64,000 bases of DNA from Frigoribacterium sp. PhB116 (GTDB taxonomy: Bacteria > Actinomycetota > Actinomycetes > Actinomycetales > Microbacteriaceae): positions 868,001 to 932,000 of the forward strand of contig NZ_SOBE01000001.1 of NCBI RefSeq assembly GCF_004364285.1, read 5' to 3'. This document shows, in pieces, positions 1 to 64,000 of this stretch (position 1 is its first letter; each line of letters begins with the position of its first letter). Position numbers and translations under genes: made by a program. The notes beneath the pieces were generated by a model. That model saw nothing but the letters and a program-made list of their open reading frames with translations, was not told the DNA's origin and did not search any database.

Positions 1-1171
1 CCTCGGCCTCGAGCCGCACGCGGGCCGAGCCCGGCACGACCATCACGCGGACGCCCTCGGCCTTGGTCTTGCCCTGCACGATCGACGCGAAGGCCCTCAG
101 ATCTTCGATGCGGCTGTTGGTGCACGAGCCCATGAACACGGCGTCGACGGGGATCTGCTTCATCGGCGTGCCGGCCTCGAGGGCCATGTACTCGAGGGCG
201 CGCTCGGCGGCGGCGCGCTCGTTGGGGTCGACGACGGTCGAGGGGTCGGGCACGGAGTCGCTCAGCGAGACGCCCTGGCCGGGGTTCGTGCCCCAGGTGA
301 CGAACGGCTCGAGCGAGTCGGCGTCGAGGAACACCTCGGCGTCGAACACGGCGTCGTCGTCGGTCGGGAGGGTCTTCCAGTAGGCGACCGCCTCGTCCCA
401 GTCGGCGCCGGTCGGGGCGTGGTCGCGGCCCTCGAGGTAGTCGAAGGTGATCTGGTCGGGGGCGACCATCCCGGCACGGGCGCCGGCCTCGATCGACATG
501 TTGCAGATCGTCATGCGCCCCTCCATCGAGAGGGCACGGATCGCGCTGCCGCGGTACTCGAGCACGTAGCCCTGGCCGCCGCCGGTGCCGATCTGCGCGA
601 TGACCGCCAGGATGACGTCCTTCGCCGTCACGCCGGGGCGCAGCGTGCCCTCGACGGTGACGGCCATGGTCTTGAACGGCTTGAGCGGCAGGGTCTGCGT
701 CGCCATGACGTGCTCGACCTCGCTCGTGCCGATGCCGAAGGCCATCGCGCCGAACGCGCCGTGCGTCGAGGTGTGCGAGTCGCCGCAGACGACCGTGATG
801 CCCGGCATGGTGAGGCCGAGCTGCGGCCCCACGACGTGGACGATGCCCTGCTCGGCGTCGCCGAGCGGGTGCAGGCGGACGCCGAACTCGGCCGTGTTGC
901 GGCGGAGCGTCTCGATCTGCGTGCGGCTGGTGAGGTCGGCGATCGGCTTGTCGATCGCGAGGGTCGGGGTGTTGTGGTCCTCGGTGGCGATCGTCAGGTC
1001 GGTGCGCCGCATCGGCCGCCCTGCCTGCCGGAGCCCGTCGAAGGCCTGCGGGCTCGTGACCTCGTGGAGGAGGTGGAGGTCGATGTAGAGAAGGTCGGGG
1101 GCGCCGTCCTCGCCATTGACGACGACGTGGTCGTCCCACACTTTCTCGGCAAGCGTCCTGCCCACGGGCAC
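1..1171 (-). CDS. leuC: 3-isopropylmalate dehydratase large subunit, 3' end cut by window edge
   Basis: LeuC pairs with LeuD in the cytoplasm to interconvert 2- and 3-isopropylmalate in leucine synthesis. About 390 codons are present; the last roughly 75-80 residues of a normal LeuC (about 465-470 aa) lie beyond the left edge. Seen: the aconitase-family blocks [11 protein letters not shown] at the N-terminus, [14 protein letters not shown], and [16 protein letters not shown]. The Cys of the last block is the first of the three 4Fe-4S ligands; the other two would be outside the window. The start is GTG at 1171 behind a GAGGAGAGGGG purine run; a second GTG two codons later is the alternative. 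A partner leuD would be expected just past the left edge. Confidence 0.95.
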
Positions 1172-1210
1172 GCCCCTCTCCTCGGGTGTCTCGGTCGGAA
1201 TGATCGTCGA

Positions 1211-1216
1211 AGTCTA
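1211..1216 (-). promoter_or_regulatory. candidate -10 element (TAGACT) for leuC
   Basis: TAGACT on the minus strand matches the actinobacterial TANNNT -10. It lies about 40 nt upstream of the leuC start, leaving a short leader that carries the ribosome-binding site. No convincing -35 is visible. Confidence 0.4.
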
Positions 1217-1352
1217 CGCCAGCGCCTCCCGGCCCCTGCTCGACGCGCTGCCGGGTGCAACGCGGCCGCGGGCGCCCGGCATTCCCCTCGGCGAGCGCCG
1301 CGGCCGAGGTCTCCGAACACGAGGTGGGCGCGCGGCACCTCGCGGGTCCTGA

Positions 1353-1362
1353 CTGGTACCAG
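1353..1362. promoter_or_regulatory. 10-bp perfect palindrome in the leuC / propeller-gene divergent gap
   Basis: The 241-bp gap between leuC and the next gene (1172-1412) holds no ORF. Its only notable element is the perfect palindrome CTGGTACCAG, about 50 bp upstream of the rightward gene. It could be an operator; no regulator is linked to it. Confidence 0.25.
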
Positions 1363-1412
1363 GTCCTCCGTCGTGCGGCGGCGGACCCGCCCGACGAGGA
1401 GGTCGACCGAGC

Positions 1413-3005
1413 ATGGTGCGAGACGACGCCCCCTGGCTGCCGGCCCGTCCCGGCGCGGGCCGCCGTGCCGACGCGCCGGAGGCCGGCGCGGCGCAGCCCG
1501 CCTCCCTGCCGTCCGGCTCCCGCCTCCCCCCTGTCGTGCCGCACGAGGAGGCGCCCCGACGTCGGCGCCGGACGACCGCCTCCTCGTCGTCCCGCCTGCG
1601 CTCCGCCTACCTCGCCCTCGCCCTCGCGACCACGGCCGTGCTCGTCGTCGGGGTCGCGGTCGTCCCCCGCTACGGCGACGGCCCGGCGTCCGGCACGCCC
1701 GTCGCGGACGAGCTGCGGCGCCTGCCGACGGATGCCGCGTGGACCCTCGACCTCGCCGGCCTCCTGGCGCCCGACGTGCCCCCGAGCTGCGTGCACGTCT
1801 GGCCCTCCGTCGCCGTCGACGGCCTCGTCGCCGTGGGCACCTCGGTCGACCTCGAGACCGACGACGCCGCGTCCTCGACCGGCTGTCGCCGCGCCGCCGT
1901 GTCGGGGAACACGAGCCGAGTGGCGCTCGTCGAGGCCGGGACGGGCCGTGTCCGCTGGGTGCACGACCTCGCGGCGGACGTGCCCGACGCGGACGCCCTG
2001 GCCATCCCGGCGACGCAGGTCGTCCCGGCCGCCGGCCGCGTGCTGGTCCAGGTCCAGACCTCAGGCGGCGCCGCGCAGGTCGCGCTCGACCTCGACGGAG
2101 GCGACTCGCAGGAGGTGGCGCGCGGGCGCCGCGACCTGCCCGCCGTGAGCGTCGCCGCCGTCGGGCGCCTGCAGCTCCGGGCCGTCGGCGGCACCGACGA
2201 CGCGTCGAGGCGCTTCTCCCTCGTCGACGCGGGCGACCTCACCGAGCCCGTCTGGCAGGGCCGAGCCGACGTGGGCACCACTCCCCTGCTGCTGGAGTCG
2301 GGCGTCGTCGTCGAGGCGGACGGCCGCAGCTCGTTCGTCGACGGCCGGACCGGCGCGGCGCGTCCGCTCGAACGGGGCAGGGGCCGGGGCACGACCCTCG
2401 AGACGGCCGCCGTCGGCCCGGCCGTCGACGGATCCCTCTACGTGGTCGAGCGAGCGGGACGGTCCCGTCCGACCGTGTCGGCCGTCGACCCGCTCGGCGA
2501 CCGGCGGTGGACGACCCCCGTCGACGCAGGCGCCCTCGACGTGACGGACCGGTGCGTCCTCGCCCTGTCGCCCGACGCCTCCTCCGTCACCTGCCTCGAC
2601 CGGGGAGACGGGCGGGTGCTCTGGAGCCGCGACCTCGGCGGCCCTGCCCGGGTCGTGCCCGTGCCGGGGCAGTCGCGGGACGACGTCTGGGTCGTGGTGC
2701 AGCGCGACGACGGCCCCGAGCTGGCCGCCCTCGACGTGTCGGACGGCTCGCGCCGTGTCGCCCTGCCGCTCGGCCCGTCCGACGAGGTGGTCGCCGCCTC
2801 GCGCACCGTCGTCTACGTCGAGACCGACGACTCCGGCACCAGCCCCGACGCGGTCAGCGCGTACGACGCGTCGAGCGGACGTCGGCTCTGGACGTCGACG
2901 TCGACCGGGCGCGTCTCGTTCTGGGGCGGCGCCCTCGTCGTCGTGGACGACTCCGCCGCCGCCTCCCGCCTCGTCGACCGCACCCGCGTCGGGAGCACCT
3001 CGTGA
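1413..3005 (+). CDS. membrane-anchored PQQ/beta-propeller repeat protein, copy 1
   Basis: 530 aa. A proline- and arginine-rich cytoplasmic tail of about 60 residues precedes one membrane segment (about 66-84). A long extracytoplasmic domain follows, with repeated PQQ/BamB-type blade signatures such as GTGRVRWVHDLA, GDRRWTTPVD, GDGRVLWSRDLG and GRRLWTSTSTGRVSFWGG. This looks like a beta-propeller held outside the membrane by an N-terminal anchor. No catalytic residues are recognisable, so a binding or scaffold role is inference. The start is ATG behind GAGGAGG. The stop overlaps the GTG start of the next gene by 4 nt. That gene is a visible paralogue of the same layout, so the two are co-translated and may work as a pair. 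Confidence 0.85.
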   Translation: MVRDDAPWLPARPGAGRRADAPEAGAAQPASLPSGSRLPPVVPHEEAPRRRRRTTASSSSRLRSAYLALALATTAVLVVGVAVVPRYGDGPASGTPVADELRRLPTDAAWTLDLAGLLAPDVPPSCVHVWPSVAVDGLVAVGTSVDLETDDAASSTGCRRAAVSGNTSRVALVEAGTGRVRWVHDLAADVPDADALAIPATQVVPAAGRVLVQVQTSGGAAQVALDLDGGDSQEVARGRRDLPAVSVAAVGRLQLRAVGGTDDASRRFSLVDAGDLTEPVWQGRADVGTTPLLLESGVVVEADGRSSFVDGRTGAARPLERGRGRGTTLETAAVGPAVDGSLYVVERAGRSRPTVSAVDPLGDRRWTTPVDAGALDVTDRCVLALSPDASSVTCLDRGDGRVLWSRDLGGPARVVPVPGQSRDDVWVVVQRDDGPELAALDVSDGSRRVALPLGPSDEVVAASRTVVYVETDDSGTSPDAVSAYDASSGRRLWTSTSTGRVSFWGGALVVVDDSAAASRLVDRTRVGSTS

Positions 3006-4618
3006 CGGTGCCGGGCGCCCCGTGGCAGCCCTCGAGGCCGAGGGCTGCGGTGGTCTGGGAGAAGCCGACGACCGGGGCACGGACGACGGCTGCCGAGGAG
3101 GCGGAGGGCGGGCAGCAGGTCCTGCCCCCGTCCGGGAGCCCGTCGGGTCGTCCGCCGTCGCCCGGCCCGCGCTGGTGGCGCCGCCTCGCGCCCGGCCGTC
3201 GTCTCGCCCTCGGCTACCTCGCCCTGGTGGTGGCCGCCGTGGCCGTCACCGCCGCCCTCGTCCCCGGCCAGCCGGTGTACGGCGGCCTGTCGCCCTGGCA
3301 GGGCACGTCGACCGTCGACCTGCGGGAGGCGCCGACCGCCTCCGGCTGGACCGCCGACCTCGCCGGGGCCCTCGCCCCCGGCGCGCCGGCCCTCTGCCTG
3401 CGGTTCCCCTCGGCGCCGGTCGGCGACGACGGTCTCGTGCTCGTCCGCGCCGCACCGGCCTGGACCTACGGCTTCGCCAACGACGCGGGCTGCGGCAGCG
3501 ACACCCGGCAGGTCGGGTCGCGGGTCGGGCTGCTCGACACGCGGGACGGCCGGATGGCCTGGGTGCACGACGCCCGGGACGACTTCGCCGACCTGGGCGA
3601 CCTCGACGGAGCCGAGGTGCTGTCGGCCTCGGCGATCGGCCCGGCGGGCGACCCCGACCGCCTCCTGCTGCGCACCTCGGGCGGCGCCCTCTCGAAGCTC
3701 GTGGCGCTGGACCCCGCGACGGGTCGGGTCGTCGACGGCTCCGCGCCGTGGACGACGACGGACAGCGACCAGTTCCAGTCGGAGGGCCAGGTCGTCCTCA
3801 CGGGACGCCAGCCGTCCGCGGGCGGCGCCTACCGGTACGAGGTCCGCGACGCGGACGACCTCGGGCACGTGACGTGGCGGGGCGCCGGCACGACGACGGG
3901 CGTCGTCCTCGCCCTCCCGGACCGCGCCCTCGTCTCGACGCCGGGCGGCACGGTGGCCGTCGACCCGCGGACGGGCCGCGAGCGCGACTGGGGCACGAGG
4001 CTCGACACGCTGGTCGGGCCGCTCGTGCACGACGACCTCATCGTGTCGCCGTCGGGTCGGTCGGGGGGCTTCACGGCCGTCGACCTCGACGGGCGCACCC
4101 GGTGGACGACCTCCCCCGACGTGCAGGGGGCGCCGAGCGCGGCACGCACGTGCCTCGTCGTGACCGACGTCGCGGACGACCGCGTCAGCTGCGTCGACTG
4201 GGACACGGGCGAGACCCGCTGGAGCCACGACCGCCGGGGAGCGGTCAGCGTCGACGGCCTCGCCGGCCAGACCGACGACGACCTCTTCGCCGCGGCGCCC
4301 GACGGGGACGACGGATCGCTCGCCCTGCGCGTCCTCGACGGGACGGACGGGGCCGCGAGGTCGGTCGTCGAGCTGCCGGGCGGTGCGGTGCCGGCCGCGA
4401 CCGGACGCACCGTCGGCTACGCGTTCGCCTACGGCAGCTCGGGCGGCCGGTCGACGGTCGTCGCCTTCGACCGGTCGTCGGGCGAGCGGCTGTGGGTCTA
4501 CCAGGGCAGGCTGCAGGTGTCGTTCTGGGGCGGAGCGCTGGTCGACGTCGACGTCGACGGCGTGGCGCACGAGCTCACCGGACCGGAGGCGTCCGAGGTC
4601 GTCGCGCCCCGGTGGTGA
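3002..4618 (+). CDS. membrane-anchored PQQ/beta-propeller repeat protein, copy 2
   Basis: 538 aa, starting at a GTG that shares GTGA with the previous stop. The frame is open far upstream, but the translational coupling and the matching domain layout fix the start here. A basic, proline-rich tail is followed by one membrane segment (about 67-86). The outer part has the same start as copy 1 (VDLREAPTASGWTADLAGALAP versus a closely similar stretch there) and the same end (RLWVYQGRLQVSFWGGALV). Blade-like motifs include LVALDPATGRVV and VSCVDWDTGETRWSHD. It appears to be a tandem duplicate that has diverged. Substrate or partner is unknown. A membrane-tethered propeller in envelope assembly or sensing is the best guess. 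Confidence 0.83.
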   Translation: MTVPGAPWQPSRPRAAVVWEKPTTGARTTAAEEAEGGQQVLPPSGSPSGRPPSPGPRWWRRLAPGRRLALGYLALVVAAVAVTAALVPGQPVYGGLSPWQGTSTVDLREAPTASGWTADLAGALAPGAPALCLRFPSAPVGDDGLVLVRAAPAWTYGFANDAGCGSDTRQVGSRVGLLDTRDGRMAWVHDARDDFADLGDLDGAEVLSASAIGPAGDPDRLLLRTSGGALSKLVALDPATGRVVDGSAPWTTTDSDQFQSEGQVVLTGRQPSAGGAYRYEVRDADDLGHVTWRGAGTTTGVVLALPDRALVSTPGGTVAVDPRTGRERDWGTRLDTLVGPLVHDDLIVSPSGRSGGFTAVDLDGRTRWTTSPDVQGAPSAARTCLVVTDVADDRVSCVDWDTGETRWSHDRRGAVSVDGLAGQTDDDLFAAAPDGDDGSLALRVLDGTDGAARSVVELPGGAVPAATGRTVGYAFAYGSSGGRSTVVAFDRSSGERLWVYQGRLQVSFWGGALVDVDVDGVAHELTGPEASEVVAPRW

Positions 4619-4630
4619 CGACGACCCTGT

Positions 4631-4646
4631 TCGAACGCGTGTTCGA
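4631..4646. promoter_or_regulatory. LexA (SOS) operator upstream of the AlkB gene
   Basis: TCGAACGCGTGTTCGA is an exact match to the actinobacterial/Bacillus-type SOS box (TCGAAC-N4-GTTCGA), perfect in both half-sites. It lies 22 bp before the AlkB ATG, directly upstream of its -10, where bound LexA would block RNA polymerase. Confidence 0.85.
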
Positions 4647-4655
4647 ACGATCAGC

Positions 4656-4661
4656 TAGGCT
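4656..4661 (+). promoter_or_regulatory. -10 element (TAGGCT) giving a probable leaderless AlkB mRNA
   Basis: TAGGCT ends 7 nt before the ATG at 4669, so transcription should begin at or next to the A of the start codon. There is no properly spaced Shine-Dalgarno sequence. Confidence 0.6.
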
Positions 4662-4668
4662 GAGGGGC

Positions 4669-5349
4669 ATGAGCACGACCTTCACATCCTCCCTGCTGGA
4701 CGGCCTCGACGACGACGCCGAGACGGGCGCGGGCCCCGTCACGAGGCGGGGCACCGGCCTGCGCGACCTCGACGGGGCCGTGCAGCACCTGCCCCTCGAC
4801 GACGGCGCGTGGCTCGACCTCGTGCCCGGCTGGGCGACGGGCAGCGACGCGATGTTCGAGCGCCTCGTCGCCGAGGTCCCCTGGCAGGCCGACACGCGGA
4901 CGATGTACGACCGGGTGGTCGAGGTGCCACGGCTGGTGTCGTCCTACGGCGAGCGCGACGTGCTGCCCGACCCCGTGCTCGGCACGGCGCGCGACGAGCT
5001 GAACCAGTGGTATTCCAGCCGGCGCGGGGCGCCCGACGCGCAGCTGTTCCGCCGCGCCGGGCTCTGCTTCTACCGCACGGGCGACGACAGCATCGCCTGG
5101 CACGGCGACCGCGTCGGCCGCACGATCGACCGCGACACGATGGTGGGCATCCTGTCCCTCGGCGCGCCGCGCACCCTCGCGATCCGGTCACGTCGCACGG
5201 GCAAGGTGCAGCGCTTCCCCCTCGGCCACGGCGACCTGCTGGTGATGGGCGGCAGCAGCCAGCGCACGCACGAGCACGCGATCGCGAAGACCCGCAAGGC
5301 GGTCGGCCCGCGCATCTCGGTGCAGTTCCGACCGGTGTGGCCTGCGTAG
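4669..5349 (+). CDS. AlkB-type 2-oxoglutarate/Fe(II)-dependent DNA repair dioxygenase
   Basis: 226 aa, cytoplasmic. AlkB enzymes oxidatively remove alkyl groups such as 1-methyladenine and 3-methylcytosine from DNA or RNA, using Fe(II), O2 and 2-oxoglutarate. Seen: the HxD iron motif as WHGD (H145, D147), a distal His in the THEH stretch (201 or 203), and the 2-oxoglutarate-binding RxxxxxR as R215 and R221 in GPRISVQFRPVW. Length and order fit the bacterial YbaQ/AlkB-like actinobacterial group. A perfect LexA box and a leaderless-type -10 precede the start, so the gene should be induced by DNA damage. The last seven codons and stop form the first part of a 70-bp tandem duplication. The exact substrate is not deducible. 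Confidence 0.9.
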   Translation: MSTTFTSSLLDGLDDDAETGAGPVTRRGTGLRDLDGAVQHLPLDDGAWLDLVPGWATGSDAMFERLVAEVPWQADTRTMYDRVVEVPRLVSSYGERDVLPDPVLGTARDELNQWYSSRRGAPDAQLFRRAGLCFYRTGDDSIAWHGDRVGRTIDRDTMVGILSLGAPRTLAIRSRRTGKVQRFPLGHGDLLVMGGSSQRTHEHAIAKTRKAVGPRISVQFRPVWPA

Positions 5350-5489
5350 GCCGCCCGCGGCCGGAGCGGGCCGCTCGGGTCTGGACAGACAGGCACGGCG
5401 ACCGGTGTGGCCTGCGTAGGCCGCCCGCGGCCGGAGCGGGCCGCTCGGGTCTGGACAGACAGGCACGGCGATCGGTGTGGCCTGCGTAG
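5331..5489. repeat. 70-bp direct tandem repeat including the 3' end of the AlkB gene
   Basis: Two full 70-bp units (5331-5400 and 5401-5470) are followed by a 19-bp partial third (5471-5489, one T for C change). Each begins with the codons and stop that end the AlkB gene (ACCGGTGTGGCCTGCGTAG). Each full unit continues through a GC-rich self-complementary stretch into GTCTGGACAGACAGGCACGG. The third partial copy again carries the gene end. The near-identity of the two full copies suggests recent duplication by replication slippage or unequal recombination. Confidence 0.9.
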
Positions 5490-5536
5490 CGGCTCCCTCC
5501 CACCCGACGCTCGTCGCTCATCCGGGCCTGCGCTCG

Positions 5537-5542
5537 TATGCT
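5537..5542 (+). promoter_or_regulatory. candidate -10 (TATGCT) for the LacI-type regulator
   Basis: TATGCT lies 31 bp upstream of the ATG. This leaves a short leader with the GAGGTGG ribosome-binding site at about 5561-5567. The -35 is not clear. Confidence 0.5.
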
Positions 5543-5573
5543 GTGCGCACGACCGACGACGAGGTGGACGAGC

Positions 5574-6647
5574 ATGGCACCAGCGACCCGTGACGACGTG
5601 GCGCGCCTGGCCGGCGTCTCGTCGAGCACCGTCTCGTACGCCCTCAGCGGCCGTCGGACGATCTCGGACGCCACCCGCCGTCGCGTCGAGGCGGCCATGG
5701 CCGAGCTCAACTACACGCCGAACGCCTTCGCGCGCGGCCTGGCGGGGTCGCGGGGCGGCATCCTGGCCCTGCACTACCCGTACGGCAGGCGCGGCGTGAC
5801 GTCGTCCGAGTTCGAGTACGTCGCGGCAGCCACGGACCGGGCGCGGGAACGCGGCTACCACCTCCTGCTCTGGTCGACCCCGATCGACGACGTCGAGGGC
5901 CTGGAGAGCCTCGTGAGCGAGGGCCTGGTCGACGGCGTCGTCCTGATGGAGCTGACGCCGGAGGACGACCGCGTGCCCGTCCTGACGGAGGCGCGGGTCC
6001 CTTTCACGAACATCGGCCGCCCCGACGACGTGGCCGGCCTCTGGTTCGTGGACGCCGACTACGACGCGCTGGGGCGCCTGGCCGTGCAGCACCTCGTCGA
6101 CCTCGGCCACGAGCGGGCGTTCTTCCTCAGCCAGTCGGTCGGCTCGCACGAGCGCGGCTCGGGCCCCCTCGCGAGGGCCTCCCGCGCACTGGACGACGCC
6201 GCGCGGCGAGCGGGCCTCGTGCTCGAGGTGCACCACGCCCCCGTCTCGGTCACGGGCGGCCGCGCGGCCTTCGACGCGTTCGTCGCCTCGCCGGCACGTC
6301 CCACCGCGGTGGTCGCGTTCAACGAGACGGCGTTGGCCGGCTTCGTGCAGGCGGCCGCGTTCGCCGGCTGCTCGATCCCCCGAGACGCCTCGGTGGTGGC
6401 CCTCAGCATCGGCGACCTCGCCGCGGACATGACCTCGCCGCCGCTCACGACCGTCTCGCCGCCCGGTGTCGAGCTCGCGGCGGCCGCCGTCGACCACCTC
6501 GTCGACCGGCTGGAGGGATGCCGGCTCGACGCGCCGCACCTCCTCGTGGCCCCGCAGCTCGTCGTCCGGGGCAGTTCCGCGCCCCCGCCCCTCGACTCCC
6601 ACGGCGCCGTCCGTCCTGCCGCTCGTCCCGCTGCGACGCGCCGCTAG
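5574..6647 (+). CDS. LacI-family transcriptional regulator
   Basis: 357 aa. The N-terminal LacI helix-turn-helix is clear: TRDDVARLAGVSSSTVSYAL followed by SGRRTISDATRRRVEAAM and the hinge-helix region LNYTPNAFARGL. The rest is a periplasmic-binding-protein-like ligand domain ending in a C-terminal Pro/Ala/Arg-rich tail. ATG 5574 is preferred over an upstream in-frame ATG at 5538 because it has GAGGTGG correctly spaced and begins right at the HTH. The gene lies directly upstream of the sugar-binding protein and permeases on the same strand. It is therefore the likely local repressor of that importer, answering to its sugar. The ligand cannot be read from sequence. Confidence 0.93.
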   Translation: MAPATRDDVARLAGVSSSTVSYALSGRRTISDATRRRVEAAMAELNYTPNAFARGLAGSRGGILALHYPYGRRGVTSSEFEYVAAATDRARERGYHLLLWSTPIDDVEGLESLVSEGLVDGVVLMELTPEDDRVPVLTEARVPFTNIGRPDDVAGLWFVDADYDALGRLAVQHLVDLGHERAFFLSQSVGSHERGSGPLARASRALDDAARRAGLVLEVHHAPVSVTGGRAAFDAFVASPARPTAVVAFNETALAGFVQAAAFAGCSIPRDASVVALSIGDLAADMTSPPLTTVSPPGVELAAAAVDHLVDRLEGCRLDAPHLLVAPQLVVRGSSAPPPLDSHGAVRPAARPAATRR

Positions 6648-6687
6648 CACGGGTTGTTGCGCGCCTCCTGCGCGTGTGTGACACTCA

Positions 6688-6707
6688 TCGTCGACGCGCG
6701 TCGACGA
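6688..6707. promoter_or_regulatory. 20-bp perfect palindrome upstream of the sugar-binding protein, candidate LacI operator
   Basis: The sequence TCGTCGACGCGCGTCGACGA is its own reverse complement. It sits in the 134-bp gap between the LacI-type gene and its probable target. LacI-family operators are even-length palindromes centred on CG, as here. The promoter itself is not clear; a TTGTTG at 6654-6659 may be a -35. Confidence 0.45.
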
Positions 6708-6781
6708 CGACGCGCGCGGCAGTGTCCCGGCTCGGCAGCACGGGCGGGGCACGTGCATCGCAACTCGACGAGGAGATCACC

Positions 6782-8143
6782 ATGCGAGCATCCCTGCACC
6801 GCAGGTTCACCGGGCCCCTGGCCATCCTGGCGGCATCCAGCTTCCTGCTGGTCGGCTGCTCCGGAAGCGCCGACCCCAACGACCCCAACGCGGGCGGCGA
6901 CGCCGGCGGATCGGTCGGCACGGCCGACGGCGTCGTCAACGTCTACGGCACCATCAACGGCGACGAGGCGACCCTGCTCGAGGAGTCGTGGGCCGACTGG
7001 GAGAAGCAGAACGACATCGAGATCAAGTACACGGGCGACAAGGAGTTCGAGAAGCAGATCGGCATCAAGGTCCAGGGCGGCGACACCCCCGACCTCGCGA
7101 TCTTCCCGCAGCCAGGTCTCCTCGCCGACACCGTGACGTCGTCGGGCAAGGTGCAGGAGCTCCCGGCCGACGCGCTCGCCAACGTCAAGGAAGGCTGGTC
7201 CGAGGACTGGCAGAAGTACGGCCAGGTCGACGGCACGCAGTACGGTGCTCCGCTGATGGCCAGCGTCAAGGGCTACGTCTGGTACTCCCCCGCGAAGTTC
7301 GCGGAGTGGGGCGTCGAGATCCCCAAGACCTACGACGAGCTCGTCGAGGTCTCGAAGACCATCCAGGAGAAGACCGGCACCGCTCCCTGGTGCGCGGGCT
7401 TCAACTCGGGCGAGGCCTCGGGCTGGCCCGGCACCGACTGGGTCGAGGACCTCGTGCTCCGCGAGGCCGGCCCCGACGCCTACGACTCGTGGGTCTCCGG
7501 CGACACGAAGTTCACCGACCCCGAGATCAAGGACGCGTTCGACTCCGTCGGCACGATCCTGCAGGACCCGGCGATGGTCAACGCCGGCTACGGCGACGTG
7601 AAGTCGATCAACTCGACCGCTTTCGGCGACGTCGCGACCAACGTGGCGAACGGCAGCTGCGCGCTGACGCACCAGGCCTCGTTCTTCGAGGGCTTCCTCA
7701 CCGCGGCGAACAACGCCGAGGGCACCCCCGCCACGGTCGCCGAGGACGGCGACGTGTGGGCCTTCCTCACCCCGCCGATGAAGGAGGACGACCCGGCAGC
7801 CGTCACCGGCGGCGGTGAGTTCGTCGCCGCGTTCTCGAACGACGACGACACCGCCAAGGTGCAGGCGTACCTCGCCAGCGCCGACTGGGCGAACAGCCGC
7901 GTCTCGCTCGGAGGCGTCATCTCCGCGAACAAGGGCCTCGACCCGGAGAACGCCGGCAGCGACCTGCTGAAGGGCGCCGTCGAGATCCTCCAGGGCACGG
8001 ACACCACGTTCCGCTTCGACGGCTCCGACCTGATGCCCAAGTCGGTCGGCTCCGACAGCTTCTGGAAGGGCATGGTCGACTGGATCGACGGCACGGACAC
8101 CGACTCGGTGCTCGAGGAGATCCAGGCCGGCTACACCAGCTAG
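6782..8143 (+). CDS. ABC sugar importer, extracellular solute-binding lipoprotein (AglE-like)
   Basis: 453 aa. A basic N-terminus and hydrophobic stretch end in the lipobox LVGC (Cys26), so it is a lipoprotein on the outer face of the membrane. The mature part matches the alpha-glucoside-binding AglE group: VYGTINGDEATLLEESWADW, then IKYTGDKEFEKQIGIKVQGG and TPDLAIFPQPGL. ATG has a strong GAGGAG Shine-Dalgarno. Two permeases follow. No ATPase is encoded nearby, as is common in actinobacteria where one shared MsiK-type ATPase serves several sugar importers. Substrate is probably an alpha-glucoside or related sugar (family-level inference). Confidence 0.92.
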   Translation: MRASLHRRFTGPLAILAASSFLLVGCSGSADPNDPNAGGDAGGSVGTADGVVNVYGTINGDEATLLEESWADWEKQNDIEIKYTGDKEFEKQIGIKVQGGDTPDLAIFPQPGLLADTVTSSGKVQELPADALANVKEGWSEDWQKYGQVDGTQYGAPLMASVKGYVWYSPAKFAEWGVEIPKTYDELVEVSKTIQEKTGTAPWCAGFNSGEASGWPGTDWVEDLVLREAGPDAYDSWVSGDTKFTDPEIKDAFDSVGTILQDPAMVNAGYGDVKSINSTAFGDVATNVANGSCALTHQASFFEGFLTAANNAEGTPATVAEDGDVWAFLTPPMKEDDPAAVTGGGEFVAAFSNDDDTAKVQAYLASADWANSRVSLGGVISANKGLDPENAGSDLLKGAVEILQGTDTTFRFDGSDLMPKSVGSDSFWKGMVDWIDGTDTDSVLEEIQAGYTS

Positions 8144-8156
8144 CCAGCAACCCCGC

Positions 8157-8194
8157 CGTGAGGGGCCGTCGCCGTGCGGCGGCGGCCCCTCACG
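8157..8194 (+). terminator. strong hairpin between binding-protein and permease genes
   Basis: A 38-nt inverted repeat: CGTGAGGGGCCG pairs perfectly with CGGCCCCTCACG, and the stem continues as CGCCG-TG-CGGCG with one T-G wobble. There is no U-run. It fits an intra-operon attenuator or mRNA-stabilising hairpin that raises binding-protein output over permeases. Confidence 0.75.
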
Positions 8195-8270
8195 CGTCCC
8201 CGTCGCGCACAGCCGCCTCCTCCCGCCTGCGCCCGAGCGCCCCCCGTACCCGAACGTGAAAGGGACAGCG

Positions 8271-9410
8271 ATGTCCAGTTTCTTCCAGTGGTTGGCGGGC
8301 ATCCCGCCCCTGGCCCAGATCCCTCTGATCCTGCTCGCCTTCGCCGCGCTGGTCGGCGTGGTGCTCGTCTTCGTCGAGTTCGCGCCCCGCCGCGGCCTGC
8401 AGTACACGATCCTCCGCCTCGCCGTCTGCGTCGTCGTCCCCGTGGTGGTGCTGCTCGCCTTCGGCCTCTACCAGTCGGTCATCTGGGTCGCGGCGATCGC
8501 CGCCGTCCTCGGCGGCGGGCTGTTCCTGCTCGACTACCGCTCGAAGCGCGGGGCCGGCTACTCGCTCCAGCTCATCGCCTTCATGACCCCGGCGGTGTTC
8601 TTCCTGCTGATCGGCCTGATCTACCCCACCATCACCACCGCGGGCCAGGCCTTCATGAAGAACGACGGCTCGGGCTTCGCGGGCCTCGACAACTTCGTCT
8701 GGGTCTTCACGAGCCCCGACGGCCTCACCGCCTTCGGCAACACGCTGATCTGGGTGCTGCTCGCGCCGATCACCGCGACCGCCATCGGCCTCGCCTACGC
8801 GGTCTTCATCGACAAGAGCCGCGGCGAGAAGTTCCTGAAGCTGCTCGTCTTCATGCCGATGGCCATCTCGTTCGTGGGCGCGTCGATCATCTTCAAGTTC
8901 TTCTACGACATCCGCCAGGGCGACCAGATCGGCCTGCTGAACGGCATCCTCGTCGGCTTCGGCGGCCAGCCCGTCGACTGGCTGGGCCTCGAGCCGTGGA
9001 ACACCCTCCTGCTCGTGATCGTGCTGATCTGGACCCAGGCGGGCTTCGCGATGACCGTGCTGTCCGCGGCCATCAAGGGCGTCCCGGCGGAGCAGCTCGA
9101 AGCGGCCTCGCTCGACGGGACGAACGGCTTCCAGGCCTTCCGTCACATCACGGTCCCCGGCATCCGCACCACGATCATCGTGGTGCTCACGACCATCTCG
9201 ATCGCCTCGCTCAAGGTCTACGACATCGTCTCGGCGATGACCGGCGGCCGGAACGACACGACCATCCTCGCCTTCGAGATGGTGCGCCAGTTCCAGCTCG
9301 GCAGCCGCACCGGGTACAGCTCGGCGCTGGCCGTGATCCTGTTCGTGCTCGTCCTGCCGATCGTCGTCTACAACGCCCGCCAGATCCAGAAGCAGAGGGA
9401 GATCCGATGA
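8271..9410 (+). CDS. ABC sugar importer permease 1 (AglF-like)
   Basis: 379 aa integral membrane protein. Extra N-terminal segments (residues about 10-85) precede the usual six-helix MalF-type core, a layout typical of AglF-like permeases. The EAA loop that docks the ATPase is seen as VPAEQLEAASLDGTNGFQAF followed by HITVPGI. The start at ATG 8271 has GAAAGGGA 7 nt upstream; an in-frame GTG at 8256 lacks one. The gene ends ATGA-overlapped with the second permease. It forms the membrane channel together with that protein. Confidence 0.92.
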   Translation: MSSFFQWLAGIPPLAQIPLILLAFAALVGVVLVFVEFAPRRGLQYTILRLAVCVVVPVVVLLAFGLYQSVIWVAAIAAVLGGGLFLLDYRSKRGAGYSLQLIAFMTPAVFFLLIGLIYPTITTAGQAFMKNDGSGFAGLDNFVWVFTSPDGLTAFGNTLIWVLLAPITATAIGLAYAVFIDKSRGEKFLKLLVFMPMAISFVGASIIFKFFYDIRQGDQIGLLNGILVGFGGQPVDWLGLEPWNTLLLVIVLIWTQAGFAMTVLSAAIKGVPAEQLEAASLDGTNGFQAFRHITVPGIRTTIIVVLTTISIASLKVYDIVSAMTGGRNDTTILAFEMVRQFQLGSRTGYSSALAVILFVLVLPIVVYNARQIQKQREIR

Positions 9411-10390
9411 CCGCCACCCCCACCCCCGTCGGGGTCGCCGTCGGCTCGGGCACCGAGCGGCAGCTCAAGCGCGGCCTCGCCGCCGTCGAGAGCTCGAGCG
9501 GCAAGCTGAAGAAGGGCACGACGAGCCGCGGCGCCACGATCGCCGCGCTCATCATCGCCGCGATCTGGACGCTGCCGACGGCCGGTCTCTTCATCTCGTC
9601 GTTCCGCCCCGCGAACGACATCAAGACGACCGGCTGGTGGACCGTCTTCGCCAATCCCGGGTTCACGCTCGACAACTACGTCAACGCGTTCAACTCGGGC
9701 GACAGCCTCACCCTCGGCAAGGCCTTCTTCAACTCCCTCGTCATCACGCTGCCCGCGGCCCTCATCCCGATCACGATCGCCAGCCTCGCGGCCTACGCGT
9801 TCGCGTGGATCGACTTCAAGGGCCGCAACACGATGTTCGTGCTCGTCTTCGCGCTGCAGATCGTGCCGATCCAGATGGCCCTCGTGCCGCTGCTCCGGCT
9901 CTTCTCCGACGGTCTCCGGGTCGGGGGCCTGTACATCCTCCCCGGCCTCGGGGTGAACGGGCTCGACGGCTCGTTCGCCAAGGTGTGGATCGCGCACACG
10001 ATCTTCGCGCTCCCCCTGGCGATCTTCATGCTGCACAACTTCATCTCCGAGATCCCGGCGGAGGTGATCGAGGCGGCCCGCATGGACGGCGCCGGACACG
10101 GCCAGGTCTTCTTCCGCATCGTGCTGCCGCTGTCCATGCCGGCCATCGCCTCCTTCGGCATCTTCCAGTTCTTGTGGGTGTGGAACGACCTGCTCGTGGC
10201 GACGGTGTTCACCTCGGGGCAGGGGCTGCCCATCACGAAGGCGCTGCAGGACCTGTCCGGCTCGTACGGCCAGTCGTGGGAGCTGCTCACGGCCGGCGCC
10301 TTCATCTCGATCATCGTGCCGCTGATCGTGTTCTTCGCCCTGCAGCGGTTCTTCGTCCGCGGCCTGCTGGCCGGCGCCACGAAGGGCTAG
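9407..10390 (+). CDS. ABC sugar importer permease 2 (AglG-like)
   Basis: 327 aa, six predicted membrane helices after a 45-residue basic cytoplasmic tail. The EAA motif IPAEVIEAARMDGAGHGQVF followed by FRIVLPLSMP is well conserved. The start overlaps the previous stop by 4 nt (ATGA), so the two permeases are made in coupled fashion. It is the last gene of the importer operon and is followed by a strong terminator. Confidence 0.93.
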   Translation: MTATPTPVGVAVGSGTERQLKRGLAAVESSSGKLKKGTTSRGATIAALIIAAIWTLPTAGLFISSFRPANDIKTTGWWTVFANPGFTLDNYVNAFNSGDSLTLGKAFFNSLVITLPAALIPITIASLAAYAFAWIDFKGRNTMFVLVFALQIVPIQMALVPLLRLFSDGLRVGGLYILPGLGVNGLDGSFAKVWIAHTIFALPLAIFMLHNFISEIPAEVIEAARMDGAGHGQVFFRIVLPLSMPAIASFGIFQFLWVWNDLLVATVFTSGQGLPITKALQDLSGSYGQSWELLTAGAFISIIVPLIVFFALQRFFVRGLLAGATKG

Positions 10391-10424
10391 ACCGCCCTGG
10401 CGGTGCTCGACCTGCCTCACGGCG

Positions 10425-10467
10425 GGACGGCCCCGGCGACGTCACCCCGACGTCGTCGGGGCCGTCC
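10425..10467 (+). terminator. terminator of the sugar importer operon
   Basis: An 18-bp inverted repeat (GGACGGCCCCGGCGACGT against ACGTCGTCGGGGCCGTCC, one mismatch) with a 7-nt loop, 34 bp after the permease stop. There is no U-run, as usual in high-GC actinobacteria. Confidence 0.75.
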
Positions 10468-10521
10468 TCGTGGGGGCTGGGCCGGGGCGGGCCCTGAGGG
10501 GCCGATCCTTCCCCAGAACGA

Positions 10522-10554
10522 CGAAACCGCCCGGCTGAGAGCCGGGCGGTTTCG
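10522..10554 (-). terminator. terminator behind tRNA-Glu
   Basis: A perfect 15-bp stem (AGCCGGGCGGTTTCG and its complement) closes on a 3-nt loop just downstream of the tRNA-Glu 3' end. The arms are symmetric, so it can also stop rightward transcription. Confidence 0.8.
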
Positions 10555-10557
10555 TGG

Positions 10558-10633
10558 TGGTGACCCCAACGGGATTCGAACCCGTGTTACCGCCGTGAGA
10601 GGGCGACGTACTAGGCCGCTATACGATGGGGCC
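10558..10633 (-). tRNA. tRNA-Glu (anticodon CTC)
   Basis: A cloverleaf reads cleanly on the minus strand: acceptor GGCCCCA pairs with TGGGGTC (one G-U), and the T arm contains GGTTCGAATCC. The anticodon loop is CTCTCAC, with anticodon CTC (plus-strand 10597-10599), reading GAG. The CCA end is encoded (10558-10560). A promoter with TTGTGA (10675-10680) and CATACT (10651-10656), spaced 18 bp, lies upstream on the minus strand. Confidence 0.95.
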
Positions 10634-10650
10634 GTATTTGCAACTCGTCG

Positions 10651-10680
10651 AGTATGCCACAGCTGTCGAGCCGGTCACAA
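10651..10680 (-). promoter_or_regulatory. promoter of tRNA-Glu
   Basis: On the minus strand, -35 TTGTGA and -10 CATACT are separated by 18 bp. The start would fall about 11 nt before the mature tRNA. Confidence 0.6.
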
Positions 10681-10775
10681 ATCGAGGCCGCCCCGCGTGT
10701 CGCGGGCGGTCCGCGGGCGTGCAGGAGGCGGGGCACCGGTCCCCGACGAGGGGTCGCCGCGGCCTGCGGCGGGCG

Positions 10776-10781
10776 TACAGT
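10776..10781 (+). promoter_or_regulatory. -10 element (TACAGT) for a leaderless MBL-fold mRNA
   Basis: TACAGT ends 7 nt before the ATG at 10789, and there is no Shine-Dalgarno sequence. The transcript probably starts at the initiation codon. Confidence 0.55.
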
Positions 10782-10788
10782 CGGCCTC

Positions 10789-11424
10789 ATGCGCCTCACG
10801 AAACTCGAACACGCCTGCCTCGTCGTCGAGAAGGACGGGCGCAAGCTCGTCATCGACCCCGGCTCGTTCACCGCTCCCCTGGTCGACCTGCACGACGTCG
10901 ACGCCGTCGTCGTGACCCACGAGCACGCCGACCACTGGACGCCCGACCAGCTCGGCCACCTGCGGGAGACGAACCCCGGCGCGGTCCTGTACGGACCGCA
11001 GGGCGTCGCGGACGCGGCCGACGGGTTCGAGGTCCACGTCGTCACCGACGGCGACATGGTCGAGGCCGGGCCCTTCACCCTGTCGTTCCACGGGACGCGG
11101 CACGCGGTGATCCACGAGAGCATCCCCGTGATCGACAACGTCGGCGTCCTGGTCGACGGATCGCTGTTCTACCCGGGCGACCAGTTCACCGTGCCGGACG
11201 TGCCCGTCGAGACCCTGGCGACGCCGGTCGGCGCCCCGTGGCTCAAGGTGTCCGAGGTCATCGACTACGTGGCGGCGGTGAAGCCGAAGCTGGCCTTCCC
11301 GACGCACGAGCAGACCCTCTCCGGCCCCGGCCTGGCGATGCACTTCGACCGCATGAAGGCGAGCGCGCAGTCGGTGGGCGGCGACGCCGTGCAGCTCGCG
11401 GCCCACGAGTCGATCGAGCTCTAG
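10789..11424 (+). CDS. MBL-fold metallo-hydrolase
   Basis: 211 aa, cytoplasmic. The metallo-beta-lactamase signature HEHADHW (HxHxDH) follows VVVTH. Further likely metal ligands are the His in SFHGTRHAVIH, the Asp in SLFYPGDQF, and the late His in FPTHEQ. The size and GTRHAVIHESIPVIDNVG block place it in the small UlaG/YcfI-like hydrolase group. Start ATG 10789 is chosen because an upstream in-frame start at 10654 would run through the tRNA-Glu promoter region, and a -10 lies 7 nt before the ATG. Substrate unknown. It stands alone between tRNA-Glu and serA. Confidence 0.88.
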   Translation: MRLTKLEHACLVVEKDGRKLVIDPGSFTAPLVDLHDVDAVVVTHEHADHWTPDQLGHLRETNPGAVLYGPQGVADAADGFEVHVVTDGDMVEAGPFTLSFHGTRHAVIHESIPVIDNVGVLVDGSLFYPGDQFTVPDVPVETLATPVGAPWLKVSEVIDYVAAVKPKLAFPTHEQTLSGPGLAMHFDRMKASAQSVGGDAVQLAAHESIEL

Positions 11425-11470
11425 GCGCGGCCTCTCCCCCGCACGCACAGCCGCACGCCCGCACGCACCA

Positions 11471-11512
11471 CGACGCCCCGGCGCCGGTCAGAGGACCGAC
11501 ACCGGGGCGTCG
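11471..11512. terminator. bidirectional terminator between the MBL gene and serA
   Basis: CGACGCCCCGG pairs with CCGGGGCGTCG, and an inner GGTC/GACC stem lies within the loop. It lies between two convergent genes and can serve both. Confidence 0.7.
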
Positions 11513-11544
11513 TCGTGTCGCGCGAGGCGCGAGGGAGGGCAGCG

Positions 11545-13134
11545 CTACAGCGTGACGTCGATCTCGCGCAGCAGCTCGGCGTCGATCGCCGTGCGCACCT
11601 TCTCGAGCAGGTCGTCGGGCGCGGGGCTGTCGATCGTGAGCACGCTGAGAGCCTGGCCCCCGGCGCTGCGGCGGGCGATCTGCATGCCGGCGATGTTGAT
11701 GCCGGCGTCGCCGAACTCCTTGCCGTAGACGGCGACGATGCCCGGGCGGTCGCCGTAGACCATGACGAGGTGGTGGGCCGCGATCGGGACCTCGACGTCG
11801 TAGCCGTTGATCTCGACGATCTTCTCGACCTGCTTCGTGCCCGTCAGTGTGCCCGAGACCGAGATCTGGCCGCCGTCGGCGAGCGAGCCGCGGACGGTGA
11901 GGACGTTGCGGTACTCCTCGCTCGTGGGGTCCGTGAGCAGCCGCACGGTGATGCCGCGCTGCTCCGCCAGCAGCGGCGCGTTCACGTAGCTGACCGACTC
12001 GCTGACGATGTTCGTGAAGATGCCCTTGAGCGCAGCGAGCTTGAGGACGCTGACGTCGTGGTCGACGAGGTCGCCGCGGACCTCGACGTCGACGCTGGTG
12101 AGGGGCGAGTCGGCGAGGGCGGCGAAGACCTGGCCGATCTTCTCGAGCAGCGGGATGCCGGGGCGCACGTAGGGGTCGATGACCCCGCCGGCGACGTTCA
12201 CGGCGTCGGGCACCAGCTCGCCGCCGAGGGCGAGTCGCACCGAGCGCGCGACCGAGACGCCCGCCTTCTCCTGCGCCTCGTCCGTCGACGCGCCGAGGTG
12301 CGGGGTCACGACGACGTTCTCGAGGCCGAGCAGCTTCTGGTCGACCGGGGGCTCCGACACGAAGACGTCGAGGCCCGCGCCGGCGATCTCGCCCGTGGTG
12401 AGCGCCGTGTAGAGGTCGTCCTCGTCGATCAGGCCGCCACGGGCCACGTTGACGACGAAGGCCGTCGGCTTCATCGCCTTCATCTGCTCGAGGCCGATCA
12501 TGCCGGTCGTCTCGGCCGTCTTCGGCATGTGGATGGTGACGAAGTCGGCGGTGGCGAGCAGCTCGTCGAGCGAGAGCAGCGTGACGCCGAGCTGCTGGGC
12601 GCGGGCCGGGGTGACGTACGGGTCGTAGGCGACCACGTTCACGCCGAAGGCCTGCAGGCGGGCCGTGATCAGCGCTCCGATGCGTCCGAGGCCCACGATG
12701 CCCACGGTCTTCTCGAACAGCTCGACGCCCGTGTACTTCGAGCGCTTCCACTGGCCCTGGGCCAGGGCGGAGTGCGCCGCCGGGATGTGCCGCGCGAGGC
12801 TGAGGATGTGTCCGACGGTGAGCTCGGCCGCCGAGATGATGTTGGAGGTCGGCGCGTTCACGACCATGACGCCGGCGGTCGTGGCCGCCTTGATGTCGAC
12901 GTTGTCGAGCCCGACGCCCGCACGGGCGATCACCTTGAGGCCGGGAGCCGCCGCGACGGCCTCGGCGTCCAGCTGCGTCGCCGAGCGGACGAGCACCGCG
13001 TCGGCCCCCGCGAGGGCCGAGAGCAGCGCGGGACGGTCGGTGCCGTCCACCGACCGGACGTCGAAGTCGGGGCCGAGGGCCTCGACGGTGGCGGGTGAGA
13101 GTTCTTCTGCGATCAGCACGACGGGCTTGGCCAC
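11545..13134 (-). CDS. serA: D-3-phosphoglycerate dehydrogenase (long, ACT-regulated form)
   Basis: SerA oxidises 3-phosphoglycerate to 3-phosphohydroxypyruvate with NAD, the first step of serine synthesis. 529 aa, the full length of the type 1 enzyme. Substrate and nucleotide domains contain GRAGVGLDNVD-like (ARAGVGLDNVD), the Rossmann motif GLGRIG, the catalytic Arg in NVARGG and the catalytic His in TPHLGAST. These are followed by the actinobacterial intervening domain and a C-terminal ACT domain (from about 455: HHLVMVYGDRPGIVAVYG) that binds serine for feedback control. Start is GTG. A TAGAGT -10 lies about 70 nt upstream. Confidence 0.97.
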   Translation of the reverse strand: MAKPVVLIAEELSPATVEALGPDFDVRSVDGTDRPALLSALAGADAVLVRSATQLDAEAVAAAPGLKVIARAGVGLDNVDIKAATTAGVMVVNAPTSNIISAAELTVGHILSLARHIPAAHSALAQGQWKRSKYTGVELFEKTVGIVGLGRIGALITARLQAFGVNVVAYDPYVTPARAQQLGVTLLSLDELLATADFVTIHMPKTAETTGMIGLEQMKAMKPTAFVVNVARGGLIDEDDLYTALTTGEIAGAGLDVFVSEPPVDQKLLGLENVVVTPHLGASTDEAQEKAGVSVARSVRLALGGELVPDAVNVAGGVIDPYVRPGIPLLEKIGQVFAALADSPLTSVDVEVRGDLVDHDVSVLKLAALKGIFTNIVSESVSYVNAPLLAEQRGITVRLLTDPTSEEYRNVLTVRGSLADGGQISVSGTLTGTKQVEKIVEINGYDVEVPIAAHHLVMVYGDRPGIVAVYGKEFGDAGINIAGMQIARRSAGGQALSVLTIDSPAPDDLLEKVRTAIDAELLREIDVTL

Positions 13135-13203
13135 GGAGACGATGTCCTAACGAGAGGGGTCTGGGGTGAACGCCGCGACGCGCCGTGGGCGCGGCTGCTG
13201 TGC

Positions 13204-13209
13204 ACTCTA
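13204..13209 (-). promoter_or_regulatory. candidate -10 (TAGAGT) for serA
   Basis: TAGAGT on the minus strand, about 70 nt before the serA start. Upstream of it two ATGACGCGC-like direct repeats (13226-13245) might be a regulator site. The rest of the 154-bp gap shows nothing else. Confidence 0.35.
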
Positions 13210-13288
13210 TCGACTCGGGCGGCGCATGACGCGCACATGACGCCCCGCCCCGCGTCCGCCGTCGGGGCGCACGGCCCGGCGGCTCGGA

Positions 13289-13690
13289 TCAGATGCTGAG
13301 CACGTACGCCGTGATCGTGAGCGACACCGAGCCGACGAGCGCCAGCGCCGCGACGAACGCGAGCACGACCTGCCAGAGCGGCCGCCGGCGCGCCACGAGG
13401 AGCGCCGCGACCCACGCGACGACCGGCAGCAGCACGTTGGCCACGAGCGCGGCCCACGGCGGCGAGGCGGCTAGGCCGTCGACCCCGACCTCGTCGAAGA
13501 ACTCGTTGTTCTGGTAGCGGACGTCCTGCGGCACGAGCACGAGGTTGGTGATCGCCTCGTACAGGTCGTAGGCGAAGAACGAGGCGGCCAGGGCGGCGAC
13601 CACGACGACGCCGACGCGGGAGCCACGACGGCGTGAGGCGGCGGCGGGGCCGGCCGGCTGCGTGGCCGGGCCGGTCTCGCGGGCGGTCAC
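13289..13690 (-). CDS. small three-helix membrane protein, unknown
   Basis: 133 aa. A basic N-terminus (residues 1-30) is followed by three hydrophobic segments, about 32-53, 78-98 and 107-130. Between helix 1 and helix 2 is a conserved-looking loop, QDVRYQNNEFFDEVGVDG. The start is a GTG that shares GTGA with the stop of the preceding gene. It is thus the last gene of a mtlD-membrane-membrane operon. Function unknown. Co-translation with the previous membrane protein suggests a two-part complex. Confidence 0.72.
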   Translation of the reverse strand: MTARETGPATQPAGPAAASRRRGSRVGVVVVAALAASFFAYDLYEAITNLVLVPQDVRYQNNEFFDEVGVDGLAASPPWAALVANVLLPVVAWVAALLVARRRPLWQVVLAFVAALALVGSVSLTITAYVLSI

Positions 13691-14169
13691 GCGCCTCCTC
13701 CGATCACCAGCGGCCACGGCGCCAGGGCGACCGCCCCGACGGCGAACACGAGGAGGCGGCGCGACGACCGCGACTGCGGCACGAGCAGGATCGTGGTCAC
13801 GAACCACACCGCGGGCGCGACGATCGCCAGCGCGACGCCGAGCAGCCACAGCGCCGTCTGCACACGGTCGACGGCCGTGCCGCCGAACGAGAGCAGGAAC
13901 TGGTCCCTCGAGACGAGCCAGCCGACGCAGGACAACAGCGCGACGCCGCCGAAGACCCCGTGGCCCACCAGGGAGGCGCTGCTCATCCCCGCGGGGAGCT
14001 CGTCGTCGGCCTCGGGGCCGGCCTGCGAGACGGGCGCGGGGCCCTCGACGTGGCTGGCGTCACGCTCGTCTCCCCAGCTGAGGGCGTCGTCGTGCTCGTC
14101 GATCTCGTCGTGCTCGTCGTGCTCGTCGATCTCGTGTGGCTCGGGGCGCGCCGGGAACGGGTCGGTCAT
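13687..14169 (-). CDS. membrane protein with acidic His/Asp-rich N-terminus, unknown
   Basis: 160 aa, starting at an ATG that overlaps the mtlD stop (ATGA). Residues 11-27 are a repetitive acidic stretch (EIDEHDEHDEIDEHDD). Three hydrophobic segments follow: about 66-85, 103-125 and 140-158. In its central part the arrangement resembles the next gene. The acidic His/Asp run could bind a divalent metal, but this is speculation. The frame is open further upstream through mtlD; the overlap and codon pattern support this start. Confidence 0.7.
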   Translation of the reverse strand: MTDPFPARPEPHEIDEHDEHDEIDEHDDALSWGDERDASHVEGPAPVSQAGPEADDELPAGMSSASLVGHGVFGGVALLSCVGWLVSRDQFLLSFGGTAVDRVQTALWLLGVALAIVAPAVWFVTTILLVPQSRSSRRLLVFAVGAVALAPWPLVIGGGA

Positions 14170-15305
14170 GCCGTCGTCTTCGACGAGATCGCCTCCAGCA
14201 GCGCCGGGAACAGCGGGTGGCCCTGCTCGACGCCGGTCAGCGTGACCGTCAGCTCCTCGTCGGGGAGACCCGAGGTGAGCAGCGCCTGCAGCTCGACGCT
14301 CTCGGAGTCGTCCGGCACGTCGAAGTCGAGCGCCGCACGGACCGCACGGACGAGCGCGTCGTGTCCCAGCCCGCGCTCGGCGAGCTGCGCGGCCGGGCCG
14401 ACGAAACGCTCGTGGCGGCTGAGCTTGCGCAGCGGGCCACGGCCGACCCGCTCGGTCGTGTCGGGCAGGTGCGGGTTCGAGATGCGCACCAGGTTCTTCT
14501 CGACGTAGGCCTGCTGCTCGTCGAGGTCGAGGTCGTGCTTGGCGACGAGCAGCTCGGTGGTCTCGCGCAGCGCGCCGCGGACCTCGGCCAGCACGGCCTC
14601 GTCGGCCAGCGCCTCGCGGATGCTCTCGAGGCCGCGCGAGAAGCCGTGGTAGGCGGCGGCCGCGTGGGCGGTGTTGACCGTGAACAGCTTCCGCTCGATG
14701 AACGGCTCGAGGTCGTCGACCCAGGTGACGCCCGCGATGTCGGGCCGGTCGGCGCCGAAGGGCGTGCTCTCGACGACCCACTCGAAGAACGACTCGATGG
14801 TCACGTCGAGCGAGCCGCCGGCCTGCTCGGGGACGATGCGGTCGATCGCGCAGTTGGCGAAGACGGCGTTCTCGGCCGGGTCGGCCTGGCGGACGGCCTC
14901 AGCCAGGGAGTCGGTGGCGTTGATCGCGTTCTCGCACGCGATCACGGCGAGCGGCGCCAGGGAGGCCTCACGGGCGGCGAGCCCGCGGGCGATCACCGGG
15001 GCGACGAACGGGAGGATGCGGGCGCCCACGGCCGTCGTGACGACGTCGGCGGTCGCGATCTCGGCGACCAGCGCCTCCTCGTCGGTGCGGCTGTTGATCG
15101 CCCGGTAGCCGTCGACCACGGTGGTGCGGCTCTGCTCGCCGACCTCGTGCACCTCGAACGACGACTGCTGCTGCAGCAGGCCGATCAGCTCGTCGTTGAC
15201 GTCCGCGAACACGACCTCGTAGCCGCTCGCGTGCAGGAACTGCGCCACGAAGCCCCGACCGATGTTCCCCGCACCGAAGTGCACTGCCTTCTTGCTCGCT
15301 GCCAT
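14166..15305 (-). CDS. mtlD: mannitol-1-phosphate 5-dehydrogenase
   Basis: 379 aa, close to the usual length of about 380. It interconverts mannitol 1-phosphate and fructose 6-phosphate with NAD(H) in the cytoplasm. Seen: the N-terminal Rossmann fingerprint HFGAGNIGRGF, CENAINATD, FANCAIDRIVP, and the catalytic-domain block ERKLFTVNTAHAAAAYHG. No mannitol PTS genes are nearby. Either the substrate arrives from elsewhere or the enzyme makes mannitol as a compatible solute, in line with the osmotic-stress genes further right. A possible leaderless -10 (CATGAT) lies 7 nt before the ATG. Two small membrane genes are translationally coupled downstream. Confidence 0.95.
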   Translation of the reverse strand: MAASKKAVHFGAGNIGRGFVAQFLHASGYEVVFADVNDELIGLLQQQSSFEVHEVGEQSRTTVVDGYRAINSRTDEEALVAEIATADVVTTAVGARILPFVAPVIARGLAAREASLAPLAVIACENAINATDSLAEAVRQADPAENAVFANCAIDRIVPEQAGGSLDVTIESFFEWVVESTPFGADRPDIAGVTWVDDLEPFIERKLFTVNTAHAAAAYHGFSRGLESIREALADEAVLAEVRGALRETTELLVAKHDLDLDEQQAYVEKNLVRISNPHLPDTTERVGRGPLRKLSRHERFVGPAAQLAERGLGHDALVRAVRAALDFDVPDDSESVELQALLTSGLPDEELTVTLTGVEQGHPLFPALLEAISSKTTA

Positions 15306-15312
15306 GCCCTAG

Positions 15313-15318
15313 ATCATG
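15313..15318 (-). promoter_or_regulatory. -10-like element (CATGAT) 7 nt before mtlD
   Basis: CATGAT on the minus strand ends 7 nt before the ATG. The spacing matches the leaderless pattern seen elsewhere in the window, but the hexamer is weaker. Confidence 0.35.
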
Positions 15319-15348
15319 CCACGACAGCCCGTGAACCCCGGACGGCCG

Positions 15349-15380
15349 AGGGGCCCCGCTCCTAGTGGAGAGGGGCCCCT
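15349..15380. terminator. terminator after ilvC
   Basis: AGGGGCCCC pairs with GGGGCCCCT, with an inner GCTCC/GGAG stem around a 4-nt loop. It lies just beyond the ilvC stop (reading leftward) and separates ilvBNC from mtlD. Confidence 0.75.
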
Positions 15381-15410
15381 GCGGGTGGTGCTCAGGTGGA
15401 GAGGGGGTGG

Positions 15411-18915
<3,505 letters not shown>

Positions 18916-19056
18916 CAGTGCCGATTCCCTCTTCGTGGTGGTGGTGGAGCGGTGACGACGGTGCCGGTCGACGGCGGTGCGCTGTGCGGAGCGGCGAGCC
19001 GGACGCCCCGTCCGGATGCCGGCTCGGGCTGCGGTGCCGCGCCGATCGGGACGAGG

Positions 19057-20850
19057 TCAGTACGTGACTGCGCCCTCGGCCGCGGAGCGGACCTGGCGTG
19101 CGTACTTGGCGAGGACACCGCGGGTGTAGCGCGGAGGGAGGGGAGCCCAGCCTTCTCGGCGGGCCTCGAGCTCAGCGGCGTCGACGAGTAGGTCGATCGA
19201 GCGAGCGGCGATGTCGACACGGATGAGGTCGCCATCACGCACGAAGGCGATGGGACCGGAGTCCACCGCTTCGGGTGCTATGTGGCCGATGCAGAGGCCG
19301 GTTGTGCCGCCCGAGAATCGTCCGTCCGTCAAGAGTAGTACATCCTTGCCGAGCCCAGCGCCCTTGATGGCCGCCGTGATGGCGAGCATCTCGCGCATCC
19401 CCGGGCCGCCCTTAGGGCCCTCGTAGCGGATGACGACGACGTCGCCGGCCTCGATCCGCCCGGCGGTCAGGGCGTCCATCGCGCCGCGCTCGCGCTCGAA
19501 GACCTTGGCCGGGCCCTCGAAGACCGAGGCGTCGAAGCCCGCGGTCTTGACGACGGCCCCCTCGGGGGCGAACGAGCCGCTCAGCACGGTGAGCCCGCCG
19601 GTCGGGTGGATCGGGTCGTCGAGGGTGCGCAGGACCTCGCCGTCGAGCGGCTTCGGCTTGATCGCCTCGAGGTTCTCCCGCACGGTCTTGCCGGTGACGG
19701 TGAGGCAGTCGCCGTGCAGCAGGCCCGCGTCGAGCAGGGCCTTCATGACGACGGGGACGCCGCCCATGCGGTCGACGTCGTTCATCACGTACTTGCCGAA
19801 GGGCTTGAGGTCGCCGATGTGCGGGATCGTGTCGCCGATGCGGTTGAAGTCGTCGATGGTGAGGTCGACCTCGGCCTCGTAGGCGATCGCCAGCAGGTGC
19901 AGCACGACGTTGGTCGACCCGCCGAACGCCATGGCCACGGCGATGGCGTTCTCGAACGCCTCCTTCGTCAGGATGTCGCGGGTGGTGATGCCGAGGCGCA
20001 GCAGGTTCACCACGGCTTCGCCCGAGCGGTGGGCGAAGTAGTCGCGACGACGGTCGGCCGAGGGCGGCGACGCCGAGCCGGGCAGGCTCATGCCGAGCGC
20101 CTCGGCGACGCTCGCCATCGTGTTGGCGGTGTACATGCCGCCGCAGGCGCCCTCGCCGGGCACGATGGCGCACTCGATGGCCTTCAGGTCGTCGTCGCTG
20201 ATGGTGCCGGCCTTGTGCGCGCCGACGGCCTCGAACGAGTCGATGATCGTGACGTTCTTCTCGGTGCCGTCGCTGAGCTTGACCCAGCCGGGGGCGACGC
20301 TGCCCGCGTAGAGGAACACGCTGGCGAGGTCGAGGCGCGCGGCGGCCATGAGCATGCCGGGCAGCGACTTGTCGCAGCCGGCGAGCAGCACCGAGCCGTC
20401 GAGGCGCTCGGCGTTCATGACGACCTCGACGCTGTCGGCGATGACCTCGCGCGAGACGAGGGAGAAGTGCATGCCCTCGTGGCCCATCGAGATGCCGTCG
20501 GAGACGGAGACGGTGCCGAACTGCAGCGGGTAGCCGCCGCCGCCGTGCACTCCCTCTTTCGCGCCCTGGGCGAGCCGGTCGAGCGACAGGTTGCAGGGGG
20601 TGATCTCGTTCCAGCTGCTGGCGATGCCGATCTGCGGCTTCTCCCAGTCCTCGTCGCCCATGCCGACGGCGCGGAGCATGCCGCGCGAGGTGGTGGCCTC
20701 GACCCCGTCGGTGACGACGCGGCTGCGGGGCTTGATGTCGATGGGCGCTGCGTCGACGGGCGCTGCGTCGACGGGCGCTGCGTCGATGGGTGCTGCGTCG
20801 ATGGGGCCTCGGGCTTCTGCGTCCGACGGCTGGCTGTCATTCACGGGCAT
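19057..20850 (-). CDS. ilvD: dihydroxy-acid dehydratase with repetitive N-terminal extension
   Basis: 597 aa. IlvD dehydrates the dihydroxy acids to the 2-keto acids of valine and isoleucine, using a 2Fe-2S cluster. Conserved blocks: [21 protein letters not shown] and [16 protein letters not shown], which carry the three cluster Cys, and [15 protein letters not shown]. The enzyme proper begins at about residue 38 ([11 protein letters not shown]). It is preceded by a tail of repeated [10 protein letters not shown] units, absent from typical IlvD. The ATG at 20850 lies 6 nt after a good -10, supporting this start and inclusion of the repeats in the protein. Oriented with ilvBNC but probably with its own promoter. 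Confidence 0.96.
20737..20808. repeat. 15-bp in-frame minisatellite in the ilvD 5' coding region
   Basis: Nearly five copies of a 15-bp unit (GTCGAYGGGYGCTGC on the plus strand) encode the [10 protein letters not shown] pentapeptides. Because the unit is a multiple of three, copy-number changes would lengthen or shorten the N-terminal tail without breaking the frame. Confidence 0.9.
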
Positions 20851-20856
20851 GGGTCG

Positions 20857-20862
20857 AGTTTA
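20857..20862 (-). promoter_or_regulatory. -10 element (TAAACT) for a leaderless ilvD mRNA
   Basis: TAAACT on the minus strand ends exactly 6 nt before the ATG. There is no Shine-Dalgarno sequence in the gap. Confidence 0.6.
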
Positions 20863-20881
20863 GGGCCAGCTGGCGTGCCCC

Positions 20882-21451
20882 TCAGCCGAGGCCGGGATCG
20901 GGGGCGTGGTGGTGCCCGCCCTTGACGTGCAGCGGGGCGTCGTGCTCGCGCTCCCGGGCCTCGTCGTCGTGGGCGTCGTCGTCGCCCTCGGAGTCGTCGA
21001 GCCCGTCGGCCCGGTCGAGCTCGACGGCCAACGCGTCGGCCGACCCCACCGGCAGGGTCGACGGGTCGACGTCGGAGAGCGACTGGCCGTCGGCCACGAG
21101 TTCCTCCCCTGCCCGGGCGACCGCCTCGTCGAGCTCGTCGACGACGAGCATGTCGCGGCGGAGGTCGCCGTTGCGGTAGCCGGCCCGGCCGATCATGTGC
21201 GCCGAGATCGGCGCCGTGAGCATCTGGAAGACCAGGACGACCACCAGGGAGGCGATGGTCCCGAGGTTGTGCTGGTCGAGGGCGATCGCCGACAGCATCA
21301 GGATCAGCCCGAAGATCTGCGGCTTCGTGGCGGCGTGCATGCGGGTGAGGGCGTCGGGGAACCGCAGGAGGCCGACGCCGGCGGCGGCGGACAGCGCCGC
21401 ACCGGCGACCAGCAGGACGGCGCTCGAGATCGTGTAGAACTGGTCGCTCAT
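20882..21451 (-). CDS. mrpG: Mrp Na+/H+ antiporter subunit G with long acidic/His tail
   Basis: 189 aa. The first ~95 residues are a normal MrpG/MnhG: three membrane helices with LLRFPDALTRMHAATKPQIFG. The remaining half is a hydrophilic tail rich in Asp/Glu, ending in HVKGGHHHAPDP; ordinary MrpG proteins are about 110-130 aa. Last gene of the operon, overlapping mrpF by 4 nt (ATGA). The role of the tail is unknown; metal binding or interaction with other cytoplasmic tails is possible. Confidence 0.93.
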   Translation of the reverse strand: MSDQFYTISSAVLLVAGAALSAAAGVGLLRFPDALTRMHAATKPQIFGLILMLSAIALDQHNLGTIASLVVVLVFQMLTAPISAHMIGRAGYRNGDLRRDMLVVDELDEAVARAGEELVADGQSLSDVDPSTLPVGSADALAVELDRADGLDDSEGDDDAHDDEAREREHDAPLHVKGGHHHAPDPGLG

Positions 21452-21711
21452 GACGGGTCCTGCCTCGACACGTAGCGCGCCACCGTGATCGAGCCGAAGA
21501 CGGCCGTCAGGGCGAGCACGATGATGACCGGCAGGGTGCGGGTGTGGTTCCCGAGCACCATGTCGGCGGCGAGCACGCAGATGAGGGTCGTGAGCAGCAT
21601 GTCGCTCGCGATCATGCGGTCGAGGATGGACGGCCCCCGCACGATGCGGAGCACCGACGCGAGCGCGGCGAACGCGAAGAGCACGCCGACGACCCAGGAG
21701 ACGATCGTCAC
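21448..21711 (-). CDS. mrpF: Mrp Na+/H+ antiporter subunit F
   Basis: 87 aa, three membrane helices, with the family block LRIVRGPSILDRMIASDMLLT. GTG start overlaps mrpE by 4 nt. A small structural subunit of the hetero-oligomeric antiporter. Confidence 0.95.
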   Translation of the reverse strand: MTIVSWVVGVLFAFAALASVLRIVRGPSILDRMIASDMLLTTLICVLAADMVLGNHTRTLPVIIVLALTAVFGSITVARYVSRQDPS

Positions 21712-22339
21712 GAGGCGACCCCCTTGTTCTTCTCGTTCACGGGCAGCTCGGCGCCGGACCGGTCGGTCGGGGCGTCCTCGGTGGCGGGCATCCCGTCGGC
21801 GATGCGGCGGAGGTCGTCGGCGCTGCCGAGCGCACGAGCGATGCGCTTCTCGAAGCCGAGCACCCTCTTCCGCACCTCCTCCACTCCGTCCGCGTCCTCG
21901 ACCGCGAGGGCGTGCATGTAGAGGATCGACCGCTCACGGTCGGCCTCGACGACGAGCGAACCGGGCACCAGCGACACGGCCTCGGCGACGAGCGTCATGA
22001 TGAAGTCCGACCGGGTGTGCAGCTGGACGGCGACGATCGCGTTGCTCGTCACGCCTCGGGGCCGGACGGCCGTCCAGGCAACCTCGACCGACGCGACGAC
22101 GAGGTCGAAGACGAAGCGGCCGAGGAACACGAGAGCCCAGCCGAGGTTGAACCGCCCGCTCAGCTCGACCGGCGGCAGGAAGAAGACCCGCGTGACGAGC
22201 AAGGCCACGAGGACACCCGTGACGAACGAGAGCACGGTCAGCTGGTTCCAGAGGAACATCCAGAGGACGACGAGGCCGACGAGGAGGGGCAGCTGACGGA
22301 GCAGGCTGCGTCCGACCTCGTGGGCCGAGGGCCGGGCGG

Positions 22340-22343
<4 letters not shown>
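21708..22343 (-). CDS. mrpE: Mrp Na+/H+ antiporter subunit E
   Basis: 211 aa. Two or three N-terminal hydrophobic segments are followed by the characteristic cytoplasmic MrpE domain with LGRFVFDLVVASVEVAWTAV and SLVPGSLVVEADRERSILYMHA. The C-terminal ~50 residues are variable and charged. GTG start and 4-nt overlaps on both sides. Confidence 0.94.
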
Positions 22344-23931
<1,588 letters not shown>

Positions 23932-23935
<4 letters not shown>

Positions 23936-24537
23936 GGTCGGCCTCCTCTCGGGTCGTCACGGTAGGTGCCGCGGTCGCGGTCTCGTTCGGGGTGGGCCGG
24001 GTCGTGGTCGGGAGCGTGCTCCGGGTCGGCCACCGGGATGGTCTCGCTCGGGGCGTGGTCCCAGGGGTCGTCGTCGTCGAAGGACGACTTCGGCACGGCG
24101 GCCTCGGCGTCCGTGCCGAACTCCGTGTCGCCGTCGCTCTCGTCGTCGCCGTCGCCCTGCGTCTCGTCCTCGGCGGGCACCCCGCGGATGCCGATCTCCA
24201 GGTCTTCGAGGTCGTCGGCCACGTCGTCCTCCTGCGCGAGCCGCCAGGAGCGGTAGATGAGGGCCAGCAGGAAGGCCGAGACGCCGAAGGTGATGACGAT
24301 GGCCGTGAGGATGAGCGCCTGCGGCAGCGGGTCGGCGAAGCTGGACTCGCGCACCTGGCCGTCGGCGATCGGCGCCTCGCCGCTGCGGCCGGACATCGTG
24401 AGGATGAGGATGTTCGTCGCGTTGCCCACGAGCAGGAAGCCGAGCAGCACACGGGTCATGCTGCGCTCGAGCATGAGGTAGATGCCGCACGCGTAGAGCG
24501 CCGCCATCACGACGATCAGGATCAGCGACGCGCTCAT
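23932..24537 (-). CDS. mrpC: Mrp Na+/H+ antiporter subunit C with long acidic tail
   Basis: 201 aa. Residues 1-100 form the usual three-helix NuoK-like MrpC (GIYLMLERSMTRVLLGFLL, LPQALILTAIVITFGVSAF). The C-terminal ~100 residues are extremely acidic, with many Asp/Glu and a DDDDPWDHAPSETIPVADPE stretch; standard MrpC proteins are about 110-130 aa. ATG overlaps the mrpA stop (ATGA). The tail parallels that of MrpG. Confidence 0.94.
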
Positions 24538-27530
24538 GCGGGGCCCTCCGCCTTGGTGGTGGCCGTGACCGACGCGTCGCCGCGGTCGTCCTCTTCCTCT
24601 TGCCGGTCGACCTCGGCCCCCAGGCTGCGGAGCACGTCGAGCACGAGGCCCACCACGACGAGGTAGACGCCGATGTCGAAGAACGTCGACGTGACGAACT
24701 CGACGTGGCCGAGCAGCGGCACCTCGCCCTCGAACCAGGTCGAGGTCAGGGCGTCGACGCCGAAGAAGAGGGGCACGACGGCGGTGGTGACGATGATCAG
24801 CAGACCGCTGCCCAGCACCTTGCCGGCGTCGAGGGGCGCCGCGGCGCCGAGCTCGAAGCGCCCGCCCGCGAGGTAGCGCGCCACGAAGGCCATGCCCGCG
24901 ACCAGGCCGCCGGCGAAGCCGCCGCCCGGCAGGTTGTGACCGGCGAAGAGCAGGTAGATCGAGACGACGACGATGGCGTGGAAGAGCAGCCGGACGACGA
25001 CCTCGAGCAGGATCGAGCGGTTCTGCGGCGCCAGCTTGCGGCCGGCGAGCAGCCAAGCGCGCCGGTCGCCCTCGACCTCGGAGCCGACCGCCGTGCTCGA
25101 CGAGGCGTCGGCGCGGTCGGCCTGGCTGCCGCCGGCCTCGGCGCCGGGGACGACGGGCGCGGGCTCGAGGGCCGGGCGCACCCGGGCGAGGAAGCGCTGG
25201 GCTCGGGTGCGGCGCGCGGGTCGCGGCAGCATGTCGGTGCGCGAGGTGAGGAACACGAGGCTCGCGACGCCGGTCGCGGCCGCGATCAGCACGCTGATCT
25301 CGCCCATCGTGTCCCAGCCGCGGATGTCGACCAGGGTGACGTTGACGACGTTCTTGCCGTGGCCGCCGACGACGGCGAGCTCGGGGAACGCGCTCGAGAT
25401 CGTGCCGCCGCTGCGGGCGCCGAGGGCGACGACGGCGATGGTCGCCATGACGCAGCCGACCGCGACGCCGATGACGGCGCGCAGCGCCCGGTGCGAGCGG
25501 CCGTTGCGGTCGCCGAGGCGCGCCGGCAGTCGCCGCAGCACGAGCACGAAGGCGATGAGCGTGATCGTCTCGATCAAGGCCTGGGTGAGCGCGAGGTCGG
25601 GGGCGCCGTGCAGGGCGAACAGCGCAGCCATGCCGTAGCCGGTCACACCGACGAGCACGACGGCCTGGAAGCGCTTGTTCGACCGCGCCGCGGCCACGGC
25701 GCCGACGATCATGAGTCCGCCCACGGCCAGCTGCGCCGGGTAGTCCCAGATGACGGCCGCGTCGGGCCAGCTGCGGTTCGACGACAGGGTGACGATGCTC
25801 GACACGACGAACACGACGAGGATCGTGCCGAGGTAGAACGGCAGCGAGCCCCGCTGGGTCGCCGCCGTCGTGCGCGACGCCGTCTTGTCGATGCCGGTCA
25901 TGATCCGGACGTAGCCGTCGGAGGCGCGGGGCAGGAACGAGACCGCCTTCTGCACCGAGGAGACCCGCTCGCGCTGCCAGAACATCACGGCGCCGAGCAC
26001 GAGCGAGAGGACGGTGAGGCCGAGGGCGGGCTCGAAGCCGTGCCAGAGGGCGAGGTGGTACGGGCCGTGCTCGCCCTCGACGTGCGGCAGCGTGTCCGCG
26101 TAGCGCGCCACGACGCGGTCGACCGGGGCCGCGACGAAGCCCAGCGCGAGGCTGAGCGCGGCGAGCACGGCCGGCGCGGCGAGGAAGTCGATGTGCTCGC
26201 GGACGAAATCGACCGGGGCGACGTCGCGCTTGCGGGCGAACGCCCCCCAGAGGAACCGCAGGCTGTAGGCCGTGGTGAGGACGGAGCCCACGACGACGCC
26301 GACGAGCGCGATCACGCCCCAGGCGCTGCCGTGCTCGGCGTCGGCGAGCAGGGCGGAGAGCACCGCCTCCTTCGCGACGAAGCCGAACGTCGGGGGCACG
26401 CCCGCCATCGACGCGAGCGCGATGACGGTGATGACGACGAGGACGGGAGCCTGCCGGCCCAGGCCGCTCAGCTTGCGGAGGTCACGCGTGCCGGTGCGGT
26501 GGTCGACGATGCCGACGACGAGGAACAGCGTCGCCTTGAACAGGGCGTGCGCGACGAGCAGCGCGAGCGCCGCGAGCCCCGCGTCCCGGGTGCCGTAGCC
26601 CGCGATGATCGTGAGGAAGCCGAGCTGGCTGACCGTGCCGTAGGCGAGGACGAGCTTCAGGTCGTGCTGGCGGAGGGCACGGTAGCCGCCGAGCAGCATC
26701 GTCACGACGCCCACGGTGACGACGACCTCCTGCCAGCCGGGCGAGTCGTGGTAGCCCGGCGCGAAGCGGGCGACGAGGTAGATGCCCGCCTTGACCATGG
26801 CCGCGGCGTGCAGGTACGCGCTCACCGGGGTGGGGGCGGCCATGGCCGCGGGCAGCCAGAAGTGGAACGGCACGAGGGCCGACTTCGACAGCGCGCCGAC
26901 GAGCACGAGGATCACCGCGACGGTGACGGCCGTGCCGCTCGGCGGCGACGCGACGAGGGCCTCGATCGAGGAGGTGCCCCCCTGCACGCTGAGGACCACG
27001 AGCCCGACCAGCATGGCCAGCCCGCCCGCCGTGGTGACGATGAGCGCCTGGAGCGCGGCCCCGCGGCTCGCCTGCTTGTTCGTGTAGTGGCCGATCAGCA
27101 GGTACGAGAAGACGCTCGTCGCCTCCCAGAAGACGAACAGCACGAAGACGTCGTCGCTGGTGACGAGGCCGTACATCGCCCCGGCGAAGGCGACGAGCAC
27201 GGCGGCGAAGCGCGCGAGGCTCTTCTCCCCCGGCTTGAAGTAGCGGGAGCAGTACACGAGCACGAGACCGCCCACGCCGGTGACGACCAGGGCGAGCACC
27301 CACGACAGCACGTCGAGGCGAAGTGTCAGCGTGATGCCGAGCTGCGGGATCCACGGGACCGACTCGACGACCTGCCCCTGCGAGAGGACCTGGGGGCCCT
27401 GGAGCGCGGTCATCACCATGGCGGCGAACGGGACGGCCGAGGCCCACAGGAACAGCGACGGCCCGAGCCGGCGACCCAGTGCGGCGACGACGATCGAGGC
27501 GGCCGCGAAAGCCGCGAGAGCAGCGATCAT
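24534..27530 (-). CDS. mrpA: Mrp Na+/H+ antiporter fused subunits A and B
   Basis: 998 aa. Residues 1 to about 770 are MrpA, a complex I NuoL-like pump: SDDVFVLFVFWEATSVFSYL, ALSKSALVPFHFWLPAAMAA, GTVSQLGFLTIIAGYGT and GVPPTFGFVAKEAVL, plus the C-terminal MrpA extension GAPDLALTQALIETITLIAF. After a hydrophilic linker, about 845-985 is an MrpB domain (LFAGHNLPGGGFAGGLVAGM). No separate mrpB exists, so the A-B fusion completes the set ABCDEFG. The complex exports Na+ for H+, serving pH and salt homeostasis. Start ATG has a GGAGGT Shine-Dalgarno. Confidence 0.96.
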   Translation of the reverse strand: MIAALAAFAAASIVVAALGRRLGPSLFLWASAVPFAAMVMTALQGPQVLSQGQVVESVPWIPQLGITLTLRLDVLSWVLALVVTGVGGLVLVYCSRYFKPGEKSLARFAAVLVAFAGAMYGLVTSDDVFVLFVFWEATSVFSYLLIGHYTNKQASRGAALQALIVTTAGGLAMLVGLVVLSVQGGTSSIEALVASPPSGTAVTVAVILVLVGALSKSALVPFHFWLPAAMAAPTPVSAYLHAAAMVKAGIYLVARFAPGYHDSPGWQEVVVTVGVVTMLLGGYRALRQHDLKLVLAYGTVSQLGFLTIIAGYGTRDAGLAALALLVAHALFKATLFLVVGIVDHRTGTRDLRKLSGLGRQAPVLVVITVIALASMAGVPPTFGFVAKEAVLSALLADAEHGSAWGVIALVGVVVGSVLTTAYSLRFLWGAFARKRDVAPVDFVREHIDFLAAPAVLAALSLALGFVAAPVDRVVARYADTLPHVEGEHGPYHLALWHGFEPALGLTVLSLVLGAVMFWQRERVSSVQKAVSFLPRASDGYVRIMTGIDKTASRTTAATQRGSLPFYLGTILVVFVVSSIVTLSSNRSWPDAAVIWDYPAQLAVGGLMIVGAVAAARSNKRFQAVVLVGVTGYGMAALFALHGAPDLALTQALIETITLIAFVLVLRRLPARLGDRNGRSHRALRAVIGVAVGCVMATIAVVALGARSGGTISSAFPELAVVGGHGKNVVNVTLVDIRGWDTMGEISVLIAAATGVASLVFLTSRTDMLPRPARRTRAQRFLARVRPALEPAPVVPGAEAGGSQADRADASSSTAVGSEVEGDRRAWLLAGRKLAPQNRSILLEVVVRLLFHAIVVVSIYLLFAGHNLPGGGFAGGLVAGMAFVARYLAGGRFELGAAAPLDAGKVLGSGLLIIVTTAVVPLFFGVDALTSTWFEGEVPLLGHVEFVTSTFFDIGVYLVVVGLVLDVLRSLGAEVDRQEEEDDRGDASVTATTKAEGPA

Positions 27531-27605
27531 CTTGGTGCACCTCCGTCGGCTGGCGAGTTCGTCGGTCGTTCGGGCTGATCGGCGACGAGGAGTCGGGCGG
27601 AGAGA

Positions 27606-27611
27606 TCAGCT
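27606..27611 (-). promoter_or_regulatory. candidate -10 (TAAGCT) for the mrp operon
   Basis: TAAGCT on the minus strand about 75 nt before mrpA. The leader contains no obvious riboswitch fold. A -35 is not clear. Confidence 0.45.
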
Positions 27612-27672
27612 TACCTTGCGGTCACCTGGGAGGACTGCCCGAGGCCGGCTCACCCGGGGGACGCATGCGCGA

Positions 27673-28470
27673 TCAGGCATGCCCCAGGTGCTCGCGGAGG
27701 TCGGCGAGCTCGCCCAGCAGCCGTCCGATCGCCGCCGGGTCGGCGACGCGGTGGCTCGCGGCGGTCTCGCCCGGCCCCACCCGGATGCCGAGGTCGCCGT
27801 CGCCGAGCGACCGCAGGGCGTCCTCGTCGGTGACGTCGTCGCCGGCGAAGAGGACGCCGGTGGCGCCCACCGCCTCGCGCAGCCGCGCCACCCCGTCGTC
27901 CTTGCCCGTCGGGCGGACGGCGTACTCGCGCACGTTCTTGCCCTCGCGGCCGTGCACGCCGGGCTCGTCGGCGAGGCGCTGCCGGACGGCCTCGCGCACC
28001 TCCGTCGTCGTCGCCTCGTCGGCGAGACGCGTGTGCAGGGCGAGGCCCGCCGGCTTCTCCTCGACGAAGACGCCCTCGCGACCGTCGGCCGCCGTGTGCA
28101 GCGCCTCGGAGATGACGGCGCGACGGGCGAGCTCGTCCTCGGTCAGGGAGGTCACCTCTCCCCCGATCCGCACCTCGATCCCGTGCGACCCGACGAGCAG
28201 GACCTGCTCGGGCATCTCGCTGATGCGGTCGAGCGACGCGAGGTCGCGGCCGGAGACGAGGGCGACGGAGGTGCCCTCCATCTCGAGCAGGCGACGGATC
28301 GCCTCCTTCGACTCGGGCAGCGGGCGGGCCGCCATCGGCTGGTCGACCTCGGGCGCGAGGGTGCCGTCGAAGTCGAGGGCGACGAGGAGGCGCGGGGTCG
28401 TCGCGAGACGGCCGAGCGCGTCCGAGAGGGCTCGCGACTCGTCGTCCGTGGTCAGGGGGGTCGTGGTCAC
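27673..28470 (-). CDS. otsB: trehalose-6-phosphate phosphatase
   Basis: 265 aa HAD-family enzyme that dephosphorylates trehalose 6-phosphate to trehalose. Seen: HAD motif I LDFDGTLAPEVD with the nucleophile Asp, motif II VSGRD, the cap-region HGIEVR, and motif IV GDDVTDEDAL. GTG start overlaps the otsA stop by 4 nt, so both enzymes are made together. Trehalose is a compatible solute and stress protectant. The location next to the Mrp operon fits osmotic physiology. Confidence 0.96.
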   Translation of the reverse strand: MTTTPLTTDDESRALSDALGRLATTPRLLVALDFDGTLAPEVDQPMAARPLPESKEAIRRLLEMEGTSVALVSGRDLASLDRISEMPEQVLLVGSHGIEVRIGGEVTSLTEDELARRAVISEALHTAADGREGVFVEEKPAGLALHTRLADEATTTEVREAVRQRLADEPGVHGREGKNVREYAVRPTGKDDGVARLREAVGATGVLFAGDDVTDEDALRSLGDGDLGIRVGPGETAASHRVADPAAIGRLLGELADLREHLGHA

Positions 28471-29963
28471 GAGGCGTCCTCCTCGGCGGGTGCCGTGATC
28501 TGCTGGCCGGGGCGCACGTTCTCGAGCGCCTGCAGGAACGACGCGGACCAGCTGGCCACGTCGTGCTCGAGCACGCGCCGACGGAGGGCGCGCATCCGCG
28601 TCGTCCGGTCGCGCTTCGGCATCTCGATCGCCCGCATGATGGTGTTCTTCAAGCCGCCGATGTCGTGCGGGTTGATCAGCAGCGCGGTCTTGAGCTCGTC
28701 GGCGGCGCCGGCGAACTCGCTGAGCACGAGCACGCCGTCGTTGTCGCGGCGCACCGCCACGTACTCCTTCGCGACGAGGTTCATCCCGTCGCGGAGGGCG
28801 GTGACGAGCATGATGTCGGCGGCGAGGTAGAGCGCCACCATCTCCTCACGCGGGTAGCCGTGGTGGTGGTAGCTGATGGCCGTGTGGCTCATCGTCGCGT
28901 AGTCGCCGTTGATGCGGCCGACGGTCAGCTCGATCTCGTCGCGGAGGGTCTTGTACGTCTCGACCCGCTCGCGGCTGGGGCTCGCGACCTGCACGAGCGT
29001 CGCGTCCTCGACGCTCAGGCGGCCGTCGGCGAGCAGCTCGCCGAACGCCTTCATCCGGTGGCGGATGCCCTTGGTGTAGTCGAGCCGGTCGACGCCGAGC
29101 ATGACCGTCTTCGGGTTGCCGAGGCCGGCGCGGATCTCGGCCGCCCGGGCCTGGATGTCGGGTCGCGCGGCGAGTTCTTCGTAGCTGGCGGCGTCGATCG
29201 AGATCGGGAAGTGCTTGGCCAGCACCCGGCGCACCTTCGTGCCGCGGCGGGACACGTGCGAGGACCCCGTGACCACGTCGTCGTCGACCGGCACCTCGAC
29301 GTAGGGGCGGGTCGTCCCGTAGCCGAGCAGGTGGCGCACCGCGCGGGAGAAGTTCGAGGCGTCGTCGCCGCGCTGGAACCCGATGACGTCGGCGCCGAGC
29401 AGCCCCTCGAGGATCTGGCGGCGCCAGGGCAGCTGCGAGAAGATGCCGAGCGGCGGGAACGGGATGTGGTTGAAGAAGCCGATCGTCACGTCGGGACGCG
29501 CCTCGCGCAGCATCTTCGGGACGAGCTGCAGCTGGTAGTCCTGCACCCAGATCGTGCCGCCCTCCTCGGTGATCTCGGCGGCGCGGTCGGCGAACCGCTG
29601 GTTCACCTGCACGTACGCCTCCCACCAGAGCCGGTGGTACGTAGGGGCGGCGATGACGTCGTGGTAGAGCGGCCAGAGCGTGTCGTTGCTGAAGCCCTCG
29701 TAGTAGCGCTGCACCTCCTCGGCGCTCAGGGGCACGGGCACGATGTGGATGCCCTCGTCGACGAACGGCTCGAACTCGAGCTCGGGCTGGCCGGCCCAGC
29801 CGACCCAGGCCCCGTCGTTCGCCTTCATGACGGGCTCGAGGGCGGTCACGAGGCCCCCCGGCGAGTGCTGCCAGGACGCGGAGCCGTCCTCGGCGACGAC
29901 GCGGTCGACGGGGAGGCGGTTGGAGACGACGACGAAGCCGTAGCGCTCTGCGGTGTCAGACAT
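28467..29963 (-). CDS. otsA: trehalose-6-phosphate synthase
   Basis: 498 aa GT20 glycosyltransferase that makes trehalose 6-phosphate from a nucleotide-glucose and glucose 6-phosphate. Seen: N-terminal SNRLPVDRV, SPGGLVTAL, FNHIPFPPLGIFSQLPW, GFQRGDDASNF, LGVDRLDYTKGIRHRM and DGMNLVAKEYVA. The motif usually written WVHDYHL reads WVQDYQL, a variant common in actinobacteria. ATG start with a GGAG-containing leader; a GATAAT/TAATCT -10 lies about 47 nt upstream. Confidence 0.96.
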   Translation of the reverse strand: MSDTAERYGFVVVSNRLPVDRVVAEDGSASWQHSPGGLVTALEPVMKANDGAWVGWAGQPELEFEPFVDEGIHIVPVPLSAEEVQRYYEGFSNDTLWPLYHDVIAAPTYHRLWWEAYVQVNQRFADRAAEITEEGGTIWVQDYQLQLVPKMLREARPDVTIGFFNHIPFPPLGIFSQLPWRRQILEGLLGADVIGFQRGDDASNFSRAVRHLLGYGTTRPYVEVPVDDDVVTGSSHVSRRGTKVRRVLAKHFPISIDAASYEELAARPDIQARAAEIRAGLGNPKTVMLGVDRLDYTKGIRHRMKAFGELLADGRLSVEDATLVQVASPSRERVETYKTLRDEIELTVGRINGDYATMSHTAISYHHHGYPREEMVALYLAADIMLVTALRDGMNLVAKEYVAVRRDNDGVLVLSEFAGAADELKTALLINPHDIGGLKNTIMRAIEMPKRDRTTRMRALRRRVLEHDVASWSASFLQALENVRPGQQITAPAEEDAS

Positions 29964-30008
29964 GGGGGTGATCAGCTCCGTTCGACCCCCGGGAGACGGG
30001 GGACGGCC

Positions 30009-30016
30009 AGATTATC
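30009..30016 (-). promoter_or_regulatory. candidate -10 (GATAAT) for otsA-otsB
   Basis: GATAATCT on the minus strand contains two overlapping near-consensus -10 hexamers about 46 nt before otsA. It is one of the few AT-rich spots in this region. Between it and the next gene (30020-30105) is a short C-rich direct repeat (CCCCCGGGCGCCC-like units). Confidence 0.5.
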
Positions 30017-30110
30017 AGCGCGCCCGTCCGGGCCCCCGGCGAGGCCTGTCCCCCGGGCGCCCCTCCCCCGGGCGCCCTGCTCCCGGGCGTCCCTCCCCCG
30101 CGCGGCCGGC

Positions 30111-30881
30111 TCAGACGAGCCGGAGCACCTGTCCGGCCGCCTCGGCGAGCGCCCGGCCGTAGCTGCGGCCGTGGCCCGCCGCGTGCACCGCGAGCGGGTG
30201 CAGCTGGTGGAGCGGCACGCGGTCGCGCCAGCCGTCCCGGAGGGGCGAGGCGTCCTGGTAGCCGGCCAGCGCCTCCTCGAGGAAGGGGAGGCCGAACAGC
30301 TGCAGCATCGCCAGGTCGGTCTCGGGATGGCCGCCGTGAGCGGCCGGGTCGATCAGGACGACGCCGTCCGCGTCGACCAGGACGTTGCCGCTCCAGAGGT
30401 CGCCGTGCAGGCGGGCCGGCGCCTGGTCGTCGTCGAGCGCTCCCGCGGCGACGAGGTCGCAGGCGCTCTCGACGAGGTCGAGCTCGTCGCGCGTCAGCGA
30501 CCCGGCCTCGACGGCCGTCCGGGCGAACGGCAGCACGCGCTGGGCGGCGTAGAACGCGCCCCAGCTGTCGCGGGGCGTGCACTCCTGCTGCCGTCGGCCG
30601 ATGAAGACGGGGCCGTGCCAGCCGGCAGGAGGCGCCCCGAAGGCGTCCGCGCCGGCCGCGTGGGTGGCGGCGAGCGCCGCGCCGAACCGCCGTGCCGCCT
30701 CCGGCGTCGGGCAGGTCTCGTGCACGGCCCCGAGCGCGATGCGGCCCGGCGAGACCGACTCGACGGACACGATCCTCGAGCCCCCGCCGGGTGTGGCCTC
30801 GGCGAGCCACGCGAGGCCGGCCGCCTCGGCCTCGAAGAAGTCGTCGGGGGCGTCGGCGCGCTGCTTCACGTGCGAGGTCAC
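30111..30881 (-). CDS. fructosamine kinase family protein (APH fold)
   Basis: 256 aa. Belongs to the fructosamine/ketosamine-3-kinase family, which phosphorylates sugars attached to protein amines or free amino acids so the adduct falls apart. Seen: LGAVHETCPTPEAARRFG, the catalytic loop ARLHGDLWSGNVLVDADG with the Brenner-type HGD and Asn, and the Mg-binding VLIDPAAHGGHPETDLAML. Start is a GTG 6 nt after a -10-like CATGCT, so the mRNA is probably leaderless. Divergent from corA with only 17 bp between the start codons. Confidence 0.88.
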   Translation of the reverse strand: MTSHVKQRADAPDDFFEAEAAGLAWLAEATPGGGSRIVSVESVSPGRIALGAVHETCPTPEAARRFGAALAATHAAGADAFGAPPAGWHGPVFIGRRQQECTPRDSWGAFYAAQRVLPFARTAVEAGSLTRDELDLVESACDLVAAGALDDDQAPARLHGDLWSGNVLVDADGVVLIDPAAHGGHPETDLAMLQLFGLPFLEEALAGYQDASPLRDGWRDRVPLHQLHPLAVHAAGHGRSYGRALAEAAGQVLRLV

Positions 30882-30886
30882 GTGGA

Positions 30887-30893
30887 TAGCATG
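30887..30893. promoter_or_regulatory. shared bidirectional -10 (TAGCATG) between fructosamine-kinase and corA genes
   Basis: The plus strand reads TAGCAT (30887-30892), ending 6 nt before the corA ATG at 30899. The minus strand reads CATGCT (30893-30888), ending 6 nt before the GTG at 30881. The geometry is symmetric about base 30890. One 7-bp element appears to drive two leaderless transcripts in opposite directions. Confidence 0.55.
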
Positions 30894-30898
30894 CCCCC

Positions 30899-31897
30899 AT
30901 GACCGAGGCCCCGACCACGACCCGCACCCCGACGCAGACCCGGGCGTACCGGAGCGGGCGGCTCGTGGCGCAGGGGTTCCCCCTCGCCGACGTCAGCGAC
31001 CACCTCGAGACCGAGGGCTGCACGGTGTGGGTCGACCTCACCGACCCGACCGCGGCGGACTTCGACGACCTCGAGGACGAGCTGGGGCTGCACGAGCTCG
31101 CCGTCGAGGACGCCCTGCAGGACGGCCAGCGGCCGAAGGTCGACCGCTACGAGAACCACCTCTTCACGGCGCTCTACGATGTCTCGTTCGACGCGGCGTC
31201 GGGCGAGCTGACGACGAGCGAGGTCAAGGCGTTCCTGACCGCCAAGGCGCTCGTGACCATCCACCACGCCGACTTCGACGTCTCCCGGCTCGAGAAGGCG
31301 TTCGACCAGAGCCCCGACCTCGCGGCTCACGGCGTCTCCTTCTTGCTGTGGGGCGTCCTCGACGTCGTCGTCGACCGCCACTTCGAGGCCGTCGACGCGC
31401 TGGACGACGAGATCGAGGGCATCGCCGACGACCTGTTCGACCCGGCGCCGCGCACCCTCGACGTGCAGAAGCGCTCGTTCGCGCTGCGCAAGAGCCTGGT
31501 GCGGCTGCGGCGCGTCGCCTCTCCGATGCGCGAGGTGCTCAACACGCTGCTGCGCCGCGACCTGCACGACCTCGACCCGGTGATGCAGCCCTACTACCAG
31601 GACGTCTACGACCACGTGGTCCGGGTCGCCGAGCAGAACGACTCGCTCCGCGACCTCGTCTCGACCATCCTCGACACCAACCTCAACCTGCAGTCGAACC
31701 GGATGAACGGGATCATGAAGAAGGTGACGAGCTGGGCGGCGATCATCGCGGTGCCCACCGCCATCACCGGCTTCTACGGCCAGAACGTGCCCTACCCCGG
31801 CTTCAGCACGGTCGGGGGCTTCGTCACCTCGTGCGTGCTCATCGTCGGCGTGGGCGGCGTGCTCTGGTGGCAGTTCCGCAAGCGCGACTGGCTGTAG
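30899..31897 (+). CDS. corA: CorA-family divalent cation transporter with GQN signature
   Basis: 332 aa. A large N-terminal cytoplasmic domain with a long helix (DIEGIADDLF onward region, LRRVASPMREVLNTLL) is followed by two C-terminal membrane helices, as in CorA Mg2+/Co2+ channels. The selectivity loop normally reads YGMN; here it is FYGQNVPYPGF, Met replaced by Gln, which may alter ion choice. The C-terminus ends in basic RKRDWL as usual. Start ATG 30899 lies 6 nt after a -10, with no Shine-Dalgarno. Confidence 0.9.
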   Translation: MTEAPTTTRTPTQTRAYRSGRLVAQGFPLADVSDHLETEGCTVWVDLTDPTAADFDDLEDELGLHELAVEDALQDGQRPKVDRYENHLFTALYDVSFDAASGELTTSEVKAFLTAKALVTIHHADFDVSRLEKAFDQSPDLAAHGVSFLLWGVLDVVVDRHFEAVDALDDEIEGIADDLFDPAPRTLDVQKRSFALRKSLVRLRRVASPMREVLNTLLRRDLHDLDPVMQPYYQDVYDHVVRVAEQNDSLRDLVSTILDTNLNLQSNRMNGIMKKVTSWAAIIAVPTAITGFYGQNVPYPGFSTVGGFVTSCVLIVGVGGVLWWQFRKRDWL

Positions 31898-31943
31898 CCG
31901 GCGGCTGGCCCGGACCCTTGAGCCGACCCAGGAGGCGGTCGCC

Positions 31944-31968
31944 CGGCCCCGGGGACGTTCCCCGGCCG
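31944..31968 (+). terminator. probable terminator after corA
   Basis: CCGGGGA pairs with TCCCCGG around a 3-nt loop, with further CGG/CCG pairing outside. It lies about 50 bp after the corA stop. Confidence 0.5.
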
Positions 31969-32017
31969 TTCGCCCGACGTTCACCCCTGCTCGGCTCCCC
32001 CGCCGCGGGCCCGGTCG

Positions 32018-32023
32018 TAGCCT
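32018..32023 (+). promoter_or_regulatory. -10 element (TAGCCT) for a leaderless isomerase-like mRNA
   Basis: TAGCCT ends exactly 6 nt before the GTG start at 32030. No Shine-Dalgarno sequence is present. Confidence 0.55.
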
Positions 32024-32029
32024 GGCCGC

Positions 32030-33121
32030 GTGATCACGGTCGGAACGAGCACGTCCTGCGTCTCCCCGCTCCCCGTCGACGAGGCGTTCCGCCTCGCGAG
32101 GACCACCGGCTTCGACGGGGTGGAGGTGATGGTGACCGCCGACCGGGCGAGCCGGGACGCCCGGCTGTTGCGCGCCTCCTCGGCCCGTTGGGGGCTGCCC
32201 GTGCTCTCGGTGCACGCACCGGTGCTGCCGCTCGCGCACTTCGCGCTCGGCCGCGACCAGGGCGAGAAGCTGCGGCGCTCGGCCGAGCTGGCCGCCGACC
32301 TCGGTGCGGCCACCGTGGTCGTCCACCCGCCGTTCCGCTGGCAACGTCGGCACGCCGCGCGGTTCCTCGACCTGGTCCGGGAGCTGGCTGCCGCGACGGG
32401 CGTCGAGCTCGCGGTCGAGAACATGTTCCCGTGGCGGCTGGGGCCCGTCGTCGCCGACGTCTACTCCCCCGGGCACGACCCCTCGGCCCTCGCCGTCGAC
32501 GCGGCCGTGCTCGACTTCTCGCACGCCGCCGTCGCCGGGCGGGACGCGCTCGACCTCGCGCTGGCCCTCGGCCCGCGCCTCCGTCACGTGCACCTCTGCG
32601 ACGGGGTCGTCTCGACGCGGCCGGGCGGCCTCGTCGACCAGCACCTGGTGCCGGGCACGGGCGACCAGCCGGTCGCCGAGGTGCTCGGGCACCTGGCACG
32701 GTCGGGCTGGTCCGGGTCGGTCGTCGCCGAGGTGCACGCCCGCGGCCGGGCGACGGACGAGGCGGCGCTCACGGACATGCTGCGGCGCACGCTGAGGCAC
32801 GCACGAGCAGCTCTGGCCGCCGGCACCGCGTCCTCGGGCGCCGCGTCCGCAGACACCGCGTCCGCGGGCGGAGCCTCGGCGGCCTACGCCCCGACCAGCA
32901 CCGTGGCGACGACGGCGAGCGGCACGGCGACGACCGCGACCCCGAGCCCGCCGAGCACGACGCCGCGCCACCTCACCTCGACGCCCATCGAGGTCAGCCG
33001 CCCGTGCCAGAGCAGCGTCGCGAGCGAGGCCCAGGGCGCCACGAGGCAGCCGACGTTGACGCCGACGAGCACGGCGACGAGCCGCAGCGGCGAGCCGGCG
33101 ACGGGCTCGAGGGCGAGGTAG
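32030..33121 (+). CDS. sugar phosphate isomerase/epimerase-like TIM-barrel protein, tail overlapping the opposite gene
   Basis: The open frame encodes 363 aa. Residues 1 to about 265 look like a xylose-isomerase-like TIM barrel: GTSTSCVSPLPVDEAFRLA, GFDGVEVMV, VHAPVLPL, VVHPPFRW, LAVENMFPW, LDFSHAAVAG, RHVHLCDG and SVVAEVHARGR carry the usual Glu/His metal-site positions. The last ~95 residues are an Ala/Thr/Ser-rich tail, most of which (32884-33121) lies antisense to the convergent ArsB-like gene. The tail is probably translated, since no earlier in-frame stop exists, but is unlikely to be folded. Substrate unknown. Confidence 0.8.
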   Translation: MITVGTSTSCVSPLPVDEAFRLARTTGFDGVEVMVTADRASRDARLLRASSARWGLPVLSVHAPVLPLAHFALGRDQGEKLRRSAELAADLGAATVVVHPPFRWQRRHAARFLDLVRELAAATGVELAVENMFPWRLGPVVADVYSPGHDPSALAVDAAVLDFSHAAVAGRDALDLALALGPRLRHVHLCDGVVSTRPGGLVDQHLVPGTGDQPVAEVLGHLARSGWSGSVVAEVHARGRATDEAALTDMLRRTLRHARAALAAGTASSGAASADTASAGGASAAYAPTSTVATTASGTATTATPSPPSTTPRHLTSTPIEVSRPCQSSVASEAQGATRQPTLTPTSTATSRSGEPATGSRAR

Positions 33122-34041
33122 GCAGGCAGGTTGTTCGCGACGTTGGCGGCGGCCGCGCTGCCGGCGGCGAGGCGCAGCAGGTCGGGCAGCCCGTCGCCGG
33201 AGCCGACGAGCACGGCGAGCGCGTCGGCGAGCCCGAGCGAGTGCGCCGCCTCGACGACGACGAACAGGCCGCTGGCGAAGACGATCGTGCCCCAGGGGAC
33301 GAGGCCGAGCCGCAGCGTCGACGGCCGCCGCACGGCGGTGACGACGACGAGGACGAGCGCGGCGAAGGCTGCCGGGATCCACACCTCTATCCCGCTGACG
33401 AGCGCCGGCACGAGCAGCGCCACGGCGACGGCGGCCACGACGAAGAGCACGCGGTCGCCGGCCTCCTCCCGCGCAGGAGCCTCGAAGCGCCCGCTCAGCT
33501 CGCGGCGGTAGCGCAGGCCGACCGCGACGACCGGCACGACGGCGGCGACCACGGCCGCCGGCGCCACGAGCGCAGCGAAGGAGGCGGGCGACGGCGACCC
33601 GAGGGCGTCGAGGGCCAGCAGGTTGGTCAGGTTCGACACCGGCAGCAGCATCGAGCCGCAGTTCGCGAGCCACACCGTCGTGAGGGCGAACGGCATCGGC
33701 GGCAGCCCGACGCGCCGGGCGACGAGCACCACCACGGGGGTGAGCAGCACGGCCGTCGTGTCGAGCGAGAGGAAGATCGTGCACGCGAGCGCGAGCACGA
33801 CGACGAAGGCCCAGAGGACGACGACCCGGCCGCGCGCCGCCCGGGCGGCGAACCCGGCCAGCCACGAGAAGAGGCCTGCCTCGGCCGCGAGCTCCGACAC
33901 GATCGTCAGCGCGACGACGAAGCCCAGCACCGGCGCCACGCGCTCGACGAGCGTGCCCAGCTCGTCGAGCGTGAGCACCCCGGCGAGCAGGGCGACTAGC
34001 CCGACGACGAGCAACGCTGCTCCGAGCACGGCAGTGCGCAC
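32884..34041 (-). CDS. ArsB/SLC13-type membrane transporter
   Basis: 385 aa with about ten to eleven membrane helices. ArsB/NhaD-like signatures include SLDTTAVLLTPVVVLVARR and ANCGSMLLPVSNLTNLLAL in the first half and AANVANNLPAYLAL in the second, giving the two hairpin-loop repeats of the ion transporter superfamily. It may export arsenite or exchange anions/Na+. No ars regulator or reductase is nearby, so arsenic resistance is not supported. GTG start with GGAGGAGACCTG. Its 3' end overlaps the convergent isomerase-like frame by 238 bp. Confidence 0.87.
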   Translation of the reverse strand: MRTAVLGAALLVVGLVALLAGVLTLDELGTLVERVAPVLGFVVALTIVSELAAEAGLFSWLAGFAARAARGRVVVLWAFVVVLALACTIFLSLDTTAVLLTPVVVLVARRVGLPPMPFALTTVWLANCGSMLLPVSNLTNLLALDALGSPSPASFAALVAPAAVVAAVVPVVAVGLRYRRELSGRFEAPAREEAGDRVLFVVAAVAVALLVPALVSGIEVWIPAAFAALVLVVVTAVRRPSTLRLGLVPWGTIVFASGLFVVVEAAHSLGLADALAVLVGSGDGLPDLLRLAAGSAAAANVANNLPAYLALEPVAGSPLRLVAVLVGVNVGCLVAPWASLATLLWHGRLTSMGVEVRWRGVVLGGLGVAVVAVPLAVVATVLVGA

Positions 34042-34189
34042 CAGGTCTCCTCCGGCCGACGAGCCCGGACCGGGCGAGCCGGGCAGCTCACCCTACGACC
34101 CCACGCGGTGCACGCACTGCACCGATCCGCCCCGGTGCGCTCCGCGGCCTGACGAGTACGGTGGAGGCACCGATCACCAGGAGAGAACC

Positions 34190-34369
34190 GTGCGCAAATT
34201 CCTTTTCAACGGAGCGATCATCAGCTCGCTCTTCTCGGGCGTCAGCCTGCTCAAGAGCCTCAGCTCCGGCCCCCGCGACTGGCGGCTGCTGCTCACCGCC
34301 GTGGCCTGGGCGGCCACAACGGCCATCGCGGTCGGCAACGTGGTCGAGGCCGCGAACGAGAACGACTGA
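34190..34369 (+). CDS. 59-residue two-helix membrane protein, unknown
   Basis: A small gene starting at GTG 34190 with a well-placed AGGAGA (spacing 6). The N-terminus is basic (VRKFLFNGAI), with a first hydrophobic segment, then the loop SLLKSLSSGPRDWR, and a second helix LLLTAVAWAATTAIAVGNVV ending in acidic EAANEND. Such short proteins of unknown function are often missed. A strong terminator follows 37 bp after the stop, which supports it being a real transcription unit. Role unknown. Confidence 0.68.
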   Translation: MRKFLFNGAIISSLFSGVSLLKSLSSGPRDWRLLLTAVAWAATTAIAVGNVVEAANEND

Positions 34370-34406
34370 CCGTTCCGCCCCCGGCCGGCTGACCTGCCGG
34401 CGCAGG

Positions 34407-34450
34407 CACGAAGGAGGCGCGTCCCCGACCGGGGGCGCGCCTCCTTCGTG
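34407..34450. terminator. bidirectional terminator between the 59-aa gene and the MscS gene
   Basis: A perfect 15-bp stem (CACGAAGGAGGCGCG with CGCGCCTCCTTCGTG) and further CCCC/GGGG pairing in the loop, placed between convergent genes. Confidence 0.85.
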
Positions 34451-34464
34451 CGTCGAGACCGGGC

Positions 34465-35736
34465 TCAGCGGTCGGGGCGACCCGTCGGTCGGCCGTCGAA
34501 CGAGCGGTCGACGCGCGGGTCGCGCTCGTCCTCGGCGCCCATCGTCGCGGCGTAGGGCCGCGGCTCGGGGTCGGCGTCGCGCTGGACAGGGATCGCCTGG
34601 GTGAAGAGCTGCGTGCGCTCCGACCCGGCATTCTCGCCCGAGAACAGGCCGCCCGACTCGGAGGTCGACCGGGACGGACGGCGCGTCGTCGGCTCGGGCT
34701 CTACCTCGACCGTCTGCACGCGGGTGCGCGGCACTGCCTGGGGCGAGACGCGGTGCAGCCACGAGACGAGGTCCTCGCGCACGAGGCAGCGCAGGTCGAA
34801 GAGGGTGCCGGCGTCCTTGGCGGTGACGAGCACCCGGACGCGCACCCAGCCGCCGGTCGCGTCGGTCACCTGGAGCACCTTCGTCCGGCGGTCCCAGAGG
34901 TCGGTGCGCTCGAGGATGCGGTCGAGCTCGTCGCGCATCGCCCCGGGGTCGACGCGCCAGTCGAGGTCGAGCTCGACGGCGCCGAGCAGCTCGCTGTTGC
35001 GGCGGGTCCAGTTCTCGAACGGCGTGGTGGTGAAGTAGGTCGACGGCAGCACGAGACGGCGGTCGTCCCAGATGTGGACGACCACGTACGACAGCGTGAT
35101 CTCCTCGATCAGGCCCCACTGGCCCTCGACCACCACGACGTCGTCGATGCGGATCGCGTCGCTGAAGGCGAGCTGGATCCCCGCGAACACGTTCGCGAGG
35201 GTCGACTGCGCGGCGAGCCCCGCCACGACCGAGACGAGCCCGGCGCTCGCCAGCACGCTGGCGCCGACCGCCTCGACCCCGGGGAAGCCGAGCAGGATCG
35301 CGCCCGCCGCGATGACCACCACGACCACCATCGTGAGGCGACGGAGGATCAGCACCTGGGTGCGCACCCGTCGCGCGATCCGGTTGTCGGCGGTGTCGAT
35401 CCGGTACCGCGCGAGCCCGAGGTCCTCGAAGAACAGGGCCAACGCGCCGACGAACCAGGCCACGACCACGATCACCGCACAGCGGAAGAGCTGGGCGACG
35501 ACCTCCTCGCCGGCGTACGGCGAGCCCAGCAGGGCCGGCAAGGAGGTGCGGAGGGCGATCGTGAGGAGGACGACCAGCAGCGTCCAGCGGAACGGGCGGC
35601 GCATGCGCTCGACGAGCGCCTTCGCCCACTCCTTCTTCTTGGCGACGAGCCCCACGACGAGGCCGACGACCGCCGAGACGACGAAGGTGAGCACGACGGC
35701 AGCGGCCACCGAGATGAGCAGTTGGATCCAGGGCAT
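34465..35736 (-). CDS. MscS-family mechanosensitive channel
   Basis: 423 aa. Four to five N-terminal helices lead into the MscS pore and beta domain: GVEAVGASVLASAGLVSVVAGLA, AAQSTLANVFAGIQLAFSD, IRIDDVVVVEGQWGLIEEIT and VLPSTYFTTTPFENWTR. An extended hydrophilic C-terminus of about 90 residues follows. Such channels release solutes on hypo-osmotic shock, complementing the trehalose and betaine systems. ATG 35736 is chosen (GGGTGG upstream); an in-frame GTG at 35754 is possible. Divergent from the hydrolase gene. Confidence 0.9.
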   Translation of the reverse strand: MPWIQLLISVAAAVVLTFVVSAVVGLVVGLVAKKKEWAKALVERMRRPFRWTLLVVLLTIALRTSLPALLGSPYAGEEVVAQLFRCAVIVVVAWFVGALALFFEDLGLARYRIDTADNRIARRVRTQVLILRRLTMVVVVVIAAGAILLGFPGVEAVGASVLASAGLVSVVAGLAAQSTLANVFAGIQLAFSDAIRIDDVVVVEGQWGLIEEITLSYVVVHIWDDRRLVLPSTYFTTTPFENWTRRNSELLGAVELDLDWRVDPGAMRDELDRILERTDLWDRRTKVLQVTDATGGWVRVRVLVTAKDAGTLFDLRCLVREDLVSWLHRVSPQAVPRTRVQTVEVEPEPTTRRPSRSTSESGGLFSGENAGSERTQLFTQAIPVQRDADPEPRPYAATMGAEDERDPRVDRSFDGRPTGRPDR

Positions 35737-35785
35737 CCGTCCACCCTGTCGCACCGGGAGGACGCCCGGCCGACCTCGGTGCCGT

Positions 35786-35791
35786 CAGACT
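35786..35791 (+). promoter_or_regulatory. -10 element (CAGACT) for a leaderless hydrolase mRNA
   Basis: CAGACT ends exactly 6 nt before the GTG at 35798. There is no Shine-Dalgarno sequence. Confidence 0.45.
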
Positions 35792-35797
35792 GGGACC

Positions 35798-36631
35798 GTG
35801 AGTCGATCCACAGGTTCCCGTCACGGCGACGCCACGCCCTCGTCACCTCCCGGACGCCGGCGCCGCGCGGCCCCCCGCAGCCGCACGCGTCGCGTGCTGA
35901 AGGGCGTCGCGCTCGTCCTGTTCGCCGTGGTCGTCCTCGTGGCGACCGGCTTCTTCGTTCGGGCGAAGACGCCGATGTCGGCCACCGCCTCCTCACTGGC
36001 CGCCGTCGCGGACGACCCTCGGGTCGACGTCGCCGACCAGCCCGACGTCGTCGTGCTGCGCCCGGCCCGGACCACGGCGCTCGACCAGGGACTCGTCTTC
36101 GTCGCAGGCGCCCGCGTCGACCCGCAGGCCTACGAGCAGGTGCTCGCCGGCCTCGTCGCCACGGGCGTCACCGTCGTCGTCGAGCGCCCCGTGCTCGGCT
36201 TCGGCATCCTCGACCCGCGTCCGCTCTCGCACTTCACCGACCTCGCGCCCGAGGTCACGAACTGGGCCGTGGGCGGTCACTCCCTCGGCGGGGTGCGGGC
36301 CTGCCAGTACGCTGCCGACGACCCGGCGGTCGACGGGCTGGTGCTCTTCGGCTCGTACTGCGCGACGACCGACCTGTCGGGCCGGGACGACCTGCCCGTC
36401 CTCAGCCTCGGGGGCGGCCAGGACGGCCTGAGCACGCCGGACGACATCGAGCGCTACCGCGACATGCTGCCCGACGACGCGACGGTCGTCGAGATCCCGG
36501 GCCTCGCCCACGCGCAGTTCGGCAGCTACGGTGCCCAGCCGGGCGACGGCGAGCCGTCGATCAGCGACGAGGAGGCGCGGTCACGGATCGACCGCGAGCT
36601 CACGTCGTTCTTCGCCGGCGTGGGCGACTGA
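35798..36631 (+). CDS. membrane-anchored alpha/beta hydrolase
   Basis: 277 aa. A basic N-terminus (about 30 residues) and one hydrophobic segment (about 32-50, VALVLFAVVVLVATGFFV) anchor an extracytoplasmic alpha/beta hydrolase domain. The nucleophile elbow is GGHSLGG (GxSxG), with likely Asp in LGGGQDGLSTP and catalytic His in IPGLAHAQFG. This resembles the alpha/beta-hydrolase-5 (dienelactone-hydrolase-like) group. The frame is open far upstream, but the GTG 6 nt after a -10 and the signal-anchor position fix this start. Substrate unknown. Confidence 0.82.
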   Translation: MSRSTGSRHGDATPSSPPGRRRRAAPRSRTRRVLKGVALVLFAVVVLVATGFFVRAKTPMSATASSLAAVADDPRVDVADQPDVVVLRPARTTALDQGLVFVAGARVDPQAYEQVLAGLVATGVTVVVERPVLGFGILDPRPLSHFTDLAPEVTNWAVGGHSLGGVRACQYAADDPAVDGLVLFGSYCATTDLSGRDDLPVLSLGGGQDGLSTPDDIERYRDMLPDDATVVEIPGLAHAQFGSYGAQPGDGEPSISDEEARSRIDRELTSFFAGVGD

Positions 36632-36650
36632 CGGGGCGCGGGAGGCAGCG

Positions 36651-36887
36651 TCAGACGGAGCGCTTGCGGAGGCGCAGCGCCTCGAGCGCCATGCCGAGCG
36701 TGGCGTAGCGGCCGACCTCCTCGGCCCAGGCGGGGTTCGGGCCCTTCAGCGCCACGTGCACGCCGCCCTCGTCCCTGACGTGGCCGAGGACGCGGTCGGG
36801 GGTCGAGACCTGGACCAGCCCGCCGGAGACGATCCGGGTGCTGAGCTGCGCGCTACGGCGGAGGGGCTCGACGGCGATCGTGGTCAC
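36651..36887 (-). CDS. small conserved-looking protein, unknown
   Basis: 78 aa, soluble, with no membrane segment. Sequence LVQVSTPDRVLGHVRDEGG and GRYATLGMALEALRLRKRS suggests a small beta-rich fold. GTG start with GAAAGG upstream and a TACCGT -10 about 36 nt before it. Convergent with the hydrolase gene. Function unknown. Confidence 0.65.
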   Translation of the reverse strand: MTTIAVEPLRRSAQLSTRIVSGGLVQVSTPDRVLGHVRDEGGVHVALKGPNPAWAEEVGRYATLGMALEALRLRKRSV

Positions 36888-36922
36888 GGGGTGGTGCCTT
36901 TCGTGGGGGACGTGCGTGACCG

Positions 36923-36928
36923 ACGGTA
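36923..36928 (-). promoter_or_regulatory. candidate -10 (TACCGT) for the 78-aa gene
   Basis: TACCGT on the minus strand, with a leader of about 30 nt carrying the ribosome-binding site. Confidence 0.4.
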
Positions 36929-37082
36929 CCCGCGCCTCCCCTGTTCTCTCCTGGGGTCCAGCCGTGCGTCCCCGGTGGTCCGCCTGTGCGGACGCCCGGA
37001 ACCGGGGTACGACGACGCCCCGCCCGGCAGAGCCGGACGGGGCGAGATCGTGCCCGCAGGGCGCGGGACGAGGAGGTTCGGG

Positions 37083-37988
37083 TCAGCTGGTGAGGCCGTC
37101 CACGTAGTCCTGGTTCTCGGCGATCCACTCGTCGACGACCTCGGTGTAGTCGCTGCCGTCGACACCGCTGTTGAACATGGCGTTCTCGAGCGACGAGAGG
37201 GTCTCGGTGTCCATCTCGAAGCCCTCGAGCCACTCGGCCAGCTGCGGGAAGTTCGCCGTGAAGCTCTTGCCGCCGAACGAGTGGATGCCCTCGGCGTCGC
37301 CGAGCGTGCCCTTCGGGTCGGCGAGGTCCTTGATCGGGAACGCGTCGTACGCCCAGTGCGGGCTCCACAGGGTCACGGCGATGTTCTCGCCGGCCTCGGT
37401 GGCGCTCTTCAGCTCGGTGAGCATGGCGGCCGTGGACGAGGTCTGCAGCTCGAGGGCGTCGATGCCGTAGTCGGGGATGGTCGCGTCCTGCACGGCCGTC
37501 GTCAGGCCGGCGCCGGGCTCGATGCCGACGATCGAGCCGCCGAAGAGGTCGGCGTTCGCGTTCAGCTCCTCGAGCGAGTCGATCGGGGCGTCGGCGTTGA
37601 CCGCGACGGCGAGCTTGGCGTCGTCGTTCCACGCGCCGAGGTCGGTCAGGTCGTCGCCGTACTGCTCGACGTAGTCCGCGTGGGTGGTCGGCAGCCAGGT
37701 GTCGAGCACGACGTCGTAGTCGTCGGTGGTGAGGCCCGAGTAGACGGGAGCGACGTCGGCCATCTGCAGGTTGACCGTGTAGCCCTCGTCCTCGAGCACC
37801 GACTTCCAGAGCCACGACGCGGCGATGCCCTCGTCCCAGCCGTTGAAGACGGCCAGCTCGACGACGCTCTTGTCGCCGTTGTCGAGCGTCTCGGCCGACG
37901 ACGAGCTGCCGGGAGGCGAGCAGGCGGCGAGGCCGAGGACGGCGGTGGTGCCGAGGGCGACGGAGGCGGCGATGGTGCGCTTCTTCAT
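37083..37988 (-). CDS. glycine betaine-type ABC importer, substrate-binding lipoprotein
   Basis: 301 aa OpuAC/ProX-family binding protein. The signal sequence ends in lipobox LAAC (Cys23), so it is anchored on the outer membrane face. Seen: VFNGWDEGIAASWLWKSVLE, DVVLDTWLPTTHADYVEQYG, VGIEPGAGLT and VTLWSPHWAYDAFPIKDLAD; the Trp/Tyr residues in these blocks form the quaternary-amine cage in relatives. ATG 37988 has GGAAGGACACCC upstream; an in-frame upstream start at 38066 would bury the signal peptide. Last gene of an ATPase-permease-binding protein operon. Confidence 0.93.
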   Translation of the reverse strand: MKKRTIAASVALGTTAVLGLAACSPPGSSSSAETLDNGDKSVVELAVFNGWDEGIAASWLWKSVLEDEGYTVNLQMADVAPVYSGLTTDDYDVVLDTWLPTTHADYVEQYGDDLTDLGAWNDDAKLAVAVNADAPIDSLEELNANADLFGGSIVGIEPGAGLTTAVQDATIPDYGIDALELQTSSTAAMLTELKSATEAGENIAVTLWSPHWAYDAFPIKDLADPKGTLGDAEGIHSFGGKSFTANFPQLAEWLEGFEMDTETLSSLENAMFNSGVDGSDYTEVVDEWIAENQDYVDGLTS

Positions 37989-38062
37989 GGGTGTCCTTCC
38001 GGGGACGATCGGTGTGTTCGAGGTGCTGGTGCGGGTGCTGGTGCTGGTGACGGGCTGCGGGC

Positions 38063-39016
38063 TCACGCGCCGGCCCCGACGGGGACGGGCTGCTCGCTGT
38101 CGGCGGTGCGCGCCTCCTGGGTGCTCGGCGACGGGGCGGGAGCGTCATCCCGGCCCGTGCCGCTGCGGAGCGGACGTCGCCGTGCGCGGCGATCGGCACC
38201 CAGGGCCGCCGTCATCCGGTCGAGGATGATCGCGAGCACGACGACCGAGATGCCGGCCTCGGCGCCGAGGGCGATGTCGATGCGGTTGAGGCTCGCGACG
38301 ATGTCGCCGCCGAGCCCGCCCGCGCCGACCATGCCGGCGATGACCACCATCGAGAGCGAGAGCATGATGACCTGGTTGACGCCGGCCATGATGCTCGGCT
38401 TCGCGAGCGGCAGCTGGATCTGGCGGAGGATGCGCCACGGCGACGAGCCGAACGCGTGGCCCGCCTCCACCACCTCCTTGTCGACGCCCCGGATGCCGAG
38501 CTCGGTCAGACGGACGCCGGGGGCCATCGCGAACACGACGGTCGCGACGATGCCGGGGACGACGCCGATCCGGAACAGCAGCAGGGCGGGGATCAGGTAG
38601 ACGAACGCCGGCGTCGTCTGCATGAAGTCGAGGACGGGCCGGATGATCTGCGACGCCAGGTTCGACTTGGCCGCGAGCACGCCGAGCGGGATGCTCAGCA
38701 CGATGGCCACCGCGCCGGCGACGAGCACCAGGGCCAGGGTCGACATCGCGTTCTCCCACTGGCCGAGGGTGCCGATGAACAGCAGCCCGGCCGCCGTGCC
38801 GAGGCCGAATTTCCAGCCCTTCGCGACGAAGGCCAGGGCAGCGATCACGACGACGACCGCCCAGAAGGGAGGCGCGCTGAGGAAGTACTCGACCCACTCG
38901 TAGAAGAAGGTCACGATCGCGCGGATCACGGAGAAGAAGCCGCCGAGGTGGGTGGTGACCCAGTCGACGACGACGGCGACGGCGTCGCCGAAGGGGATGC
39001 GCAGGTACTCGTTCAT
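38063..39016 (-). CDS. glycine betaine-type ABC importer permease
   Basis: 317 aa ProW/OpuAB-like permease. Six to seven helices, with VLDFMQTTPAFVYLIPALLLF, EAGHAFGSSPWRILRQIQLP as the EAA-type ATPase contact, and QVIMLSLSMVVIAGMVGAGG. A hydrophilic, Arg/Pro-rich tail follows the last helix. ATG overlaps the ATPase stop by 4 nt. Confidence 0.94.
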   Translation of the reverse strand: MNEYLRIPFGDAVAVVVDWVTTHLGGFFSVIRAIVTFFYEWVEYFLSAPPFWAVVVVIAALAFVAKGWKFGLGTAAGLLFIGTLGQWENAMSTLALVLVAGAVAIVLSIPLGVLAAKSNLASQIIRPVLDFMQTTPAFVYLIPALLLFRIGVVPGIVATVVFAMAPGVRLTELGIRGVDKEVVEAGHAFGSSPWRILRQIQLPLAKPSIMAGVNQVIMLSLSMVVIAGMVGAGGLGGDIVASLNRIDIALGAEAGISVVVLAIILDRMTAALGADRRARRRPLRSGTGRDDAPAPSPSTQEARTADSEQPVPVGAGA

Positions 39017-40317
39017 CGGAGGGCTCCCTCGGTGGTCGCGGTCGGGACGCCGGCAGGCGCCGCGAGGGTCTCGTCGAGCTCGCTCTCGGAGTAGCGGGTC
39101 ACGGGCTCGAGCACCGGGATCGGCGACGTCGAGGTGTCGACCCCGCCGAGGGCGGCCAGCAGCGTGACGCGCGGGATGACGCCGATCAGGCGGTCGCGGT
39201 CGTCGACCACGGCGATGGGCAGGGGGCTCTCGACGGCGAGCTCGAAGAGGTCGACCAGGGCGGCGTCGGGGCCCACCTTCGCGAACTCCGCGTTGACGAT
39301 CGAGGCGAGGTCGGCGTCGGCGGCCTTGACCTGGCGCATCACGTGGCCGTCGCGCACCCAGCCGAGCAGCTTCCGGTCGCGGCCGAGCACGAACAGCGCC
39401 GCGGTCTGCAGGTCGCGGAGGGTGCGGAGCGCGCCGCGCGGGCCGGCGGTCAGCTGGACGACGGCGCGGGCCGGCTCCATCACGCTCGACGCGGTGAGCA
39501 CCCTGGCGCGGTCGACGTCCTGCACGAACTGGGCGACGTAGTCGTTCGCCGGGTCGGTGAGGATGTCCTCCGGCGTGCCGATCTGGACGATGCGGCCGTC
39601 GCGCATGACGGCGATCCGGTCGCCGAGGAACATCGCCTCGTTGAGGTCGTGCGTGATGAAGACGATGGTCTTGCCGAGCGTCGCCTGCAGCTCGAGCAGC
39701 TGCTCCTGCATCTCGCGGCGGATCAGCGGGTCGAGGGCGCTGAACGCCTCGTCCATCAGCAGGATGTCGGTCTCGGCGGCGAGGGCGCGGGCCAGACCGA
39801 CGCGCTGCTGCATGCCACCCGACAGCTCGGAGGGCAGCTTGTCCTCCCAGCTTCCGAGGCCGACGACCTCGGTCATCTCCCTCGCCTTGGCGAGACGGTC
39901 GGCCTTGGGGACGCCCTGGACCTCGAGGCCGTAGGCGACGTTGTCGAGCACGGTGCGGTGCGGCAGCAGTGCGAAGTGCTGGAACACCATCGACACGTTC
40001 TGACGCCGCACCTCGCGGAGGCGCGCGGCGGGCACGTCGGAGATGGCGGACCCCGACACCTCGACCGAGCCGGAGGTGGGCTCGAGCAGGCCGTTGAGCA
40101 TCCGGATGAGCGTCGACTTGCCGGAGCCGGACAGGCCCATCACGACGAAGATCTCGCCGGGCTGCACGTCGAAGGAGGCGTCGATGACGGCGGCCGTGCC
40201 GAGGGACGCGGCCTCGGCTCGGGTGGCGCCCGCCTCCAGGCGGGTCACGGCGTCCTTGGGGCGGCGGCCGAACACCTTGTACAGGTTCCGGGCTCGCACT
40301 GCGGGGGTGGTGGTCAC
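39013..40317 (-). CDS. glycine betaine-type ABC importer ATPase with CBS domains
   Basis: 434 aa ProV/OpuAA-like ATPase. Walker A is GLSGSGKST, Q-loop is VFQHFALLPHRT, signature is ELSGGMQQRVGLARAL, Walker B is ILLMDEAFSALDP, and the switch His is ITHDLNEAM. The C-terminal ~150 residues hold a CBS-domain pair (VMRQVKAADADL, PLPIAVVDDRDRLIGVI), which in OpuA senses ionic strength or nucleotides. GTG start with GGAG 5 nt upstream. Imports betaine or similar osmoprotectants. Confidence 0.95.
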   Translation of the reverse strand: MTTTPAVRARNLYKVFGRRPKDAVTRLEAGATRAEAASLGTAAVIDASFDVQPGEIFVVMGLSGSGKSTLIRMLNGLLEPTSGSVEVSGSAISDVPAARLREVRRQNVSMVFQHFALLPHRTVLDNVAYGLEVQGVPKADRLAKAREMTEVVGLGSWEDKLPSELSGGMQQRVGLARALAAETDILLMDEAFSALDPLIRREMQEQLLELQATLGKTIVFITHDLNEAMFLGDRIAVMRDGRIVQIGTPEDILTDPANDYVAQFVQDVDRARVLTASSVMEPARAVVQLTAGPRGALRTLRDLQTAALFVLGRDRKLLGWVRDGHVMRQVKAADADLASIVNAEFAKVGPDAALVDLFELAVESPLPIAVVDDRDRLIGVIPRVTLLAALGGVDTSTSPIPVLEPVTRYSESELDETLAAPAGVPTATTEGALR

Positions 40318-40695
40318 GGGCTCTCCATGCGCACGCCGAGAGGGGCGTCCGGCCGCTCGGGCCGGAGCCGTCGGCGGCGTCCAGGTCGGGCGGACGGGTC
40401 GACGGCACGTGCGGGACGGACCGGCTCAAGCGGCGCGTGACCGGCGTCGTGCCTGGTCTGCCTCGCGAACCCGTACCCCGCTGGGCCGGTCACGGGACCG
40501 GCGCCGGCGCCACCAGACCGTACGTCGTCGCGGCCCGGTGGTCGTGGGGGCCGGCGGCAGCGCGTCCTGATGATGACGGACCCGGGTGACCGGGTCGACA
40601 CGACGGTAGCGTGGACGACACGTGACGACCAAGTCGCCGACCCCCTCCCGGGGGACCGTGCGCGTCCCCCGCGACGGCGTGTCGCCCGTGCCTGC

Positions 40696-40716
40696 GGGGA
40701 TCTCGATCGAGACCCC
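40696..40716. promoter_or_regulatory. palindrome TCTCGATCGAGA flanked by G/C runs
   Basis: A 12-bp perfect palindrome (40701-40712) with GGGG on the left and CCCC on the right, so the full hairpin has only one bulged base. It may be an operator or an RNA hairpin in the leader region. Confidence 0.35.
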
Positions 40717-40779
40717 ATCGTTACAGAGCCTGCACGCACCGGGCCGCGCCTCCTGGTCCCGCGCGCTGCGGCGAGGGAA

Positions 40780-40796
40780 GGTGCACATCGTGCACC
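40780..40796. promoter_or_regulatory. inverted repeat GGTGCAC-N3-GTGCACC over the -35 of the AnsP-like gene
   Basis: Two perfect 7-bp arms separated by 3 bp. The site covers the position where the -35 should lie (17 bp upstream of TACGGT), a classic repressor position. The regulator is not in the window or not identifiable. Confidence 0.5.
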
Positions 40797-40804
40797 GAGG
40801 GGTC

Positions 40805-40810
40805 TACGGT
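40805..40810 (+). promoter_or_regulatory. -10 element (TACGGT) for a leaderless AnsP-like mRNA
   Basis: TACGGT ends exactly 6 nt before the ATG at 40817, with no Shine-Dalgarno sequence. Confidence 0.55.
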
Positions 40811-40816
40811 CGTCCC

Positions 40817-42364
40817 ATGACGAGCCCCTCGAACGAGGGTGGCCGCGCCGCCGCCCCCGACCACGTTCCCCAGGATTTCTCGCACGAGCAGGAGGGGTTC
40901 CACCAGGGGCTGAAGCCGCGCCAGCTGCAGATGATCGCCATCGGCGGTGCGATCGGGACAGGACTGTTCCTCGGCGCCGGCGGCCGGCTCGCCTCGGCGG
41001 GCCCCGCGCTGGCGATCGTCTTCGCGATCTGCGGCGTCTTCGCCTTCTTCATCCTCCGCGCCCTCGGCGAGCTCGTGCTGCACCGCCCCTCCTCGGGGTC
41101 GTTCGTCTCGTACGCCCGCGAGTTCTTCGGCGAGAAGGCCGCGTACGCCGCCGGCTGGATGTACTTCCTGAACTGGGCGATGACCGCCATCGTCGACGTC
41201 ACCGCCGTCGCCCTCTACCTGCACTACTGGAGCGCCTTCACGTCGGCGCCCGACTGGCTGCTCGCCCTCGTGGCGCTGGCCGTCGTGCTCTCGGTCAACC
41301 TGCTGGCCGTCAAGGTGTTCGGCGAGATGGAGTTCTGGTTCGCGATCATCAAGGTCGCGGCGCTCGTGGTGTTCCTCGTCGTGGGCGTCGTGTGGCTCGC
41401 GGCGTCGTTCCCCGTGACGAGCGGGGGCGAGTCGATCGACACGGGCTGGTCGGTGATCGCGGCGAGCGGGATCCTGCCGAACGGCCTCCTGCCCGCGGTC
41501 ATCGTCATCCAGGGCGTCGTGTTCGCCTACGCCGCGATCGAGCTCGTCGGCACCGCCTCCGGCGAGACGCAGCACCCCGAGAAGGTCGTCCCCCGGGCGA
41601 TCAACACCGTCATCATCCGCATCGCGGTGTTCTACGTCGGCAGCCTGGTGCTGCTGTCGCTGCTGCTGCCGTACACGTCGTACGAGGCCGGCCAGAGCCC
41701 GTTCGTCACCTTCTTCGGCAGCATCGGCAGCCCCGAGGTGGGCGAGGTGGCCGGCTCGATCATGAACTTCGTGGTCGTCACCGCCGCGCTCTCGAGCCTG
41801 AACGCCGGCCTCTACTCGACCGGCCGCGTGCTGCACTCGATGGGCATGAACGGCTCGGCACCGAAGTTCACGACGAAGATGTCGAAGGGCGGCGTGCCCT
41901 TCGGCGGCATCCTGCTCACCGCGAGCATCACCCTGTTGGGCGTCGTGCTGAACGCGGTCGTCGGCGCGAACACCGCGTTCGAGATCGTCCTCAACATCGC
42001 CTCGCTCGGCATCCTGACCGCGTGGGGCACGATCATCCTCTGCCAGATGCGACTGCGGCAGTGGGCCAAGCAGGGCAAGGCCGAGGAGCCGTCGTTCCGC
42101 CTGCCCGGCGCGCCCGTGACGAGCTACCTCACGCTGGCCTTCCTGCTGGCGGTCGTCGTGCTGATGGCGATCGACTGGCCGATCGGCTCGTTCACCGTCA
42201 TGTCGCTCGTCGTCATCATCCCGCTGCTGATCCTCGGCTGGCACCTCCAGCGCGACCGCATCCTCGCGGCGGCACGGCTGCGCGAGGGCATGACGGGCCC
42301 CTACCCGGTCACTGGTCGCGACGCGTCGTCGCAGCTGCCCCGCGACGACCGCGGACAGGACTAG
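40817..42364 (+). CDS. ansP: amino-acid permease, AnsP (L-asparagine) type
   Basis: 515 aa APC-superfamily permease with 12 helices. The N-terminal block [20 protein letters not shown], then [15 protein letters not shown] and [20 protein letters not shown] with [17 protein letters not shown], matches mycobacterial AnsP closely as I recall it. The related D-serine/alanine/glycine group is the alternative. Imports amino acids by proton symport at the membrane. ATG 40817 is chosen because the family begins here and a -10 lies 6 nt before it. An inverted repeat over the -35 implies repression. Confidence 0.9.
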
Positions 42365-42388
42365 ACCGCGGCGCTCGGGCAGCCGAGG

Positions 42389-43159
42389 TCAGAAGAGGGG
42401 CCAGGGGACGGCGGGCGCTTGGCCCTCGGGCTCGGGGAAGGCGCCCGTCGACCGGAGGCGGGCGCACCGTGCCTGGAGGGCTGCGAGCTCGGCCTCGGTG
42501 ACCAGCCCGCCGAGGACGGCCCCCAGCTCGCCGCCGAGCTGCCGCTCGACCCGGGCCACGCCGTCGAGCTCGTCGCTCGTCAGGGGCTCGCCGGCCCAGC
42601 CCCAGAGGACGGTGCGGAGCTTGTGCTCGACGTGCAGGGTCAGGCCGTGGTCGACTCCGTGTCGTCGGCCGTCCGGCATCGCCAGGACGTGGGCGCCCTT
42701 GCGGTCCGCGTTGTTCACGACGACGTCGAAGACGGCCATCCGGCGGAGGGCGGCAGAGTCCTCGTGCACGAGCGCCACCGGCTCGTCGTCCTCGTCGAGG
42801 CCCTCGAGCACCGTGCGCCAGCCGTCCTCGGGCACGTCGGCCGAGGGCAGCAGGTCGACGGCGTCCTGCTCGGGATCGACGTCGCACCAGAGCTGCACCA
42901 TGCCGGGGCCGAGCGGGCCGTCACGGAGCCAGGTGCGCGGGACGACGTCCCAGCCGAGCGCCTCGGACACGTGCCAGGAGGCGACCTCCCGGGAGGCGAG
43001 GTCGCCGTCCGGGAAGTCCCACAGGGGTCGCTCGCCCGCGACCGGCTTGTAGACGACGACCACGCCCTCGACCTCGCCGACGAACGTCGCGTTGGAGGCG
43101 GTGGTCACCCGGCCCGTGAGCGTCAGCTCCCCCGTCACCAGGTCGGGCCCGGTCGTCAC
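42389..43159 (-). CDS. SCO1664-family protein (PI3/4-kinase-like fold)
   Basis: 256 aa. Recognised as the third member of a conserved actinobacterial triad. Kinase-like traits: VVVYKPVAGERPLWDFPDGD with the ATP-lysine, VASWHVSEALGWDVVPRTWL, the catalytic VFDVVVNNADRKGAHVLAM and RHGVDHGLTLHVEHKLRTVLWGW resembling the DxH/HGL motifs of PI3/4-kinase-like HipA relatives. GTG start shares GTGA with the DUF3090 stop. The target is unknown. In relatives the triad precedes mshC of mycothiol synthesis, but mshC is not next to it here. Confidence 0.87.
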   Translation of the reverse strand: MTTGPDLVTGELTLTGRVTTASNATFVGEVEGVVVVYKPVAGERPLWDFPDGDLASREVASWHVSEALGWDVVPRTWLRDGPLGPGMVQLWCDVDPEQDAVDLLPSADVPEDGWRTVLEGLDEDDEPVALVHEDSAALRRMAVFDVVVNNADRKGAHVLAMPDGRRHGVDHGLTLHVEHKLRTVLWGWAGEPLTSDELDGVARVERQLGGELGAVLGGLVTEAELAALQARCARLRSTGAFPEPEGQAPAVPWPLF

Positions 43160-43722
43160 CAGGAGTCGCCGGGGACGGCGCAGACGTGGCCCTCGGGATC
43201 CATGGGCGCGCCGCAGAGGGGGCAGAGCGGACGACCGGCGCCCACGACCTCGAGGGTGCGGGCGGCGAAGGCCCTGGCGGTGCCGACGGGGAGCCGCAGG
43301 GTCATCATCTCGACGGGCTCGACGGCGTCGTCCGCATCGAGGTCGACGTCGAGGTCGTCGTCGCCGGGATCGGCGAGGGGGTAGGCCTCGACGACGACCT
43401 GGGCGGTGGACGGGTCCCAGCCGAGGCTCAGGGCGCCGACGCGGAACTCGGCCTCGACCGGCTGGTCCAGGGGCGCGTGGTCGACGAGCTCGTCGGGCGT
43501 CGTCTCGGGCACGCTGGCGGGGTTGCCCTCGACGCGGCGCACCTCGTCGAGGATCTCGTCGATCTTGTGGGCGAGGACGGCGGACTGCTCCTTCTCGAGG
43601 GCGACGCTGACGACACGTCGGCCGTCGCGGGCCTGGAGGTAGAAGGTGCGGGCTCCGGGAAGCCCGACGGTGCCGACGACGACGCGGTCGGGCCAGTCGA
43701 ACCCGTGGACGATGGTGGGCAT
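43156..43722 (-). CDS. DUF3090 family protein
   Basis: 188 aa. Begins HGFDWPDRVVVGTVGLPGARTFYLQARDG, as is typical of the family. The C-terminus carries two Cys pairs, PLCPLCGAPMDPEGHVCAVPG, looking like a small zinc-binding knuckle. The middle is acidic. Always found with the histidine phosphatase and SCO1664-type genes in actinobacteria. Function unknown. Lies 45 bp after the phosphatase and overlaps the next gene by 4 nt. Confidence 0.88.
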   Translation of the reverse strand: MPTIVHGFDWPDRVVVGTVGLPGARTFYLQARDGRRVVSVALEKEQSAVLAHKIDEILDEVRRVEGNPASVPETTPDELVDHAPLDQPVEAEFRVGALSLGWDPSTAQVVVEAYPLADPGDDDLDVDLDADDAVEPVEMMTLRLPVGTARAFAARTLEVVGAGRPLCPLCGAPMDPEGHVCAVPGDSW

Positions 43723-43767
43723 GACTCCATCCTACGAGCGGTGCGGACGGGTGTCCGGGGCCGGCTC

Positions 43768-44460
43768 TCAGACGGTGCCCGCGCCTCCCCCGACTGCGGC
43801 GTCGGCGCTCGGCGCCGAGCCTCGCAGCCAGCTGAGGTCGCCTCCGTCGGTGTTGGTGGCGAGGACGTCGGTGCGGTGCGCGCCGTAGCGGAGGATCGAC
43901 ACCGAGGCAGGTCCGACCGAGATGCGCTGGAACAGGTCCAGGTGCACGCCGAGCGCATCGGCGAGGACCGACTTGATTACGTCTCCGTGGCTGACCGCGA
44001 GCCAGACGGCTCCCGGCCCGTGCTCCTGCTCGACCGCGGCGTCGTGGGCGCGGATCGCGCTCACGGCGCGGTGCTGCATGCCCGACATCGTCTCGCCGCC
44101 CGGGAAGGTCACGGCCGAGGGCTGGCGCTGGACCGTCTGCCAGAGGTCCTCGCTCGCCAGCTCCGAGAGGGGCCGGCCCTGCCAGTCCCCGTAGTCGCAC
44201 TCGGTGATCGCGGCGTCGACCAGCACGCTGAAGGCGGCGTCGGCGGACTGCTGCGCCACGATGGCCTCGGTCGTCTCACGGCACCGCTCGAGCGGCGAGG
44301 TCACGACCCGGGCGAAGGGCACCACGGCGAGCCGCGCCCCGGTCGCGGCGGCCTGCTGCCGTCCGACCTCGTCGAGCAGCACCCCGGGAGTGCGCCCCGC
44401 GAGCACCCCCGTCGCGTTCGCCGTCGTCCGCCCGTGCCGCACCACCACAACAGTCGCCAT
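43768..44460 (-). CDS. histidine phosphatase, MSMEG_4193-type
   Basis: 230 aa phosphoglycerate-mutase-like phosphatase. Catalytic RHG at residues 8-10 (VVVRHGRTTANATGVLAGRT), a second Arg in SPLERCRETTEA, Glu in ITECDYGDWQGRPLSEL, and the distal His in LAVSHGDVIKSVLADALG. First gene of the phosphatase-DUF3090-SCO1664 operon. ATG 6 nt after TAGGGT, so the mRNA is probably leaderless. A phosphatase with a kinase-like partner in one operon suggests a phosphorylation switch or a shared small-molecule substrate (inference). Confidence 0.9.
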   Translation of the reverse strand: MATVVVVRHGRTTANATGVLAGRTPGVLLDEVGRQQAAATGARLAVVPFARVVTSPLERCRETTEAIVAQQSADAAFSVLVDAAITECDYGDWQGRPLSELASEDLWQTVQRQPSAVTFPGGETMSGMQHRAVSAIRAHDAAVEQEHGPGAVWLAVSHGDVIKSVLADALGVHLDLFQRISVGPASVSILRYGAHRTDVLATNTDGGDLSWLRGSAPSADAAVGGGAGTV

Positions 44461-44466
44461 CCCGCC

Positions 44467-44472
44467 ACCCTA
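44467..44472 (-). promoter_or_regulatory. -10 element (TAGGGT) for the leaderless phosphatase operon
   Basis: TAGGGT on the minus strand ends exactly 6 nt before the ATG. Confidence 0.55.
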
Positions 44473-44514
44473 GGCCCGCCCCGCCCTTCCCTCCCCGGCC
44501 CCCGACCCATCTCT

Positions 44515-44636
44515 CGCCGAAGGCGGCCAGCGAAGCGCCGCCCGACTCACCTGTCGCCGAAGGGGGGCCAGGGAAGCGCCGCCCGACTCACCTGGCGCCG
44601 AAGGGGGGCCAGCGAAGCGCCGCCCCGAGCCCCGAC
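44515..44636. repeat. three tandem copies of a ~40-bp repeat
   Basis: Units begin CGCCGAAG at 44515, 44555 and 44596 (spacing 40 and 41 bp). Each runs through a GGCCAGCGAAGCGCCGCC-like core to a CTCACCTG end. They lie between the phosphatase promoter and the tRNA-Lys terminator. No ORF with coding character crosses them. Confidence 0.85.
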
Positions 44637-44713
44637 GCACCAGCACCTGGCGGCACGAGTCTCGGCACCGCCCGACCCGAGCCGCACGTCGCCGGAGGCG
44701 ACGAAAGGCATGC

Positions 44714-44755
44714 AAAAAATCCCCCGCGAAGAAGCGAAGCTTCGAACACGGGGGA
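44714..44755 (-). terminator. Rho-independent terminator of tRNA-Lys
   Basis: On the minus strand TCCCCCG pairs with CGGGGGA, followed by a run of six T. It is the only terminator noted here with a proper T-tract; the loop contains a small CGAAGCTTCG palindrome. Confidence 0.85.
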
Positions 44756-44770
44756 CCCATTTTTTGTTCG

Positions 44771-44843
<73 letters not shown>

Positions 44844-44873
44844 GTGCTGCGCGGCGTGGCGCAACGAGGAATG

Positions 44874-44884
44874 ACTCTAGCATG
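44874..44884. promoter_or_regulatory. overlapping -10 elements between tRNA-Lys and bcp
   Basis: The plus strand reads TAGCAT (44878-44883), facing the peroxiredoxin. The minus strand reads TAGAGT (44879-44874) and also CATGCT, facing tRNA-Lys. The TAGCATG core is the same as in the fructosamine-kinase/corA divergent promoter, but here the mRNA would have a leader of about 50 nt. Confidence 0.4.
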
Positions 44885-44940
44885 AGAATCGACCCCCTGA
44901 GAACCACCGGCGCCCCTGCGCGCCGCCAGATCGGAGCACC

Positions 44941-45411
44941 ATGTCCACGAAGCTCGAGAAGGGCGCCGCGGCGCCTTCGTTCACCCTCGACGACGAGTCG
45001 GGTGCGCCCGTCTCCCTGTCGGACTTCGCGGGTCGCAAGGTGATCGTGTACTTCTACCCGGCGGCGTCGACGCCGGGCTGCACGACGCAGGCGTGCGACT
45101 TCCGCGACAACATCAACTCGTTGGCGGGCTCGGGCTACCAGGTGCTGGGCGTGTCGAAGGACGCTCCGGAGGCGCTCCGCCGGTTCAAGGACGAGCAGGG
45201 CCTGAACTTCCCCCTGCTGTCCGACCCGGAGCTGACGGTGCACCAGGAGTACGGCGCCTGGGGCGAGAAGAACAACTACGGCCGCGTCGTCACCGGCACG
45301 ATCCGGTCGACGTTCGTGCTCGACGAGCAGGGCGTGGTGCAGCTCCCGTTGTACAACGTGAAGGCGACGGGCCACGTGGCGTCGCTGCGGAAGAAGCTCG
45401 GCCTCGACTGA
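44941..45411 (+). CDS. bcp: thiol peroxidase, Bcp/PrxQ type peroxiredoxin
   Basis: 156 aa, cytoplasmic. Reduces hydrogen peroxide and organic peroxides with thioredoxin-type donors. Peroxidatic Cys47 lies in STPGCTTQACDFRD and the resolving Cys52 is five residues on, which is the two-Cys PrxQ pattern. YFYPAASTPG and LLSDPELTVHQEYGAWGEK are standard. ATG has GGAG upstream. Stands alone, with a terminator shared with the convergent membrane gene. Confidence 0.96.
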   Translation: MSTKLEKGAAAPSFTLDDESGAPVSLSDFAGRKVIVYFYPAASTPGCTTQACDFRDNINSLAGSGYQVLGVSKDAPEALRRFKDEQGLNFPLLSDPELTVHQEYGAWGEKNNYGRVVTGTIRSTFVLDEQGVVQLPLYNVKATGHVASLRKKLGLD

Positions 45412-45420
45412 GCCTCCCCG

Positions 45421-45475
45421 ACGACGCCTCGCCCCGCCGCGCCCCTTCAGTAGGTGCGAGGCGGGGCGTCGTCAC
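45421..45475. terminator. terminator shared by bcp and the convergent membrane gene
   Basis: GACGACG and CCCCGCC on the left pair with GGCGGGG and CGTCGTC on the right, with a 5-nt bulge. The hairpin overlaps the last codons of the membrane gene. Confidence 0.65.
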
Positions 45476-45905
45476 GTGCGGAGGTCACGGCGACGACGCT
45501 GGGGACGAGCAGCAGCACCACGACGAGCACGGCGGGCACGATGAGCCAGAGCCCCACGGAGGGGTTGGCGAAGGTCCCCTGCAGGCTGCCGACGCCGACG
45601 GCGATCTGCAGCACCTGCCACACGATCGCGGCTCCCCGGATCCAGCCTCGGCCCCGGAGCGCGCCGACGACGATGGCGCCGAGCCAGACCGTGGCGATGA
45701 GAGTGAGCAGCAGGATCGCCGCGGCGGCCGCGTAGGAGTCCGGCTGCACCGTGAGGATCTCGATCAGGAGGTACGCCGTCGCCACGGCGAGCAGCGCAGC
45801 CTCGGCCGCGAGCAGCAGGACGAGCAGCCAGAAGAGGGCGGGACGTGACGGTGTCGCAGAACGACCTGTCCTCTCGGGAGGGGTGTCTCCGGACTGCTCG
45901 GTCAC
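45447..45905 (-). CDS. four-helix membrane protein, unknown
   Basis: 152 aa from the GTG at 45905, which has a strong AGGAGGG Shine-Dalgarno 7 nt upstream; the frame is open further upstream without one. A hydrophilic N-terminus of about 25 residues is followed by four hydrophobic segments (ALFWLLVLLLAAEAALLAV, AAAAILLLTLIATVWLGAIV, IRGAAIVWQVLQIAVGVGSL, VGLWLIVPAVLVVVLLLVPS). Similar to small integral membrane proteins of actinobacteria. Divergent from whiB1. Function unknown. Confidence 0.82.
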   Translation of the reverse strand: MTEQSGDTPPERTGRSATPSRPALFWLLVLLLAAEAALLAVATAYLLIEILTVQPDSYAAAAAILLLTLIATVWLGAIVVGALRGRGWIRGAAIVWQVLQIAVGVGSLQGTFANPSVGLWLIVPAVLVVVLLLVPSVVAVTSARDDAPPRTY

Positions 45906-45943
45906 GCTCGATCCCTCCTGAGAATCCTTGATCTGGCGGTTCC

Positions 45944-45949
45944 AGTATG
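45944..45949 (-). promoter_or_regulatory. candidate -10 (CATACT) for the four-helix membrane gene
   Basis: CATACT on the minus strand, about 39 nt before the GTG. The remaining gap up to whiB1 (45950-46087) shows no unambiguous whiB1 promoter. Confidence 0.35.
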
Positions 45950-46087
45950 CGACCATATTCGAGGTCGAAGTGACGCGTACGTCGTGGTGCGCGCCTCCCA
46001 ATGAATCGAAGTCTCTCGGCTTTCTTCCCCCCACCGGAACCCGGCGCTTCGACGTGCCCGGTCCAGCACCCAAAGGAGTACCCATCG

Positions 46088-46336
46088 ATGGATTGGCGTG
46101 ACAAAGCCGCCTGCCTGACCGCTGACCCGGAGCTGTTCTTCCCGGTCGGCAACACGGGCCCCGCTGTGGACCAGATCGACAAGGCCAAGACCGTCTGCGG
46201 TCGCTGCACGGTCACGGAGACCTGCCTGCAGTACGCCCTGGAGACCAGTCAGGACTCCGGCGTCTGGGGCGGGCTCAGCGAGGACGAGCGCCGAGCGCTG
46301 AAGCGCCGCGCCGCCCGCGCCCGCCGCGCCAGCTAG
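46088..46336 (+). CDS. whiB1: WhiB1-type iron-sulfur transcription regulator
   Basis: 82 aa. The four cluster Cys are at 9, 37, 40 and 46 (CxxC...C pattern), followed by the GVWGG turn (58-62) and a basic C-terminal tail EDERRALKRRAARARRA that contacts DNA. The sequence MDWRDKAAC...DPELFFPVGN follows mycobacterial WhiB1 closely. WhiB1 binds the principal sigma factor, reacts with nitric oxide and is essential in mycobacteria. ATG 46088 has AAAGGAG upstream. Followed by a very strong terminator, then convergent pdtaS, the same neighbour as in mycobacteria. Confidence 0.95.
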   Translation: MDWRDKAACLTADPELFFPVGNTGPAVDQIDKAKTVCGRCTVTETCLQYALETSQDSGVWGGLSEDERRALKRRAARARRAS

Positions 46337-46350
46337 GCGACGGCAGGACG

Positions 46351-46391
46351 ACGACGAGGCCGGCTCCCCCACGGGGAGCCGGCCTCGTCGT
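46351..46391. terminator. strong terminator between whiB1 and pdtaS
   Basis: A perfect 19-bp stem (ACGACGAGGCCGGCTCCCC with its complement) with a 3-nt loop, between convergent genes. Confidence 0.9.
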
Positions 46392-46437
46392 GTCCGGGCC
46401 CGCGAGCCGTCACGCCCAGCGCGTCAGGCCTCAGCCG

Positions 46438-47931
46438 TCAGGACCGGGTCAGCCACCGGAACGGGATCTCGATGGTGACCTCGGTGCCGTTCCCGACGAG
46501 CGTGTGCCAGTCGATGGTGCCGCCGAGCTCGCCCTGGATGAGCGTCCGGACGATCTGCGTGCCCAGTCCGGAGCCGACCTTGCCCTCGGGCAGGCCGACG
46601 CCGTCGTCGCGCACCTTCACCGTCAGCTGCTCGTCGTCCCGTTCGGCCGAGATCTCGACGACCCCGTCGCGACCGTCGAGGCCGTGCTCGACGGCGTTGG
46701 TCACGAGCTCGGTGAGCGCCAGCGCCAAGGGGGTCGCGTACTCGCTCGGGAGCGCGCCGAAGCTGCCGGTCCTGGTGGGTCGCACGGTGGTGGCGTGGCT
46801 CGACGCCACCTCGGTGATCAACATGAGGACCCGGTCGAAGACCGTGTCGAAGTCCACGTTCTGGCTGAGCCCCTCGGACAGGGTGTCGTGCACGACGGCG
46901 ATGGAGGCCACACGGCGCATGGCCTGGGTCAGGGCCTCGCGGGCCACGTCCGTGTGCGTCCGTCGGGCCTGGATCCGCAGCAGCGACGCGACGGTCTGCA
47001 GGTTGTTCTTGACGCGGTGGTGGATCTCGCGGATCGTCGCGTCCTTCGTGATGAGCTCGCGCTCCTGGTGACGCAGCTCGGTGACGTCGCGGCAGAGCAC
47101 GACGGCGCCCACGCGCTCGCCCTTATCGCGCAGCGGGATGGCACGCAACGAGACCGTCACGCCTCGCGCCTCGATGTCGGTGCGCCACGGCGCCCGCCCC
47201 GTGACGACGAGCGGGAGCGACTCGTCGATGACGAGCTTGCCCTGCAGCAGCCCGGTCGTCACCTCGGCCAGCGACTCGCCCTCGAGCTCGCCGGCGAAGC
47301 CCATCCGGTTGAACGCCGACAGGCCGTTCGGGCTCGCGAAGGTGACCATGCCGTCGACGTCGAGGCGGAGCAGGCCGTCGGAGGCGCGGGGGGCGCCCCG
47401 TCGAGGGCCGGTCGGGGCCCCGAGATCGGGGAAGTCCCCCGCGGCGATCATCGCGAACAGGTCGTTGCTGCACTGGTTGAAGGTGAGCTCCTGACGGCTC
47501 GGCGTACGCGCCTCGCTCAGGTTCGTGTGTCGCGTGATCACCGCGATGGGCGCCTCCGTCACGTCGGGACGGCTCGCGCCGAGGCGACGGAGGACGGGCA
47601 CGGCCCGGACGCGGGTGGGGGTCTCCTCGTACCAGTCGGGCGCCGCCGAGTCGACGATGCGCGTCGTCTCGAAGGCCTGCTGGATCTGGGAGCGCCACTC
47701 GGGGCGCACCTCCTGGCCGACGAAGTCGCGGTAGAAGAGCGTGGCCGAGCTCGAGGGCCGCGCGTGCGCGACGGCGACGTAGCTGTCGGTGTCCGTGGGG
47801 ACCCACAGCACCATGTCGGCGAAGGCGAGGTCGGCGAGGAGCTGCCAGTCGCCGACCAGCAGGTGCAGCCACTCGACGTCGGCCTCGCTGGAGCGGCCCT
47901 GGGCGAGAACGAGATCACTGAGCGTCGACAC
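46438..47931 (-). CDS. pdtaS: PdtaS-type cytosolic sensor histidine kinase
   Basis: 497 aa, soluble. An N-terminal GAF-like domain (to about 150) is followed by a PAS-like domain (about 185-290), then a HisKA_2 domain with phospho-acceptor His in IREIHHRVKNNLQTVASLLR and a HATPase domain (LTELVTNAVEHGLDG, VRDDGVGLPEG, GLGTQIVRTL). In mycobacteria PdtaS phosphorylates the RNA-binding antiterminator PdtaR and senses c-di-GMP or redox/metal signals. pdtaR is not in the window. GTG start 6 nt after TAGACT, so probably leaderless. Confidence 0.94.
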   Translation of the reverse strand: MSTLSDLVLAQGRSSEADVEWLHLLVGDWQLLADLAFADMVLWVPTDTDSYVAVAHARPSSSATLFYRDFVGQEVRPEWRSQIQQAFETTRIVDSAAPDWYEETPTRVRAVPVLRRLGASRPDVTEAPIAVITRHTNLSEARTPSRQELTFNQCSNDLFAMIAAGDFPDLGAPTGPRRGAPRASDGLLRLDVDGMVTFASPNGLSAFNRMGFAGELEGESLAEVTTGLLQGKLVIDESLPLVVTGRAPWRTDIEARGVTVSLRAIPLRDKGERVGAVVLCRDVTELRHQERELITKDATIREIHHRVKNNLQTVASLLRIQARRTHTDVAREALTQAMRRVASIAVVHDTLSEGLSQNVDFDTVFDRVLMLITEVASSHATTVRPTRTGSFGALPSEYATPLALALTELVTNAVEHGLDGRDGVVEISAERDDEQLTVKVRDDGVGLPEGKVGSGLGTQIVRTLIQGELGGTIDWHTLVGNGTEVTIEIPFRWLTRS

Positions 47932-47937
47932 CCGCCC

Positions 47938-47943
47938 AGTCTA
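47938..47943 (-). promoter_or_regulatory. -10 element (TAGACT) for a leaderless pdtaS mRNA
   Basis: TAGACT on the minus strand ends exactly 6 nt before the GTG start. Confidence 0.6.
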
Positions 47944-48054
47944 GGTCGACCTCCGCCGACCGTCGGCCGTCGGCCGTCGGCCGTGGGCCGCGCGCCCGTC
48001 CCGCGTCCACGACTTGTCCACAGCCGCGGCAGGTCGGGATAGACCCGTCTGCAC

Positions 48055-48633
48055 ATGTCATATGTTGAACGCCACACCACCGACGAAAGTCCGAGCCCCA
48101 TGACTCCCCCTCTCGCCCTCCTGTCGCCCGAGCCCGACGAGCCACGTGGGCTGGACGAGCCCGAACGACGGACGGACGGGCCTCACCGTCCTGCCGAGCT
48201 GTTCCTCGTCGAGCCGCTCCCCGCGGAGCCGCTCCCCCCAGAATCGCTCCCCCCAGAATCGCTCCCCCCGGAGCAGACGGCTCCGCCCGAGCCGGAGCTC
48301 GACCCGGGACTGGCCGCCGAGGGCCTCGCCCGCTCGGTGCTCGAGGTGCTCGCCGGCGCTCGTGACCTCCAACAGCTGACCCGCTGGGTCACGGCCGAGG
48401 TCCACGCCGTGCTTCGCGCCCGGGTCCAGCTGTCCACCCGGGCGCGCTCCGTGCTCGCCGACCGACCCATCCGGCCCGTCCTCCGGATCGGCACGGTGAC
48501 GGTCGCCCGTCCCGTTCCGGGTGTCGCCGAGACGGTCGTGGTCGTGCACGGTCGGGGTCGCGCGCGGGCCGTCGCGATCCGGCTGGAGATCGTCTGCGGG
48601 CGCTGGCAGGCGAGCGCGCTGCACATCCTCTAA
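48055..48633 (+). CDS. Rv3235-family protein with proline-rich repeats
   Basis: 192 aa. The N-terminal half is low-complexity, with repeated EPLP/PPESL units (48217-48275, 15-bp period). The C-terminal half is a conserved domain: LARSVLEVLAGARDLQQLTR, WVTAEVHAVLRARVQLSTR and ending GRWQASALHIL, which I associate with the actinobacterial Rv3235 family found beside secA. Function unknown. Start at ATG 48055 is uncertain; ATG 48100 is an alternative, and neither has a clear Shine-Dalgarno. Confidence 0.78.
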   Translation: MSYVERHTTDESPSPMTPPLALLSPEPDEPRGLDEPERRTDGPHRPAELFLVEPLPAEPLPPESLPPESLPPEQTAPPEPELDPGLAAEGLARSVLEVLAGARDLQQLTRWVTAEVHAVLRARVQLSTRARSVLADRPIRPVLRIGTVTVARPVPGVAETVVVVHGRGRARAVAIRLEIVCGRWQASALHIL

Positions 48634-48634
48634 C

Positions 48635-48681
48635 CAGCACAGCCTCTGACGAGCACAGCCTCTGACGAGCACAGCCTCCGA
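48635..48681. repeat. three 16-bp direct repeats just after the Rv3235-family stop
   Basis: AGCACAGCCTCTGACG is repeated three times head to tail (third copy with one change), immediately downstream of the stop codon. Nothing suggests a coding role. Confidence 0.8.
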
Positions 48682-48716
48682 CCGGCACCACGGCACCCCG
48701 CCGACGCGCAGACGGC

Positions 48717-48751
48717 GACGGGGCCGCCCACCGGAGGTGAGCGGCCCCGTC
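48717..48751. terminator. terminator between the Rv3235-family gene and secA
   Basis: GACGGGGCCGC pairs perfectly with GCGGCCCCGTC around a 13-nt loop; it lies between convergent genes. Confidence 0.8.
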
Positions 48752-48783
48752 AGGGTCGTGTCGGCAGGGACGTGCCGGCGTCG

Positions 48784-51618
<2,835 letters not shown>

Positions 51619-51679
51619 CGGATGCTCCCTGGTTCTGGACGTGTCCGTCCCCTCGCGGGACGGTCACGGAATGGTGACA

Positions 51680-51685
51680 AGACTA
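51680..51685 (-). promoter_or_regulatory. candidate -10 (TAGTCT) for secA
   Basis: TAGTCT on the minus strand in the hpf-secA gap, between the hpf terminator and secA. No good -35 is visible. Confidence 0.35.
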
Positions 51686-51699
51686 GCGGCCACCGCCCT

Positions 51700-51742
51700 G
51701 GGAGGAGGAGGGAGGACCGGCGTGGTCCTCCCCTCCTCCCCC
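51700..51742 (-). terminator. terminator or attenuator after hpf
   Basis: A long G/C-rich inverted repeat (GGGAGGAGG...GAGGACC with GGTCCTCCC...CTCCCC) between hpf and secA. One side carries an extra triplet, so pairing is imperfect. Confidence 0.6.
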
Positions 51743-51788
51743 GAGGCGTGGCCGCCTGGGTCGACGCCGCGGTGGGGCGTCGGCCGCG

Positions 51789-52490
51789 TCAGCCGGCGAA
51801 GCCCGCCTTCAGGGCCGTCGCCGCCTCCTGCAGCTCTGGGGCGCTCTGGTCGAGGCCGATGACGCCGTAGTCCCACCCCTTGCGGCGGTAGACGACGCTC
51901 GGGCGATCGGTCTCGGAGTCGATGAAGAGGTAGAAGTCGTGGCCCACGAGCTCCATGTAGTACAGGGCGTCGTCGACGGTCATCGGCGTCGACGCGAAGA
52001 CCTTCTTGCGGATGACGACGGGCGTGTAGACCTCGTCCTCTTCTTCGGCCACCTCGCCCTGCACGGTCGGGACGCTGCCCGTGCGGACCGCGTCGAGGGT
52101 CTCGGCGGCGGCCGGGACCACCCCGAGGGTGCTGAAGTCGGCGCTCGAGGCCTCCTGCAGCGACGTGGGCCTGTGCTGGCCCCGGTGCACCTTCTTGCGG
52201 TCCTTCGCCCGGCGTATCCGCTCGAGCAGCCGCGCGACAGCGAGGTCGAAGGCGACGTACTTGTCGCCTCCCGTCGACTCGGCCCGCACGAGCGGGCCCG
52301 GGCCGATGAGGGTGAGCTCGACGCGGTCGTCGCCGGCCTGTCCGCTCGCCTTCTCGTTGTGGCGCGAGACCTTGATCTCGAGCGCCAGAGCCTTGGTGGC
52401 GAGCTGCGCCACCTTGTCGGCCTTGTCAGTGGCGTAGTCGCGGAAACGATCGGTGATGCCGACGTTTCGACCCGTGACGGAAATTTCCAT
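51789..52490 (-). CDS. hpf: long-form ribosome hibernation promoting factor
   Basis: 233 aa. An N-terminal S30AE domain (1 to about 105: MEISVTGRNVGITDRFRDYA, with basic RRAKDRKKVHRG) binds the 30S decoding region. After a linker, the C-terminal dimerisation domain (about 165-225: VVIRKKVFASTPMTVDDALYYMELVGHDFYLF) joins two 70S ribosomes into inactive 100S dimers. ATG with AGGAGGTCGTC. The place next to secA is conserved in actinobacteria. Confidence 0.96.
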   Translation of the reverse strand: MEISVTGRNVGITDRFRDYATDKADKVAQLATKALALEIKVSRHNEKASGQAGDDRVELTLIGPGPLVRAESTGGDKYVAFDLAVARLLERIRRAKDRKKVHRGQHRPTSLQEASSADFSTLGVVPAAAETLDAVRTGSVPTVQGEVAEEEDEVYTPVVIRKKVFASTPMTVDDALYYMELVGHDFYLFIDSETDRPSVVYRRKGWDYGVIGLDQSAPELQEAATALKAGFAG

Positions 52491-52642
52491 GACGACCTCC
52501 TATGGCTATCGACGTGCCGCCTGTCAGCCAGGCGGATGTCCTTTCACGCCTTTGCCCCACCGTAGCCAGGTCGACGCCTCCCTGTCACCTCCCGTCCACC
52601 CGCGCGTCGCCCTGGGGCGGCCGCGAGCCCGGCCTGGAGGCG

Positions 52643-53311
52643 TCACGACGCGGCGTGCGAGGCGAGCGGCGTCGACGCGAGGCAGACCGCGGCGACCACC
52701 TCGGCGCCCGCGTCCTCGAGTGCCCTCCGCGCCTCCTGCACGGTGCTCCCCGTCGTGAGGACGTCGTCGAGGACGACCACCCGGTGCCCCGTCAGGTCGA
52801 CGCGGCAGCGCAGGCTGCCCCGACGGGCACGGGCGCGCTGTTCGCGGTCCAGGCGCTTCTGGGACGACGAACGACCGGGCCGGACGACGAGGACGCCCGG
52901 GGACGCGGACACCCTCGCGGTCCGTGCGAGGGTCGTCACCGGGTCCCACCCCCGGCGCCGCCGCCCCGACGGGGACGGCGGCACGGCGACCAGCGCCGTC
53001 GGAGGGGAGCCTGCGGGCAGGGCGACCTCCACCGCCGCACGCAGGGCCGGGCCGAGCTCGGCCGCGAGCCTCAGCCGGCCGCGTTGCTTGTACGCCAGGA
53101 CGGCCTCGCGGACCTCGAACTCGTACCGGAGCGCCGTGACGACGCGGAGGCCGGCGTGCACCGCCTCGACGGGCCGGGGGCGCAGGAGGAGGCGGCAGCT
53201 GTCGCAGACCTCGAGGTCGGGGGCGCCGCAGCCGGCGCAGCTGACGGGCGACACCGCGGCCAGGGCACCCCGGAGGGCCACGGCGATGGCGGGACGGAGG
53301 ACGAGCGGCAC
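52643..53311 (-). CDS. comF: ComF-family phosphoribosyltransferase-like protein
   Basis: 222 aa. An N-terminal zinc-binding four-Cys knuckle (CAGCGAPDLEVCDSC) is followed by a PRTase fold with the PRPP motif VVVLDDVLTTGSTVQEA. In naturally competent bacteria ComF acts in DNA uptake; elsewhere the role is unclear. GTG start at 53311 with a purine run directly before it, somewhat close. Between lpqB and hpf, as in mycobacteria. Confidence 0.92.
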   Translation of the reverse strand: MPLVLRPAIAVALRGALAAVSPVSCAGCGAPDLEVCDSCRLLLRPRPVEAVHAGLRVVTALRYEFEVREAVLAYKQRGRLRLAAELGPALRAAVEVALPAGSPPTALVAVPPSPSGRRRRGWDPVTTLARTARVSASPGVLVVRPGRSSSQKRLDREQRARARRGSLRCRVDLTGHRVVVLDDVLTTGSTVQEARRALEDAGAEVVAAVCLASTPLASHAAS

Positions 53312-53420
53312 CTCCCCAGCCTGGCCGCGTCGCGAGGCCGTCCCCTGCCGGACCGGCCGCGGACGGGGACGGCGTCGCCACGACCTGCCCCGGGGAGGGA
53401 CGACGCCCCCGGCCGACCGC

Positions 53421-55103
53421 TCAGCGCTGGGTCGCGAGCAGGTCCGCCACGACGCCCGTGTCCTGCCAGCTGCTCCCCCGGGGCTCGAGCACCGAGCCCT
53501 CCGCGGTCAGCACGCGCAGGCTCGACGACCCGTTCCCGCCGACGATGGTCGTGGCGCTCCCCGACGGCTGCCCTGACCCCGCCGACGCCCCGCCCACCTC
53601 GGCGAGCGAGACGAGCGAGCCCTCTCCCGTGTCGGTCAGGGAGGCGACAGTCAGCTGGTCGGCCCACGTCGCGTCGACGGGGCGGCCCGTCGGCGCCGCC
53701 AGCTCGACCGGGGGGCCGAGCGCCGTCGGCACGCCGCGGGAGTCACGCAGCAGGGCGACGACGAGGAGGCGGGACTCGCCCTGGTCGTCGAGCAGCACGA
53801 GCGCCCTGGCCCCGTCCCGCGACACCCGGAACGCCACGACGGCCGACCCGGCGGGCAGCGTGGACGTGACGGCGTGGGGCACCCCGTCCGCACCGGTGGC
53901 CGTGACGGCCCGGGCGTCGTCGACCGGCACCGACCAGACCCAGCCGGCGTCGTCAAGGGTCGGCGGGGCCAGCCCTGCGCGTCCGTCGACGAGCAGGCTC
54001 GACCCGTCCGCTCCCACGCGCAGGGCGCCGCGGTCCGTCCCGACGACGACAACGGACAGGTCCGCCGACGCCTCGGCCGAGGTCGGGGCCAGGGCGCCGA
54101 CGACGGGGCCGAGCCCGGGCAGGGGGCTGACCGACGACCGGGAGGCGAACCCGAGCACCCCGTCGGCGACCACCAGGGGCCGCGCGTCGACCGTGGGGTC
54201 GCGAAGGGGCGCCGCCCCGCCCAGGTCGGGCACGTCGAGGACGGTCGACTCGACGCTGAGGTCGACCGCTGTGATGGTCGAGAGCGTCGAGAAGCTCGCC
54301 AGCAGCTGGGCCTGCATGCGCGCGCGGGCGGTGTCCGAGGCCGAGAGGGCGTCGCTCGTGAGGTCGACCCTGGCGGTGCCGTCGTCGACGGTGATCGCGG
54401 TCAGCGAGAGCTGCGTGCCCTCGGGGAACGCGGAGACCACCGCGCCCTGCAGCCAGGTCGACGGCCCGTCAAGGAGCGCCGAGGCGATGCGCGTGCTCGT
54501 CGACGACCGGGCGAGGAACCACCGCTGGTCGGGCACGAGGTACCGGAACGAGGGGTCGTAGAAGTAGACCGCGTGCGCCCGGAAGATCGACTGGAATGTG
54601 GCGGGGTTCAGCACCGTGCCGTCCGGGGCGTCGCTGATCCGCCACTGGCCGTCCTCCTGCACGAACGAGTAGCCGAGGCTGGTGGGCACGGAGGTGGTGG
54701 CGGGGACGTAGTGGCCGCCGCCGTCGAGGGTGGCCGTCGCCGTGAACGCGTACTCGAGCTCGTCCTCGCCGACGCGCGTCGTGGCGCCGCCGCCCGGCCG
54801 GACGGTGACGCTCGCGCGCGCGTCCCAGGCGTCGGCGAAGCCGGCCGAGAGGTACTCGCGCGCGACCGCGTAGTTGTCCTGCGGCCCCGTGCCCGCCGAG
54901 ATGAAGTCCCGGAGGATGCGCTCCTGCGAGCTGTCGGCCACCGGGCCCTTCGGCGTGTACACGACGTCGCTGGGGACGTCGGCCGTGATGGGGTCGCCCT
55001 CCTGCACCGGGCCGCTGTCGGGGATGGAGGCGCAGCCCGCGAGCACCGTCGCCACGAGGACGACGCCGGCCACGAGGGCGCGCAGGCGGTCACGGCCTCG
55101 CAC
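53421..55103 (-). CDS. lpqB: lipoprotein LpqB, MtrAB accessory
   Basis: 560 aa. The signal peptide ends in lipobox LAGC (Cys24), so it is membrane-anchored on the outer side. It then has the LpqB GerMN-type domain (IRDFISAGTGPQDNY-like region at ILRDFISAG, WLQGAVVSAFPEGTQLSLTAI) and a C-terminal beta-propeller-like region. LpqB interacts with the MtrB sensor domain in mycobacteria. GTG 55103 has GAGGAGG 6 nt upstream and overlaps the mtrB end by 14 nt, which favours it over the longer upstream frame. Confidence 0.94.
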   Translation of the reverse strand: MRGRDRLRALVAGVVLVATVLAGCASIPDSGPVQEGDPITADVPSDVVYTPKGPVADSSQERILRDFISAGTGPQDNYAVAREYLSAGFADAWDARASVTVRPGGGATTRVGEDELEYAFTATATLDGGGHYVPATTSVPTSLGYSFVQEDGQWRISDAPDGTVLNPATFQSIFRAHAVYFYDPSFRYLVPDQRWFLARSSTSTRIASALLDGPSTWLQGAVVSAFPEGTQLSLTAITVDDGTARVDLTSDALSASDTARARMQAQLLASFSTLSTITAVDLSVESTVLDVPDLGGAAPLRDPTVDARPLVVADGVLGFASRSSVSPLPGLGPVVGALAPTSAEASADLSVVVVGTDRGALRVGADGSSLLVDGRAGLAPPTLDDAGWVWSVPVDDARAVTATGADGVPHAVTSTLPAGSAVVAFRVSRDGARALVLLDDQGESRLLVVALLRDSRGVPTALGPPVELAAPTGRPVDATWADQLTVASLTDTGEGSLVSLAEVGGASAGSGQPSGSATTIVGGNGSSSLRVLTAEGSVLEPRGSSWQDTGVVADLLATQR

Positions 55104-56862
55104 GGCGCACCTCCTCGTGGCCGTCCGGGGCCGGTCGGGTCGCCGTCGCCTCGGGGAACGCGCCCGCCCAGGGCTCCGAGTCGTGGCCGGCAAGGTCGTC
55201 CGCGTCGCGCGGCACCACGGCCAGGGGCGAGGAGGTGGTGGCCGCGCCCGCCACGCGCGGCAGCGTCACGACGAAGCGGCTGCCCTCGCCCAGCCTCGAC
55301 CACACCTCGAGGCGCCCGCCGTGCAGGACGGCGTCCTCCAGGCTGATGGCGAGCCCGAGGCCCGTGCCGCCGATCGTCCGGCGACGGGACGGGTCTGCCC
55401 GCCAGAAGCGGTCGAACACCCGCTCGACGTCGCCCTGGCGCATCCCGACCCCGTGGTCGCGCACGGCGACGGCGACGGACTCGGCGTCGCTGTCGACCTC
55501 GACCTCGATCGGCCCGCCCTCGCCGTGCTCGATCGCGTTGCCGAGCAGGTTGCGCAGGATGCGGCGCAGCCGCCGCGGATCGACCTCGGCCTCGAGGTAC
55601 CCGCCCCGCGCGTCGATGACGACCACGCTGCCGGCCTCGGCGGCCAGCGGCTCGAACTCGGCCACGCCGTCCTCGACGAGCGTGGCGACGGTGGTGCTCT
55701 CGACGTCGAGCTCGACCGCGCCCGCGTCGAAGCGCGAGATCTCGAGCAGGTCGGCCAGCAGCAGCTCGAAGCGGTCGACCTGCGTGTGCAGCAGCTCGGC
55801 CGTGCGCGCCGTGGACGGGGTGAACGAGCCGCGCTGGTCGTAGAGCACGTCGCCGGCGAGGCGGATCGTCGTGAGCGGGGTGCGCAGCTCGTGCGACACG
55901 TCGCTGACGAACCGCTGCTGCACCCGCGACAGCTCGGCCAGCTGCGAGATCTGCCGTTGCATCCCGTCCGCCATGCCGTTGAACGAGCGCCCCAGGGTGG
56001 CGATGACGTCCTGGCCCTTCTCGGGGATGCGCTGGTCGAGGTCGCCCGCGGCGATGGCCTGGCTCGTCTCGGCCGCGACGCGCACGGGGCGGACGACCGT
56101 CCGGGCGACGACGTAGGTGATGACGCCGATCAGGACGACGAGCGCGAGCGAGCCGAGCGCGAGGGTGCGCTGCATCAGCGCCAGCGTCGTCGCGGCGTCG
56201 CTCAGGTCGTAGACGAGGTAGAGCTCGTACTGGCCCGCCGTCGGGACCTGGAGGGTGCTGCCGACGACGATGCCGGGCACGGACCCCCCGTCGGCCCGGG
56301 GCAGGGCCACGGGCTGCATCGAGAGCGCGCCGGTGTCGGAGGCCACGCGCTCGCGGAGCTCCGGCGTCAGCTCGGCGCCGGGGAAGTCGGGGCTCGCGAT
56401 GTCCTGCACGGTCTGTGCGGTGGACTGCCCCGGCGTCCTCAGGATCGCGATGCTCGTGCCGCCCGGGCTCGACGTCGAGCCGAGGATGGTGCTCTGGGCC
56501 TCGTTCTGCAGGGAGTCGAGCTCGACCTGGTCGGCGTCCTCCGTGGCCGTCGCCGAGTCGAAGATCGACTGGGCGAGGATCGTCGCACGCTGGGACTCGG
56601 ACTGCACCTGGTCCCGGCGCTGGTCGTACAGGTTCGCGCTGATGCTGACCGAGATGGACGTGGCGATGATCGAGGCGCCGACCCCGGCGAGCACGACGGT
56701 GAGGGCGACCGTGCGGAACTCGAGCGACCGGCGCCACGCCGAGAGGAGGTGGGGGCCGACGTCCCGCCAGGCGCCCCGGCGTCGCCACCAGGCACCGGGG
56801 CCGAGCGCACCGACGACGGAGCCCCGCCAGCCCGCGCCCGTGCCCTCGCCCTGCCCGGCCAC
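55090..56862 (-). CDS. mtrB: sensor histidine kinase MtrB
   Basis: 590 aa. Two membrane segments (about 49-74 and 265-290) flank an extracytoplasmic sensor. Next come HAMP, HisKA with FVSDVSHELRTPLTTIRLAG, and HATPase with LRNLLGNAIEHGEGG, VAVRDHGVGMRQGDVERVF and TIGGTGLGLAIS. Controls cell-wall and osmotic genes through MtrA. GTG start; the Shine-Dalgarno is weak and the gap to mtrA is only 9 bp, so coupling to mtrA is likely. Long C-terminal hydrophilic tail. Confidence 0.96.
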   Translation of the reverse strand: MAGQGEGTGAGWRGSVVGALGPGAWWRRRGAWRDVGPHLLSAWRRSLEFRTVALTVVLAGVGASIIATSISVSISANLYDQRRDQVQSESQRATILAQSIFDSATATEDADQVELDSLQNEAQSTILGSTSSPGGTSIAILRTPGQSTAQTVQDIASPDFPGAELTPELRERVASDTGALSMQPVALPRADGGSVPGIVVGSTLQVPTAGQYELYLVYDLSDAATTLALMQRTLALGSLALVVLIGVITYVVARTVVRPVRVAAETSQAIAAGDLDQRIPEKGQDVIATLGRSFNGMADGMQRQISQLAELSRVQQRFVSDVSHELRTPLTTIRLAGDVLYDQRGSFTPSTARTAELLHTQVDRFELLLADLLEISRFDAGAVELDVESTTVATLVEDGVAEFEPLAAEAGSVVVIDARGGYLEAEVDPRRLRRILRNLLGNAIEHGEGGPIEVEVDSDAESVAVAVRDHGVGMRQGDVERVFDRFWRADPSRRRTIGGTGLGLAISLEDAVLHGGRLEVWSRLGEGSRFVVTLPRVAGAATTSSPLAVVPRDADDLAGHDSEPWAGAFPEATATRPAPDGHEEVRRARP

Positions 56863-56871
56863 GACGGGCTG

Positions 56872-57552
56872 CTAGGCCCCGCCGCCGGCGCGGTAGCCGA
56901 CGCCGCGGACGGTCGTGACGATGCGCGGCGCGTCCGGGTCGTGCTCGACCTTCGCCCGCAGCCGCTGCACGTGGACGTTGACCAGTCGCGTGTCGGCCTT
57001 GTAGTGGTAGCCCCAGACCTGCTCCAGGAGCATCTCGCGGGTGAAGACCTGCTGCGGCTTGGACGCGAGGGCCAGCAACAGCTCGAACTCGAGGGGAGTC
57101 AGGGCGATGACGGCGTCGCCGCGACGCACCTCGTGAGCCGCCACGTCCAGTCGCAGGTCGCCGACGGTGAGCACGTCGTTGGTGGGCTCGGTCGGGGGAC
57201 GCAGGCGCGTCCTGATCCGCGCCACGAGTTCTTTCGGGTTGAAGGGCTTGACGACGTAGTCGTCGGCCCCGCTCTCGAGCCCCCGGACCACGTCGACCGT
57301 GTCGCCCTTCGCCGTGAGCATGATGATCGGCACGCCGCTCTCGGCCCGGATCGCCCGGCACACCTCGAGGCCGTCCTTGCCCGGCAGCATCAGGTCGAGC
57401 AGCACCAGGTCGGGCGAGGCGTCGCGGAACGCGGCGAGCGCCCCGTCGCCGTCGGCGCAGAAGTGCGGCTCGAACTCGTCGGCCCGGAGCACGATGCCGA
57501 TCATCTCGGCGAGCGCGGGGTCGTCGTCCACCACCAGGATGCGCGGGGTCAT
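56872..57552 (-). CDS. mtrA: response regulator MtrA
   Basis: 226 aa OmpR/PhoB-type regulator. The receiver domain has VVDDDPALAEMIGIVL, phospho-Asp in LVLLDLMLPGKDGLEV, and Lys in VKPFNPKELVARI. The winged-helix domain has LTPLEFELLLALASKP, LLEQVWGYHYKADTRLVNVH and IVTTVRGVGYR. In actinobacteria it controls cell division, envelope remodelling and osmotic response, and is often essential. Start ATG 57552 with GGAG upstream; the frame is open further but the family starts here. Heads mtrA-mtrB-lpqB. Confidence 0.97.
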   Translation of the reverse strand: MTPRILVVDDDPALAEMIGIVLRADEFEPHFCADGDGALAAFRDASPDLVLLDLMLPGKDGLEVCRAIRAESGVPIIMLTAKGDTVDVVRGLESGADDYVVKPFNPKELVARIRTRLRPPTEPTNDVLTVGDLRLDVAAHEVRRGDAVIALTPLEFELLLALASKPQQVFTREMLLEQVWGYHYKADTRLVNVHVQRLRAKVEHDPDAPRIVTTVRGVGYRAGGGA

Positions 57553-57598
57553 GGTCTCCGTCTTCGGCTGGGCCGCTCGGGTCGCGGCACGTCGACCC

Positions 57599-57604
57599 AG
57601 ATTA
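57599..57604 (-). promoter_or_regulatory. -10 element (TAATCT) for mtrAB-lpqB
   Basis: TAATCT on the minus strand about 46 nt before the mtrA ATG. A good hexamer in an otherwise GC-rich gap. No direct-repeat MtrA box was seen. Confidence 0.5.
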
Positions 57605-57724
57605 GTGCAGGAGGCGCGGATCGGCGGCGAAGGAGGCGCAGGTCGGCTGGCACGCCCGCCGCGCCTGTGGAAACATGGGCCCACGAGCGAGGACGACCTC
57701 GAGCGCGGACCACCGGGGGAAGCC

Positions 57725-59053
57725 ATGACCGATCCGAACGACTGGGCGGCCCCCGGGGCGCAGGACGCACCCCGCTGGGGCGAGCGGGTCCCGTCCGCGC
57801 CTCCCGCTCCTCCGTCGGCTCCGGCCGCCGACGCGGGGCAGCAGCCGCCGGCCTACGGGCAGCAGCCGCCCGCCTACGGACAGCAGCCGCCCGCGTCCGG
57901 ACAGCAGGCCGCGCCGCAGCCGCAGGGCGGTCCCGGCGCGTGGACGCCGCCTCCTCGTCCGGGTCTGCTGCCGCTCCGTCCCTTCACCTTCGGCGAGATC
58001 CTCTCCGCGTCGTTCCAGGTGTTCCGGCGCAACCCGCGCACCACCTTCGGCACCGCCCTGCTCGCGCAGGTCGTGCTGCTCGTCGTGACCGTGGGCGCCG
58101 CCGGGGGCAGCGCCTTCTTCGCGTTCTCCCGCGTCGAGTCGGCCCTTCCCGAGGACCGCGACACGGTGGCGGCGGGGGCCGTCGCCACGGTCGTGCTCGC
58201 GACGCTCGTCCCCGTGCTGCTCACGGTGGTCGTCAGCGCCCTGCTGCAGGGGCTCTTCGTGCTCGAGACCTCTCGTCAGCTGCTCGGCGAGCGCCTCCGG
58301 CTGGGCGGCCTCTGGACCCTGGCCCGCGGGCGGCTCGGCGCGCTGACGGGCTGGTCGGCCCTGCTCACGCTCGCGTACCTGGTCGCCGCCGGCCTCGTGG
58401 TCGGCGTCGTGGCGATCGGCGTCGTCGTCGGCACGGGTCCGAGCATCGGCGTCGGCATCGGGGTGGGCGTGCTCCTCGGCCTCGGCCTGCTGGTGCTCGG
58501 CGTCTGGCTCACCATCAAGCTGAGCCTCGTGCCGAGCGCCCTCATGCTCGAGCGGATGCCCCTGCGTGCGGCCGTCGCGCGGTCGTGGTCGCTCGTCCGC
58601 AGCTCGTTCTGGCGCACCTTCGGCGTCGTCGCGCTCGTCTTCGTGATGATCCAGATCGCGACGCAGGTCGTCACGGCGCCGTTCTCGCTGCTGTTCGGCG
58701 TGTTCGGCAGCCTCATCTCGCCCACCGGCGACATGGACGGCAGCGCGATCGCGGTCGCGGCCGTCGCGTACGTCCTCACCATCGCGGTCAGCGCCGTCGT
58801 GACGGCCATCGGCTCCGTCGTCCAGGCCGCCTCCGTCGGCCTCGTCTACGTCGACCGTCGGATGCGGACCGAGGGGCTCGACCTCGAGCTGGTGCGCCAC
58901 GTCGAGGCCCGCGGCCGCGGCCAGGTCGACCTGCCCGACCCGTGGCGCTCCCCTGCGCAGCAGCAGCCCGGGCAGCAGTTCCCCGCCCACCACCCGCAGC
59001 AGCAGGGCCGGCAGCACGGCCCCGACGGCCAGGGCGGGGCACCTCTGCAGTGA
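57725..59053 (+). CDS. multi-helix membrane protein with QPPAYG repeats
   Basis: 442 aa. The N-terminal ~80 residues are Pro/Gln/Ala-rich, with three GQQPPAY-type repeats (57840-57900). About seven hydrophobic segments follow (from 110 to 390), including LLAQVVLLVVTVGAAGGSAF and VGIGVGVLLGLGLLVLGVWL, and another Gln/Pro-rich tail closes the protein. The core resembles the glycerophosphodiester phosphodiesterase membrane-domain family (no catalytic part). First gene of the MoxR/DUF58 operon; its stop overlaps the DUF4129 start. ATG with GGGGGAAG. Confidence 0.87.
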   Translation: MTDPNDWAAPGAQDAPRWGERVPSAPPAPPSAPAADAGQQPPAYGQQPPAYGQQPPASGQQAAPQPQGGPGAWTPPPRPGLLPLRPFTFGEILSASFQVFRRNPRTTFGTALLAQVVLLVVTVGAAGGSAFFAFSRVESALPEDRDTVAAGAVATVVLATLVPVLLTVVVSALLQGLFVLETSRQLLGERLRLGGLWTLARGRLGALTGWSALLTLAYLVAAGLVVGVVAIGVVVGTGPSIGVGIGVGVLLGLGLLVLGVWLTIKLSLVPSALMLERMPLRAAVARSWSLVRSSFWRTFGVVALVFVMIQIATQVVTAPFSLLFGVFGSLISPTGDMDGSAIAVAAVAYVLTIAVSAVVTAIGSVVQAASVGLVYVDRRMRTEGLDLELVRHVEARGRGQVDLPDPWRSPAQQQPGQQFPAHHPQQQGRQHGPDGQGGAPLQ

Positions 59054-59694
59054 CGCCGACGACGACCGTGCTGGCCGCCGCCCCTCTCGACCCCGACCCC
59101 GACGAGGCGCGCCGGCTGCTGCTGCGCGAGCTGACGGGTCGCGACTACGTCGCGGCGCAGCCCACCTGGCTCGACCGTGCCGCCGACGCCTTCTGGAACT
59201 GGCTGAACGGCATCCGCTTCGGCGGGGTCGAGGGGGCGCCCGCCGTGGCCCTCGTGGTCCTGCTCGTCGTCGTGGTCGTCGTCCTCGTGGTGGTGCTCGC
59301 CGTCTACGGGGTCCCCCGGCTGAACCGGCGCTCGACGCGCGGACCCGAGCTCTTCGGCGAGGGCGACGACCGGGACGCGGACCGCCTCCGCCGGGCCGCG
59401 GCCGAGGCGGCGGCCGCAGGCGACCTCGTGCTCGCCGTCACCGAGTCGTTCCGTGCGCTGGCGCGCGGCCTCGTCGAGCGCGACGTCCTCTCGACGACGC
59501 CCGGCACGACCGCCCGCGCGGTCGGCGCCCGGGCGGGGCAGGTGTTCCCCGGCCTCGCCGACCGCCTGGCGTCGGCCGCCGACAGCTTCGACGGCGTGCG
59601 CTACCTCGACCGGCCCGGCTCCGAGACCGCCTGGCGCGAGATCAGCGCGCTCGACCTCGAGCTCGAGCGACTCGCCCCCGTGGCCGCCTCGTGA
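59050..59694 (+). CDS. DUF4129 domain membrane protein
   Basis: 214 aa. N-terminal cytoplasmic or linker part with DEARRLLLRELTGRDYVAAQ, one strong membrane helix (about 63-85, nearly all Val/Leu), then a DUF4129 domain: GDLVLAVTESFRALARGLVE, and DGVRYLDRPGSETAWREISA. GTG start shares GTGA with the previous stop. Commonly encoded with MoxR and DUF58; role unknown, perhaps in envelope protein folding or cell-wall processing. Confidence 0.9.
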   Translation: MTPTTTVLAAAPLDPDPDEARRLLLRELTGRDYVAAQPTWLDRAADAFWNWLNGIRFGGVEGAPAVALVVLLVVVVVVLVVVLAVYGVPRLNRRSTRGPELFGEGDDRDADRLRRAAAEAAAAGDLVLAVTESFRALARGLVERDVLSTTPGTTARAVGARAGQVFPGLADRLASAADSFDGVRYLDRPGSETAWREISALDLELERLAPVAAS

Positions 59695-60878
59695 CGGCGA
59701 CGACGCCGACGGTGCGTGCCTCCGCGCGTCGGGCGCGGCCCTGGGTCGCGCTGGCCGTCCTCGCGCTGCTCGGCGCCGTCGCGGCGGTGTTCCTCAGCGG
59801 GTCGGGCGCGACGGGCGGCCGGGCGCTCGGCCCCGAGAACCCCGCGCCGTCCGGGACCAAGGCGCTCGTCGAGGTCCTCCGCAACCAGGGCGTGTCCGTC
59901 CGTGTCGTGTCGTCGCTCGACCAGGCACGACAGGCCGCCGCGCGTCCGGACACCACCGTGGTCGTCGACGACGCGGGCTCGTACCTCGTCGCCGACCAGT
60001 GGAGCGAGCTCGGCGACGCCGCGAGCTCGCTCGTCCTCCTCGCCCCGGGTGCCGCGGCGCTGGACGCGGTCGCTCCCGGCGTCTCCGCGGTCGCCGAGGT
60101 CGCCGACGGGGTCCGTGACCTGGGCTGCGACGTGCCCGAGCTGTCGCAGGTCGAGCGAGTCCACGCCGCCGGCCTCGCGTACTCAGCCGCGGGCGTCGAC
60201 CCCGGTGCGGGCGTCGACGTGACGACCTGCGTCCGCGATCCCGACACGGACGGCTCCGGGCTCGTCGTGCTCGACGACGGCGACCGCCGCGTCACGGTCG
60301 TCGGCACGACGACCGCCTTCACGAACGGCACGATCGCCACGGCGGGCGCGGACGACGCCGCCTACGCCCTCGCCGTCCTCGGGCAGTCCGACCAGCTCGT
60401 CTGGTACCTCCCCGGCGTCGACGACGTGCCCGAGGGCGCCGGCACCCTCGCGACGCTCACGCCGAGCTGGGTCACGCCCGTGCTGCTCCTGCTCACCGCG
60501 ACCGCGGTCGCCGCGATGGTCTGGCGGGGTCGCCGGCTCGGACCCCTCGTGGTCGAGCGCATGCCCGTCGTCGTCCGCGCGTCCGAGACGACTGAGGGGC
60601 GGGCGAGGCTCTACGAGCGCTCCGGCCAGCGACGGCACGCCCTCGACCAGCTGCGCATCGGGTCGCTCGGCCGCCTCGCCCGTCTGACGGGCCTCTCGTC
60701 CACGTCGTCGGTGGACGAGGTGATCGACCGGGTCGCCGGCCTGGTCGGGGCCGATCCCCGTGGGCTCCGGCACGTGCTCGTCGACGCCGACCCTGCCGAC
60801 GACGCCGAGCTCGTGCGCCTGAGCGACAGCCTGCTCGACCTCGAGCGGGCGACGGCCAGGGCGGCGGCTCCCTCGTGA
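59691..60878 (+). CDS. DUF4350 domain membrane protein
   Basis: 395 aa. N-terminal helix (about 18-38), an extracytoplasmic DUF4350 domain (GPENPAPSGTKALVEVLRNQ, ARPDTTVVVDDAGSYL), a second helix (WVTPVLLLLTATAVAAMVW), and a cytoplasmic C-terminal domain ERMPVVVRASETTEGRARLY. GTG start with GTGA overlap to the DUF4129 gene. The surrounding operon is the conserved actinobacterial MoxR-DUF58 neighbourhood. Confidence 0.9.
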   Translation: MTATTPTVRASARRARPWVALAVLALLGAVAAVFLSGSGATGGRALGPENPAPSGTKALVEVLRNQGVSVRVVSSLDQARQAAARPDTTVVVDDAGSYLVADQWSELGDAASSLVLLAPGAAALDAVAPGVSAVAEVADGVRDLGCDVPELSQVERVHAAGLAYSAAGVDPGAGVDVTTCVRDPDTDGSGLVVLDDGDRRVTVVGTTTAFTNGTIATAGADDAAYALAVLGQSDQLVWYLPGVDDVPEGAGTLATLTPSWVTPVLLLLTATAVAAMVWRGRRLGPLVVERMPVVVRASETTEGRARLYERSGQRRHALDQLRIGSLGRLARLTGLSSTSSVDEVIDRVAGLVGADPRGLRHVLVDADPADDAELVRLSDSLLDLERATARAAAPS

Positions 60879-61011
60879 CCGGCGCCGCGCCTCCTCGTCT
60901 GCCGGCCGGCCCCTCGCCGGACTGGCCCGGGCCGGACTGCCCCGGGCCGACCTCGCTCCTGACCGCCTCCACCGCCCCTCGCCCTGCGACCACCACCGGG
61001 AGAACCGCCGC

Positions 61012-61965
<954 letters not shown>

Positions 61966-61967
61966 TC

Positions 61968-63260
61968 ATGGCCGTCACCGGATGGTTCGTCGCGCTCGTC
62001 GCGCTCGGCGTCGTGCCGATCGTGGCGACGGGGAGCGCCTGGGCGCTCGTGGGCTGGCTCGTGCTCGTGCTCGCCCTCGGGGCGCTGGACGTCGCGCTGG
62101 CCGCCTCGCCGCGCCTCCTGCGGATCCGTCGCGAGCTGCCCGGCCCCGTGCGCCTCGGCGAGGCGACCTCGGCCGAGCTGGTCGTCGTCAACGAAGGCCG
62201 CCGCACGCTGCGCGGCGTCGTCCGCGACGCCTGGCAGCCGTCGGCCGGCGCCGCTGTCACGCGCCGTGCGCTCGTCGTCCGGCCCGGTCGCGCCTGGCGC
62301 GCCACCACGACGCTCACCCCGTTCCGCCGGGGCGAACGGCGAGCCGAGGAGGTGACGGTCCGGTCGATCGGACCGCTCCGCCTCGCGGGTCGCCAGGCCG
62401 GGCACGCCGTCCCCGGCACCGTCCGCGTGCTCCCCCGCTTCTCGTCCCGTCGCCACCTGCCCTCCCGTCTCGCCCGCCTCCGCGAGCTGGACGGGCGCAC
62501 GAGCGTCATGATCCGGGGCCAGGGCACCGAGTTCGACAGCCTGCGCGAGTACGTCCGCGGCGACGACGTCCGCTCGATCGACTGGCGGGCGACGGCGCGC
62601 CGCAGCGACCTGGTCGTCCGCACGTGGCGCCCCGAGCGCGACCGACGCGTGGTGATCGTGGTCGACAGCGGCCGCACCTCGGCTGCGCGCATCGACGACG
62701 AGCCGCGGCTCGACACCGCGTTCGAGTCCGCCCTGCTGCTCGGCGCGCTCGCGTCCCGCGCCGGCGACCACGTCGACCTCGTCGTCGTCGACCGACGCGT
62801 GCGGGGACGCGTGCAGGGCGCGACCGGAGCCGCCCTGCTGTCGACCATGGTCGAGACGATGGCCCCGATCGAGCCCGAGCTCGTCGAGACCGACTGGTCG
62901 ACCGTGCCTGCCCTCGTGCGCTCCGTGACCACCCAGCGCTCGCTCGTCGTGCTCGTCACGCCCGTCGACTCCCCCGGCTCGGCGCGCAGCCTGCTCGCCG
63001 CCGTGCCGCAGCTGAGCCGGCGGCACCTGGTCGTCGTGGCGTCGGTCACCGATCCCGACCTCGCCGCCGCAGCCGTCACGAGGACGAACCGCGACGAGGT
63101 CTACCGCGCCGCCGCCGCGGAGCGTGCCCGGCTCGACGTCGCCCGCGTCGCCGCCGCCCTGGGCCAGGTGGGGGCCGACGTCGTGTCGGGCTCGCCCGCC
63201 GACCTGCCGCCGGCGCTGGCCGACCGGTACCTCGCCTGCAAGGCCGCCGGCCGCCTCTGA
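61968..63260 (+). CDS. DUF58 domain protein, probable MoxR partner
   Basis: 430 aa. Two N-terminal hydrophobic segments (to about 45), then a beta-rich region, and the DUF58 signature GTEFDSLREYVRGDDVRSID with WRATARRSDLVVRTW. A degenerate VWA-like domain follows (RRVVIVVDSGRTS, HVDLVVVDRRVRG). Paired with MoxR in nearly all actinobacteria; thought to be a MoxR-dependent membrane assembly of unknown task. Confidence 0.93.
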   Translation: MAVTGWFVALVALGVVPIVATGSAWALVGWLVLVLALGALDVALAASPRLLRIRRELPGPVRLGEATSAELVVVNEGRRTLRGVVRDAWQPSAGAAVTRRALVVRPGRAWRATTTLTPFRRGERRAEEVTVRSIGPLRLAGRQAGHAVPGTVRVLPRFSSRRHLPSRLARLRELDGRTSVMIRGQGTEFDSLREYVRGDDVRSIDWRATARRSDLVVRTWRPERDRRVVIVVDSGRTSAARIDDEPRLDTAFESALLLGALASRAGDHVDLVVVDRRVRGRVQGATGAALLSTMVETMAPIEPELVETDWSTVPALVRSVTTQRSLVVLVTPVDSPGSARSLLAAVPQLSRRHLVVVASVTDPDLAAAAVTRTNRDEVYRAAAAERARLDVARVAAALGQVGADVVSGSPADLPPALADRYLACKAAGRL

Positions 63261-63417
63261 CCCGCGCCGCCCCTCCTCGTTCAGCAACGTCGGTCCTGAT
63301 CCGCGCGACGGGGGGAGGCAGGGTCCTGGATCGTGCACGACTCAAGACCCGGTGCGCCCGAGTTCCTGAGTCCTGGCGACCTGGCCGGGCCCCGGGCCCC
63401 GGGCCCGGGTCGTCGCG
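63261..63417. other. intergenic G/C-rich stretch before the 29-bp array
   Basis: No gene. Contains a self-complementary run of GGGCCC units (about 63388-63411), probably a terminator for the DUF58 operon, and a GACTCA/TGAGTC inverted pair (63339-63372). Confidence 0.4.
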
Positions 63418-63634
63418 CTCAGCCGGCACAGCGGCCTCCGCTCGCCGTCAGCCGGCACAGCGGCCCCCGCTCGCCGTCAGCCGGCACAGCGGCCCCCGCT
63501 CGCCGTCAGCCGGCACAGCAGACTCCGCTCGCCGTCAGCCGGCACAGCGGCCTCCGCTCGCCGTCAGCCGGCACAGCGGCCTCCACTCGCCGTCAGCCGG
63601 CACAGCAGCCTCCACTCGCCGTCAGCCGGCGACG
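63418..63634. repeat. 29-bp minisatellite, seven copies, abutting the SpoIIM stop
   Basis: Seven head-to-tail copies of a 29-bp unit beginning AGCCGGCACAGC (starts at 63421, 63450, 63479, 63508, 63537, 63566, 63595), with one- to three-base differences, and a partial eighth that merges into the stop and last codons of the SpoIIM-type gene. There are no spacers, so it is a tandem array rather than CRISPR. Confidence 0.93.
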
Positions 63635-64000
63635 AGCTCCGTCGCCCCGGCCTCGAACTCGTCGAGGTCGCCGGTCTGGCCGGCGCGGTGCGCGCGCCCG
63701 CCGAGAACCCACTGGTACGCGAGGAACCCGGCCAGGGCGACCGTGCCGATGCCGATCTTGATGGGCCACGGCCAGTCCTGGCGAGTGACGAACCCCTCGA
63801 TCACACCCGACACGAGCAGGGCCAGCATGAGCCCCACGGCGACGGTGACGAGCGCGCGGCCGTCCTGGGCGAGCGCCTGCCCCCGGGTGCGGGCGCCGGG
63901 GGCGACCCACGACCAGAAGATCATCAGCCCCGCACCGCCGGCGACGAAGATGCTGTACAGCTCGAGCTGGCCGTGCGGGAGGATGTACAGGAAGAAGTAC
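63622..64000 (-). CDS. stage II sporulation protein M family membrane protein, 5' end cut by window edge
   Basis: About 125 C-terminal residues are present; the N-terminal part lies beyond the right edge. Seen: YFFLYILPHGQLELYSIFVA followed by GGAGLMIFWSWVAPG, the SpoIIM/DUF95 signature, then two further helices and a short acidic tail. Actinobacteria that do not sporulate carry this gene beside MoxR-DUF58 genes (usually with an RDD protein). A role in envelope assembly is inference. Convergent with DUF58 across the 29-bp array. Confidence 0.9.
   Translation of the reverse strand, partial: YFFLYILPHGQLELYSIFVAGGAGLMIFWSWVAPGARTRGQALAQDGRALVTVAVGLMLALLVSGVIEGFVTRQDWPWPIKIGIGTVALAGFLAYQWVLGGRAHRAGQTGDLDEFEAGATELVAG

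Follow-up and report, generated by a model that had tools for sequence, protein, structure and literature searches.

A compact promoter element probably shared by two divergent, predicted leaderless genes in Frigoribacterium

Bidirectional promoters have been described recently in bacteria, and to our knowledge their evolutionary origin has been little studied. The class is defined by mapped divergent start sites lying 7 to 25 bp apart; a T at position -18 is usual and not required. In the commonest bacterial type, with 18-bp spacing, the -7T and the -11A of the two promoters are reciprocally paired (PMC10268837), and 18 bp is also the commonest spacing between the start sites of bidirectional promoters (PMC12825309). 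The leaderless genes of actinobacteria carry a TANNNT motif some 12 bp upstream of the start codon, with neither a Shine-Dalgarno sequence nor a -35 consensus (PMC3160421; for M. tuberculosis, PMC3898074). These surveys treat genes mostly singly, whereas the Frigoribacterium case reported here is a pair. PMC3898074 describes a divergent pair, prpD and its regulator, in which both mRNAs are leaderless, and reports that closely juxtaposed divergent promoters are common. A pair sharing one -10 element was found in neither of the available parts of PMC3160421 and PMC3898074. The literature searched contained no direct report of leaderless divergent pairs sharing a promoter and no transcription data for Frigoribacterium.

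We analyzed a stretch of 64,000 nucleotides from a genome of Frigoribacterium (Microbacteriaceae), hereafter the window, and coordinates are positions in it unless another locus is named. Between positions 30879 and 30901 the window reads CAC GTGGA TAGCATG CCCCC ATG, and the following features were assigned at and around this site:

30887 to 30893, both strands: TAGCATG, a 7-bp element holding the overlapping -10 elements of both predicted promoters; unchanged in each of the 14 Frigoribacterium genomes carrying both genes
30887 to 30892, plus strand: TAGCAT (TANNNT), predicted -10 element of the corA-like gene, 6 nt before its ATG; at the leaderless spacing peak, and the same element in corA orthologues without an adjoining kinase
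30888 to 30893, minus strand: CATGCT (CANNNT), predicted -10 element of the kinase gene, 6 nt before its GTG; CANNNT or TANNNT at 6 to 7 nt in kinase orthologues, CANNNT over-represented at spacing 6 in the host genome
30882 to 30898, both strands: 17-bp gap between the start codons, without Shine-Dalgarno sequence
30899 to 31897, plus strand: corA-like gene of the CorA superfamily, GQN-motif subgroup, predicted leaderless start at 30899; PF01544, E 2.5e-63; motif YGQN
30111 to 30881, minus strand: fructosamine-kinase family gene, predicted leaderless start at 30881; PF03881, E 9.4e-35; start backed by homologues

The geometry had been pointed out in a sequence-only reading of this DNA, and its coordinates and arithmetic are right: both elements end 6 nt before their start codons and 17 bp separate the latter. 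Its description of the arrangement as fully symmetric overstates the case, since the minus-strand element is CANNNT and not TANNNT. The kinase belongs to its family, with a PF03881 score of 120.7 bits against a gathering cutoff of 22.4. The label of ion channel given to the other product is loose: membership of the CorA superfamily (PF01544) holds, but the protein has GQN instead of GMN and scores 163.5 bits against the CorA equivalog TIGR00383, below the cutoff of 200.75. Classical CorA has YGMN, and a separate YGMN paralogue is also present in Frigoribacterium genomes; the host copy, at L019, is about 31-33% identical. The host corA-like gene itself is 98-99% identical to the copy in the nearest genomes of the same genus.

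Both start codons were chosen also by an independent gene caller based on codon usage, and kinase homologues in other genera start at the same position or within a few codons of it. No Shine-Dalgarno sequence was found close to either start. Within 320 bp upstream, the plus strand contains no TANNNT besides TAGCAT, and the minus strand contains none. Neither promoter has a clear -35 element.

The frequency of such motifs was evaluated in a 344-kb sample of the host genome (the window and another 14 pieces of 20 kb each), in which 290 genes were called by codon usage and 285 starts were scored for spacing. TANNNT ended 6 nt before the start in 25 of these 285 genes and 7 nt before it in seven, while none of the 285 had it at any of 19 control spacings (0-5 and 10-22). 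This spacing peak is the actinobacterial leaderless signal of PMC3160421 and PMC3898074, and with zero matches at the control spacings it shows that the element of the corA-like gene is not there by chance. Defining a leaderless gene by TANNNT 6-7 nt before the start and no Shine-Dalgarno sequence, the corA-like gene qualifies; the kinase gene does not, its CATGCT having a C at position -12. CANNNT was found at spacing 6 in nine cases in this genome where about two were expected (about 4-fold, p about 3e-4), which indicates that C is tolerated at the first position of the -10 element. A search for -35 elements in 32 leaderless promoters gave 4-of-6 matches in 6/32 against 3/128 controls, a weak excess at most.

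The mirror geometry tells less than it appears to. With TANNNT 6 nt before the plus-strand start and a gap of 17 bp, NANNNT is bound to appear 6 nt before the minus-strand start as well. The mirror is thus one coincidence and adds nothing independent in favour of the kinase side, whose case must be made from relatives. The exact arrangement of start codons and A-T positions matched 24 times genome-wide, with genes on both sides at this site only. A reversed control pattern matched 47 times, more than the true pattern, so that the pattern alone carries no signal. Scanning for the variant with an 18-bp gap gave 76 matches in the genome, which by look, without gene-by-gene scoring, are mostly intragenic.

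The locus was then compared in 16 Frigoribacterium genomes. In 14 of them the two genes stand head to head with TAGCATG unchanged. The sequence-only reading had proposed the conservation of the gap as a check: it measures 17 bp in five of these genomes and 18 bp in the other nine, whose additional base lies on the corA side; the kinase spacing is therefore always 6, and the corA-like spacing is 6 or 7. Across the pairs the corA start is kept as ATG and the kinase start as GTG. Within the gap, the invariance of the box relative to its flanks gave p = 0.04, a value that ignores the relatedness of the genomes.

The two remaining genomes each have only one of the genes. Genome G014 has no match to the kinase anywhere, and its element is TAGCATT, with T as base 7: the corA -10 element is kept and the C at kinase position -12 is changed. 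Genome G010 lacks a close corA orthologue, and CAGGCT stands 6 nt before the ATG of its kinase; the plus strand reads CAGCCT there. As read from one genome each, these two cases may reflect reciprocal decay of the unused direction. In G010 (L077) the corA-like gene is missing between the kinase and a downstream sequence, and about 100 bp remain; the downstream sequence begins like the TIM-barrel gene of the window (32030, GTGATCACGGTC). In the single-contig genome G006 (L204, L205), one of the 14 with the head-to-head pair, the kinase matches are split into two parts that overlap, the pattern expected from a frameshift, and TAGCATG is intact.

Other genera of the family show each gene apart. 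Of 27 loci with corA orthologues, mostly without an adjoining kinase, 22 have TANNNT at 6-7 nt from the start, and in 11 it is exactly TAGCAT. Among 33 loci with kinase orthologues, 18 have [TC]ANNNT at 6-7 nt, mostly in the form CAGNNT or TAGCGT; the other 15 lack it at the position tested. The frequent CAGNNT indicates that C at -12 is usual for the kinase gene, and the two counts indicate that each gene tends to have its own leaderless promoter when standing alone. Some corA orthologues without an adjoining kinase likewise have G as base 7, so that G alone is no mark of a kinase promoter.

Two other genera also have the genes head to head; there the gaps measure 43, 49, 64 and 70 bp, and the -10 elements are separate and face each other. 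The kinase element of the 70-bp pair is TTGGAT, which is not [TC]ANNNT, and that of the 43-bp pair stands at spacing 7. The sequence-only reading would have given up a shared element if relatives kept the pair with a much longer gap and separate promoters. Such relatives do exist at the family level; Frigoribacterium itself stays at 17 or 18 bp. The longer gaps therefore do not refute the compact form in this genus and suggest that it is probably a derived feature of Frigoribacterium.

Taken together, the 17-bp gap is probably one bidirectional promoter serving two leaderless genes, which would have merged from two promoters as the gap shortened. The grounds are the genome-wide leaderless statistics, the genus-wide invariance of the element, and the -10 elements that each gene appears to have where the two are not adjacent. 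This remains the best reading, as had been proposed from the sequence alone; the support for its kinase side is weaker than for its corA side. The observations are the geometry with its conservation and the leaderless signal; from them we infer that both genes are transcribed, where each transcript starts and in which order the arrangement arose, as follows. RNA polymerase with the housekeeping sigma factor would bind TAGCATG in either orientation, recognizing TAGCAT as the -10 element in the direction of the corA-like gene and CATGCT in that of the kinase gene. Each transcript would begin with the first base of its start codon, at 30881 and at 30899, which places the predicted start sites 18 bp apart and would make both mRNAs leaderless. 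Two facing, separate leaderless promoters would have been brought together in the Frigoribacterium lineage as the gap shortened, until their -10 elements coincided. An ancestral long gap followed by shortening is the simplest account, its direction being suggested by the comparison of gaps.

The 18-bp promoters of E. coli and Salmonella (Warman, Middlemiss, Grainger; PMC12825309, PMC10268837) share with the Frigoribacterium pair the overlapping -10 elements, the -7T/-11A pairing and the 18-bp spacing. Here the reciprocal base pairs are formed by A30888 and T30892, and they are kept in 14/14 genomes with both genes. The Frigoribacterium pair differs in that its start sites are predicted and coincide with the start codons, and in that -18T is present for the kinase direction only: it is the complement of A30899, the A of the corA ATG, while the corA direction has C30881, from the kinase GTG, at this position. 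Judged on sequence, the site would be a compact and tidy example of the known bidirectional promoters, and a well-supported prediction.

The claim that two polymerases must compete for this DNA is not supported by work in E. coli, where, according to PMC12825309, basal activity at the five bidirectional promoters tested is too low for competition, and interference appears only once one direction is activated. By analogy, competition between polymerases would depend on promoter strength.

The strongest alternative is that only the corA-like gene uses the element. The kinase would then be transcribed, with a leader, from a promoter further upstream, antisense inside the corA coding sequence, and CATGCT would be a by-product of the short gap. 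In its favour, the geometry forces NANNNT on the minus strand, the C at kinase -12 is sub-optimal, and in other genera TAGCAT is the corA gene's own element. However, the upstream minus strand offers no TANNNT over the 320 bp, the kinase GTG has no Shine-Dalgarno sequence, and CANNNT or TANNNT precedes the start by 6-7 nt in kinase orthologues away from corA as well. In addition, it is the kinase spacing that is fixed at 6 in all 14 genomes, and the corA spacing that varies. We consider this alternative unlikely.

The box could instead be conserved mainly as the binding site of a regulator, made of TAGCATG and CACGTG copies, and not as two -10 elements; two CACGTG palindromes (30867-30872 and 30879-30884), 12 bp apart, indeed adjoin it at the kinase start. 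Most genomes of the genus, however, lack CACGTG and read TCGTGTA and CACGGG there, one copy falls within the kinase coding sequence, and TAGCAT recurs in corA orthologues with no CACGTG beside it, which leaves such a role very improbable. The CACGTG repeat as an operator was set aside because most relatives are without it. That the start codons are mis-assigned, with the true starts downstream and the short gap an effect of annotation, is hardly credible: alternative GTG starts are numerous in high-GC genomes and the length of the corA N-terminus varies across the family, but the codon-usage caller chose both starts, the kinase start keeps its aligned position to within a few codons in many genera, and the leaderless spacing falls exactly there genus-wide at a conserved corA ATG and kinase GTG.

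Returning to the shared promoter, bidirectional promoters and leaderless genes are both known, and the interest lies in their combination and in the apparent origin by merging. Relatives appear to keep both the state before the merging, with separate -10 elements and gaps of 43-70 bp, and the state after it, with one element, and the two genomes that each lack one gene show a possible fate of the spare direction. Together, these make it possible to test with single-base changes how a bidirectional promoter arises and decays.

A broader interpretation is offered more tentatively. Ancestrally separate leaderless promoters may have fused into a shared -10 element, so that 23 bp would hold the promoter, the start sites and the start codons, each start codon being part of the other gene's promoter. 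Such merging may be general in leaderless-rich genomes, with a pabB-like/pabC-like pair as a possible second case. The arrangement suggests that in these genomes start codons themselves can be promoter positions, and if the interpretation is true, promoter merging would be a general route to bidirectional promoters in leaderless-rich genomes.

Besides the corA/kinase pair, the pabB/pabC-like pair is the only divergent pair with a gap below 25 bp in the 344 kb, its gap being 11 bp. It lies at L119 13957-16244 (G000:C1:613957-616244) and reads CAT-ACCCTGAGTGT-ATG, the start codons being 11 bp apart and TANNNT standing at 6 nt in both directions. Like corA and the kinase, these are two predicted leaderless genes placed back to back and conserved within the genus. 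Unlike theirs, the two -10 elements do not overlap each other; each overlaps the start codon of the opposite gene. The genome has a single match to the pattern CATANNNTNANNNTATG, and most members of the genus retain the element, with variants.
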